From assembly GCA_964036295.1 (NCBI GenBank), contig OZ038467.1, positions 10,515,170 through 10,579,169 of the forward strand: a DNA stretch of 64,000 nucleotides. Direction: 5' to 3'. Under the pieces are notes generated by a model. The model was not told the DNA's origin. It did not search any database and was given only the letters and a program-made list of their open reading frames with translations. Source of the DNA: Plumapathes pennacea (Eukaryota > Cnidaria > Anthozoa > Antipatharia > Myriopathidae). Position numbers and translations under genes: made by a program. Shown here one piece after another: positions 1-64,000 of this stretch. Numbering within the stretch: position 1 is the first letter of the stretch; each line of letters starts with the position of its first letter.

Positions 1-1463
1 GGTTGTGTTACATGGTTCTCAAAAACACTGCACTTGTTTCAGCCCATAATATACAATTTTTCATAACCTTTTCAGACCCTGTTCATCAAAACTTAAAGCC
101 TTTATCTAATACCAAAACCCTTTCCCAGACCAAAAAGACAAATCACACTTAAAACCATACCCTTTGGGGCAGCTCATGCCTGTGTGACCAACAGTGTATA
201 TATTGAGAGTAGCCCCCCACCCCCCCTTAGACATCCTTAGAATTCATGCATAACTAATGCAAATCCCCAGTGAAGGGTCAGGCAAATGCACCACACATCT
301 TACAGCTTATAGTACACTGTAAAAGTTTTATTATTAATGGCACTCATAAATAGGAGAATGGCAAAGTAATTCATGCATCCCAGAATATTTTTTTTCATAA
401 GAGTGTAATGTTGTGGTACAAAGTGAAAATAAAAGGTCAAGGAGAGTAGACTGTTGTTGTTGAGTCAAGGGGAGCACTCTCACCCGGACCATACTATTGG
501 TCATTTTTAATAATTAAAATAAGTAATTTCATGTATAGTCAGTGACTTACATTGATTTCTGTCAGGTCTCACTACATAATATAATAAAATTATTATCAAA
601 AATAATTTATTACATTTAGTGGCTATTGCTGGTGATCCCATTGAATTAATTATGAGCAATGAACATACAGTACAAATATCTGCCAGTGTATTGCTTGTGT
701 ATCAAGGCAGGGGGAGAGAAACAATACTGGTAAGTCAAGATTTTGATCACTGGTTTGTAAATGGTCACTTGGGTCCCATTTGCACAAAAAAGTCCTTCAA
801 CAGGCCTTTTTCCAAGATGCCTTTTTGTAAAAGATCGAGCTTTACTTGCAGCATGTTAATTTTCATAAGAAAGGTTTCACACAAGGATTCAAGGCAACAT
901 TGCAACAAACAAGTATCTTGGAAATGGCCGAGTGCTTAACAGTGATGAGTAAAATTAGAAAAAGGTTTGGGGCTGAAGTCTGAGTATGAACATCTTGGAA
1001 ACTATGTACAGACAGCTAGGATGAGTATAATATCTTCATCTTGACTGCCCTGGGACGGTTAAGTTGTAATAATCATTAGTTATTAGTAATAATTAATTAT
1101 TATTGCTAATATCCTGTAATAGGCACACAACCAACACATGTTTTCACTTGAATTTCAAATAATGAAAATTTTTCCAAACAAAGTACTGCACACATAAATG
1201 ACTTTTTGTTGCAAATTTGCATAATCAGGTATCTTATCAGTAATCTTGGTGAGTGAAGTTAGATCATACAATGTTTCACTCCTACTTCAAACTTGACTAC
1301 ATGTACTTATGTACAAATTCAGTGCGGAAAATCACCTGACCACATGCGTGTGAGAACATATAAAACATGATGCAATAAATTACTGATTCTCACCGTACTT
1401 GTCAAGCTCAAGTTGAGGAAACCAGTTTAAATATAATAAATTATCATTCAATCACTCATTCAA
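1..1463. other. 3' flank of the TTD14 gene, no gene recognised
   Basis: AT-rich sequence downstream of the minus-strand TTD14 gene. It should contain that gene's 3' UTR. No reading frame here resembles a known family or has convincing splice sites; the 106-codon frame at 619-939 looks like chance. I see no RNA gene. Confidence 0.5.
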
Positions 1464-3029
1464 TCACTCCTTCAAAGACAGGTTGTACATGGAATAGGCA
1501 CTGTCTTGTGTCACTTCCTTGACAATCTTGAGAAAGTCAGGCAGTTCCAAGTCACCTGATTTTGATGTGTAGGTCTCAAGAATGATGAGGTCTTTACACC
1601 TGTTGCAAAAAATATAATGCCAACCTCAAGAAATGTTCAGGTCGAGGCCAGGGGTGTGGACCCCTTGAAACTAATAGAGCTATGTTGGTCAGTTTAGATT
1701 TGTTGGGCACAAATTCTTTTGAGTTGCTTAATATGGTTACATAGTCAAACCCCTATTAAGCGGCCAGTTATCAAAGGCTTGAAACTATTGTCAATGACTG
1801 TAATACGTACTGTAAATTAAGGGGCCACCTTTTGGCAGTCCTGATGAGGGCTCTATTGTTTTCACCTCTATTACGTGGCCACCAAAACTTTAATGCACAC
1901 AGTTTGGCTTTGTTTTGAAAAAGGTGATGGCAACTATAAGAGTCCAAATTAGGTGATGACTGATAAAAAATATTCAAACACATGTTTATTGTCGTAATAT
2001 GAAACAGAGTTGACACAAGCCTCCAAGGGTGTTCATGTTTGAAGAGACATTTCTGATGTGCCTTAAACACTAATTTCTGGTGAACCTATATTAGCTGTCA
2101 CTTGCTATTTCCCCGAGGGTGGCCGCTTAATGGGGATTCAACTGTAAATTAATGAATACCTGGCATGACAAGGTTCCTTGTAGATGTCCAACTGGAAATA
2201 TTGATCTTTCCACAAGAAACATCTTCGTGTCTTGTACACTGATTGACGTTTCTGGTCTCGTTGGAACAACAAAATCTAGAATATCAATAGACAACAGTTT
2301 TAGTAAAATCTCACAGCAAAAAAACTGGGCTTAGATATCAGCCATATTTTTGTACCATATAATCTTTGAACGTCAAAGTTGTCCTGAGTTCCACAGTTTG
2401 TCCATCAATCTTGGGCCTCCTCATGGTGTGCATATAAGTATACCTCCCTGACAAACAAAACAATGCTGACAATACATAACATGCAATACACTAAATCCAG
2501 CATAACATATCGGTTGCATGCAATTTGATTGATTATTCTTGATTGACGATTGATTCACTGATTGATATAAATATTATTTTACTTGTTTCTCAAAGTAAAT
2601 TACCATGCTGTCCTCTTTTCCTCAAGCGAGCTTGCGTTCCGAACTCAGGGTTTGTGATCAACACATAGTCGTGTACCACATCGAAGTCCTGGAAAGCTGG
2701 AAACAATTCCTGAAAAAATATAAAACCTGTTTGTAAAGGACTACCCTGATTTCCAGACCCAAAAGACAAAATCTAGGTCTGCCTGTCATATCTCAAAAAT
2801 GTATAAATTTTAGTCACTCACATCTTCCACCAGATTGGCCACAAGGAACTTGCGCTTAATGCTGTCTGGTGCCAGACGGTCACCTGCATCTATTCCAAGC
2901 TTGTTACAAACAGCCTATAGAAAACAAAGTGCCAAAAGGCCAGCACCTTCATATTTTGTCAACATCCTGAGCACTATAATAATAATAATATTTAATAAGA
3001 AACATAACAACAATAACAACAACAACAAC

Positions 3030-3089
<60 letters not shown>

Positions 3090-5180
3090 TGCACATTTAT
3101 ACTAACAAATAATATATAGTTCAGTTCTTGGTTTTGTCCTATTTTATTGTATATATACATTTTTGCTTTGCTTTGCTTTGCTATTACCACAAGCCAAATA
3201 CTTACATTTATAGCTAGGCATACTTTACTCTCAAAGTCAACAGTGCTGTTGTCAATCACATCAAAGTAGGGATGACCAACCCACGCCTGCAGTACAAAGC
3301 AAAATGATGAAGCTCAGATTTCCCCTTAATGCTCAAACAAAGAATTTTAAAAATCGACTCTTTTTGTTGTATACCAACCTGTTGTGTCTTCTTATCTAAC
3401 ATTCTTGAAAACTCGACAGGTTCAGATCGAGTTTCATTATTGGCTGTGGTATAGAATGCCTCAGCTCCTTGGGCTGCAGTGACCTAAACCCAAACATCCA
3501 TGCATCAGAAGTAAAAATATTTTATTCAATTGCACCAGTCTAGAGATACCACCTTCAACACAATTTCAGGCAGAGATCAGGTCAGGCTAGTTGAAGGGCA
3601 AAGCTCTCTGGGGGTAGCTTGGTAAGCTAAAATCTAGCAGCCGTGGGAGATTGACATGAGCTTGCAGGAGAGCAGGAGATACTTAATGCCAGATGTGAGA
3701 GCAGGTCTGCCAGTAAGACCTGCAGTGTAAACCTCTTTCCAGACAATATTAGTGTTTAATTTCTTCTTGGACAGGCATGCAGGGGGTGTACAGTACTCCT
3801 TGGAATTTTGGGTGAGGGTTTGCTAAACAGCAAAACTCTCACCCTATAATGTTGAGACCAAAATGACGATTACTGCTTTTACCATACCTATTTCAGACCT
3901 GTATCTCCAAAATATGAATTATATATGGGAGCATCCCCTTAGCTTCATCGCACCCCAGGTCACTTACTAGATGAAAATTATATAATGGGAGCATCCCCCT
4001 AGCTTCATCACACCCCAGGTCATGCACTTACTAGATGAATCACTTGGTTGTACCGTTCGTCTCTTAGGGTCACATTGTTCCAGCCGTAAGTATCGAGAAT
4101 CTTCTGCCATAATAAAGGATCCATATCTAAAATATAATATTTAAAAGTGAATAAAAAAATATATTCGATTATGTGTACATTGGGCAACAAACCAATTATT
4201 AGAAAGGAAAATAAAAAACAAAACAAAAAAAAAAAAAAAAAAAAAAAAATTGTCACTAAAAACAATCATAATCACTCACAAGCTGAGGGATCCATGGTCC
4301 CCCGGTCACAGATTACAATACATTTTTTGTTGCAGGACTCTGCCAGATCGAAATATGTCTTCTCTAGCTGCATCATCACAAGAAGAAGATTTTCTTGGAA
4401 TGTGTAAGCTAATAAACAAATAGAAGAAAATCACTTGATCAACTTCAATGTTGTGTAGTCAAATCAGAACCATATTATAATTATATTACAACTAAGAGCA
4501 GGAGGTTGACATGAATTTGCGAAAGACAAGGGCAGGAGACAGAAAGCTTTATTATATATTCAAAACACTCAAATGGTTGAAGGTGAATTTTTGGCTCTTA
4601 AATTATCAAGTCATAAACTTGTTTGACCATATTCACTATGTATTCATCATTACCTTGTTCGTCATTGAGATCAGCAAATTTTACTCCACCACTGTACAAG
4701 AGAAAAAAAACCTTTAAAGGGGAACTGTATGCAAAAATAACCAATTTTTAAATGAATCTTCGAAGTGTGAATGATTGAATTTTCCAACTTATTTTTTGCA
4801 TTTTTGCATATTGCAGTTTCCAAATTTTTTTTTAAATTGTTTTCTGTTCAATTTGAGGCACCAACACCATGGCACAAACAGAAACCGCAACATGCAAAAA
4901 ATAAGTTGGGAATTCGATCATTCACGCTAAGATTCATTTCAAAATTGGTTATTTTTTGCATACAGTTCTCCATTAAGTCTCCAAAGAAATTAATCACATG
5001 GTGTAAACAAGAATCGGCCTGGCAATTTATTTCATTTTCTGAAATACAGGTTAAGTTTGCTATTGCTTTACTTGTCAATATTTTCTTTTCTTACCCCAAT
5101 AATAACGTTGCAGCTTCTGGGACTCTAAACACCTGAAATAGAAAGTGCTCAGAAAAAGAAATCCTTCCACAAATTTAACC

Positions 5181-5213
<33 letters not shown>

Positions 5214-6157
5214 CAACAAAAAAGAAACCATTAAATTCTTACACAAACTCTTGCAGCATTAATTTCTCCTGAAAGCCAAATAGATCACAGCGAAACACAC
5301 CCCAGTTAACGTATGCGTATACTGCTGCATATATAAAAACAAATTAGTGACCGTCGATACCTTCCATCCAATGTTCTCGAAAAATGTTGACATTCGTGCC
5401 TGTACGGTGGTTTTCCCTCCACAAGGACCTGGTGATAAGAAATACCGACTGAAACCACAGTTCTGTTTGTGGAAAATGTCCGAAAGACAGATAAAACGTG
5501 TATTCGCCGCATTCTTCAAAGAACAGGCGTCCTCGCTCCCACACGTCCCGCGCCGGCCGGCTCCTCTCTCGTGGCACGGTCCCATTTCATATATTTTAAA
5601 TCTAAAACCAGTACGCACTTAACAGTACCTTGGTGAAAATCCTCGCGATGTTCCCATTATAAACTGAGTCAGGTAACACTTCCGATTATCTTGTGATTGA
5701 ACTAATTTGCCCATTCCAGTTTGATGTTTTGCCGCTGCTGTTTGTACATGATTATTAACGTACGTAATTTACAATAACAAAACGAAAACCACAAAAAACA
5801 TGAAGTGTGCGATGTTCCTTATCTCTCTAAAGATAAAGAAAATGAAGTTTGGAAGGGAGAGTTAAATGATATGCAAATAACCGCGGTAACTGTTGAGCAA
5901 TTTTGTCATTGTCATGTTTATGCACTGTTCGCCAACACGACTTGAAATGTACGGTTTTGCGGTTTTGTATCCAAAACAAGAAGAGTGTTGATGCAGAAGT
6001 TAACATGTCAAAACGTTTTTAAAACCAATCATCTTACAAAGTCCGACAAAACAAGGATAAACAACTTACCTCCCGTCAAAACGACTTTGTAAACTCTATG
6101 CTCGACATCGTCAGGTTCGTAGCCGTTTTGACCATTCTGTTGTACACCGTTCATCAT
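1464..6157 (-). CDS. ttd14: TTD14-like P-loop NTPase (TRPL translocation defect protein 14 family), 13 exons, complete
   Basis: Exons read 3' to 5': 6070-6157, 5361-5428, 5095-5132, 4654-4691, 4280-4408, 4032-4126, 3379-3483, 3206-3286, 2822-2914, 2604-2709, 2356-2447, 2160-2275, 1464-1599. All junctions are GT-AG and in phase, giving 1185 nt and 394 aa ending in TGA. The start is the first of two adjacent ATGs at 6157. Residues 25-37 ([13 protein letters not shown]) form the Walker A loop. [19 protein letters not shown] and CDRGTMD (C111-G114 region) follow, then [10 protein letters not shown]. The C-terminal half has the conserved [20 protein letters not shown] block. In flies the family binds GTP and phosphoinositides and controls TRPL channel trafficking; its role here is inferred. 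Introns hold two TIR elements, an AAC/AAT microsatellite and a 30-base C tract. It is divergent to EXO5. Confidence 0.93.
1740..2144. mobile_element. TIR miniature element in the last TTD14 intron, TA target duplication
   Basis: The ends are inverted repeats: the left has CAAACCCCTATTAAGCGGCC and the right, read in reverse complement, has GAATCCCCATTAAGCGGCC. TA flanks both sides (1738-1739 and 2145-2146). About 405 bp with no coding capacity, so a non-autonomous DNA transposon. Its right end lies about 15 bp from the 5' splice site of the exon at 2160-2275. A related end sequence (CAGTCAACTC) occurs at 50604-51002. Confidence 0.7.
3002..3088. repeat. AAC/AAT trinucleotide microsatellite
   Basis: AAC triplets grade into about 20 AAT triplets within the TTD14 intron between exons 3206-3286 and 2822-2914. 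The poly-Asn and poly-Leu frames across it are repeat artefacts. Confidence 0.95.
4718..4972. mobile_element. Palindromic MITE with TTAA target duplication (piggyBac-like)
   Basis: Two arms of about 80 bp are inverted around a short centre. The outer ends are GGGGAACTGTATGC and, in reverse complement, GGAGAACTGTATGC. TTAA flanks both sides (4714-4717, 4973-4976). It sits in the TTD14 intron between exons 5095-5132 and 4654-4691. It is non-coding. The piggyBac assignment rests only on the TTAA duplication. Confidence 0.7.
5182..5211. repeat. Poly-C tract, about 30 bases
   Basis: An uninterrupted C homopolymer in a TTD14 intron. Its length is likely polymorphic and error-prone in sequencing. 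Confidence 0.95.
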
Positions 6158-6396
6158 GCAGCAAAGCTGTTATACTAGAAGGCAACTCTAGCTCTCTGCC
6201 GTGGAAAAACAGTGTTCTCTCTCAGCTGTGCACCAGCAGCAAAACAGGTCGTTTTTAGAAAAATATCCACGCTTTTGTACAACGCACATCAGCTGGAAAT
6301 ATCAAACGTGGTTGGTTCCGCATGCTAAAGTCCGCACGTGTGAATGTGCGCGTACAGCTGGTCAGCGTCAACAGGTGCCCGCCAAAATAACAGGAA
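6158..6396. promoter_or_regulatory. Shared divergent promoter of TTD14 and EXO5
   Basis: Only 239 bp separate the TTD14 start codon (minus) from the EXO5 start codon (plus), so both 5' UTRs and a bidirectional promoter must lie here. No TATA box is obvious. The EXO5 start codon lies inside AAATGGCGGC (6395-6404), which matches the YY1 site commonly placed at or just after metazoan start sites. Bidirectional activity is inferred from geometry. Confidence 0.6.
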
Positions 6397-7910
6397 ATGG
6401 CGGCAAACGGCGATGACATTGGTGTGGAAATAGAATTTATCGACGACGAGGAGTTCCGATTACTGGATGAAGCTGTCGAAAATGCAATGAAACAGGCAGG
6501 TAAGAATTTAAAACTAAAGATTTTCGGGGGAGCTGGACGCGTGATTATGTAATCCTGTTTACATATTTCTACTTGTCAGTTTCACTCTCTTTGAACATCT
6601 AGATACAACGAAAAATAAGTTGGAAGGTGCAACCATCGCAGCTGATTCTAAACCGACTCCACTTGAGAGGTACCGTGGAGATAAAGGGTACTTGAGTGTC
6701 ACCACACTTGCATCGCAATTCTGGTGTGAACAACAAATGGAGTACAGTTTCACAGCACCAGAAATGCCTCCTTCTGAAGCCGTGCAACAAGGAACAGCCA
6801 TTCACTTAGCAAGAGGTACTAAGAGTAGCTACAGATTACAGTGAGCACGCCTCGCAAATCCCTCAAAATGAGATCAATGCAGTCAACTTGGACCACCCAT
6901 AAGTTTTTGAAGCATTAGATGAAGTGAATACAATGCACATACATAAAAGCCGTGAACCTGGAGGGGTTCCTGTAGCTCTCCAAGCCTCAAACTTACTGCA
7001 GATCCCCTTTTATCCTTTCTTCCTTTCCTTACGGCCACCCCGTTACTGCAGCCACCTCTTTATTTCATAATTTAAAAGCAAAGATATATTCAATCAACAC
7101 CGAGCTAGGATTTTCTACTCACCCTGTTCCTTACACTTTGTTCTCCATTTTTCATTTACAGAACTCGAACTGTATGACAAGCTACCAGTGAACATTTTTT
7201 CAAATGAAGACAAGTGGGCTGTCATCTGTCTGAATTGCTTGTCACAGGTGGCAGCTCTTGATGCACAACAGAGAGTTCGTGAGCTGCCAGTCTTCGGAGA
7301 TCCTTTTAACTTGGGAATGTTTGTCTTTGGAGTAATCGATGAACTTCAATTCGATGACACAGGCCACATTAAACTGGTAGAGTTGAAGACCCGGGCAGGT
7401 CGTGCATCGTTACCTTCCAAAGCTCAACAGAAGAGAACAGTGTTGCAGGTGATGATATACTTGACTCTTTTCAATGATTTACTTGCTGGAAAAGTGACCA
7501 CAGAAATGTTCCTTGGAAAATTAAATTTATCTGGGAGTTCACAACTTTCTGACGATCCCATAAAATTTGCAGCTCAGCTTGGGTTAAGATGCAGTGTTCT
7601 GAAGGACATGGTAGAAATCTTATTGTCAAGATTTCAGTCCTTGGTGATACCAAGGATTGAGTCAGCTGAAGTTGAATATGTTTCACAAGAAAATTGTGAA
7701 GTCATCAGTAGAACTCCTGTTCACTATGAGGAAACCTGGTTAAAAGCTCAACTTTCAAGTATGCTGCCATATTGGAGAGGGGAGCGTGCCGCCACTGGTG
7801 TAGACATTGAAGAAGCATGGAAGTGTCAGAGATGCGAGTTTGCTGATTCTTGTGAATGGAGGTTAAAGAAGGAAAAGGAGTGTAGAGAGAGAAATAAGTT
7901 AGTAACATGA
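6397..7910 (+). CDS. EXO5: Exonuclease V (EXO5/DEM1 family), 3 exons, complete
   Basis: Exons are 6397-6499, 6603-6815 and 7162-7910, giving 1065 nt and 354 aa. All junctions keep frame; the exon 2 donor is a plain GT (gtacta). The family is a single-strand DNA exonuclease of the PD-(D/E)XK fold with a 4Fe-4S cluster, acting in genome maintenance. Visible catalytic residues are D165 in FGVIDE and E179/K181 in VELKTR. The four cluster cysteines are C76 (FWCEQQ) and C327, C330, C336 (CQRCEFADSC). IHLARELE after the first cysteine is also typical. The first ATG of exon 1 is used. Exon 2 and its flanks are copied at 38464-38757, without exons 1 and 3. It converges on MFSD1 copy A. Confidence 0.94.
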
Positions 7911-8895
7911 CAACATACAATGAAAGATACTCATAATGGTACTTGGCACCATGGAAATAATATTATGCTCATCTGTAATGCAGTCAACTTATTTTTGAGT
8001 CAGCGCAGTCATTCTGCAAAACTGTGGATATTCAAGTGCAGATTTGCCGGTAGAATCTCAAAACTTAGCCTAGAAACTTAATACCAGGACTATATACTCA
8101 ACTATAAACTAGCTTAATACATTTTTGATAACACAAGTTCTGCACAAGAAAAATGGAGCTTGCACAGGATGTGAAATTTTACCTTGAATTAGAAGATAGT
8201 AATAGTGATAAACACTGACCAATGAAAGTGGACTTTTTATTGAGAACTTCACATATACCATTAGTTTATTTACCACACACAGAAGTAATTGGCTAACATT
8301 CTTCAGCAGTCTTCAAATATTATTAGATTTGAGTTCAACTTTATTGTATGACAAATTTTACTGAGCAGATAATATCTGCATGTGGTAAGTTCACAGGTGA
8401 GGTTCAGGCTCTGGTTGTGCTGGAGATAGCCAAGACTTTTGTTCTGTGATCCCCAAAGCTATGTGTTGACACTCGCAGATCCTGCCTCTTTAGCAACTAC
8501 TCTATACATTAAGTCCATTATTAACTGAAACATTAACATAGTGAATATACAAATACAGTAGTTGAAGCTTTTGGTTCAATGAAAGCATCTTCCCCAAAAG
8601 TAGTTTGCAAATCCTTGAAAGGTCTCAAGTGGTCATTATTTTATGTAAGAGTGCAAACAGACATAAACTTTGATTTTTCATTCATGATAGTCAATTTCCT
8701 GGTTGGTTTAACAATTTGCCTGAAATAGTATTTCTCATTAATTTTTATAATAACATTTTAGGAGAATATTTTTAGATTGACTTGGCATCATTTTGAAGCA
8801 GGCAACAGGCATCCTAGAAAAAATAATCTATGAACCCTTCATATACTGGTACTTAATTGAGGTGTTTCAATGCAAGTAGCAGCTATAGGACTGCA
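7911..8895. other. Convergent intergenic region between EXO5 and MFSD1 copy A
   Basis: It contains the 3' UTRs of both genes; TTTATT at about 8267 and 8340 gives AATAAA on the minus strand. No gene is seen. Sequence from 6896 to about 8472, including EXO5 exon 3, is missing from copy B and replaced there by about 70 bp of other sequence. Confidence 0.5.
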
Positions 8896-11800
8896 TTAGT
8901 TAACTGAAGCAGTTGAATCATAAAGAAGTGCATCCCTCTCCAGGTAGTTGATGTCGTCTTTGTTCACTGGGTAATTAGCAGGGACTCCATCTGCCTCATC
9001 CTCTCGTTTTTGTTTGGTTGAGCGGTTTAGCACACCACCCTGCAAAATACAAAGTTAAGCCCTGGCCAAACAGTACTGAAAACTTTGCGAGTTGGCCATC
9101 GTTTGGCCACCGAGTTCGCATGAGTTGGCCAAAAAGTACTCCCAAGTCTAGCCTCCTGCACAGATGCTCTGAGCTCATCATCTGACTTTGAAAAACTACA
9201 AGTGACATGTTGTTTTGAATCATCTGAGCCATCAGATACATGCACTGTACTGTAAATTTGTATTTATTTTATTCTAGTTTTGAAGATTCTTTTGTTCTGT
9301 TTATCAGAAAAATAGCATTGAATCAGATCCCAATAAACTGTTTCACATGATCAAGCTGTTTTTTCTCCTTTCAAAGCCAACCCTGGGATGTAGTTCAGTT
9401 TTAAGGAGAAGATACTTTCCTTTTACTACAAAATTTGATGCAACTATAAATTCACACCAAATGGCTTGTACACTATTAATTATTTTACAGTACAAAAGGT
9501 TGGGACTGAGTTGAGAAAATAAAAAAAAAATCATACCTTTCTGTAATCAGTGATGTTCAGCAAAATGCCAAATGTTACACCAGCGAGTGTGTTTGCCAGT
9601 AGAAAAATCATGACATACTTCCACCTGTGCTCACTACAAAAGAGAAACAACTGGTAAATGCTGTATGTAGTTACACCATAATCCCAGAAGTTTAATACCT
9701 CTTGGCAGGTCATCTGTTATCTGCAGACTACAAATTCTCCTAACACTACCCATACACTGTGTTTGGGAAAGCTTGGAAGAATTAGGATGTAAATAATTGA
9801 TATGTCTTGGAAGAATCTTTCTCTTATTAACCCTGGACCAGCTTTTTTAAAGTCAAATTGAGCTAATTTAGGATAAACTGAATTCTGCCTCTCAACCATG
9901 CTCTTGGCTACCCTGGTGCCAGAGGTTCCTCACTCTTGATGCAGCCCGCCTTGCCCCCAGCCTCTTGTGACCCACACAGCCACACAGAGCTGCCGAGAAC
10001 CTGTGGCACCCAGGATAGCTCTTGGCCAACAAGCTGCAGGGTTTTGATAAAAAAGCAACTAAAACGCTTGTTCTGGCTAAAACAGAAGCTGTGTTATAAA
10101 TGAAACCATTTTCGGGTTCAAAGATAACACAAATTTTAGACCTAACATAGAACTAGCCTAATATTGTGCTTTGTACAACTGGGCCCTGGGAAAACCGGAA
10201 GTAAACTCACTGAATCACATCCAACATCTTGCCAACAATAAGATTGCATATTCCTATGCCAATCATCTGGATGGAGGTTACTACTCCAAGGGCAGTCCCT
10301 GTGGCATTGGAAATAATATTGTTATATATTAGTACATGCATGTACATCTAAATTTAGCTTGCTTGTGAAACAATGCTTGTCTCTGGTACATTGATGACAA
10401 ATTCCATACCAATGACAGCTTGACTATTAAAGCCTATGACTACAGTTGATTCCACGCAAGGATCTGACCTTATGTCAGCAAAAGAAGGTTTTTGAGGGCT
10501 GCTGTGTATATTTTACAACTTTTACATTTTTAAAAAATAATTATAATTACCTGTTCAGGACAAGGAGGAGTGAACCCTGAATATTTGGGGGCATAAATGA
10601 ATCAGGAATTTATTAAGAGTACTTACCAATAGTGGCCTGGCTCACAACTAGCGGAATAGATGGCCAAAGAGAAGCCTAAAACAAGGGGGAAAAGATGTAT
10701 GCATTACGAACATGTTTATGCTCTGCAAAGTTAAGAAAGAAACATTTTTTATTGTTCTTATGTTTAATACTTACAGCTGCTACAGAGTAGTTCAAGCCAA
10801 GCCACAAAGTTGACACCAATGGATGTACATTCGGAGCAAATGCCAGAAAGCCATAGACAGGAATGGTTGACAGAGAACACAAGAGGCAAAGGATGCCACG
10901 CCTGCCAAAGTTATCCTGAAGAAAATAGGAACATGTACAGTGTACACTGATACTATCTGTTTGAAGTTTGTGTTCTTCAAGAGTAATCAAGCGTAGCCTA
11001 TTCCAGGCCCTCAGATAGTAGAGAACCCCTTCCTCTCTGTCTGTCTCTTTTGTCTGTGTCTTTGTCTGTTTCCATCTGTCTCTGCCTGTCTCTGTCTCCA
11101 TCTGTCCCCGTCTGTCTCTGTCTGTCCTTGTCCGTCCCCATCTGTCCCTATCTCCATCTGTCCTCGTCTGTCACTGTCTGTCTCAGTCTTTCCCCATCTG
11201 TTCCCATCTGTCCCTGTCTGTCTGTCTATCCCCGTCTGTGTCTGTCTCTGTCTGTCCCCATCTGTCCCCGTCTGTCTGTCTGTCCCCATTTGTCTCCATC
11301 TGTCTGTCTGTCCCTGTCTGTCTGTCTGTCTCTGACTGTCTCTGTATGTATGTCTGTTTGTCTGTCTGTCTGTCTGTCTCTGTCTCTCTCAACAACACAG
11401 CCCGTTAAAATCTTTACATTGAGACCAAAATATAATCTATGGTACCACAACTTACCACAACAATGCCCATGACTGGCCCAAATACCATGGAAACAAAGTA
11501 CACACTCCCTGCGACATAAGATGCCTCCTGAGCCGTGAAGTGAAATGTGTCCTTGTAGTTGGTTTTGATGAATGTACTGCAAACAGAAGGGAAAAGATCA
11601 AATATTATTTCCCAACAATTTTAATGACACAAGACAGTCACTATCAGCATTATGGTGAAGAGACAATGCCACAAGAATTGCAGTATATGACAATATTATA
11701 ATCTGAATACATTATAGTGGTTGTAGCTCTCACCAAAGCATAGTAATTATTATTCTATTACCCTCTAGCTTATTTTCCCTAGTACATAACTAGCTAGGAT

Positions 11801-14800
11801 CTCTCACCATAAGTCTGCATGTTAATTTGGGAAGCTAACACAATACTCAACATTCCTCTACTTGAGAGTAACACATATTGTAGGTTAAGTAATAATATAT
11901 TATCAGAATTTATGACGGGAAAAATGGATTGGAGGTGATTTTTTGAGGAACCATTCAACACAGTTAGAACTTGAATCATCCTCTAAGTTTGTCTTTTCAA
12001 AATGACATCACAAGTCTTCAAGACATGATCAATGCTGACCTTGCATCAGCTATGAATGGAAAGACACCATTGTAGAAGAACATTAGTGTCCCACACAGCA
12101 GCCAGAATGTGGAAGAGAAGTACTTAATGTCTGTGAACCGCTGCAAAAACAAAAGCATCAAAATGTACAAATCCAAAATGAAATAACTGTGTAATAGCAA
12201 GACTGATGTTTGTCTTTTGTAACCAACGCCCATATATATTTAAAGCCCTATAGGTATGTGCCACCCCAAAATGGTATCATTTTCAGCATAATTTGTCTGA
12301 AATAGGGTATCAATTTATTTTCAGCTTTTGGTCTGGAATAGGGTAGGAGATTTTGATATCTGGATGAAATAGGGTAGAAAATTGCACCATTCCCTAATTG
12401 CAGTGTTTGTTTTTCCCATGTCACACACTATTATACTTCTAGTCCCTTCCACAAATTTCTGTTTGATTTTTTTTTTTTCAAAAGAGCTTAAACAGAATCT
12501 TTTTGGATTTATCCAACTTAACACAACCATAAAATATTATTAATTTGTTTATAGTAATAATGTACTGTATAATATATGCTTGTGTATTAGACCAATAATT
12601 TATGAATGTGCATAGCACATCTCTCTTGTAATTTTAGCACTTTATCCCTACCAGTCTACTCCTGTATGTTCCCATAGCACCTTGCATTTTTCATGTTTCC
12701 ACTAATCTGCTTACTACTTTTTTTTTTTTTTTTTTTATATGTATGTATTATTTTTTTTATTTCTCTGTTAATGTTATTTGATTTGTCAGTTACAGCAATA
12801 TGCCTATGCAATATAAGCCTCTGGCTTTCGCTATTAATTTCAAATATGTACAAATCATAAAACAATAAAGGCAAATTATTATTATTATTATTATTAGTGA
12901 GCCACATTCAGTAACTTGAACAAACTTACCATTCTTTTAGAATCCATCTCTTGTTCTGTTTTCTGAAACATAATAGAAAATTGAGAGCTGTTATGTCACA
13001 TGTTTGTCAATACAGTCAACTCCCCCCCTGGGGGGGTACTCAATAGGAATCTGGGTAGGGGGGTTCTGCTGACTCTATAAAACCCTGACCCTATTCAAGA
13101 CACAAAAATGGAAATTTTGCTACCCTGTCTAAGACAAAGTGCTCTAATTTGATACCCTGTTCAAGACTAAGTTTAGATAAGTTCCACTGGAGCATACGAA
13201 GAAATCGCATGAAAATGGCGAGAGCAAAAATGTGATTGAGGGGGGAGGGGAGGAGGAGAAAATCTTCGGAAAATAACCCTGTTTAAGACACGAAAATGTA
13301 AAATTTGATACCCTGTTTAAGACAGAAGACCCTGAAAATGATACCCTATCGGGCAGAACGTCCCTATATGGGAAATATATGGGAGTACCCCCCCCCCCCC
13401 CCCCCCCCGGGCAACTCCCCCTCTAAAGCAGACACCCTTCCAAGAGGTCCTTGCTGATTTTCACTTGTTTCTCTGTAAATGATCTCTCTCTAATAAAGGT
13501 GGACACTAAATGCTAGTTCTGAGGGTGTCTGAGAGTTCAGTGTAATGTACATGGTCTGGCTGTGATGAAAGATCAAATTATACTCTACCCTGTTCAGCTG
13601 TTTTGTTCCAGTCAAATCCAGAAAACAGACAATAAATGCACATGATAGGCTAAAAGCACATAGTATGACACCTAAAAATGATAAAAGACAGCACAGGTAT
13701 TACTTTATCCTGTAGCTGGAGGCGTGGGTGGGAAGCCGGGGTGTGGGAGGGGAGCATCGGTACACTCATTATGTAAACCATTCGTTATGTGCCACCACTG
13801 AGAAACCATTGAAAAACCACTGAAAACACACTGAAAAACCACTGACAATCTACTGAAAAACCACTGAAAAAAAAAAACACTGAAAATCTACTGAAAAACC
13901 ACTAAAAAGTTACTGAAAATGCACTGAAAGTCTACTGAAAAACCACTGAAAATGCACTAAAAGCAGCAAGGCAGCTGCAAGCTTGTGAATTTGCGAAAAT
14001 TACTTTTGCAGGAGTAGGTATAATAGAACTAGCTTAAGATCACATTTTATAATTTGCTCAACTTTACTATGTGAAAGTTCGCATCCGTTTATGTGGGCCT
14101 CCACTTTCCTATCTCCTGAAATTTCTTCATGTGTATTTGTTGATGCCTATATTTGGAAGTCAATATTGTTGACACAGGATGACAGACTGACTGATTGACT
14201 GACTGAAGAAGCTTGACTGCAATAAGGTTGCACTTCTCACTAAAGTGAGATGCCGACCTTAGAAATATAGAACTCTGCAAATACCTCCCCATAATGTCAT
14301 CTGCAGTCCATATTTTGCTTCAAAGTCATCTGTAAGGTAAAAGTTCATAACACTGCCCTGCAACAAAAGCAGTTTACAAGACATCATCACTCTGCAGGCA
14401 CTACAACAAGAGGTTTATTTCAAAATGCAGATTCTCCCAACCATTCCAGAGAAAAATATAAATGAGAAGATAATATTATTTATTACATAAATATTATTCT
14501 GGTGTGATACAGAGATTTCCACCACTGAGAAATTTCGTATTTAAACAAACATAAAAATATGATATTTTTATGTGTGTTGATATCAGCAAAGCACTCTTGC
14601 CTTTTTTTTTTTTGCATTTCTTTGTGGCTGAAATCTCTGTATCACACCAGAGTTTATGAAATAAACTCTTCGCTCACTCATGATATATCAAGATGAATGC
14701 TCAAAGATAAATTTCATATCTCCTCATGCCCATTTTCTCCAAATTCTTCATACTCCAGGAGACATTATTTACCATTCTTGAAAATGCAAGTGTGCAGCCA

Positions 14801-17800
14801 AATGCAAATGCAAGTTCCTTTTTCTTGAACCACATCGCCGATATTCTGTTCTGGACAACTAAAAGAAAGGAAACAACTATTATTAAAATGAAAACTTTTC
14901 CAACCAGACACTATGTCGTCTTAGAAACGCTACCTAAATGCAGTAATGATGATTTAAAAAATTTATTAAACTACTTATGGCAACAACCAGTTGCCCAAGA
15001 GTGTGTCTTTACTACCCTTCACATATTTTTTCTCACAGCAAAAGCAATGGCACTCGAACTGTGAAGCACTTTTTGGTGCACTCTGAAACTGCTTTTTGAA
15101 TTTGTAAATTAATGTCTCCCTCGGAAGTCATCTCAATGTTTTTGTGACTGAATCAACAGAACTGTGTTTGCTGTTGATGATGACTAGCAATATTTCACCA
15201 ATCATGAGAGGACATTTTTCGGTCACATGGTCACTTTTCCACCATGAAATCACATGTGGAAGGAAATATTTGATGAATCATAAAAATGTATAAGTATGTA
15301 GAAGATATGTACATGTATTTAATGTAAATGTAAATAACTACATATATAATATATATATAATAATATCATTTTACTCACTTGTCAATGAACCATTGCCAGT
15401 TCTGATGGGAAAAACAAATCATTATTCATGTAGATTCAGAGACACTATATTTCCTGCTTATATAACCTGAAACTGTCTAAAACAACCTGACACACGAGTT
15501 GACCAGCACACGGCTGGACAGGTATAGACAGCTGTCCAGATGAACAGAGAGATTAATTAATATCTTGATCAAGAGAGAGCAAGTCTAAGTTTCATCAGAG
15601 TATATCTTTTAAGAAAATTTACACTTACCCAAAAATAATTCTTCCCAAAAGTAAAATTGGGAACATGACATCAGGACTGTCTTTGAAATAAACTCCTGCG
15701 GCAAACACTGAAGTACCAGCCAAACAGAGAGAAGAGAACAACAAGGCACCCACTGCAAACAAACAATACTTTTTTTTTTCTACTTTGACAGAGATGGGGG
15801 TTCAGGGGTAGAGAGGGTAGAACAAAGGGTGGTGGGGGGGGTTTGGGGTGTAGTAAAGCTGGGGGTGGGGGAGGGGCTGGCATAGAGCTAGGTAGGGGTG
15901 GGGGTAGAGACTGAGTTGGAGGTTGGCAGAATTCCACAAATGAGAAAAGTGCATAAAACAGTAAAGAGGCCGTTTCTGCTGTAAACTGAGAATAATTATG
16001 ATCAAGACCAAAACGAAACAATATTCTTGTATGGCCAACACAATATTTATTTTTATTACACGACTTCACATTTTCGAGTGCAAATACGGGCCAAAACGAG
16101 TGCAAAGATGGGAGCGTATTGCACTCGTCAGGAACCAGATCAACTGGTTTATTAGCTTACGTGATCAGTTTTCGCAAGCAAAGTTTACGAACGCATCATT
16201 TTTTTGTTCCATTTTGCGCGCGGCGAGAATGTTTGCCCTGCTTCGTTTGTCGTGTAATAAACAATTTATTACACGAAAAGTCGTGCAATGCGGCTGTATT
16301 TTTACTCGTCAGTTTAATTTTTCTCGCCTGAAGCAGGCTCGAAAAAATAAAACCAACTCGTAAAAATACTTCGCCGTATTGCACTCCTTCCCGTGTAATA
16401 ACCTCTTTGTATTCAAGAATTTTTCACTGCTAATTACATGATCATCTTAAACAGTCAAACTTTATTTAGGAAATCAACATATATCATAGAAATAACGTGC
16501 TCCTTTTTATGGTACAGACTTTTGCATGCATTGCTCAAGTTTACAGCAGGAATCCTCGTAAGTGTCTCAACTAGCTATTGAGGGAGGTTATAGCATTAGA
16601 AAAAAAATATTTGATAATACATGACACAACGGGCAATCAACCTAACAACATTTTATTAATGTAGCCTCCTGACAGCAGACCCACAAGTGACTCCCACTGT
16701 CAGGATGCCAATATTAATGCTGTGGTACCTGTGTTTCCTAACTTGTCTATAAGGAATCCAGCCAGAATAACAACCAAGGCATTCCTACAGAGAACAAAAC
16801 ATCATAAAAATGAAAATATAGCTAACTAATCTCTGAGTTTTGTGAACTGCACCAGGCCACTTTTATCCCCAAAAATGAATGGATGTAAAATATCATAACA
16901 CATACTGATGGGAGATTGCCAGAGGATGCATAAATATTGCAAGAGTGGTCTATAGAAGTTAGACTGTTGTTGGTGATTGACATTTTAACCACATGAATCG
17001 TATATCATATTCAAGTCAACATGAAGAGTTGACATCAGGTGATTGTATAACTTTTCACTCTCAAGTCCAAAACAAATTAGATTCTCCCCATCTTTTTAGA
17101 ACAAAATGTACACAAGATGCAGTGAGAATATGCATATTATTGATAATTCAATCAGCTATGCTTTGAGCAAGGTGTCAAAAGCCAAGTTCTCCCTGCTGTA
17201 TGATATATATTTTCTAATGAAAAACTGAAGGAGGAAATTGAAGTTGATCACTCTTGACTTAAGAGCTAAAGGGTTAAACAAATTTAATATAGCAGCAACC
17301 AGAGGTGGGCATAAAGATAACATTGTTCATTTATTTTACCTGACTTTACTCTGAAAATGCCCTACCACTCAGGTCAGTCAAAGACACCAGACAAACAAAC
17401 AACACAATCATTAATTTTATGTTAGTGGTTGGGTGCAAACTGACACATAAAAGGCAAACTTACGTCCACGCATATATTGAGTACAGAAGATTAAACTGCG
17501 TATTGTTCAGGCCCAGCCCACTGGTGCAGTTTGCCGACCCATTGCGGATCAGCACTGGGTGTCTGGGGAGCCCATCTATTGTGCTACAGTTACCGCTCTT
17601 GTTTGGGTGCAAATCCTAATGAATTATGTATAGAGAGCAAGAAATTAAAAACAGAAATTCTTAAAGTTTATTGTTCCCATCCCATGTCAGCCAAGAACAA
17701 TCTTCTCTGTCGCCCAGGGCTTGGGTTGAGGGCCGAGGAGACGACTGACATTTCAGGCTAACGACAATCAATATTTCCAGCACTATACACAGTCACAAGG

Positions 17801-18755
17801 GGGTGGGGGTGGGGTGACAGGCACATCACATGGGATTGATTTTTTAAACAAGGTTTAGACTGCGGTTAAGAAAGTCCTGGTCTAAACAAAATTAAAACAA
17901 TAGCCATGCTTAATGGACAACAGCTAAATGTTATAAAGCTACAAACCAACTCCACTCCATGTTCCAAAAATGCAATTTTCCGTTTGGCTAACCCTGTTTT
18001 ACGGCGTCCATCAAAACTTCAATTTAGCGATAAACCAGGTCTAAGTTAGGCTTTGTTTAAAAAATCGACCCATGGAGTTTCATACATACATGTAATGTAA
18101 AACTTACCGAGGTAAATTGTGTTTGCAGGACACTAAAATGAAAGCAAAATAAGGAGTGATTTTAACAGTAACAAAGATGAGACAGGTCAAGACTTTACCA
18201 GTATTCTGTCTGGCTTTATGGTTTTTATAACTTTGTACTTTTTCCCCAACGAAAAAACATGTCGTGGTGCCACGCACCATCCAGGGGGGTGGGGGGCGGG
18301 GGTGACCATGAGGTGACCATGGTACGGGCCATGGTACGGGATATTTTTACTTTAGTCGCCGACATTTAGCTTGGGACAGGAGCATTGGATCATTTTACAT
18401 CTTTCTAAAAGTATCCTAAAAGACAATGTCAAGTTTTGTTGAAAAATATTGTCTTTCGGTAGCGGCTGAGAATTGATTTATGTTCAGGGGGTCGTGGTGT
18501 TTGTTCCATCAAAATAAAGGAACCAACTCGTCTTACCTCGGCATGTCATAACAGAAGTATGATCCAAAAGTTATCATACAGTTGAAAAAGAGCAGCACGA
18601 ATCGAAACGGTGCTAGAAAAAGAAGAAATTTGATATAAAGATAGGATACGTGCTCAACCGCAGGTCTGTGACTGAATAATACACTGGTCGATCCATCAGA
18701 GACGTCACATTAATCCTCGTAATTTACTGACCTCTACTGGCGTGCAGGCAGCCAT
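8896..18755 (-). CDS. MFSD1: MFSD1-like major facilitator transporter, copy A, 18 exons, complete
   Basis: Exons 3' to 5': 18728-18755, 18537-18612, 18108-18132, 17464-17615, 16729-16784, 15629-15752, 15379-15401, 14773-14858, 14285-14357, 13589-13671, 12930-12962, 12040-12140, 11456-11576, 10775-10915, 10627-10675, 10211-10298, 9537-9633, 8896-9039. Total 1500 nt, 499 aa, all in phase. MFSD1 is a 12-span lysosomal carrier; mammalian work points to dipeptide export. Recognisable blocks are [87 protein letters not shown] and [13 protein letters not shown]. The cytosolic tail (453-499) is acidic and carries ERDALL (486-491), which fits the [DE]xxxL[LI] endolysosomal sorting signal. The exon 1 donor (A|gtaaat) was chosen by phase and is the least certain boundary. 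Confidence 0.92.
11034..11393. repeat. CTGT/TCTGTCCC microsatellite in MFSD1 copy A intron
   Basis: About 360 bp of imperfect CTGT, CTGTCT and CTGTCCCC repeats. The homologous tract in copy B (about 41975-42148) is half as long. Open frames across it are repeat artefacts. Confidence 0.95.
12551..12894. mobile_element. Copy-A-only insertion with ATT-rich tail (retroelement-like)
   Basis: Copy B lacks this segment: its intron passes from TTAATTTGTTT directly to the shared sequence (about 43290). The insert ends in AATAAAGG followed by about seven ATT repeats, resembling the 3' tail of a LINE or SINE read on the plus strand. No coding sequence or clear target duplication is seen. Confidence 0.5.
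13026..13411. mobile_element. Copy-A-only TIR element with 9-bp target duplication CAACTCCCC
   Basis: The left end is CCCTGGGGGGGTACTC and the right end in reverse complement starts CCCGGGGGG and ends GGTACTC. CAACTCCCC occurs at 13017-13025 and 13412-13420; copy B has one empty copy (about 43409). The interior is AT-rich repeats of 'gataccctgttcaagac' type. A 9-bp duplication is typical of Mutator-like transposons. The C-run makes the exact edge uncertain by a base or two. Confidence 0.75.
13793..13962. repeat. CCACTGAAAAA minisatellite, copy A
   Basis: Imperfect 10-12 bp repeats built on CCACTGAAAA. The homologous tract in copy B (about 44018-44331) is almost twice as long. Confidence 0.85.
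14500..14656. mobile_element. Short TIR element in MFSD1 intron, present in both copies
   Basis: CTGGTGTGATACAGAGATTT near 14502 is repeated in inverted orientation (AAATCTCTGTATCACACCAG) near 14632-14652. The homolog is at about 44877-45009 in copy B, so this insertion predates the duplication. Confidence 0.65.
16033..16406. mobile_element. Copy-A-only insertion with TTATTACACG inverted ends
   Basis: TTATTACACG near the left and CGTGTAATAA near the right form inverted repeats, with a further internal pair. TTGTAT flanks it at 16027-16032 and 16407-16412. Copy B lacks the segment and has TTGTAT twice in tandem at 46368-46379. It is non-coding. Confidence 0.55.
17832..18071. mobile_element. 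Copy-A-only 240-bp MITE
   Basis: The ends are inverted: GGGATTGATTTTTTAAACAA and, from the right in reverse complement, GGGTCGATTTTTTAAACAAA. Copy B has the uninterrupted target CACATGGAG (about 48919). The target duplication is short (AT, or up to ATGG; ambiguous). It lies in the MFSD1 intron between exons 18108-18132 and 17464-17615. Confidence 0.75.
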
Positions 18756-19325
18756 GCTTCTCTCGAACAAAAGGGGTTTTAGGAGAAAATTCTACGCTGT
18801 GTTCTTCCATAACGTGGGGCTCTTTGAAAACGACTTTGTGCTCACGGGACTGTCACTGTCTTGCAACCGCTAAAAGGACTGGGCCCAAGCAGGAAGAGAA
18901 AAGGCTCAGGGGAGGGATGGGGCAGTCGAGAATTTGGCTTCATCTAGAATTTCATAACGCTGCCAAGTTTGATTATTTAGTTATTTTTTGATCATGCACG
19001 TTGCCTCATTGTTGCAAAAGGCCTATAATTCAGTCAAGTGCACTTGCAGAGTAATTTGCAGGTTCTGCCAAAGCTACAAAATTTTTGTAGCTTTGGCAGG
19101 GGCAGAACCGGGGAAAGGTGATGAAAGTTAATTTAAATTTTTAATAAAAGTTGAATGTATTGTAATGTATATACATACTGAAATGGCTAAAATAAAATAA
19201 CTTAAAAGAGCTGTCCAGCGAAAATACCATATCCTATTTCCATACTTTCAGAAGACTGAAAATTCATATATGGCAAATATGTGTGGCTGACGTTAAAAAC
19301 AAAAGAAAAAAAAGCGCAATTCTGA
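18756..19325. promoter_or_regulatory. Upstream region of MFSD1 copy A
   Basis: Sequence 5' of the MFSD1 start, shared with copy B (49584-49685 and 52796-53558), but here without the 3.1-kb insertion seen in B. The core promoter should be here. About 300 bp present in B (near 53050-53370) is missing, and a snap-back palindrome lies at 19061-19109 near that deletion. Confidence 0.5.
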
Positions 19326-19956
19326 TTGGATTATAAACTTATGATATATGTCGCAAAAGAAAGAGTAAAAGTTTAAAAAGAAAAAAGAAAAAGAAAAATT
19401 AAAAAACCGAGTATTTAACCCGGCCCGATGACAACACACCGGTGGGTCGGGGGAGAGCTGCCCGGCCCCCAAGCCAGATCGAGGAGCAACTCGCCAACAC
19501 CCGCGAAACTTCCAGACCGAACGGGGAGAGATAATCCGGCCCCCAAGCCGTGGTGAATTATCCCTTGCCGAGAAGAGTGCGATAGTGGTGTCAGCCTAAC
19601 TTGTTAGTAATATGTATCCAATCAGCTATATAGCCTCCGAGACACCAGGTCCTTCGTCCATATGGGATGTGCCTTTGTATCGTCGCTTCTTCTATTACAA
19701 ATAATTGCAACGGCGGCTCATAATAACCTTGCTTTAGCTCCCTTCACATCCCATAATCATTTAATATCCGAGTTTTGCGCTCAGAGTTTACATTTAATGC
19801 CGCGTCAATAGCGGCTTCCAAGCTGTGATGTCAGCGCATGCGCTTCTGGGATTTTGGACTGATGGGCTGAACTTGTATTTACTGCAATATAAACATTTCA
19901 TGCGAGTCTATTTTTGAGCCCAAAAGTAGTATTTTCCGCAAAAAAAAAATTACCAA

Positions 19957-20628
19957 GACCCCGACCATCCTTAACAGGATCCCCCGACAATTCCTAGCAG
20001 GATCCCGACCATCCTTAGCAGGATCCCGACCATCCTTAGCAGGATCCCCGACCATCCTTAACAGGATCCCGACCATCCTTAACAAGATCCCGACCATCCT
20101 TAACAGGATCCCGACCATCCTTAGCAGGATCCCGACCATCCTTAACAGGATCCCGACCATCCTTAACAGGATCCCGACCATCCTTAACAGGATCCCGACC
20201 ATCCTTAACAGGATCCCGACCATCCTCAACAGGATCCCGACCATCCTTAACAGGATCCCGACCATCCTTAACAGGATCCCGACCATCCTCAACAGGATCC
20301 CGACCATCCTTAACAGGATCCCGACCATCCTTAACAGGATCCCGACCATCCTTAACAGGATCCCGACCATCCTTAGCAGGATCCCGACCATCCTTAACAG
20401 GATCCCGACCATCCTTAACAGGATCCCGACCATCCTTAACAGGATCCCGACCATCCTTAACAGGATCCCGACCATCCTCAACAGGATCCCGACCATCCTT
20501 AACAGGATCCCGACCATCCTTAACAGGATCCCGACCATCCTTAAAAGGATCCCGACTATCCTTAGCAGGATCCCGCCCATCCTTAACTAGATCCCGACCG
20601 TCCTTAGCAGGATCCCGACCATCCTTAG
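19957..20628. repeat. 21-bp minisatellite block 1, about 32 units
   Basis: Longest block. The unit carries GATCCCGACCATCC, followed mostly by TTAACAG, whereas later blocks have TTAGCAG or TTAGCTG. This TTAACAG variant is private to the block, so it expanded locally. Confidence 0.95.
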
Positions 20629-21750
20629 ATAGCTCTTTTTTATTTTATTTATCTTTTTTAATGGCCGATGTTGACAATTCTTTTTACCACAGCGCACCAA
20701 GAATTTCTCTGCTAATATTAATCAGTTTGACCTGAAATTTACTAAGAAGAATTGACCAACATATATCTGTGCATTGAGTTATGGATTTGATTAGAAAGTA
20801 AGGATTTCTGGAGATATAGCAAGAAAACAACGCAATTGGCTTGAAACTCTCCTATTTAGAACACGTTAACTGTTGCTCGATGATCTGTTCGTATGGTCGG
20901 TTATCTAAAATGTCGAGGATTGCGCACAGACATTTTTGTCATAGCATTAGAGAGCCTTCTTAAATGTTTCATGCGAGTCTGACATTAGGCCAAAACATAA
21001 TGGGCAATTTGCGACAAATGAAAAAGCCTATATCTTTCTTCTCTTAAATGGCTGTGGTTGACAAATGATTTTACCACCATGTACACAGATTTCTCTGCCA
21101 ATATTCATGAGTTAGGGATTGGATTCTAAACTTATGATATATGTCGCAAAAGAAAGAGTAAAAGTTTAAAAAGAAAAAAGAAAAAGAAAAATTAAAAATC
21201 CGAGTATTTAACCCTGCCCGATGACAACACACCGGTGGGTCGGGGGAGAGCTGCCCGGCCCCCAAGCCAGATCGAGGAGCAACTCGCCAACACCCGCGAA
21301 ACTTCCAGACCGAACAGGGAGAGATAATCCGGCCCCCAAGCCGTGGTGAATTATCCCTTGCCGAGAAGAGTGCGATAGTGGTGTCAGCCTAACTTGTTAG
21401 TAATATGTATCCAGTCAGCTATATAGCCTCCGAGACACCAGATCCTTCGTCCATATGGGATGTGCCTTTGTATCGTCGCTTCTTCTATTACAAATAATTG
21501 CAACGGCGGCTCATAATAGCTTGCTTTAGCTCCCTTCACATCCCATAATCATTTAATATCCGAGTTTTGCGCTCACAGTTTACAATTAATGCCGCGTCAA
21601 TAGCGGCTTGCAAGCTGTGATGTCAGCGCATGCGCTTCTGGGATTTTGGACTGATGGGCTGAACTTGTGTTTATTGCAATATAAACGTTTCATGCGAGTC
21701 TATTTTTGTGCCCAAAAGTAGTATTTTCCGCAAAAAAAAAAAAATTACCA

Positions 21751-21920
21751 AGATCCCGACCATCCTCCTCAGCAGGATCACGACCATCCTTAGCAGGATC
21801 CGGACCATCCTTAGCAGGATCCCGACCATCCTTAGCAGGATCCCGACCATCCTTAGCAGGATCCCAACCATCCTTAGCAGGATCCCGACCATCCTTAGCA
21901 GGATCCCCGACCATCCTTAG
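21751..21920. repeat. 21-bp minisatellite block 2, about 8 units
   Basis: Units of the TTAGCAG type, including one CCGGACC and one CCAACC variant, in the same order as at the end of block 10 (32329-32458). Confidence 0.9.
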
Positions 21921-23056
21921 ATAGCTCTTTTTTTTTTTTCTTTTTTTTTTTTTTAATGGCCGATGTTGACAATTCTTTTTACCACAGCGCAGCAAGAATT
22001 TCTCTGCTAATATTAATCGGTTTGACCTGAAATTTACTAAGACGAATTGACCAACATATATCTGTGCATTGAGTTATGGATTTGATTAGAAAGTGAGGAT
22101 TTATGGAGATATAGCAAGAAAACAACGCAATTGGCTTGAAACTCTTCTATTTAGAACACGTTAACTGTTGCTCGATGATCTGTTCGTATGGTCGGTTATC
22201 TAAAATGTCGAAGATTGCACACAGACATTTTTGTCATAGCATTAGAGAGCCATCTTGAATGTTTCATGCGAGTCTGACATTAGGCCAAAACACAATGGGC
22301 AATTTGCGACAAATGAAAAACCCTATAGCTTTCTTCTCTAAATGGCTGTGGTTGAAAAATGATTTTACCACCATGTACAAAGATTTCTCTGTCAATACTC
22401 ATCAGCTATGGATTGGATTATAAACTTATGATATATGTCGCAAAAGAAAGAGTAAAAGTTTAAAAAGAAAAAAGAAAAAGAAAAATTAAAAAACCGAGTA
22501 TTTAACCCGGCCCGATGACAACACACCGGTGGGTCGGGGGAGAGCTGCCCGGCCCCCAAGCCAGATCGAGGAGCAACTCGCCAACACCCGCGAAACTTCC
22601 AGACCGAACGGGGAGAGATAATCCGGCCCCCAAGCCGTGGTGAATTATCCCTTGCCGAGAAGAGTGCGATAGTGGTGTCAGCCTAACTTGTTAGTAATAT
22701 GTATCCAGTCAGCTATATAGCCTCCGAGACACCAGATCCTTCGTCCATATGGGATGTGCCTTTGTATCGTCGCTTCTTCTATTACAAATAATTGCAACGG
22801 CGGCTCATAATAGCTTGCTTTAGCTCCCTTCACATCCCATAATCATTTAATATCCGAGTTTTGCGCTCACAGTTTACATTTAATGCCGCGTCAATAGCGG
22901 CTTGCAAGCTGTGATGTCAGCGCATGCGCTTCTGGGATTTTGGACTGATGGGCTGAACTTGTGTTTATTGCAATATAAACGTTTCATGCAAGTCTATTTT
23001 TGTGCCCAAAAGTAGTATTTTCCGCAAAAAAAAAAAAAAAAAAAAAAAAATTACCA

Positions 23057-23181
23057 AGATCCCGACCATCCTTAGCAGGATCCGGACCATCCTTAGCAGG
23101 ATCCCGACTATCCTTAGCTGGATCTCGACCATCTTTAGCAGTATCCCGACCATCCTTAGCAGGATCTCCGACCATCCTTAG
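23057..23181. repeat. 21-bp minisatellite block 3, about 6 units
   Basis: Contains the variants CCGGACC, CTGGATCTCGACC and CATCTTTAGC that recur in order in blocks 6, 10 and 11. Confidence 0.9.
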
Positions 23182-24315
23182 ATAGCTCTTTTTTATTCTA
23201 TTTTATTTTTTTTTAATGGCCGATGTTGACAATTCTTTTCAGCACAGCGCAGCAAGAATTTCTCTGCTAATATTAATCGGTTTGACCTGAAATTTACTAA
23301 GAAGAATTGACCGAAATAAATCTGTGCATTGAATTATGGATTAGATTTGAAAGTAAGGATTTATGGAGATATAGCAAGAAAACAACGCAATTGGCCTTAA
23401 ACTCTTCTATTTAGAACACGTTAACTGTTGCTCGATGATCTGTTTGTATGGTCGGTTATCTAAAATGTCAAACATTGCACACAGACATTTTTGTTATAGC
23501 TTTAGAGAGCCTTCTTGAATATTTCATGCGAGTCTGACATTAGGCCAAAACATAATGGGCAATTTGCGACAAGTGAAAAACCCTATAGCTTTCTTCTCTT
23601 AAATGGCTGTGGTTGACAAATCAGTTTACCACCATGTACAAAGATTTCTCTGCCAATATTCATTAGCTATGGATTGGATTATAAACTTGATATATGTCGC
23701 AAAAGAAAGAGTAAAACTTTAAAAAGAAAAAAGCAAAAGAAAAATTAAAAAACCGAGTATTTAACCCAGCCCGATGACAACACACCGGTGGGTCGGGGGA
23801 GAGCTGCCCGGCCCCCAAGCCAGATCGAGGAGCAACTCGCCAACACCCGCGAAACTTCCAGACCGAACAGGGAGAGATAATCCGGCCCCCAAGCCGTGGT
23901 GAATTATCCCTTGCCGAGAAGAGTTCGATAGTGGTGTCAGCCTGACTTGTTAGTAATATGTATCCAATCTGCTATATAGCTTCCGAGACACCAGATCCTT
24001 CGTCCATATGGGATGTGCCTTTGTATCGTCGCTTCTTCTATTACAAATAATTGCAACGGCGGCTCATAATAGCTTGCTTTAGTTCTCTTCACATCCCATA
24101 ATCATTTAATATCCGAGTTTTGCGCTCAGAGTTTACATTTAATGCCGCGTCAATAGCGGCTTCCAAGCTGTGATGTCAGCGCATGCGCTTCTGGGATTTT
24201 GGACTGATGGGCTGAACTTGTGTTTATTGCAATATAAACGTTTCATGCGAGTCTATTTTTGTGCCCAAAAGTAGTATTTTCCGCAAAAAAAAAAAAAAAA
24301 AAAAAAAAATTACCA

Positions 24316-24356
24316 AGATCCCGACCATCCTTAGCAGGATCCCCGACCATCCTTAG
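24316..24356. repeat. 21-bp minisatellite block 4, 2 units
   Basis: Shortest block. The T-rich stretch that normally follows is deleted as well, so the monomer is only about 1.12 kb. Confidence 0.9.
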
Positions 24357-25432
24357 ATACCACAGCGCAGCAAGAATTTCTCTGCTAATATTAATCAGTT
24401 TGGCCTGAAATTCACTAAGAAGAATTGACCAACAAATCTTTAAATTGAATTATGGATTAGATTTGAAAGTAAGGATTTATGGAGATATAGCAAGAAAACA
24501 ACGCAATTGGCCTTAAACTCTTCTATTTAGAACACGTTAACTGTTGCTCGATGATCTGATCGTATGGTCGGTTATCTAAAATGTCGAAGATTGCACACAG
24601 ACATTTTTATCATAGCATTAGAGAGCCTTCTTAAATGTTTCATGCGAGTTTGACATTAGGCCAAAACATAATGGGCAATTTGCGACAAATGAAAAACCCT
24701 ATAGCTTTCTTCTCTTAAATGGCTGTGGTTGACAAATCATTTTACCACCATGTACAAAGATTTCTCTGCCAATATTCATTAGCTATGGATTGGATTATAA
24801 ACTTATGATATATGTCGCAAAAGAAAGAGTAAAAGTTTAAAAAGAAAAAAGAAAAAGAAAAATTAAAAATCCGAGTATTTAACCCTGCCCGATGACAACA
24901 CACCGGTGGGTCGGGGGAGAGCTGCCCGGCCCCCAAGCCAGATCGAGGAGCAACTCGCCAACACCCGCGAAACTTCCAGACCGAACGGGGAGAGATAATC
25001 CGGCCCCCAAGCCGTGGTGAATTATCCCTTGCCGAGAAGAGTGCGATAGTGGTGTCAGCCTAACTTGTTAGTAATATGTATCCAATCTGCTATATAGCCT
25101 CGGAGACACCAGATCCTTCGTCCATATGGGATGTGCCTTTGTATCGTCGCTTCTTCTATTACAAATAATTGCAACGGCGGCTCATGATAGCTTGCTTTAG
25201 TTCTCTTCACATCCCATAATCATTTTATATCCGAGTTTTGCGCTCACAGTTTACATTTAATGCCGCGTCAATAGCGGCTTGCAAGCTGTGATGTCAGCGC
25301 ATGCGCACTGGGATTTTGGACTGATGGGCTCAACCTGTGTTTATTGCAATATAAACGTTTCATGCGAGTCTATTTTTGTGCCCAAAAGTAGTATTTTCCG
25401 CAAAAAAAAAAAAAAAAAAAAAAAAATTACCA

Positions 25433-25536
25433 AAATCCCGACCATCCTTAGCAGGATCCCGACCATCCTTAGCAGGATCCCAACCATCCTTAGCAGGATC
25501 CCGACCATCCTTAGCAGGATCCCCGACTATCCTTAG
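25433..25536. repeat. 21-bp minisatellite block 5, about 5 units
   Basis: TTAGCAG-type units, with one CCAACC variant. Confidence 0.9.
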
Positions 25537-26659
25537 ATAGCTCTTTTTTATTTCATTTTATTTTTTTTAATGGCCGATGTTGACAATTCTTTTTACCACA
25601 GCGCAGCAAGAATTTTTCTGCTAATATTAATCACTTTGGCCTGAAATTCACTAAGAAGAATTGACCAACATATATCTGTGCATTGAATTATGGATTAGAT
25701 TTGAAAGTAAGGATTTATGGAGATATAGCAAGAAACAACGCAATTGGCCTTAAACTCTTCTATTTAGCACACGTTAATTGTTGCTCGATGATCTGATCGT
25801 ATGGTCCGTTATCTAAAATGTCGAAGATTGCACACAGACAATTTTGTCATAGCATTAGAGAGCCATCTTGAATGTTTCATGCGAGTCTGACATTAGGCCA
25901 AAACATAATGGGCAATTTGCGACAAATGAAAAACCCTATAGCTTTCTTCTCTTAAATGGCTGTGGTTGACAAATCATTTTACCACCATGTACAAAGATTT
26001 CTCTGCCAATATTCATCAGCTATGGGTTGGATTATAAACTTATGATATATGTCGCAAAAGAAAGAGTAAAAGTTTAAAAAGAAAAAAGAAAAAGAAAAAT
26101 TAAAAAACCGAGTATTTAACCCGGCCCGATGACAACACACCGGTGGGTCGGGGGAGAGCTGCCCGGCCCCCAAGCCAGATCGAGGAGCAACTCGCCAACA
26201 CCCGCGAAACTTCCAGACCGAACGGGGAGAGATAATCCGGCCCCCAAGCCGTGGTGAATTATCCCTTGCCGAGAAGAGTGCGATAGTGGTGTCAGCCTAA
26301 CTTGTTAGTAATATGTATCCAATCAGCTATATAGCCTCCGAGACACCAGATCCTTCGTCCATATGGGATGTGCCTTTGTATCGTCGCTTCTTCTATTACA
26401 AATAATTGCAACGGCGGCTCATAATAGCTTGCTTTAGCTCCCTTCACATCCCATAATCATTTAATATCCGAGTTTTGCGCTCATAGTTTACAGTTAATGC
26501 CGCGTCAATAGCGGCTTGCAAGCTGTGATGTCAGCGCATGCGCACTGGGATTTTGGACTGATGGGCTCAACCTGTGTTTATTGCAATATAAACGTTTCAT
26601 GCGAGTCTATTTTTGTGCCCAAAAGTAGTATTTTCCGCAAAAAAAAAAAAAAATTACCA

Positions 26660-26911
26660 AGATCCCGACCATCCTTAGCAGGATCTGCGACCATCATTAG
26701 CTGGATCCCGACAATCCTTAGCTGGATCCCGACCATCCTTAGCTGGATCCCGACCATCCTTAGCAGGATCCCGACCATCCTTAGCAGGATCCCGACCATC
26801 CTTAGCAGGATCCCGACCATCCTTAGCAGGATCCCGACTATCCTTAGCTGGATCTCGACTATCTTTAGCAGGATCCCGACCATCTTTAGCAGGATCCCCG
26901 ACCATCCTTAG
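26660..26911. repeat. 21-bp minisatellite block 6, about 12 units
   Basis: Mix of AGCAGG and AGCTGG units, ending in the CATCTTTAGC variants. Confidence 0.9.
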
Positions 26912-28044
26912 ATAGCTCTTTTCTATTTTCTTCTTTTTTTTTTTAATGGCCGATGTTGACAATTCTTTTTACCACAGCGCAGCAAGAATTTCTCTGCTAA
27001 TATTAATCGGTTTGGCCTGAAATTTACTAAGAAGTATTGACCAAAATAAATCTGTGCATTGAATTAAGGATTAGATTTGAAAGTAAGGATTTATGGAGAT
27101 ATAGCAAGAAAACAACGCAATTGGCTTGAAACTCTTCTATTTAGAACACGTTAACTGTTGCTCGATGATCTGTTCGTATGGTCGGTTATCTAAAATGTCG
27201 AAGATTGCACACAGACATTTTTATCATAGCATTAGAGAGCCTTCTTAAATGTTTCATGCGAGTCTGACATTAGGCCAAAACATAATGGGCAATTTGCGAC
27301 AAATGAAAAACCCTATAGCTTTCTTCTCTTAAATGGCTGTGGTTGACAAATCATTTTACTACCATGTACAAAGATTTCTCTGCCAATATTCATCAGCTAT
27401 GGATTGGATTATAAACTTATGATATATGTCGCAAAAGAAAGAGTAAAAGTTTAAAAAGAAAAAAGAAAAAGAAAAATTAAAAAACCGAGTATTTAACCCA
27501 GCCCGATGACAACACACCGGTGGGTCGGGGGAGAGCTGCCCGGCCCCCAAGCCAGATCGAGGAGCAACTCGCCAACACCCGCGAAACTTCCAGACCGAAC
27601 GGGGAGAGATAATCCGGCCCCCAAGCCGTGGTGAATTATCCCTTGCCGAGAAGAGTGCGATAGTGGTGTCAGCCTAACTTGTTAGTAATATGTATCCAAT
27701 CTGCTATATAGCCTCCGAGACACCAGATCCTTCGTCCATATGGGATGTGCCTTTGTATCGTCGCTTCTTCTATTACAAATAATTGCAACGGCGGCTCATA
27801 ATAGCTTGCTTTAGCTCCCTTCACATCCCATAATCATTTAATATCCGAGTTTTGCGCTCACAGTTTACATTTAATGCCGCGTCAATAGCGGCTTGCAAGC
27901 TGTGATGTCAGCGCATGCGCACTGGGATTTTGGACTGATGGGCTGAACTTGTGTTTATTGCAATATAAACGTTTCATGCGAGTCTATTTTTGTGCTCAAA
28001 AGTAGTATTTTCCGCAAAAAAAAAAAAAAAAAAAAAATTACCAA

Positions 28045-28190
28045 GATCCCGACCATCCTTAGCAGGAACCCCGACCATCCTTAGCAGGATCCCGACCATC
28101 CTTAGTTGGATCCCGACCATCCCTAGCTGGATCCCGACCATCCTTAGCAGGATCCCGACCATCCTTAGCAGGATCCCCGACCATCCTTAG
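28045..28190. repeat. 21-bp minisatellite block 7, about 7 units
   Basis: AGCAGG, AGTTGG and AGCTGG variants of the same unit. Confidence 0.9.
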
Positions 28191-29317
28191 ATGGCTCTTT
28201 TTTTATTTTATTTAATTCTTTTAATGGCCGATGTTGACAATTCTTTTTACCACAGCGCAGCAAGAATTTCTCTGCTAATATTAATCGGTTTGGCCAGAAA
28301 TTTACTAAGAAGAATTGACCAAAATAAATCTGTGCATTGAATTATGGATTAGATTTGAAATTAAGGATTTATGGAGATATAGGAAGCAAACAACGCAATT
28401 GGCCTTAAACTCTTCTATTTAGAACACGTTAACTGTTGCTCGATGATCTGTTCGTATTGTCGGTTATCTAAAATGTCGAAGATTGCACACAGACATTTTT
28501 GTCATAGCATTAGAGAGCCATCTTGAATGTTTCATGCGAGTCTGACATTAGGCCAAAACATAATGGGCAATTTGCGACAAATGAAAAACCCTATAGCTTT
28601 CTTCTCTTAAATGGCTGTGATTGACAAATGATTTTACCACCATGTACAAAGATTTCTCTGCCAATATTCATCAGCTATGGATTGGATTATAAACTTATGA
28701 TACATGTCGCAAAAGAAAGACTAAAAGTTTAAAAAGAAAAAAAGAAAAAGAAAAATTAAAAAACCGAGTATTTAACCCGGCCCGATGACAACACACCGGT
28801 GGGTCGGGGGAGAGCTGCCCGGCCCCCAAGCCAGATCGAGGAGCAACTCGCCAACACCCGCGAAACTTCCAGACCGAACGGGGAGAGATAATCCGGCCCC
28901 CAAGCCGTGGTGAATTATCCCTTGCCGAGAAGAGTGCGATAGTGGTGTCAGCCTAACTTGTTAGTAATATGTATCCAATCTGCTATATAGCCTCCGAGAC
29001 ACCAGATCCTTCGTCCATATGGGATGTGCCTTTGTATCGTCGCTTCTTCTATTACAAATAATTGCAACGGCGGCTCATAATAGCTTGCTTTAGCTCCCTT
29101 CACATCCCATAATCATTTAATATCCGAGTTTTGCGCTCATAGTTTACAGTTAATGCCGCGTCAATAGCGGCTTGCAAGCTGTGATGTCAGCGCATGCGCT
29201 TCTGGGATTTTGGACTGATGGGCTGAACTTGTGTTTATTGCAATATAAACGTTTCATGCGAGTCTATTTTTGTGCCCAAAAGTAGTATTTTCCGCAAAAA
29301 AAAAAAAAAATTACCAA

Positions 29318-29588
29318 GATCCCGACCATCCTTAGCAGGATCCGGACCATCCTTAGTAGGATCCCGACCATCCTTAGCTGGATCCCGACCATCCTTAGCA
29401 GGATCCCGACCATCCTTAGCTGGATCCCGACCATCCTTAGCTGGATCCCGACCATCCTTAGCAGGATCCCGACCATCCTTAGCTGGATCCCGACCATCCT
29501 TAGCTGGATCCCGACCATCCTTAGCAGGATCCCGACCATCCTTAGCAGGGTCCCGACCATCCTTAGCAGGATCCCCGACCATTCTTAG
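29318..29588. repeat. 21-bp minisatellite block 8, about 13 units
   Basis: AGCTGG and AGCAGG units alternate in a roughly three-unit pattern. Confidence 0.9.
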
Positions 29589-30712
29589 ATTTTTTTTTTA
29601 TTTTCTTTTCTTTTTTTTAATGGCCGATGTTGACAATTCTTTTTACCACAACGCAGCAAGAATTTCTCTGCTAATATTAATCGGTTTGGCTTGATATTTA
29701 CTAAGAAGAATTGACCGAAATAAATCTGTGCATTGAATTATGGATTAGATTTGAAAGTGAGGATTTATGGAGATATAGCAAGAAAACAACGCAATTGGCT
29801 TGAAACTCTTCTATTTAGAACACGTTAACTGTTGCTCGATGATCTGTTCGTATGGTCGGTTATCTAAAATGTCGAAGATTGCACACAGACAATTTTGTCA
29901 TAGCATTAGAGAGCCATCTTGAATGTTTCATGCGATTCTGACATTAGGCCAAAACATAATGGGCAATTTGCGACAAATGAAAAACCCTATAGCTTTCTTC
30001 TCTTAAATGGCTGTGATTGACAAATGATTTTACCACCATGTACAAAGATTTCTCTGCCAATATTCATCAGCTATGGATTGGATTATAAACTTATGATACA
30101 TGTCGCAAAAGAAAGACTAAAAGTTTAAAAAGAAAAAAGAAAAAGAAAAATTAAAAAACCGAGTATTTAACCCGGCCCGATGACAACACACCGGTGGGTC
30201 GGGGGAGAGCTGCCCGGCCCCCAAGCCAGATCGAGGAGCAACTCGCCAACACCCGCGAAACTTCCAGACCGAACGGGGAGAGATAATCCGGCCCCCAAGC
30301 CGTGGTGAATTATCCCTTGCCGAGAAGAGTGCGATAGTGGTGTCAGCCTAACTTGTTAGTAATATGTATCCAATCTGCTATATAGCCTCCGAGACACCAG
30401 ATCCTTCGTCCATATGGGATGTGCCTTTGTATCGTCGCTTCTTCTATTACAAATAATTGCAACGGCGGCTCATAATAGCTTGCTTTAGCTCCCTTCACAT
30501 CCCATAATCATTTAATATCCGAGTTTTGCGCTCAGAGTTTACATTTAATGCCGCGTCAATAGCGGCTTGCAAGCTGTGATGTCAGCGCATGCGCTTCTGG
30601 GATTTTGGACTGATGGGCTGAACTTGTGTTTATTGCAATATAAACGTTTCATGCGAGTCTATTTTTGTGCCCAAAAGTAGTATTTTCCGCAAAAAAAAAA
30701 AAAAAATTACCA

Positions 30713-30880
30713 AGATCCCGACCATCCTTAGCAAGATCCCCGACCATCCTTAGCAGGATCCCGACCATCCTTAGCTGGATCCCGACCATCCTTAGCTGGA
30801 TCCCGACCATCCTTAGCAGGATCCCGACCATCCTTAGCAGGATCCCGACCATCCTTAGCAGGATCCCCGACCATTCTTAG
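30713..30880. repeat. 21-bp minisatellite block 9, about 8 units
   Basis: Same unit; ends with the ATTCTTAG variant shared with blocks 8 and 11. Confidence 0.9.
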
Positions 30881-31997
30881 ATTTTGTTTTTTATTTTGTT
30901 TTTTTTTTTAATGGCCGATGTTGACAATTCTTTTTACCACAACGCACCAAGAATTTCTCTGCTAATATTAATCGGTTTGGCTTGAAATTTACTAAGAAGA
31001 ATTGACCGAAATAAATCTGTGCATTGAATTATGGATTAGATTTGAAAGTAAGGATTTATGAAGATATAGCAAGAAAACAACGCAATTGGCTTGAAACTCT
31101 TCTATTTAGAACACGTTAACTGTTGTTCGATGATTTGTTCGTTTGGTCGGGTATCTAAAATGTCGAAGATTGCACACAGACATTTTTGTCATAGCATTAG
31201 AGAGCCTTCTTGAATGTTTCATGCGAGTCTGACATTAGGCCAAAACATAATGGGCAATTTGCGACAAATGAAAAACCCTATAGCTTTCTTCTCTTAAATG
31301 GCTGTGGTTGACAAATCATTTTACCACCATGTACAAAGATTTCTCTGCCAATATTCATCAGCTATGGATTGGATTATAATTTTATGATATATGTCGCAAA
31401 AGAAAGAGTAAAAGTTTAAAAAGAAAAAAGAAAAAGAAAAATTAAAAAACCGAGTATTTAACCCGGCCCGATGACAACACACCGGTGGGTCGGGGGAGAG
31501 CTGCCCGGCCCCCAAGCCAGATCGAGGAGCAACTCGCCAACACCCGCGAAACTTCCAGACCGAACGGGGAGAGATAATCCGGCCCCCAAGCCGTGGTGAA
31601 TTATCCCTTGCCGAGAAGAGTGCGATAGTGGTGTCAGCCTAACTTGTTAGTAATATGTATCCAATCAGCTATATAGCCTCCGAGACACCAGATCCTTCGT
31701 CCATATGGGATGTGCCTTTGTATCGTCGCTTCTTCTATTACAAATAATTGCAACGGCGGCTCATAATAGCTTGCTTTAGCTCCCTTCACATCCCATAATC
31801 ATTTAATATCCGAGTTTTGCGCTCAGAGTTTACATTTAATGCCGCGTCAATAGCGGCTTGCAAGCTGTGATGTTAGCGCATGCGCTTCTGGGATTTTGGA
31901 CTGATGGGCTGAACTTGTGTTTATTGCAATATAAACGTTTCATGCGAGTCTATTTTTGTGCCCAAAAGTAGTTTTTTCCGGAAAAAAAAATTACCAA

Positions 31998-32458
31998 AAT
32001 CCCGACTATCCTTAGCAGGATCCCCGACCATCCTTACCTGGATCCCGACCATCCTTAGCTGGATCCCGACCATCCTTAGCAGGATCCCGACCATCCTTAG
32101 CAGGATCCCGACCATCCTTAGTAGGATCCCGACCATCCTTAGCTGGATCTCGACCATCTTTAGCAGGATCCCGACCATCCTTAGCAGGATCCGGACCATC
32201 CTTAGCAGGATCCCGACCATCCTTAGCAGGATCCCGACCATCCTTAGCAGGATCCCGACCATCCTTAGTAGGATCCCGACCATCCTTAGCTGGATCTCGA
32301 CCATCTTTAGCAGGATCCCGACCATCCTTAGCAGGATCCGGACCATCCTTAGCAGGATCCCGACCATCCTTAGCAGGATCCCGACCATCCTTAGCAGGAT
32401 CCCAACCATCCTTAGCAGGATCCCGACCATCCTTAGCAGGATCCCCGACCATCCTTAG
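31998..32458. repeat. 21-bp minisatellite block 10, about 22 units with a 147-bp higher-order repeat
   Basis: Seven-unit sets with variant order AGTAGG, AGCTGGATCT, CATCTTTAG, CCGGACC are repeated twice in tandem (about 32060-32345), giving a higher-order period of 147 bp. Confidence 0.9.
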
Positions 32459-33579
32459 ATAGCTCTTTTTTTTTTTTCTTTTTTTTTTTTTTAATGGCCG
32501 ATGTTGACAATTCTTTTTACCACAGCGCAGCAAGAATTTCTCTGCTAATATTAATCGGTTTGACCTGAAATTTACTAAGACGAATTGACCAACATATATC
32601 TGTGCATTGAGTTATGGATTTGATTAGAAAGTGAGGATTTATGGAGATATAGCAAGAAAACAACGCAATTGGCTTGAAACTCTTCTATTTAGAACACGTT
32701 AACTGTTGCTCGATGATCTGTTCGTATAGTCGGTTATCTAAAATGTCGAAGATTGCACACAGACATTTTTGTCATAGCATTAGAGAGCCATCTTGAATGT
32801 TTCATGCGAGTCTGACATTAGGCCAAAACACAATGGGCAATTTGCGACAAATGAAAAACCCTATAGCTTTCTTCTCTAAATGGCTGTGGTTGAAAAATGA
32901 TTTTACCACCATGTACAAAGATTTCTCTGTCAATACTCATCAGCTATGGATTGGATTATAAACTTATGATATATGTCGCAAAAGAAAGAGTAAAAGTTTA
33001 AAAAGAAAAAAGAAAAAGAAAAATTAAAAAACCGAGTATTTAACCCGGCCCGATGACAACACACCGGTGGGTCGGGGGAGAGCTGCCCGGCCCCCAAGCC
33101 AGATCGAGGAGCAACTCGCCAACACCCGCGAAACTTCCAGACCGAACGGGGAGAGATAATCCGGCCCCCAAGCCGTGGTGAATTATCCCTTGCCGAGAAG
33201 AGTGCGATAGTGGTGTCAGCCTAACTTGTTAGTAATATGTATCCAATCAGCTATATAGCCTCCGAGACACCAGATCCTTCGTCCATATGGGATGTGCCTT
33301 TGTATCGTCGCTTCTTTTATTACAAATAATTGCAACGGCGGCTCATAATAGCTTGCTTTAGCTCCCTTCACATCCCATAATCATTTAATATCCGAGTTTT
33401 GCGCTCAGAGTTTACATTTAATGCCGCGTCAATAGCGGCTTGCAAGCTGTGATGTCAGCGCATGCGCTTCTGGGATTTTGGACTGATGGGCTGAACTTGT
33501 GTTTATTGCAATATAAACGTTTCATGCGAGTCTATTTTTGTGCCCAAAAGTAGTTTTTTCCGGAAAAAAAAATTACCAA

Positions 33580-33788
33580 AATCCCGACTATCCTTAGCAG
33601 GATCCCCGACTATCCTTAGCTGGATCCCGACCATCCTTAGCTGGATCCCGACCATCCTTAGCTGGATCCCGACCATCCTTAGCTGGATCCCGACCATCCT
33701 TAGTAGGATCCCGACCATCCTTAGCTGGATCTCGACCATCTTTAGCAGGATCCCGACCATCCTTAGCAGGATCCCCGACCATTCTTAG
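33580..33788. repeat. 21-bp minisatellite block 11, about 10 units
   Basis: Mostly AGCTGG units, then AGTAGG, AGCTGGATCT and CATCTTTAG as in block 10. Confidence 0.9.
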
Positions 33789-35705
33789 ATAGCTCTTTTT
33801 TATTTATTTATTTATTTTTTTTAATGGCCGATGTTGACAATTCTTTTTACCACAGCGCAGCAAGAATTTCTCTGCTAATATTAATCGGTTTGGCCTGAAA
33901 TTTACTAAGAAGAATTGACCGAAATAAATCTGTGCATTGAATTATGGATTAGATTTGAAAGTAAGGATTTATGGAGATATAGCAAGAAAACAACGCAATT
34001 GGCTTGAAACTCTTCTATTTAGAACACGTTAACTGTTGCTCGATGATCTGTTCGTATGGTCGGTTATCTAAAATGTCGAAGATTGCACACAGACATTTTT
34101 GTCATAGCATTAGAGAGCCTTCTTGAATGTTTCATGCGAGTCTGACATTAGGCCAAAACATAATGGGCAATTTGCGACAAGTGAAAAACCCTATAGCTTT
34201 CTTCTCTTAAATGGCTGTGATTGACAAATAATTTTATCACCATGTACAAAGATTTCTCTGCCAATATTCATCAGCTATGGATTGGATTATAAACTTATGA
34301 TATATGTCGCAAAAGAAAGAGTAAAAGTTTAAAAAGAAAAAAGAAAAAGAAAAATTAAAAAACCGAGTATTTAACCCGGCCCGATGACAACACACCGGTG
34401 GGTCGGGGGAGAGCTGCCCGGCCCCCAAGCCAGATCGAGGAGCAACTCGCCAACACCCGCGAAACTTCCAGACCTAACGGGGAGAGATAATCCGGCCCCC
34501 AAGCCGTGGTGAATTATCCCTTGCCGAGAAGAGTGCGATAGTGGTGTCAGCCTAACTTGTTAGTAATATGTATCCAATCAGCTATATAGCCTCCGAGACA
34601 CCAGGCCCTTCATCCATATGGGATGTACTTCTGTATCGTCGCTTCTTCTATTACGAATAATTGCAACGGCGCCGGCTCATAATAACCATGTTTTAGCTCC
34701 CTTAATATCCCATAATCATTTAATATCCGAGTTTTGCGGTGAGAGTTTATGTTTAATGCCGCGTCAATAGCGGCTTGCAAGCTGTGATGTCAGCGCATGC
34801 GCTTCTGGGATTTTGGGCTGATGGGCTGAACTTGTGTTTACTTCTATATAAACGTTTCATGCGAGTCTATTTTTGTTCCCAAAAGGAGTATTGTCCGGGA
34901 AAAAAAATGCACAGGTTGCCATAGCTCTTTTTTAATTTCTTTTTTTTATTGATTGCCGATTTTTGACGATTGTTTTTACCACAGCGCAGCAAGAATTTCT
35001 CTGCTAATATTAATTGCTTTGGCCTGAAATTCACTAAGAAGAATTCTCAAGCAGAGATCTGTGCATTGAGTTATGGATTTGATTAGAAAGTAAGGATTTA
35101 TGGAAATATAGCAAGAAAACAACGCAATTGACTTGAAGCTCTTCTATTTAGAACACGTTAACTGTTGCTCGATGATCTGTTCGTACGGTCGGTTATCTAA
35201 AATGTCGAAGATTGCACACAGACATTTTTGTCATAGCATTAGAGAGCGTTTTTGAATGTTTCGTGCGAGTCTGACATTAGGCCAAAACATAATGGGCAAT
35301 TTCCGACAAATGAAAATGCCTATAGTTTTCGTCTCCTGAATGGCTGTTGTTGACAAATCATTTTACTACCACGTGCAAAGATTTCTCTGCCAATATTCAT
35401 TAGTTATGGATTGGATTATAAACTTATGATATGTCGCAAAAGAAACAGTGAAACTTTTTAAAGAAAAAAGAAAAAGAAAAATTGAAAATCCGAGTATTTA
35501 ACCCGGCCCGATGACAGCATACCGGTGGTTTGGGGGAGAGCTGCCCGGCCCCAAGCCAGATCGAGGAGCAACTCGCCAACACCCGCGAAACTCCCAGACC
35601 GAACGGGCAGAGATAATCCGGTCCCCAAGCCGTGGTGAGTTATCCCTTTCCCAGAAGAGTGCGATAGTGGTGTCAGCCTAACTTGTTAGTAATATGTATC
35701 CAATG

Positions 35706-36007
35706 AGCGTGTTTTTCCGTGTTTTTCGATGTATTCCTATTGATTCCCCTGTATTCGCATGTATTCCTATGTATTCGTATGTATTCCCGTGTTTTTCCAT
35801 GTATTGTTCGACCAATCAGAACGTGGCTTTTATTGTGACTATCACTATCTATTCCCCTGTATTCTCATGTATTCTCATTTATTCCATGTATTTCTATATA
35901 TTTTTGTGTATTCCCGTGTATTCATATGTATCCTCATGTCTATTCCCATTTATTCTCGTGTAATCCCATGCATTTCTGTGTATGTATTCCTACGTATTCT
36001 CCTGTCT
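35706..36007. repeat. 10-bp minisatellite TGTATTCCYA, left arm
   Basis: About 25 imperfect units of TGTATTCCCA/TGTATTCCTA type on the plus strand, starting where the satellite array ends. A unique stretch at about 35800-35850 interrupts it. The same unit occurs inverted at 37004-37232. Confidence 0.85.
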
Positions 36008-37003
36008 TTCAGGCTCGGATCCAGTCCGTTTCACAAAAGCGGTCTACTACGGAAACTGGACAGACTTGAACTATTTAACCACGCTTGTATTTACAATAAG
36101 TACATCGCGTTATACTCGGCTCTACAAACATGGGTTTGCTAAGACTTATTATTTAATGGTCAATACTTTATCCATTTTACATGCAGTGTCAGATTATCGC
36201 TCTGCCTTTCATTTGCTGGCATATGGTAGCATACTTTTGGAGAGGGTTGCAGGAATTCTTTCTTCATGGCAAATAAGTTTGTAATAACGTGGCAGTCACC
36301 AGTATTTGCTAGACTGGAGTACCTCAAAGCACGTAGATATAGAAATTTGATTTTGGAGCGTCCCGCGATTGAACGATAAAATTGTTGATTTAGAACGCAA
36401 GTGTGTCTTATTAATCAATTAAGAAACCAATGATTCTTTCTCAAGCATGTTCTAACTGAAAACACAGGTGTCTTATTAACCAATTAAAATATTTTACGTT
36501 GACAGCATGGTTTGGGGGAGTGAAGTTGTTGTATAACAAATCGAGATTAAAAGAAGCTGAGGTTGTACGGGAATTTAACGGTCAAGGAAATCATAGCATT
36601 TGATAATAAAACTCGAAAGAAAACTTCTGGCCTATATATTGAGACCACAGCTAACAGTGTGTTTAATATATCGTGTCATAATGCTTTTGTAACCTTACGT
36701 AACTATTTGAATCCAAAACAACAACAAAGCACATTTACACTCTACAGGCAGCGCAAGCTTCAGGGAGTAAAATTGTTGCATAACAAATCGAAAATAAAGA
36801 GCATATGTACACTCCACAGAGGGTGCAGGATTTGGGGGTAGAATTATTGCATAACAACTCAAGACTAAAATATACCATAAATGTTTAAATGAGCCCCTAC
36901 AGAATCCAGTTGTAAAGAACGACTGACAACACCGCTATTGCTAGTTTTATGAAAATAATACAAGCTCCACCAAGAAGTGATCGTTTCAAATACTTACGTA
37001 AAC
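36008..37003. other. Spacer between inverted minisatellite arms, no gene recognised
   Basis: About 1 kb of AT-rich sequence with no recognisable coding family, RNA gene or splice pattern. It may be the interior of a fold-back element. Confidence 0.4.
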
Positions 37004-37232
37004 GTGGGAATACATGGGAATACAAAGGAATACGTAGGAAAACATAGGAATACATAGGAATACATGGGAATACAAGGGAATACATGGGAATACATGGGAA
37101 AACACGGGAATACACGGGAATACATAGGAATACATGGGAATACAAAGGAATACATGAGAATACATGGGAAAACACGGGAAGACATAGGAATACAAAAGAA
37201 TACAGAGGAATATATAGGAATACATAAGAGGA
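37004..37232. repeat. 10-bp minisatellite, right arm (inverted)
   Basis: About 23 units of GGAATACATR type, the reverse complement of the arm at 35706-36007. Confidence 0.9.
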
Positions 37233-38099
37233 CACTATATACGTTTTACATGATATTGGGATGCGTGGTGTATAGCATACACGAGAGCTCGTGATGTTCG
37301 TCGCATGCACTCGTTCACTGGGAACTAGTATGTGGTCAAATGTTATACATTGGCCTATCAGGACGCAGGAATTTCGTCGGTCAAAATTTTAACGGTTCGA
37401 AGTTTCGCGATAGTTCGTACAGACGGAAATCTGTTGTTGTGCTTGTGAAATTTAGCTTTTATTTAACTATTTATATAAGGATACTTTCATATACAGAAAT
37501 TGTATTTACTACATGTAGATCATCTGTTATACTATTTTTCTTTTTACTGTTAATATGGCCACAAACTATACAGGCCGGGAAAGTTAATCCTATTGTTTTC
37601 TTCCTGCTTGCGAGCACATTGTACAATTATATGAAAAAAGCACAGATCAAACCTGGAAGGACACTTTGATATATTACTAGATTATCAGTTATACTTTTTT
37701 TCATTGCTGCTAATGGCCATGCAACAAAGTACTTATAGTCCTCAATGATGTGTATACCAAGTGACGATAGTTTTCAGGATAGTTGTTAGGTACTGAGTGA
37801 TCATTGGTCATTATATTATTACACATGTATCTACATAGAGAATGCTGACATAAACATTTTGAAATTTTAAACTTCTCTGAGTTAATGGGATATTAGTTTT
37901 ATAGACATTTCACAATCAATGTCACAGATTTTCATACTTTAAATCTCCCTCCTTATTCCAAGGGAAACAAAAAACAGCTATTTGTACTGAATTTTATACA
38001 TGATTATGTTTCACTTATACATGTAAAAATAATGGTTGCTGTGTTGGCAGGATCAGTTTCAATGAGATATTTTGGAATAAATGTTATTGGTATCAGTTC
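37233..38099. other. AT-rich sequence without recognised features
   Basis: No gene, RNA or transposon is recognised. The 109-codon plus-strand frame at 37340-37669 has no recognisable domain. Confidence 0.4.
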
Positions 38100-38345
38100 T
38101 GCCTTCTCTTGCAAGTTTCTTGTACCTTTCTTGTAAGTTTCTTGCAAGTTTCTTGCACTTTTCTTGCAAGTTTCTTGCACATTTCTTGCACTTTTCTTGT
38201 AAGTTTCTTGCACTTTTCTTGCAAGTTTCTTGCACGTTTCTTGCACTTAATTTTCTTGCAAGTGTCTTGCACTTTTCTTGTACGTTTCTTGCACTTTCCT
38301 TGCAAGTCTTTTTGTAAGATCTTACAAAACTTTCTTGCAAGATTC
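38100..38345. repeat. TTTCTTGCAAG / TTTCTTGCACT minisatellite
   Basis: About 20 imperfect units of 11-12 bp, two types interleaved. Open in several frames on both strands, with no coding signature. Confidence 0.9.
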
Positions 38346-38474
38346 TTATTAGGAATCTTAATAAGATTTCTACCTGGGTAAACCAAGCTGAACCACCATG
38401 TAAATGTGCACGTTTTGTTAAATTAGCTTGTTAACCCTTTCGCTACCAAGTTCAAAATGCAGATGAACATCTAG

Positions 38475-38687
38475 ATACAGCGAAAAATAAGTTCGAAGGT
38501 GCAACCATCACAGCTGATTCTAAACCGACTCCACTTGAGAGGTACCATGGGGATAAAGGGTACTTGAGTGTCACCACACTTGCATCGCAATTCTGGTGTG
38601 AACAACAAATGGAGTACAGTTTCACGGCACCAGAAATGCCTGCTTCTGAAGCCGTGCAACAAGGAACAGCCATTCACTTAGCAAGAG
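38475..38687 (+). pseudogene. EXO5 exon 2 fragment
   Basis: A 213-bp duplicate of EXO5 exon 2 (6603-6815), still open and with both flanking splice signals (CATCTAG acceptor, GAG|GTACT donor). It keeps the first Fe-S cysteine motif (FWCEQQ). Exon 1 was left out by the duplication breakpoint at 38464. Exon 3, with the nuclease motifs and other cysteines, is deleted after about 38757. It cannot encode an exonuclease. Confidence 0.92.
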
Positions 38688-39242
38688 GTACTAAGAGTAG
38701 CTACAGATTACAGTGAGCACGCCTCGCAAATCCCTCAAAATGAGATCAATGCAGTGGACATTATCAATCACATAGATGTGATTAAAGCTATTGAACCATG
38801 AAAGGTATCAATGAGAATAATATTATTGTCACTCGCAGATCCTGCCTCTCTAGCAACTACTCTATACATCAAGTCCATTATTAACTGAAACTTTAACATA
38901 GCGAACATATAAATACAGTAGGTGAAGCTTTTTGAAAGCATCTTCCCCAAGAGTAGTTTGCAAATCCTTGAAAGGTCTCTCTCAAGTGGTCATTATTTTA
39001 TGTAAGAGTGAACAGACATAAACTTCGATTTTTCATTCATGACAGTCAACTGTCCTGGTTGGTTTAACAATTCACCTGAAATACTATTTCTCATTTATTA
39101 CTTTTTACAATAAAATTTTAGGAGAATATTTTTAGATTCACTTGGCCTCATTTTGAAAGGCATCTTAGAAAAAATGGTCTATGAACCCTTCATATACTGG
39201 TACTTAATTGAGGTGTTTCAATGCAAGTAGTGTAGGACTGCA
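38688..39242. other. 3' flank of MFSD1 copy B
   Basis: Copy of EXO5 intron 2 start, then about 70 bp of unrelated sequence bridging a deletion (copy A 6896-8472), then the MFSD1 3' UTR region. Confidence 0.6.
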
Positions 39243-39353
39243 TTAGTTAACTGAAGCAATTGAATCATGAAGAAGTGCATCCCTCTCCAGGTAGTTGATG
39301 TTGTCTTTGTTCACTGGGTAATTATTAGCAGGGACTCCATCTGCCTCATCCTC

Positions 39354-42300
39354 TCATTTTTGTTTGGTTGAGCGGTTTAGCACACCACCCTGCAAAATAC
39401 AAAGTTAAGCCCTGGCCAAACAGTACTGAAAACTTTGCGAGTTGGCCATCGCTTGGCCACCGAGTTCGCATGAGTTGGCCAAAAAGTACTCCCAAGTCAA
39501 GCCAAGTTGCAAGAAAACCACTCAAATGCAATAACAAAAGCTGATGCAATCACCTTGCATTAATGACCTTGGCTCAACTTGGATTGGGGTGGCCAAACAA
39601 TAAAGAACTTGGCTCGAGTTGGCTGAAAGTTTGAGCTCAAGCCAACTGCATGCAAGTTCAGCAATTTTGCAAACTTTGCTTGAGTTGTTAAAACACACCT
39701 GATTGCATGGATGGCGCGCGCCTACTATTTCGAAACACGTATTATTGAAGGAACTTTCACCTTCATAGAGCAACCGCGTTACTATGCCCCTGATGAGAAT
39801 AGCGCGGTTGCTTCGACGTACAAACCTCAAATGATGGTCATTAGTTCGACACACTTTTTAGAGCGCTCTTTCCTACACCACCCGTTTAACTTCCACTTTT
39901 ATTAATTACTGTTATTGTGTTAGCGTCTTCACTAATCCCTTCGTTTTTCAGTTCTCTGTTTATTGTATTCTCGGTTTTATTCGCTCTTCGCTCCCGTCCC
40001 CTTTGTTGCCCAACACACGTGTTAACTACCGACCCCCCATGTCTCCCTACCGAAAATGTTCCCTACACAAATACAAGCCCTGACACGGACCCCATTTTAG
40101 CGCTGCAGCATATAATCACGTACTAACGCACATCATTTTAATTTATACTTCACTTCGCCACTCGATCACTCCCTTAACCTCATATAACTCACCCACCATT
40201 AATCTTAATAAAATAGCACAGAGGTCAAAATACCCGCGGCACAATTCAAACTAAGTACAAGTGACATGCATGTTGCTTTGAATCATCTGAGCCATCAGAT
40301 ACATGCACTGTACTGTAAATTTGTATTTATTTTATTCTACTTTTGAAGATTCTTTTGTTCTGTTTATCAGAAAAATAGCACTGAATCAGATCCCAATACA
40401 CTGTTTCATTCCTTGACATGATCAAGCTGTGTTTTCTCTTTTCAAAGCCAACCCTGGGATGTAGTTCAGTTTTAAGGAGAAGATACTTTCCTTTCATTAC
40501 AAAATTTGATGCAACTATAAATTCGCACCAAATGGCTTGTACACTATTAATTATTTACAGTACAAAAGGTTGGGACTGAGTTGAGAAAATTAAAAAAAAA
40601 ATCATACCTTTCTGTAATCAGTGATGTTCAGCAAAATGCCAAATGTTACACCAGCGAGTGTGTTTGCCAGTAGAAAAATCATGACATACTTCCACCTGTG
40701 CTCACTACAAAAGAGAAACAACTGGTAAATGCTGTATGTAATTACACCATAATCCCAGAAATTACTAGACACAAACTTATTTATAGTCTTGGCAAAAAGT
40801 CATATGTTATCAGACTAAAAACTCTTCTAACACTACTGAATTCTGCCATGCTTTTGGCTACCCTGGTGCCAAAGGTTCCTCACTCTTGATGCGGCCCGCC
40901 TTGCCCCCAGCCTACTGCAGCCCACACAGCCAGAGCTGCTGAGAACCTCTGGCACACAGGATAGCTCTTGGCCAACAAGCTGCAGGGTTTTGATAAAAAA
41001 AGCAACTAAAACGCTTGTTCTAGCCAAAACAGAATCTGTGTTATAAATGAAACCTTTTTCGGGTTCAAAGATAACACAAATTTTAGACCAAACATAGAAC
41101 TAGCCTGATATTGTGCTTTGTACAACTGAGCCCTGGGAAAACTGGAAGTAAACTCACTGAATCACATCCAACATCTTGCCAACAATAAGATTGCATATTC
41201 CTATGCCAATCATCTGGATGGAGGTTACTACTCCAAGGGCAGTCCCTGTGGCATTGGAAATAATAATTACTGTTATATAAGTACATGCATGTACATCTAA
41301 ATTTAGTTTGCTTGTGAAATAATGCTTGTCTCTGGTACATTGATGACAAATTTCATACCAATGACCAATGCTCAACTAAAGCCTACAACTATACAGTTGA
41401 TTTCATGCAAGGATCTGACCTTATGTCAGCAAAAGAAGGTTTTTGAGGGCTGCTATGTATAGTTTACAACTTTTACATTTTTAAAATTACAATTACCTGT
41501 TCAGGACAAGGAGAAATGAACCCTGAATATTTGGGGGCATAAATGGTCAGAAATTTATTAAGAGTACTTACCAATAGTGGCCTGGCTCACAATTAGCGGA
41601 ATAGATGGCCAATAAGAAGCCTAAACCAAGGGGGAAAAGATGTATGCATTACATACATGTTTACTCTGCAAAGTTAAGAAAGAAACATTTTTTGTCATTC
41701 GTATGTTTAATACTTACAGCTGCTACAGAGTAGTTCAAGCCAAGCCACAAAGTTGACACCAATGGATGTACATTCGGAGCAAATGCCAGAAAGCCATAGA
41801 CAGGAATGGTTGACAGAGAACACAAGAGGCAAAGGATGCCACGCCTGCCAAAGTTATCCTGAAGAAAATAGGAACATGTACAGTGTACACTGATACTATC
41901 TGTTTGAAGTTTGTTCTTCAAGAGTAGTCAAGCATAGCCTGTTCCAGGCCCTCAGATAGTAGAGAACCCTCTCCTCCTCTCTCTGTCTGACTCTGTCTGT
42001 CCTCTTCTGTCCCCGTCTGTCCCCATTTGTCCCTGTCTGTCCCCATCTGACTCTGTCTGTCCCAGTCTGTCCCCGTCTGTCTCCGCCTGTCCCCGTCTGT
42101 CCCCATCTGTCCCTGTCTGTCCCCGTCTGTCCCTGTCTGTCCCCATACATTGAGACCAAAATATAATATATAGTACCACGCAGTGAACTTACCACAACAA
42201 TGCCCATGACCGGCACAAATACCATGGAAACAAAGTACACACTCCCTGCGACATAAGATGCTTCCTGAGCCGTGAAGTGAAATGTGTCCTTGTAGTTGGT

Positions 42301-45300
42301 TTTGATGAATGTACTGCAAACAGAAGGGAAAAAATCAAATTATTTCCCAACAATTTTAATGACACAAGACTGAGTCACTATCAGCATTACAGTGAAGAGA
42401 CAATGCCACAAGAATTGCAGTATATGACAATATTATAATCTGAATACATTATAGTGGTTGTAGCTCTCACCAAAGCATAGTAATTATTATTCTATTACCC
42501 TCTAGCTTATTTTCACTAATACATAACTAGCTAGGATCTCTCACCATAAGTCTGTGTGTTAATTTGGGAAGTTATCACAATATTCAACATTCCTCTACTT
42601 GAGAGTAACACATATTGCAGGTTAAGTAATAATATATTATCAGAATTTATGACGGGAAAAATGGATTGGAGGTGATTTTTTGAGGAACCATTCAACACAT
42701 TTAGACAACTTGAATCATCCTCTAAGTTTGTCTTTTCAAAATGACATCACAAGTCTTCAAGACATGATCAATGCTGACCTTGCATCAGCTATGAATGGAA
42801 AGACGCCATTGTAGAAGAACATTAGTGTCCCACACAGCAGCCAGAATGTGGAAGAGAAGTACTTAATGTCTGTAAACCGCTGCAAAAACAAAAGCATAAA
42901 AAATGTACAAATCCAAAATGAAATAACTTTGTAACAGCAAGACTGATGTTTGACTGTTGTAACCAACACCCATATATATATGAGCCATATAGGTATGTGC
43001 CACCCCAAAAGGGTATCATTTTCAGCATAATTAGTCTGAAATAGTGTATCAATTTATTTTCAGCTTTTGGTCTGGAATAGGGTAGGAAATTTTGATATCT
43101 GGATGAAATAGGGTAGAAAGTTGCACCATTCCCTAACTGCAGTGTTTGCTTTCCCCATGTCACACTAATATACTTCTAGGACTTCCCTTCCACATATTTC
43201 TTTTTGAATTTTTTTTAAGAGCGAAACAGAATCTTTTTGGATTTATCTGACTAATTAACACAACCATAAAATATTATTAATTTGTTTCAGTGAGCCACAT
43301 TCAGTAACTTGAACAAACTTACCATTCTTTTAGAATCCATCTCTTGTTCTGTTTTCTGAAACATAATAGAAAATTGAGAGCTGTTATGTCACACATTTGT
43401 CAATACAGTCAACTCCCCCTCTAAAGCAGACACCCTTCCAAGAGGTCCTTGCCGATTTTTACTTGTTTCTCTGTAAATGACCTCTCTCTAATAACCCTTT
43501 CACTCCCAAGAGTGATCAGCTTCAATTTTCTCCTTCAGTTTCTCACCAGAAATATATCATACAGTAAGGAGAACTTTGCTTTTGATACCTTGCTCACAAT
43601 ACAGCAGATTGAACTACCAATTCTCATGACTACATCACTCATATATTTTCCTCTTAAAAGGTTGGAAGAATATGCATTTTGATCTTGGGAGTAAAAGGGA
43701 TAAAGGTGGACACTAAATGCTAGTTCCAAGGGTGTCTGAGAGTTCAATGTAATGCACATGGTCTGGCTGTGATGAAAGCTGGATCAAATTATATAATTAT
43801 ACTCTACCCTGTTCAGCTGTTTTGTTCCAGTCAAATCCAGAAAACAGACAATAAATGCACATGATAGGCTAAAAGCACACAGTATGACACCTAAAAATGA
43901 TAAAAGACAGCACAGGTATTACTTTATCCTCTAGCTGGGGGCGTGGGTGGGAAGCCGGGGTGTGGGAGGGGAGTATCGGTACCCTCATTATGTAAACCAT
44001 TCGTTATGTGCCGCCCCTGAGAAACCACTGAAAATCTACTGATAAACCACTGAGAAACCACAGAAATTGCACTGAAAACCTACTGAAAAACCACTGAAAA
44101 AATCCACTGAAAAACTACTAAAAAACCACTGAAAAACCACTAAGAATGCACTAAATATCTACTGAAAAACAACTGAAAAAACACTGAAAACACACTGAAA
44201 ATCCACTGACAATCTACTGAAAAACCACTGAAAATGCACTGAAAAACCACTGAAAACCTACTAAAAAACCACTAAAAATTTACTGAAAATGTACCGAAAA
44301 ACCACTGAAAATGCACTAAAAAACACTGAATCAAAGCAGCAAGGCATCTGGAAGCTTGCGAATTTGTGAAAATACTTTTGCAGGAGTAGGTATAATAGAA
44401 ATAGCTTAAGATCACATTTTATAATTTGCTCAACTCTTTAGTATGTGAAAGTTCGCTTCCATTTCTGCGGGCCTCCACTTTCCTATCTCCTGAAATTTCT
44501 TCATGTGTATTTGTTGATGCCCATATTTGGAAGTCATCAGTATTGTTGACACAAAATGACAGACTGACTGATTGACCAACTGAAGAAGCCTTGACTGCAA
44601 TAAGGTTGCACTTCTCGCTAAAGTGAGATGCCGACCTTAGAAATTATAGAACTCTGCAAATACCTCCCCATAATGTCATCTGCAGTCCATATTTTGCTTC
44701 AAAGTCATCTGTAAGGTAAAAGTTCATAACACTGCCCTGCAACAAAAGCAGTTTACAAGACATCATCACTCTGCAGGAACTACAACAAGAGGTTTATTTC
44801 AAAATGCAGATTCTCCCAACCATTCCAGAGAAAAATATAAATGAGAAGATAATATTATTTATTACATAAATATTATTCTGGTGTGATACAGAGATTTCCA
44901 CCACTGAGAAATTTTGTATTTGAACATATGTTTGTTGATATCAGCAAAGCAGTGCTCTTGCTTTTTTTTTTTTTTTTTTGCACTTCTTATCTCTGTATTA
45001 CACCAGAGTTTACAAAATAAACTCTTCGCTCACTCATGATATATCGAGATGAACACTCAAAGATAAATTTCATATCTCCACATGCCCATTTCCTCCAAAT
45101 TCTTTATACTCCAGAAGAAATTATTTACCATTCTTGAAAAAGCAAGTGCGCAGCCAAATGCAAATGCAAGTTCCTTTTTCTTGAACCACATCGCTGATAT
45201 TCTGCTCTGGACAACTAAAAGAAAGGAATCAACTAGTATTAAGTGAAAACTTTTCCAACCAGACACTATGTCGTCTTAGAAACACTACATAAATGCAGTA

Positions 45301-48300
45301 ATGATGATTTAAAAAAACCATAAACTACTTGTGGCAACAACCAGTTGCCCAAGAGTGTGTCTTTACTCTTCAGATATTTTTTCTCACAGCAAAAGCAATG
45401 GCACTGGAACTGTGAAGCACTTTTTGGTGCACTCTGGAACTGCTTTTTAAATTTGTAAATTAATGTCTCCCTCGGAAGTCATCTCAATGTTTTTGTGACT
45501 GAATCAATAGAACCCACTGTGTTTGCTGTTGATGATGACTAGCAATATTTCACCAATCATGAGAGGACACCTGTCACTTTTCCACCATGAAATCACATGT
45601 GGAAGGAAATATTTGATGAATCATAAAAATGTATAAGTATGCAGAAGATATGTACATGTATTTATGTAAATGTAAATAACTACACATAATATGTACATAT
45701 ATCATTTCACTCACTTATCAATGAACCATTGCCAGTTCTGGTGGGAAAAACAAATCATTATTCATGTAGATTCAGAGAAACTATTTCCTGCTTATATATC
45801 CTGAAACTGTCTAAAACAACCTGACACACGAGCTGACAACAGCACATGGCTGGACAGGTATAAATTAACAGCTGTCCAGATGAACAGAGAGATTAATTAA
45901 TGTCTTGATCAAGAGAGAGCACGTCCAGCTAAGTTTCATCAGAGTATATCTTTTAAGAAAATTTACACTTACCCAAAAATAATTCTTCCCAAAAGTAAAA
46001 TTGGGAACATGACATTAGGACTGTCTTTGAAATAAACTCCTGTTGCAAGCACTGAAGTACCAGTCAAGCAGAGAGAAGAGAACAACAAGGCACCCACTGC
46101 AAACAAACAATACCTTTTTTTTTTCTACTTTGACAGAGATGGGGGTTCAGGGGTAGAGAGGGTAGAACAAAGGGTGGTGGGGGGGTTTGCGGTGTAGTAA
46201 AGCTGGGGGTGGGGGAGGGGCTGGCATAGAGCTAGGGGTAGGGGTGGGGGTAGAGACTGAGTTGGAGGTTGGCAGAATTCCACAAATGAGAAAAGTGCAT
46301 AAAACAGTAAAGAGGCCATTTCTGCTGTAAACTGAGTAATGATAAAGACCAAAACGAAACAATATTCTTGTATTTGTATAATCAAGAATGTTTCACTGCT
46401 TTCTTGAAGATCTTGATGCTATAGGCGTCTGTCACTTTAACACAGAAAGATAGGAATTAAGACGATTCTATCAAACTCTTCTTTTGCAATAAGTCATATT
46501 ATTGCACCTTTTGAGCTAGGAAGGCAACCAAAAGCACTCACATCTTCCCTTACATTTTTTTTTCGGTATTACCTAATTACATGATCATCTTACACACTAG
46601 TCAAACTGTATTTAGGAAATCAACATATATCATAGAAATAATGTGAGCTGATCCTTTTTATGGTACAGACTTTTGCATGCATTACTGAAGTTTACAGCAG
46701 GAATCCTCTTAAGTGTCTCACTAGCTATTGAGGGAGGTTTATAGCATTAGAAAAAAAATATTGATAATACATGACACAACAGGCAATCAACCTAACAACA
46801 TTTTATTTGTAGCCTCCTGACAGCAGACCCACAAGTGACTCCCACTGTCAGGATGCCAATATTAATGCTGTGGTACCTGTGTTTCCTAACTTGTCTATAA
46901 GGAATCCAGCCAGAATAACAACCAAGGCATTCCTACAGAGAACAAAACATCATAAAAATGAAAATATAGCTAACTAATCTCTGAGTTTTGTGAACTGCAC
47001 CAGGCCACTTTTATCCTCAGAAATGAATGGAAGTAAAATATCATAACACATCAGGTGATTGTATAACTTTTTAACTTAACTTTTCACTCTCAAGTCCAAA
47101 ACAAAGATTCTCCCCATCTTTTTAGAACGAAATGTACACAAGATGCAGTGAGAATATGCATGTTGATAATTCAATCAGCTATGCTCTGAGCAAGGTGTCA
47201 AAAGCCAAGTTCTCCCTGCTGTATGATATATTTCTAATGAAGAACTGAAGGAGAAAATTGAAGTTGATCACTCTTGACTTGAGAGCTAAATAAATTTAAT
47301 ATACCAACGCGGCAACCAGAGGTGGGCATAAAGATAACATTGTTCATTTATTTTACCTGACTATACTCTGAAAATGCCACCACTCAGGTCAGTCAAAGAC
47401 ACCAGATGAACAAACAACACAATCATTAATTTTAGGGTGACCCTAAAATGAGGAATGGCAGAACGGCGGAACGGCAGAATATACCCCCAAACACTAAAAT
47501 GCAGAATGGCGGAATATATTATGTTTCTTTACCGTTTATTCTATGCAACTTGCAGAAAAGATCAGAACATCAATAATTGAAAATGAAAACAAAATGAATT
47601 ACATTTGAAATGTGACTTATTTCAGTTCCATTTGTTGGGTCATTTTGCTGTGAAGCATAATCCCTTGCTGGCCCGTAGGATCATACATGGGAAAAAGTCA
47701 GCCTGGTTAGCTAGGATCGCGGTATATCTTACAGCCGGTTCTCGAGTAATCAGGTTCTTAAGGGACTTAACATATTTACCCATTTCGTCAGAGCTATTTA
47801 CCAAGGTCAGGCAATTGAACAGGAAAACAAACCAAACCGTTCGATTGAAAGTGTGCTATTTTGCAATCAGCTTTAAAATATACGAAAAAGGGCTAATCTG
47901 TAATCAGCTTATTAAAAATGTACAACCAAAAGTGGCTAAAAAAATCGATCAGAATAATCAAACAGCAACAGGAACGTTAATGGGTCTAAGATTCGTGTAT
48001 ATACCAAAGATATAAAATGATCAGCTACAAAGTCCTTGTGGCTTACAAAAAACTACAAGTTGCTAGGCAGATTTACAGTTCACAACCCAAATTCATTTCA
48101 CAGATGCGTGTGGTGAAGGTCATCTGTTGCCTCTCGATATGATGCTGTTACTTCTACTTCTGGGTAGAAACGTGTTGCAAGTGTTACTTCCCACGGGAAA
48201 CTGTAATCATGTGGGGTCTTTCACAATGTATTACAAAACATTACAATTTCCGGAATGTCTTCCTGTCTCGTTTGTCTTACAAGCAAGTTTATTACCTTTT

Positions 48301-49583
48301 TTGTTAAAGAATTTATTTACAATGTATATAAAAATATCTGAGCTAGGTTATAGACAAGATTTTTATTGTTGTTGTTGTATTTTTCTTTTTATTCTCTTCT
48401 TTCTTTTAATTTTTCTTATTCCGCATTTTAGTGTTTGGGGGTATATTCTGCCATTCCGCCGTTCCGCTGTTCCTCATTTTAGGGTCACCCTTAATTTTAT
48501 GTTAATGGTTGGGTGCAAGCTGACACATAAAGACAAACTTACGTCCAAGCATATACTGAGTACAGAAGATTAAACTGGGTATTGTTCAGACCCAGCCCAC
48601 TGGTGCAGTTTGCCGACCCATTGTGGATCAGCACTGGGTGTCTGGGGCGCCCATCTATTGTGCTACAGTTACCGCTCTTGTTTGGGTGCAAATCCTAATG
48701 AATTATGTATAGAGAGCAAGAAATTGAAAACAGGAATTCTTAAAGTTTATTGTAATTCCCCTCCCATATGTCAGCCAACAACAATCTTCTCTCTCACCCA
48801 GGGCTTGGGTTGGCCGAGGAGACGACTGACATTTCAGGCTAACGACAATCAATATTTCCAGCACTACACACAGTCACAAGGGGGTGGGGGTGGGGCATTA
48901 GGGGTGTGACAGGCACAACACATGGAGTTTCATACATGTAGTGTAAAACTTACCGAGGTAAATTGTGTTTGCAGGACACTAAAATGAAAGCAAAATAAGG
49001 AATGGTTTTAAAAGTAACAAAGATGAGACAGGTCAAGACTTTACCAGTGTTCTGTCTGGCTTTACGGTTTTTATAACTTTGTACTTTTTCCCAAACAAAA
49101 AGACATGTCTTGGTGCCCGGGGGGTGGGGGTGCATGACCATGAGGTACTGACCATGATACGGGATATTTTTACTTTAGTTGCCGACATTTACCTTGGGAC
49201 AGGAGCATTGGATCATTTTACATCTTTCTAAAAGTATCCTAAAAGACAATGTCAAGTTTTGTTGAAAAATATTGTCTTTGGGTCGGTGGCTGAGAACTGA
49301 TTTATGTTCAGGGGTTGTGGTGTTTGTTCTATCAACATAAAGGAACCAACTCGTCTTACCTCGGCATGTCAAAACAGAAGTATGATCCAAAAGTTATCAT
49401 ACAGTTGAAAAAGAGCAGCACGAACCGAAATGGTGCTAGAAGAAGGAGAAATTTGATATAAAGATAGGATACGTGCTCAACCGCAGGTCTGTGACTGAAT
49501 AATACACTGGTCGATCCATCAGAGACGTCACTATTAATTCTGACTCGTAATTTACTGACCTCTACTGGCGTGCAGGCAGCCAT
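39354..49583 (-). CDS. MFSD1: MFSD1-like transporter, copy B, 18 exons, premature stop in the C-terminal tail
   Basis: Exons 3' to 5': 49556-49583, 49360-49435, 48954-48978, 48543-48694, 46877-46932, 45973-46096, 45715-45737, 45129-45214, 44664-44736, 43808-43890, 43323-43355, 42779-42879, 42193-42313, 41718-41858, 41572-41620, 41158-41245, 40608-40704 and 39354-39389 (the ancestral exon runs to 39243). Every splice site and phase matches copy A. In the last exon CGA (R464) has become TGA (39354-39356), giving 463 aa. All transmembrane segments should remain, but the 36-residue acidic tail with ERDALL is lost. Amino-acid changes from A include T to I and N to S in the conserved GTGNGSLTIVQNRI block. 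A 3.1-kb transposon lies 102 bp upstream of the ATG. It could be a working carrier with altered sorting or an early pseudogene. Confidence 0.85.
39498..40257. other. Copy-B-only sequence in the last MFSD1 intron
   Basis: Replaces about 55 bp of copy A (9148-9203). The first part holds repeats of the AGTTGGC(C)AAA type; the rest is unique, with no TIR or coding family recognised. Confidence 0.5.
41975..42148. repeat. CTGTCCCC microsatellite in MFSD1 copy B intron
   Basis: Homolog of 11034-11393, about 170 bp, dominated by CTGTCCCC units. Confidence 0.95.
43494..43700. mobile_element. Copy-B-only MITE of the CCCTTTNACTCCCAAG family
   Basis: The ends are CCCTTTCACTCCCAAG and, in reverse complement from the right, CCCTTTTACTCCCAAG; the target duplication is TA or TAA. 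Copy A has the empty site CTAATAAAGG (about 13489). Relatives occur at 54236-54441 and, degraded, at 63076-63250. Confidence 0.8.
44018..44331. repeat. CCACTGAAAAA minisatellite, copy B
   Basis: Expanded homolog of 13793-13962. Confidence 0.85.
47435..48490. mobile_element. Copy-B-only TIR element, 1056 bp, 9-bp target duplication TTAATTTTA
   Basis: The ends are inverted, both beginning GGGTGACCCTAAAATGAGGA, with TIRs of about 65-70 bp containing tandem GGCGGAAC-like motifs. TTAATTTTA is present at 47426-47434 and 48491-48499; copy A has one copy (about 17410-17418). No transposase is recognisable; frames of 136 and 148 codons inside match nothing I know. Non-autonomous, Mutator-like by target duplication length. 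Confidence 0.85.
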
Positions 49584-49685
49584 GCTTCTCTCGAACAAAA
49601 GGAGTTTTAGGAGAAAATTCTACGCTGTGTTCTTCCATAACGTGGGGCTCTTTAAAAACGACTTTTATGCTCACGGGACTGTCAC
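49584..49685. promoter_or_regulatory. Residual proximal promoter of MFSD1 copy B
   Basis: Only 102 bp of the ancestral upstream sequence remains before the 3.1-kb insertion. The rest of the homologous upstream region is displaced to 52796-53558. Confidence 0.5.
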
Positions 49686-50139
49686 AGGAAGCGAATTCCC
49701 ACGTAAGGATGGTTACCCCCTCCCGCAGTCTGATTATATTATGTCAGCGGTCGCCCCTCAACAGTAATAACTGACTGACAGAAGTGCAGATAAATAAACG
49801 TCACATCGGAGTGAAATAGCGTGTACGAAGAAAGACGTAAAGTATAAAATATCTAAATTCCTAAAGCGTCTTATTTGAAACGTGCATACAATACTCTTTT
49901 ATAGAAAATTAGCGTTTCGTGTAAATTCAGTAGTAACTAAAATCAACGTAAATCAGAGAAAAATATCCCGGAGGGGGGAGGGGAGTCGCCTTAAAGGCAG
50001 TATTGTTTTTTTTTGGTATACAGAGTCTGAAAAAGGGGCGAAAAATCGAATCGCTTTCAAAAACTTGCAACGCATTGCAGCACTGCAAACATCGCGAAAA
50101 ATTGTTCGCAATGGGGTGTTACACCTCAACGATTTTTAG

Positions 50140-51923
50140 GGGTAGGTACAAAACCTGGACCCCCCTATTTGGACCCCCATTTGGACCCCCTTTTGGACCC
50201 CCTTTTGGACCCCCATTTGGACCCCCATTTTTTTAATAACAAAAATAAAATATATATTAATAATTAATGATGATAATATTGATGTAATAATAATACAATT
50301 TCTCATATATAATTAAATGAAAAGCCAATAAAACTGCGTTCTGCGGGCTGCGAGCTGAAAAGTCACTTTAAAAAATTAAAAAGAAAATAGAAAAAAGTCC
50401 GTCTTTTTGTGTTTGCTTCGCTTTGTTTGTCAGCGATTTTTTTCTTAATAGCACTTTTTTTTTGTAGCAACAATTTACAACAAAATATAAAGGGGTCAGT
50501 TTATTTCTTCACACTGGTTGTCTGCTTTATGTCTTTCCTGCAAGGTAAACGTCACTTATTTATTTTATTTTGACCGTCTTTACTTGTGGTTTACTTCGCT
50601 ATACAGTCAACTCACTGTAATCAAGACGCGAAAAAGCGAAAGAAGAATGCAAGTGATTCCAGTAAAAGGCTGTGCAAGTGTGTGTTTTCGCCTGTTAAGT
50701 GTATATACCTGACGGGAAAAGTGACGATATGCATTGATTACTCCCTACTGTCAGGTCTGGTATATTTTATTATTTCCAGGGACGTACCTGTCATCAGGTC
50801 TATTTTCAGGTCTGTTATAAAACTTCGTAAACATCCGGTGTCCGCTTTGAAAGGATTTTTTTTATTGAAATGTTTAATAAAAATGTGTCCGCTGTCCGCC
50901 TTAGAGAGAGTTCAGTTACAGCGGAGAAACAAGTGAAATTCAGCAGGGACCAAATTTGCTTTCCGCCTTTTTAGAGAGTGTCCGCTTAGAGAGAGTTGAC
51001 TGTATTCAAACCAGAAATGCCAGTAAAGGCTGGTTCACACGAGCAAGCAAGCGCAAATGCAAACGCAAGCGCAAGCGACTGGTTCAAACGGTAAAATTTG
51101 TGAAGCAAGTCTCCCGTGTGCCAGGGCCGGAAAGATCCGCTCTACAGGAGTCGTGCAGCGTTTCCGGTTTCACAATATAGTTTGAATCGTACGCAATTTG
51201 TATTGCATAATTCTTATTTGCTTTCTCAAATGTGAAGCAACGCGCGCTTAAGAACCTGTGTTATCGCCAGAAATCCACACTTTAAGGCGGATAACCTTGT
51301 AATTAGTCTGAAGCAAACCGTAACAAGTGTTCTGAGAAACTATCTTTTGGCCCGTCTGAGCGAGTAATTTTGAAAGGCATGAAATTCTGCATTATGTGGG
51401 AGAGGTACTTAGGAGCCTCGAAACGATTATTTGGCTTCATCACCTTCTAAAGTCATTGCTGTTTTGTCACATCAGTTAATAATATGTTATTTTGTTTGAC
51501 TTTGTTATAGAGTGTAATAAATAAATTAGCACGATCTCCCACATCTATTGTTTGCATTCTCTTGTTAAAGTTACTGGATAAAGTGCTATTAAGAAAAAAA
51601 TCGCTGACAAACAAAGCGAAGCAAACACAAAAAGACGGACTTTTTTCTATTTTCTTTTTAATTTTTTAAAGTGACTTTTCAGCTCGCAGCCCGCAGCTCG
51701 CAGCCCGCAGCTTGCAGTTTTATTGGCTTTTCATTTAATTATATATGAGAAATTGTATTATTATTACATCAATATTATCATCATTAATTATTAATATATA
51801 TTTTATTTTTGTTATTAAAAAAATGGGGGTCCAAATGGGGGTCCAAAAGGGGGTCCAAAAGGGGGTCCAAAAGGGGGTCCAGATGGGGGTCCAAATGGGG
51901 GGGTCCAGGTTTTGTACCTACCC
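50140..51923. mobile_element. Nested fold-back element with minisatellite ends, 9-bp target duplication GATTTTTAG
   Basis: Long inverted arms (about 50140-50457 and 51580-51923) begin with GGGTAGGTACAAAACC, then tandem GGACCCCCATTT/GGACCCCCTTTT units (about 6 per arm), then a shared AT-rich stretch and a GCAGCCCGCAGCTCGC-type segment. GATTTTTAG flanks it at 50131-50139 and 51924-51932. Inside is another TIR element (50604-51002). It is non-coding and could fold into a hairpin of more than 300 bp. Confidence 0.85.
50604..51002. mobile_element. TIR miniature element nested in the fold-back element, TA target duplication
   Basis: The ends are CAGTCAACTC and GAGTTGACTG, flanked by TA. The right part has GTGTCCGCTTAGAGAGAG, related in style to the 'attaagcggcc' element at 1740-2144. 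This is a third nesting level. Confidence 0.65.
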
Positions 51924-52375
51924 GATTTTTAGCGCAACATCGTATCGTTGCAACCAGTGTAACACCACCTTAAGTCTGTTTTGTTGTCAAGGGTGACAAG
52001 GGGTTTCGTTGATAACGAGTCATTCACAAATCATCCTTTTTTATTTACATTTTGGAGCAATGCTACTTAACACGAACACAGAAAACGGCAAATAGATAGA
52101 AAGAAACCATAACAGCGAGAAAATTACCGCTGCTTCAAGGTTGGTTAGTTATTAATACAGTAGGGCGACCGCTGACATAATATAATCAGAACCCTGCGGG
52201 AGGGGGTAACCATCCTTACGCAATTCGCTTCCCGTTGTAGACGCCATTTTCTTTGCTGGAGGGTAGTTACCAGGTTACGCGCGGAATGGGATTAATTTTC
52301 TCTATATCAGTGAATGCCATTGTCAGATAGTATTTCACTATATCCGTTAATGTTTGCCTCGAGTTCTGAGGTTGC

Positions 52376-52560
52376 TTGTCCCCATTCCCCCAAGGGTCTG
52401 AAGAGTGCTGGTCCCCATTCCCCCAAGGGTCTGAGGTTGCTGGTCCCCATTCCCCCAAGGGTCTGAAGTTGCTGGTCCTCATTCTCCCAAGGAGCCTGAG
52501 GTTGCTGGTCCCCATTCCCCCAAGGAGCTTAAGGTTGCTGGTCCCCATTCCCCGAGGGAA
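52376..52560. repeat. 32-33 bp minisatellite
   Basis: About six units containing GGTCCCCATTCCCCCAAGG, lying between the two copies of the 3.1-kb element's right end. Confidence 0.85.
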
Positions 52561-53558
52561 CCTCTGGGGGAAGCTGGTAATGAGTCATTCACAAATCATC
52601 CTTTTTTTATTTACATTTTGGAGTGATGCTACCTAACACAAACACAGAAAACGGCAACTAGAAAGAAACTATAACAGCACGAAAATTACCGCTGCTTCAC
52701 GTTTGGTTAGTTATTAAAACAGTGGGGCGACCACTGACATAATATAATCAGACTGCGGGAGGGGGTAACCATCCTTACGTGGGAATTCGCTTCCCGACTG
52801 TCACTGTGTTGCAACCCGCTAAAAGGTCTGGGCCCCAGCGGGAAGAGAAAAGGCTCAGAGGAGAGCTGGGGCAATCAAGAGTTTGGGACTTACTGACATC
52901 ACTCATCTAGAATTCATAATTTGATTATTTAGTTTTTTCTTTTTGATCATGCATGTTACCTCATTGTTGCAAAAGGCCTATAATTCAGTCAAGTGCACTT
53001 GCAGAGTATTTTTGCAGGTTCTGCCAAAGCTACAAAAAAGTGATGAAAGTTATCATAGGGATTTCATTTTGAATATTCCCCCATGCAACTGCACAAATGT
53101 GTTTGTCAGCATGGATGTCATGGCATTTTATTTTCAGCTCAAGGATAAAAACGGGCACATAATGCAAGTGGAACCACTGAAAATATAGCAGATGCACAGG
53201 CTCCGTACATTTTTGGCTCAGACAGCAATGCAATAAAAATTTGGCTTCTTTGCCCTTTTTAAACCATCCCACTCACTTTATAATTTTTAAAGTAGCTAAC
53301 AGAAACTTTCCAAATGACAGATGGGCCACTGTACTAAGCAACACTTGGCATCAATATGGAACCCTCAATAAGAAAAGTTGAATGTGTTGTAATGTATATC
53401 AGTATGTACATACTGAAATGGCTAAAATAAAATAACTTAAAAGAGCTGTCCAGTGAAAATACCATATCCCATTTTTCATACTTTCAGAAGACTGAAAATT
53501 CATATATATGGTAAATATGTGTGGCTGAAGTTTAAAAAAAGTGCAATTCTCTGATTTT

Positions 53559-54183
53559 AAGCTGGTTAAAAAAATCTGTTTCGACAATCTGTTACCCGCT
53601 TTAGAGACCCTTCCTGTAGGGTATTGAGGCTGAATGTTAGCTGTTAGACGAATTACATGTACCCAGACTACATTACCAGTTTTGAGGACTTCTGTGTCTT
53701 CTAACAGCTTTTGTAATAATGCACAGCTCAATAAAAAATAAATAATAAATTTCCTGTAACTTAAAAGATTGAATGAAGTACATGGCTTTGCATAACAAAT
53801 ACTTTTCAATGACTTATCTTAACCTATTCTGTAACTCATTTCACTGACCTACAGTCTAGATGTAAAATTTGATTGAGAATTGAAGCTAGGCACATCTTAA
53901 TTGCAACAACCTGACCATCTTATGCAAAAGTACAAAATTAAATTATGCTTGTGAACACTGCATGCAATATTGCACTTACACAATACACGAGCACTCACAA
54001 TGAGCGACTGGACTTTTTAAAGAACCCAACCATTGACATCATGTATTATTATATTAAGTTTACATTACTTTATCAAATAAAACATTCTAGTGAAACACTA
54101 AAAAAAAACACCACAAGTCATTGTAACCTTTCAGTCCACACCATCCAAGTTTTTTTGTTTTGTAAAAAATGTCATAAAATTAG
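53559..54183. other. Copy B tail without counterpart in copy A
   Basis: AT-rich sequence between the end of A-B homology at about 19325/53558 and the point where homology resumes (38382/54184). In copy A this interval is replaced by the 19-kb satellite-containing insert. No gene is seen. Confidence 0.5.
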
Positions 54184-54235
54184 GCTAAACCAAGCTGAAC
54201 CCACCATGTAAATCTGCACGTTTTGTTTACTTGTT

Positions 54236-54441
54236 AACCCTTTCACTACCAAGTTCAAAATGCAGATTCTCCAAACATTTCAAGAGGAAAATATATGAGT
54301 GATGTAGTGAGAATTGATAGTTTAATCAGCTATCATCTGAGCAAGGTATCAAAAGCAAAGTTCTCCTTACTATATGATATGTTTCTGGTGAAAAACTGAA
54401 GGAGAAAATCGAAGTTGATCACTTTTGGGAGTGAAAGGGTA
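54236..54441. mobile_element. MITE of the CCCTTTNACTCCCAAG family at the RNF34 3' end
   Basis: Starts ACCCTTTCACTACCAAG and ends CTTTTGGGAGTGAAAGGGT, flanked by TA-containing sequence. It lies 26 bp downstream of the RNF34 stop codon and so probably within its 3' UTR. The junction of the segmental duplication (54262/38464) falls inside it. Confidence 0.75.
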
Positions 54442-54467
54442 ACAGTAGAGTAGTCCTGGATTCCTTA

Positions 54468-57296
54468 TCATGATTTGAAGACATGCACAATCCTGGAAAT
54501 GTACTGCCGACAAATTGGACACTCTGTAAGTTGCTTTCCACATGCTATACATGTGACCATGTGACCACACTCAAGCAACACACAGTCTATATAGGCATCC
54601 ATGCATATCTTGCACAGTTCTCTGTCACTGCTATCTCTTCCCTCTTGATCACTGGTACCTACCATAGAAAGCCAGGAAAACATAAACAGGAGTGCAGTGC
54701 ATAGTACTACACTACAAACAATCATGTACTGAAGTGCTAAGGATGAGAGAGGAGGGAAGGAGATATGGTATAAAGAATGTACATACTGTACAATTTATTG
54801 TTTGTGAAGTTGAGCTGAACTCTATATAGGCTGCCAAAACAGATTTCTGCTCGTTGCTTTGTAAGGCCTAAAACATACCATCTGAGAAACTGAGCCAACA
54901 AATGACTTCCATGAGTGACCAGTCAAAAATGACCAAAGAAGTATTTCCTAAATTGTCTTACTTCTTGATTTTTAATAGCTAAATTTTGATTGGACAAAGC
55001 CTGTAACACCATGGAAGTATGGTAGTTTGTCGGCTCAGTTTCTTTCTTTTTTTTTTTCTTTTTTTTTTCTTCTATATATATATATATATATATTTTTTGC
55101 TACACAAAGAAACAGATGAAAAAACCATCTGTTCTTGCAGGCTAAACTTCAAATGATCAATTTCTATTCTTTGTTGTCATCAAAACATAAAAGATCATTC
55201 TCAGTTTCAGCTGGGGCTTTCTTCCACTCAACTGCCCTCCCACCCAAGCAAAAAAAAAAAGAGGATGGGCTCCAAAGTCACAGTTTAGCAGCAGAACAAA
55301 AGCAGACAGTAAAAATACCGTCCTGGATTATTTGCAACTGTGTATACTGTTACGCAGTAAAGTAGACATACTAGTAAAATCAGATTTGAACAGAAAGTAG
55401 ACACTTACCACTAGCATGTTTGGACTTCCAAAGTGTGCGCACACGTTCTAAAAGTTCCACCTTCTCACAGCACCCCTTAAAGTCTACGTAGTTTGTTGTG
55501 AGAATGCTTTTGAGTTCTTTTACAGAGAGGCTTGAGACTTCATCAATGGATTTCAGAACACTCAAAGTCCTTACAGGTTTGAAAGTTTTCTAAAACAAAG
55601 ATAAACATTTTAAGACAAGGATAATAATAATCATATTTAACCTTCACAATCAGGTTGATAAAGTTGCAAGGGTGAAGGTATTACGTGTTTAAAATGATGC
55701 TGTTCAACACAGTCACCCTGTAGCTGATGCTAATGCCAATAATATTATACTGTAGCACTGAGTAACATTTTATTTGTGTGGGGGAGGAGGAACATTGGAA
55801 GTGATTTTCTGTTTTAGTCTTGCATGTCTATAATCATGAGGCAATTGGTCATGGATATTTACCCTTTCAATCCTAAAAGTGATCCTTCTCCTATTTTCAG
55901 TCTTTAATACACATGTCATAGAGTAGAGCACTTAACTTTTGATACATTTTCGTTATGGAGAATTTGTGTGATAAGTCAAAGAGTAATAACAAGATAAATA
56001 TTATTATTCAGGTTTAAATCCTGTCCATCTAAAAGATATACATGCAAGTTTCAATATATTTTTGGTCCTTTCACACAAATTTCCAAACATTGTGGATTCT
56101 GAATCTTACATGCTTCAAATTCTGCAGTATTACCTGTGGAGGATTAGGATTCTCAGATGGAACTCTCGGAGCTGTAGATCCAACTCTTGATGGTTCTCTG
56201 GGCTCCCGTCGAACGCTGCTTCTCTGATGCTGCTGGGGTTGTGTGGTACTCTGTGCAGTACTCTGTCTAGCTGGCATTGCCGTGTTTTGTGCTGCTGATC
56301 TGCCTTCGGCATGAAACAGCACTAACTCAACCAGTTCCTTCTTCTCTTTACAGTGAAGTGTAGAGATATTCCTAGCTCTTAGATATGCCTGTAGCTCTTT
56401 TACTTTCAATTCTATCAGGAACTCCCTATGACCAGCAGGATGTTGTAAAGCCCGGCACGAGAAACACCAACTTGATCTTTCATTACGCTTTCCACCTAGC
56501 TCAAAGCAAGATGTGCAAAAGGTATCCCTGCAACTTTGGCAATGGTTCTGAATAATAAATAAAAATGTGATTATATGCACCTGCAATTTTGGAAGCTGAA
56601 CTGCAATTGGTTGCAGCAACCACAGCTTACAAAAGAAACGGAGCTTCCCGTACAAAACATTGTTTCAATTTGCCAAGTTGTGACTATAATACCCTGTTTC
56701 AAACTGAGGCACAGTGACGAAACGTTTTTCATGAAAATGAGTTTGAGTTGCATGAGAATGAAAACTGATTCGCACTTGACTTCATTCTGAAACAGAGACA
56801 ACATGCATCTCGGAAGTGGCCAATTTGTGGGATCACGCGTCGACCAAGGCGGACGATCTAATGTATATATTAACTGTCCTAGATAATCATAGTAATAGAA
56901 ATTGAATTCCGGTGACAAAGACGGATCAAATAAGGAATGACCCAATACTGTAGTTTGTTTGTAGCTGTTAAGTAGCGGCAAATAAACACATCATTAAGAT
57001 AACCGACAATTTGCCTAACCAAACAAGACAACACAAGATAAAGTACGTACCTTTTTGTTAAAGAAACTGAGACGATTGCTGCATCGCTTGCAGGCCATCG
57101 TCTCCTCGCCTTCGACGTTAATTCCCCGACTCGATACCTGTTGTCGTTCACTTCGCTCTGAAGAAGAACGTGCTGATGCTTGTTCAAAGTAGTTTGAAGG
57201 CGCTCCACGGCCATCAACATTAAGATTATACCGAAAAACTGGCTCTACGTGATCAGAATGGTTCCTCCGACGACCGTTTAGTCCACCAGCACCCAT
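54468..57296 (-). CDS. RNF34: RNF34/RFFL-type E3 ubiquitin-protein ligase, 4 exons, complete
   Basis: Exons 3' to 5': 57051-57296, 56134-56547, 55409-55589, 54468-54658, giving 1032 nt and 343 aa, all in phase. RNF34 and rififylin are membrane-associated E3 ligases that regulate caspases, p53 and receptor traffic in vertebrates. The N-terminal FYVE-like zinc finger uses C69, C72, C85, C88, C93, C96, C110 and C113. SAP-like helical segments lie near residues 123-162 and in exon 3 (SVKELKSIL). The C-terminal C3HC4 RING uses C296, C299, C311, H313, C317, C320, C327 and C330. The protein ends HVFKS, the family's hallmark end. The middle (about 165-220) is Ser/Gln/Pro-rich and probably disordered. 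One ancestral gene probably serves both vertebrate paralogs. The start is the ATG at 57296. Confidence 0.94.
55076..55092. repeat. TA microsatellite with neighbouring T-runs
   Basis: A short TA repeat beside runs of T in the last RNF34 intron. Confidence 0.8.
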
Positions 57297-57492
57297 TCAC
57301 CTTTATGACACATCACATCACACCGGAAAAACAATTTCGATCACCAGAACGAGGCGCTCGCTCATAAGTGAAATCTGCGCATGTCAGACAGTGTATCACG
57401 TTTCTACAAGCGGTTACTCCTTTGGTAGCGCAGCCGTTCGATGAAGAGTCTTCTAGTTGCCACACGTAGAATTGCTTACAGTAAGACTGATC
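57297..57492. promoter_or_regulatory. Upstream region of RNF34
   Basis: Sequence between the RNF34 start codon and the dispersed repeat beginning at about 57493. The promoter should be here; no TATA box is evident. Confidence 0.4.
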
Positions 57493-57661
57493 GAAAGCTA
57501 ACCCCAGGCCCTGGTATGAAGTCAAACACTCTTCAACGAAGTCGGCACACGTGAATGTAAACTATTTCCAGGATGCACTTCAAAAAAGGAATACGAGAAG
57601 GACAAACATTTTGGATGCAAAAGTAAACAAATAAACAAAAATATGGAAAACGAATTATTTA

Positions 57662-57708
57662 ATACCGAGTCATTTCCCTGACAGTCACCCATCCTAGTAT
57701 TAACCCCG
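57662..57708 (-). repeat. 5S rRNA-derived segment (box C region)
   Basis: On the minus strand it reads GGGGTTAATACTAGGATGGG then TGACTGTCAGGGAA, matching the 3' half of eukaryotic 5S rRNA around the internal control region box C. It is too short and diverged to be a functional 5S gene. 5S-derived SINEs (SINE3 class) are the likely source. Confidence 0.6.
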
Positions 57709-58079
57709 CATATCCATTCATAGCAAAAACGAAGCAAACTTCCCCGTCATGACAGGGGTTCTGCTAGTAACTTATAATCAAATCCATAATTCATTGCAGA
57801 ACTGTGCATGTTACTCTCCACAGTGATTTTCCGGCCAAACTGGTGAATGTTTCCAGAGCAATCCTTGTTACCTGGTAGTAAACGAAATGAGTTTGGGAAT
57901 AAACGATAAGCTGTCAGGTTATTGTATATGGGACTACTGGAACCGATGAAAGAAAAAACGAGATTTTGATGACGGGATGACGCAACTTTATCACAAACTC
58001 TATGTCAAAGTTGGCACATTTGACTGTAAACTACTCTTAGACAGTGATTTGCAATTCGAAAAGGAAAAGAAAAGGAGGT

Positions 58080-58540
58080 TTGGTCGCAAAAAGTTAGAAA
58101 GAAAAACCGGGTATCGAACCCGGCCCCATGACACCGCACAGTGATCGGGGGAGAGTTGCCCGGCCCCCAAGCCAGATCGAGGAGCAACCCGCCAACACCC
58201 GTCTACGCCTAGCTTCCAGACCGAACGGGGAGAGATAATTTGGCCCCCAAGCCATAGTAAATTATCCCTTGCCCGGAAGAGCGCAGTAGATGTCAGCCGA
58301 CTTATTAGTAATATGTATCCAGTCAGCTATATAGCCTTTGAGACACCAGGCCCTTCATCCATATGGGATGTACTTTTGTATCGCCGCTCCTTCTATTTCG
58401 AATAACTTCACTGTCCTCTCATAATAACCATGCTTTAGTTCCTTTTACATCCTAAAATCACTTAATATCCGACTTTGAGTTTACATTTACGGCGTCAATT
58501 ATAGGTATGCAAGCTATGGTAGCAGCGCATGCGCAACAGT
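58080..58540. repeat. Diverged solitary copy of the satellite monomer core
   Basis: Matches the array monomer from the CCGRGTAT block through the paired hairpins, CATATGGGATGT, and GCAGCGCATGCGC. It has no minisatellite and keeps an intact B box, unlike the array monomers. Confidence 0.85.
58107..58123 (-). promoter_or_regulatory. tRNA-like T arm / Pol III B box, copy 1
   Basis: The minus strand reads CCGGGTTCGATACCCGG: a perfect 5-bp stem with the TTCGATA loop, containing the B box GGTTCGATACC. A weak A-box match (TGGCTTGGGGG) lies about 55 nt upstream, near 58165-58176. No complete tRNA cloverleaf is present. Confidence 0.7.
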
Positions 58541-59098
58541 ACTTCTGCTTTTTCGTTTTTGATTGTGACTTTGACAAGAGAAATGTCAGGTGTTCGCAAG
58601 ATCACTAGTTGAACCGATGGGATAAGGCTTAATCGTATTTAACAACAAGTGAAGTTTTGCGGTAGAAAAGCACAATTTTCGTGGCGTTTATATCAAGTGT
58701 TGTTCGTTTTCGAAACCAAATCTGCCCTTTAATTTTTTTTTTTTAGCTCTTTGGCATACAGGGTCAGCCTGCTTTGGCACGTTTGACATGTCATTTGGCG
58801 ACTTTTCCGGTTTTACCGACATTTTCCGAGCTTTTATTGAAAGCTAACCCCAGGCCCTGGAATGAAGTCAAGCACTCTTCGACGAATTAAGTCGGCGGCA
58901 CACGTGACTGTAAACTTTTTTCCAGGATGCTCTTGGACGCACTTCAAAAAAAGAAATCGAAAAGGAAACACGCTTTGGTTGCAAAAAAACAAGCAAACAA
59001 ACAAAAAACAAACAAACAAACAAAAACAAAACAAAAAACAAAAACAAAAAAACAAAAAAAAAAAAAAAAACATTGAAATATGGAAAAGGAATTATTAT

Positions 59099-59130
59099 AA
59101 GTACTAACCCCGCATGACCGGGCTTAGCTT
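59099..59130 (-). repeat. 5S rRNA-derived segment (box A region)
   Basis: The minus strand reads AAGCTAAGCCCGGTCATG then CGGGGTTAGTACTT, matching the box A / intermediate element part of 5S rRNA. The box C part retained in the first copy (57662-57708) is missing here. Confidence 0.6.
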
Positions 59131-59532
59131 GTGTTTAATGTTAAATGATCCCTAGCAAAAACCAAACAAAAACTTCTATTTTTTCGGAACACTAAACTTC
59201 CCCATATACGGGGGTTCTGACAATAACCTATAATCAAATCCATAATTCATTGCACGGAACTGTGCATGTTACTCTCCACAGTGATTTTCCGGCCAAATGT
59301 GAATGCTTGCAGAGCAATCCTCGTTACCTGATAGTAAACGAAATGAGTTTGGGAATAAACGATAAGCTGTCCGGGTTATTGTATATGGGACTACTAGAAC
59401 CGGCGAAAGAAAAACTACGAGATTTTGATGACGGGATGACGCAACTTTATCACAAACTATCTTAGACAGTGACTTGCAATTCGAAAAAGAAAACAAAAGG
59501 ATGTTTTGGTCGCAAAAAGTTAAAAAGAAAAA

Positions 59533-59549
59533 CCGGGTATCGAACCCGG
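59533..59549 (-). promoter_or_regulatory. tRNA-like T arm / Pol III B box, copy 2
   Basis: Identical to 58107-58123. In this copy the segment containing the A-box-like sequence and first hairpin is deleted (GAGAGTAACCCGCC). Confidence 0.7.
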
Positions 59550-59959
59550 CCCCATGACACCGCACAGTGGTCGGGGGAGAGTAACCCGCCAACACCCATT
59601 TGCGCCTCCAGACCGAACGGGAAAGGATAATTCGGCCCCAAAGTTATAGTGAATTATCACTTTTCCAGAAGAGCGCAGCAGATTTCAGTTAGGCTTAGCT
59701 TTTGGTCGAAAATCGGCCCATGTTGACCAATATTATAAATCCTTCCAAACTTTCAGGAAACCTTACTGCGACTATAATGAGACTTCAGATATAGTTTTAA
59801 AACTACGCATTTATTTGGTGTAGTTTTGACCGGAAATGGCAGTTTGTTTTGCGAAGTTTGAAGTCTTCCCAGCAACGTCGATATTTCGTTGAAACGTGGT
59901 CGCGACGTCAGACAACCAGATACAACGTCTTTGCATGCAACGTTATATTTCCGACGTTT

Positions 59960-60720
59960 AACAAAACGTTACAATTTGAAGTTGCATCAACGTAGAATTG
60001 TGGTTGTACTGAGCACGCCGATTTCTCCTACTTCCACTCATACGAATATCCCCCAAAACAAAACCAAAATTCAACGTCTCGTCAACGTTATGTTTTCGAC
60101 GTTTAACAAACGTTTGAATTTGACGTTGCATCAACGTAGAATTATGGCTGTGTAAGAACACCAATTTTCTCATAAATCCACTCATCCGAATATCCCGTAT
60201 AGAACCAAAATACAACGTCATTCCAACGTTATGCTTGCGACGTTTAATAAACGTTAGAATTTGACGTTGCATCAACGTAGACTTATGGTTGTGTGACTGA
60301 GGACGCCAATTTATTCTTGATTCACTGTCCGCATATCCCGTATAGAATCCAAAATATAACGTCGTTCCAAAGTTATGTTTGCGACGTTTAACAAACGTTA
60401 GAATTTGACGTTGCATCAACGTAGAACTATTGGTTGTGTGAGAACACCAATTTTCTCATAAATCCACTCACCCGAATATCCCGTATAGAAACCAGAATAC
60501 GTTATTCCAACGTTATGTTTGCGACGTTTAACAGACGTTAGAATTTGACGCTACATCGACCTAGAGTTATGATTATGTGAGGACGCCAATTTACTCTTAA
60601 TTCACTGTACGAATATCCGTATAGAAACCAAAATACAACGTCATTTCAACGTTACCACATCTCAGATATTGAAACTCAGAATTAGACGTTGCATCAACGT
60701 AGAATTGTGGTTGACGTCAT
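59960..60720. repeat. Tandem repeat of about 143 bp, roughly 6 units, ACGTT-rich
   Basis: GACGTTGCATCAACGTAG recurs, with changes, at about 59977, 60121, 60263, 60408, 60549 and 60687. Each unit also has CGACGTTTAACAAACGTT and CGAATATCCCGTATAGAA. ACGTT/AACGT palindromic motifs dominate. It is open in some frames by chance only. Confidence 0.85.
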
Positions 60721-61894
60721 CCACTCAAATGAATACCTCACATAAATAAAAACAGAATTCTGCAAAGCCTGTTCTAATACCGGGCACTAATTTGCGAGAA
60801 TATTCGGAATTAAAACCACTGTGGTCTGTGGACTGCATGAGAGCGTCAATAAGGAGTTCAACCACAGAGCGAAATACGATATTTACAGTCTCTCTCCCAG
60901 TTCGTGACTCCTTTTGCTAACGCCTTTGAATTTGCTTTGAACAAGTCCCTTCTGTTACGGGGCTATAACAGACTTTAGAGTTGAAGCTCACTTTTAATGC
61001 ACTTTAGCGTCGATGTTCCGTTTTCAAGAGCAAGTCTCACTATATCATCTCTCTAGTTTCTTAGCCGACAGCTTTTATGCACCACAAGTGTTAAGTTGTC
61101 CCAGTGACTTCCTAATAGTTTTCACACTGGCCGAATTAGAGCACAAAGGATAGGAAATGGATTTTCGCTAGGACCAAGTTCAAAGTCACATTCGAAACTC
61201 ACATTTCCTAGGATGTCGTTAACACTCGAGTGGCTCCTCTATTTGCTTACTACACTTATTCTAAAATCACACTAACACATTCCAATAGATATGATTGGCT
61301 GCAGTTAAGATCTGAAGGAAGAGAAGGTGCTGGCACGCCTACGGCAGTGTGCGCACTTGCTGTTGCTCATTTCCTAAAGCAGGATCTTCAATTAATAACA
61401 AGATCACTTAGATTTCCTGAGGAAGGCCTCAGTGTTAATCACAGTAAACAACAACGTAAAACTTGATTAAACATCTATTCTAACTCTTCCAATTGTCAAC
61501 AAAAGAACTCCAATTCATTAATATGTTTGCTTCCAAAACTACGGGAAGATATTCCAATTTTCTGCTATAACACTTCTCTTCTCCTGCATTAATTGGTTTG
61601 TTAATTGTTGGCGGACTGTTGCTGAATTATTATCTGCGCAGAATGAATGTGGCCTTTCACGTCGACGGTCAGTAAACGTGCTGGTCTGAATTCCATCTGT
61701 CAACATCATACATTATTTTTTATTTTTGTTACGCATCAGGAATTACTCTCCGTGTACAAGCAGCACACAACTCCGTACAACGCTAATGTTGAAAATCATG
61801 TGATAATCTGCGGGGTTCATCCTTTATAAAATACAAGGTAGAATTAAAACAAAGCAAACGTCTTAGTAGATAAAACCGTTCTGCCCGTTCGTGA
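60721..61894. other. Sequence without recognised features
   Basis: No gene, RNA or transposon is recognised. The frame at 61230-61466 has no known domain. Confidence 0.4.
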
Positions 61895-62032
61895 ATGGGC
61901 AATGTGACGTCATCTGCCGCACCTATTGTGACAACTCAGAGCAAGCGAGCTAGGATTTCAGTTGGCTTTTGGCGCTGCCAACGACAAATATTAACGTCTT
62001 CTCCGGGGCTTCAACGGGTCGTGTTTTCCAAG
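61895..62032 (+). other. Possible 5' exon with CRE-containing promoter
   Basis: A perfect cAMP-response palindrome TGACGTCA (61905-61912) lies in locally GC-richer DNA. It is followed by an open frame from the ATG at 61895 to a strong donor, AAG|GTGAGTAC (62032/62033), giving 46 codons. No downstream exon is recognised within the window, so this may be a non-coding first exon, the start of a gene beyond 64000, or chance. Confidence 0.2.
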
Positions 62033-63752
62033 GTGAGTACAGTCATATGTCTTCAGTATTCTTTTGTGCCGTTATTTTTACACTAGCTTTATATATTCTA
62101 CACTCATTTATCGGCTTGTGTTGCCCCAACGAGCTTAGGATTGCAGACCGTGTCTTTTTCTTCGTCATATATATATTTTTTTCTGGGTTACGAATCAGCA
62201 CACGGTGATTGGTTCACATTGCCACGTGATATGTAACGACGTGAGGTAACTGCGCGAATAACTTGAGATCTAGTCGATTGAATCGCACGTTAATGGTTGT
62301 GTATAAAGTTATCTGTATGCCATCCAAACTTAATACCGTTTGGCTCTGTGGAACATGCACGGATAAACTAGATTTTAGGGAACGATTTTGGCTTGCGTTC
62401 TTAAGTTCACCGTGATAGCCGTAAACAAATGTTTGATGGATTCGATTATATTTAATGGATACCGCTACAGGATTGCAAATAACTCTGTCGCCGCTTTTAG
62501 TCCCGACGAACTTTGGGCACACAAAGCTTTCCTTCAAATTTTTGATGTCGAAGTTCCATGTCTTTCAAAGTGAAATACGTATGTGCAACGAATACCTTGA
62601 CCTCAAAGGCGGTAAACAAATGAATCAGGAATCGGATTTCATATCATTGTTTAGTTTTACTTTTATGATTTGTGACACTCGGAAGCCGTAGAAAAGAAGC
62701 AGCCGGGTAGATCACTGTGCGTATTTCTTGGCCAGGCGACGTACAACACATCTATTCGGACAAAGGTTGACTTTCATAATTTTTGCATTGAAATCTGTAT
62801 ATGGAGGTATTGCGACTTGCGTGAAGAACGTGACCAGCCGGTCCAGGCTTTAACTGGCACAAGTGCGACAAATATGGCCTGCCAATTGTATAATCGAACT
62901 TTAGGGAATCCGAATCAGAAATTTCGAAAGGCTATAAGCAACGAGGCGAGCTTAGCGATTGTATATCTGTACAGTTTACACTAACATTGGCCCGACATCA
63001 AAGCACTGCTATTCATCTCATGTCAAAATCGACTGTGCAAGAAAAGATAAGTCACGCATTACTCTTTTCTTGCTGACTAACTTTTCACTCCAAAGCTCAA
63101 AATGCAGAGTCGCTCAACCTTTGAGAAGCAAGTTTATGAGCGTTGTAATAACAATTTATACCAATAGGTTTCATTTGAGTAAGGTGTGAAAAGTCAAGTT
63201 ATTTCTTTTGTGTGATATTTTTCTGGTGAGAAACTGAAAGTCTCTTTTGGGAGTTTCGCTCTTGTCCCTACTTTCCATTTTCGTTTCTTCTGGTCTCGAC
63301 CCCACCCAACGAGCTCACTGGCAACACCAGTCTTGTTACCTTAGTTTACAAGTGGAAGCATTAACGGTCGCTCAGATACTGGCTGAGGCTGAACATGTAG
63401 CCGTCGCCTTTACCATTTCGTGTCCCTATATGTGATGCTGTCGTTCTCTTGCCGATCGCTGAGATTACCTGTGATTCACAAGATCGCTTGCTCTTTCCTC
63501 CGATTTGAATCATGCCGTGACGTCGACGTCATCCGTGTGGCGCAGTCGGAATACATCACGAGAAAGAAACACTTAAAATCAAAGATGGTGCCGACATGAC
63601 AAAAAAAAACTATAGAATATGTCGACTATATACAAAATATTATGACGTGTTTCACTGAAAATTGTTTTGTGGCACACTTTAAGTTACTTTATAAGGCCTT
63701 ATACCTAGGTAGGTATTTCAAGAGACACGGATTCGTTTACAGACTTAAATCT
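62033..63752. other. Sequence without recognised genes; degraded MITE at about 63076-63250
   Basis: No coding family is recognised. About 63076-63250 is a diverged relative of the element at 54236-54441 (TTTTCACTCCAAAGCTCAAA start, CTTTTGGGAGTTTCGCT end). Confidence 0.4.
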
Positions 63753-64000
63753 GCTCGTACGGTCGGTTATCTAAAATGTCGAAGATTGCACACAGACATT
63801 TTTGTCATAGCATTAGAGAGACTTCTTGAATGTTTCATGCGAGTCTGACATTAGGCTAGGACATAATGGGCAATTTGCGACAAATGAAAAAGCTTATAGC
63901 TTTCTTCTCCTAAATGGCTGTGGTTGACAAATCATTTTACCACCATGTACAAGGATTTCTCTGCCAATATTCATCAGTTATGGATTGGATTATAAACTTA
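63753..64000. repeat. Satellite monomer fragment running off the window
   Basis: From CTCGTACGGTCGGTTATC the sequence matches the AT-rich half of the array monomer in the same orientation (compare 35185-35425), and continues to the window end, where the hairpin block would follow. Confidence 0.9.

Follow-up and report, generated by a model that had tools for sequence, protein, structure and literature searches.

A Small-RNA-Gene-Like Repeat Cassette and Its Relationship to Satellite Arrays in Plumapathes pennacea

The window analyzed here, i.e., a stretch of 64,000 nucleotides of Plumapathes pennacea DNA (C6:10515170-10579169; assembly of 290 Mb in 24 contigs), contains at about 58 kb a sequence core that bears a tRNA-like B box and, some distance away, a satellite array with a mutated version of that box. 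Protein domains of the EXO5 and RNF34/RFFL types are in keeping with an animal genome. The core and the array raise the question of whether a dispersed Pol III-type element was the ancestor of the satellite and, if so, in which order the box was lost, a minisatellite gained and the units amplified in tandem.

The 58-kb core locus and the satellite array

Aligned over 227-452 bases, the core at 58080-58540 was 79.9-84.1% identical to the 13 array copies found at 19402-35702, confirming the relationship between core and satellite on which the original prediction was built. At full length, it is a 463-bp cassette on the minus strand (58088..58550), which we assign to a family termed A. The array itself (19324..35708, minus strand) comprises 12 full and one partial core copies spaced 1.1-1.8 kb apart, with the core-to-core spacing varying with the length of a 21-bp minisatellite. 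The longest block of the latter (19960..20627, no strand assigned) holds 31.7 copies and the blocks in later monomers are shorter; the window as a whole has 95 occurrences of the minisatellite motif CCGACCATCC and 96 of GACCATCCTTA. When compared with one window copy, the 12 full array cores were 95.1-100% identical and the partial core 93.9%, while the units of an array elsewhere in the genome (L028) were 96.5-99.5% identical to one of their number. Both arrays consist of near-identical monomers arranged head-to-tail, i.e., both are satellites. Among the matches listed, tandem runs of 2 to approximately 18 monomers were present on several chromosomes. Two 12-bp minisatellites of the TGGACCCCCATT type also lie in the window, at 50156-50231 and 51821-51901, in opposite orientation and 1.6 kb apart.

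On its minus strand, the core has CCGGGTTCGATACCCGG, a T-arm-like hairpin with a 5-bp stem that contains a perfect B box (58107..58123) and is directly followed by TTTTTC (58101..58106), a T-run that is a candidate Pol III terminator. The T-arm shape is rare in shuffled sequence: a TTCRANN loop with a stem of at least 5 bp, on either strand, arose in 4 of 3000 letter-shuffled 463-mers. The predicted difference between a perfect box in the core and a mutated one in the arrays was borne out in the window, where GGTTCGATACC occurs on the minus strand in two places only, both at the 58-59 kb core locus, and all 13 array copies carry GGTTAAATACT. As predicted, too, the core has no minisatellite, the 21-bp repeat being absent from the tandem-repeat listing for 57-60 kb.

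The core had been described as a solitary copy, but a second, truncated copy (59506..59688, minus strand; 97.4% identity over the first 77 bases) carries the same perfect box at 59532-59552 (C6:10574701), approximately 1.4 kb from the first and in the same orientation. Segments of 57490-57999 recur at 58836-59458 and, together with the second core, they indicate that the 58-59 kb locus is a degraded direct repeat of approximately 1.35-1.43 kb. Adjoining the degraded core pair is a tandem repeat of approximately 144 bp, rich in CAACGTT (59938-60719).

Descent of the arrays and order of events

A DNA search of the genome with the core scored the best 40 of 636 candidates, so the sample represents the top scorers of a larger family. 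These best 40 of 636 matches lie in one block each on five chromosomes (C1, 3.5-4.8 Mb; C3, 16.7-18.1 Mb; C4, 13.4-13.7 Mb; C5, 5.4-7.4 Mb; C6, 9.2-10.6 Mb); a pericentromeric family might look the same. A 33-mer from the most conserved hairpin of the cassette had 538 genome matches with at most 2 mismatches and none in a reversed control. The 21-mer with the intact box had 14 exact matches and 205 with at most 2 mismatches, and the 26-mer with the broken box had 192 at the latter tolerance.

From the loci fetched (20 of 10 kb and 10 of 1.6-4 kb), three families built around the one core were recognized, i.e., the box-bearing family A, which is dispersed or paired; an array type with subtypes that we labeled B, G and C; and family D. 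Family A cores form direct pairs at three loci (the window, L015 and L020), so that no clean line divides "dispersed" from "tandem"; at L024, two A cores lie in opposite orientation approximately 4.5 kb apart. Genes for tRNA were seen close to family A copies at L024:3445-3517 and L018:5865-5939.

A tree was built from 68 of 76 core matches, comprising 34 array-type (12 from the window), 23 A and 11 D cores; it omits four L029/L030 matches, which are re-fetches of L023, and four matches of fewer than 300 query bases (two window copies, one L033 and one L039). The 34 array-type cores formed one clade with 100/100 support, as did the 11 D cores (100/100). A further clade, again with 100/100 support, united the array cores with four A rows, three of which (L013, L017 and L019) carry GGTTCGATACC and the fourth of which does not. 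Family A would be a grade containing the array clade if the root falls on the side of D, which joined A at a weak 41/69; the root was set at the midpoint. Consensus identities were 0.74-0.75 between A and D and 0.70-0.72 between the arrays and D; it is because A is nearer to D than the arrays are that the midpoint-rooted tree suggests a polarity from A to the arrays. Terminal branches measured 0.013-0.095 for 21 of the 23 A rows, with 0.14 and 0.20 for two truncated rows, and 0-0.033 for the array cores, except for L035 at 0.28. The rows L010:4963, L015:6320 and L035 run beyond their truncation into unrelated sequence, giving rise to long branches.

Two loci bear directly on the direction of descent. 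At L010:5298, an array starts where an A copy breaks off, as seen by comparison with an L028 unit, and at L013 the flank of an A core also matches array spacer. Taken together, the L010 junction, the shared spacer and the tree support the view that the arrays arose from A. The central claim of the original prediction, that the satellite descends from a box-bearing element, is thereby strengthened, both by the 100/100 array clade within the putative A grade and by the L010 junction; judged from sequence, the arrays appear to descend from a family in which the perfect box was kept.

The states of the box itself were more varied than a simple division into scattered and tandem copies would suggest. 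Of 23 A cores, 15 carried GGTTCGATACC, seven carried variants and one was unrecognized, whereas the 34 array-type cores comprised 14 with GGTTCAATACC, 19 with GGTTAAATACT and one unrecognized. The B-box consensus is GGTTCRANNCC, which GGTTCAATACC fits, and the tRNA gene at L024:3445-3517 of the same genome has GGTTCAAGTCC. The loci L010, L028 and L033 are tandem with a GGTTCAATACC box, and the 21-bp minisatellite was found in none of the three. Since tandem arrays outside the window thus keep a consensus-fitting box, tandem amplification appears to have preceded box loss.

The minisatellite motifs CCGACCATCC and GACCATCCTTA were absent from all 52 fetched loci over which they were counted, including the box-broken arrays L036-L039 and L042. 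The array types are homologous outside the core as well, at approximately 75-96% in the longer aligned pieces. These two findings point to the minisatellite as a later insert, and its absence from the 52 loci suggests that it came last and mostly locally. An exact minisatellite 34-mer occurs at 36 genomic sites: C6 has 29, all at 10.53-10.90 Mb, and the other seven are on C1, C7, C8 and C11. The proposed order of promoter loss, minisatellite gain and then tandem amplification is not borne out, since the three GGTTCAATACC loci are already tandem and showed no minisatellite.

A different succession may be envisaged. One branch of family A, dispersed and box-bearing, would have become array-forming units, and these may have multiplied head-to-tail through unequal exchange or the reinsertion of circles at a time when the box still resembled the consensus. 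In the sub-branch represented in the window, the invariant C of the box would have disappeared later, and the 21-bp minisatellite would then have entered a group of box-broken arrays that is mostly local. Satellites derived from Pol III repeats are already known, but the steps are seldom visible. Here, one genome holds box-bearing dispersed units, consensus-box arrays without the minisatellite, broken-box arrays without the minisatellite, and arrays with both the broken box and the minisatellite. With such intermediates surviving, the order of events is testable.

Layout and conservation of the cassette

On its minus strand, the 58-kb cassette carries a GCGCATGCGC palindrome at the upstream end of the conserved block (58525..58534), followed by a CATCCCATATGGA island (58358..58370), a candidate proximal sequence element that is an invariant run among seven family consensuses. 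TATATA, a candidate TATA box (58328..58333), lies 24 bp from the end of this 13-mer and is separated by approximately 225 bp from the T-run. A putative RNA start would lie approximately 28-32 bp from the first T of TATATA, near 58301-58305. Downstream are hairpin 2 (58231..58269, minus strand; AGGGATAATT...AATTATCTCT on the RNA strand, with the loop GGCTTGGGGGCC), hairpin 1 (58153..58190, minus strand), which shares this loop and the 3' flank but is built on another stem sequence, and the T-arm-like hairpin. Among the 68 cores, TATATA was present in 67, GCGCATGCGC in 63, CATCCCATATGGA in 59, at least four T directly after the core in 56 and a strict B box in 29, making the latter the least kept of the five features, all of which were motifs chosen after the alignment had been seen. 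A TATA box and a terminator-like T-run at fixed places (67/68 and 56/68) are features of snRNA-type Pol III genes, and we take the layout as a whole to match that of a small RNA gene driven from an upstream promoter.

Type 3 Pol III genes such as U6 have a distal element, a conserved element upstream of the TATA box and a T-run, and tRNA-Sec has a hybrid promoter with an internal B box as well. The cassette resembles U6-type genes in having a distal element, a conserved element before TATA and a T-run. The distance from conserved element to TATA is roughly 17 bp in vertebrate U6, somewhat less than the 24 bp seen here.

Of the 378 ungapped columns shared by the seven family consensuses, 218 were invariant, and these were clustered. 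In descending order, the runs were 18, 13, 13, 13, 10 and 8 columns long, the last column of the 18-long run spanning a gap in D; not arranged by length, their sequences are GCGCATGCGC, CATCCCATATGGA, AGGGATAATTCAC, GGCTTGGGGGCCG, ATTATCTCTCCCCGTTCG and CTCTCCCC. When columns were shuffled, the observed longest run was reached in 10 of 2000 trials and the second in 7 of 2000, while the third and fourth were each reached in 0 of 2000. Three of the four longest runs are contained in, or begin in, hairpin 2. The B box is not among the invariant runs, and the longest of these lie away from it.

Tests of RNA folding gave less clear results. Helices were 99.1% paired over 46 of the 70 sequences extracted, and 93 of 107 changed cells in helices were still standard pairs (sum of the per-pair table), both figures being biased by the prediction of the structure from the same alignment. 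Covariation was not above that of shuffles, 122 of 500 of which reached the observed score. Folding at the alignment level gave a z of -1.5 for the minus strand against 100 column shuffles, and of +0.8 for the plus strand, and single-sequence folding was modest and alike on the two strands (z -2.2 minus, -2.5 plus). The combination, in hairpins 1 and 2, of differing self-complementary stems with a shared loop and 3' flank is what would be expected if the stems matter.

No Rfam family was matched at the gathering threshold in the whole window, and the matches of the core below threshold were chance-like (E 0.16-3.1), with scores far under those required for gathering; in this, the putative cassette RNA is unlike U6 and tRNA-Sec. 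In six plus 15 further fetched loci, Rfam detected two tRNA genes above the gathering score and no snRNA gene. Matches to microRNA models and to one frameshift-element model in the six loci were below the gathering score. An apparent likeness between parts of the cassette, each short, and the 7SK, vault and Y RNAs was dropped.

We put at about even the chance that this repeat family is founded on a cassette resembling a small RNA gene, with its promoter upstream, and that the satellites stem from one branch of the family. The core itself was probably, at one time at least, a small RNA gene read by Pol III or from an snRNA-type promoter. Its minus strand would then present the palindrome, the CATCCCATATGGA element and the TATA box, followed by approximately 200 nt folding into two sibling hairpins and the T-arm-like hairpin and closed by the T-run; the T-arm with its B box would be the 3' hairpin of the RNA and possibly a helper element. 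Such a cassette would have been dispersed across the genome as a repeat. Alternatively, the core could be conserved because its copies share a recent ancestor or because it serves transposition, and not on account of an RNA.

Alternative origins and known systems

A tRNA-derived SINE, i.e., a LINE-copied element with a short type 2 transcript and internal A and B boxes, from which the satellite arose, would explain why a perfect B box sits within a T-arm-like fold (4/3000 by chance) with a T-run behind it, as well as the box carried by 15 of 23 A copies and by 14 of 34 array cores. The exact A-box consensus was indeed found in 2 of the 15 A copies with a strict B box (TGGCTTAGGGG, in L011 and L012), but the A box was one mismatch off in the other 13 and in all 14 strict-box array cores, and one mismatch or better was reached in 1091 of 2000 shuffles, i.e., at chance level. 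Measured from a type 2 start near 58190, conservation extends for over 300 bp in the upstream direction, ARAGORN found no tRNA within the window, and the 19 A loci showed no common ends, although indels in old copies also break BLAST matches. Furthermore, D cores had the box in 0 of 11 and the T-arm in 0 of 11, and the core is kept in D despite the missing T-arm. We consider a SINE origin unlikely. The B box alone was dropped as a mark of a SINE, and the proposal that the element is of Pol III type by virtue of this box is weak by itself, given the chance-level A box, the missing T-arm in D and the position of the longest invariant runs away from the box.

Family D suggests another origin, namely a DNA transposon with long terminal inverted repeats, of which A and the arrays would be broken or tandem derivatives and in which the conserved islands would serve transposition. 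D cores were paired in inverted orientation at five of six loci (L040, L023, L041, L031 and L032), with an inverted repeat of 1001 bp and 99.6% identity at L040:433-3436, and an inverted pair of C-type cores was found at L037 (707-1299 with 1874-2463; 96%). In family D, the long inverted repeats expected of such a transposon were present at dispersed loci. The core lies internal to the inverted repeat, away from its tips; L026 has a divergent single D core with no partner within its 10 kb; and, L024 excepted, most fetched A loci and arrays have no inverted pair of same-family cores. This origin thus seems distinctly improbable for the family as a whole. As D looks young (99.6% at L040) and may spread as an inverted-repeat element, conservation in D need not mean RNA function.

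The D element measures approximately 3 kb (L040:433-3436, L023:573-3595) and has inverted repeats of approximately 1 kb with one core per arm, the RNA strand of each core pointing outward; at L041, L031 and L032, the inverted repeats are shorter or cut by the fetch. The left edge of the L037 pair lies, within 1 bp, at the same unit position as that of the window array.

Family A units at five loci and in the window contain a 5S rRNA-derived piece, which in the window lies at 57673..57724 (minus strand; E 0.004, a weak match) and, in the next unit, at 59099..59130 (minus strand; E 0.010). The piece, seen also at L019:4566-4617 and L017:6126-6186, is a segment of the 5S internal promoter. Debris of a 5S rDNA-linked cluster, in which pseudogene units of 5S and a linked small RNA gene became repeats, is very unlikely to be the source of the family: the segment is well supported in two A units (E 5e-10 in L017, 2.7e-8 in L019) and, of the 35 genomic matches scored for it, 19 fall no more than 1 kb from a core match, but the other 16 are not near a core among the best 40 of 636, and the segment is partial, diverged and, at E 0.05, not matched in the fetched arrays or D loci.

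Returning to the small-RNA-gene-like cassette, a bolder version of this reading is that it represents an undescribed animal small RNA gene family with a hybrid promoter (upstream PSE/TATA plus internal B box), amplified in three ways, i.e., as scattered or paired units with the 5S piece, as tandem satellites and within the inverted repeats of a transposon-like element, with some copies still transcribed. We offer this version only tentatively and think it rather doubtful. If the cassette were a true RNA gene, it would be a new one, with an upstream promoter, that had supplied material to a satellite as well as to a transposon-like element. There are hundreds of copies of this cassette of approximately 460 bases in one animal genome; the satellite step itself is ordinary in kind. 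No description of the core was found among the titles and abstract openings listed in the literature searches, which is not proof of its being unpublished.

Several known systems offer comparisons. In the frog PcP190 satellite, a conserved part derived from a Pol III gene is combined with a variable part, a composition resembling that seen here; the PcP190 conserved region is itself 5S-like, whereas in P. pennacea 5S is a side piece of family A only (PMC11675491, PMC4201667). The PcH-Sat satellite of the limpet Patella caerulea derives from Nin-SINE, has a 179-bp monomer, makes up approximately 10% of the genome and is mainly pericentromeric by FISH (PMC11121367). The present satellite is likewise related to a SINE-type segment, but has a monomer of more than 1 kb and hundreds of copies. 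In squamate reptiles, portions of SINEs belonging to several families have given rise to tandem arrays of modest size, with several independent origins (PMC10702118). The arrays described here are similar in being modest tandem arrays from a Pol III-type interspersed repeat, and differ in that no common ends were seen, the conserved part is upstream-promoter-like and the monomers exceed 1 kb. Of the systems found, none comes nearer as a precedent for the satellite of P. pennacea than the SINE-derived satellites of squamates (PMC10702118) and PcH-Sat (PMC11121367).
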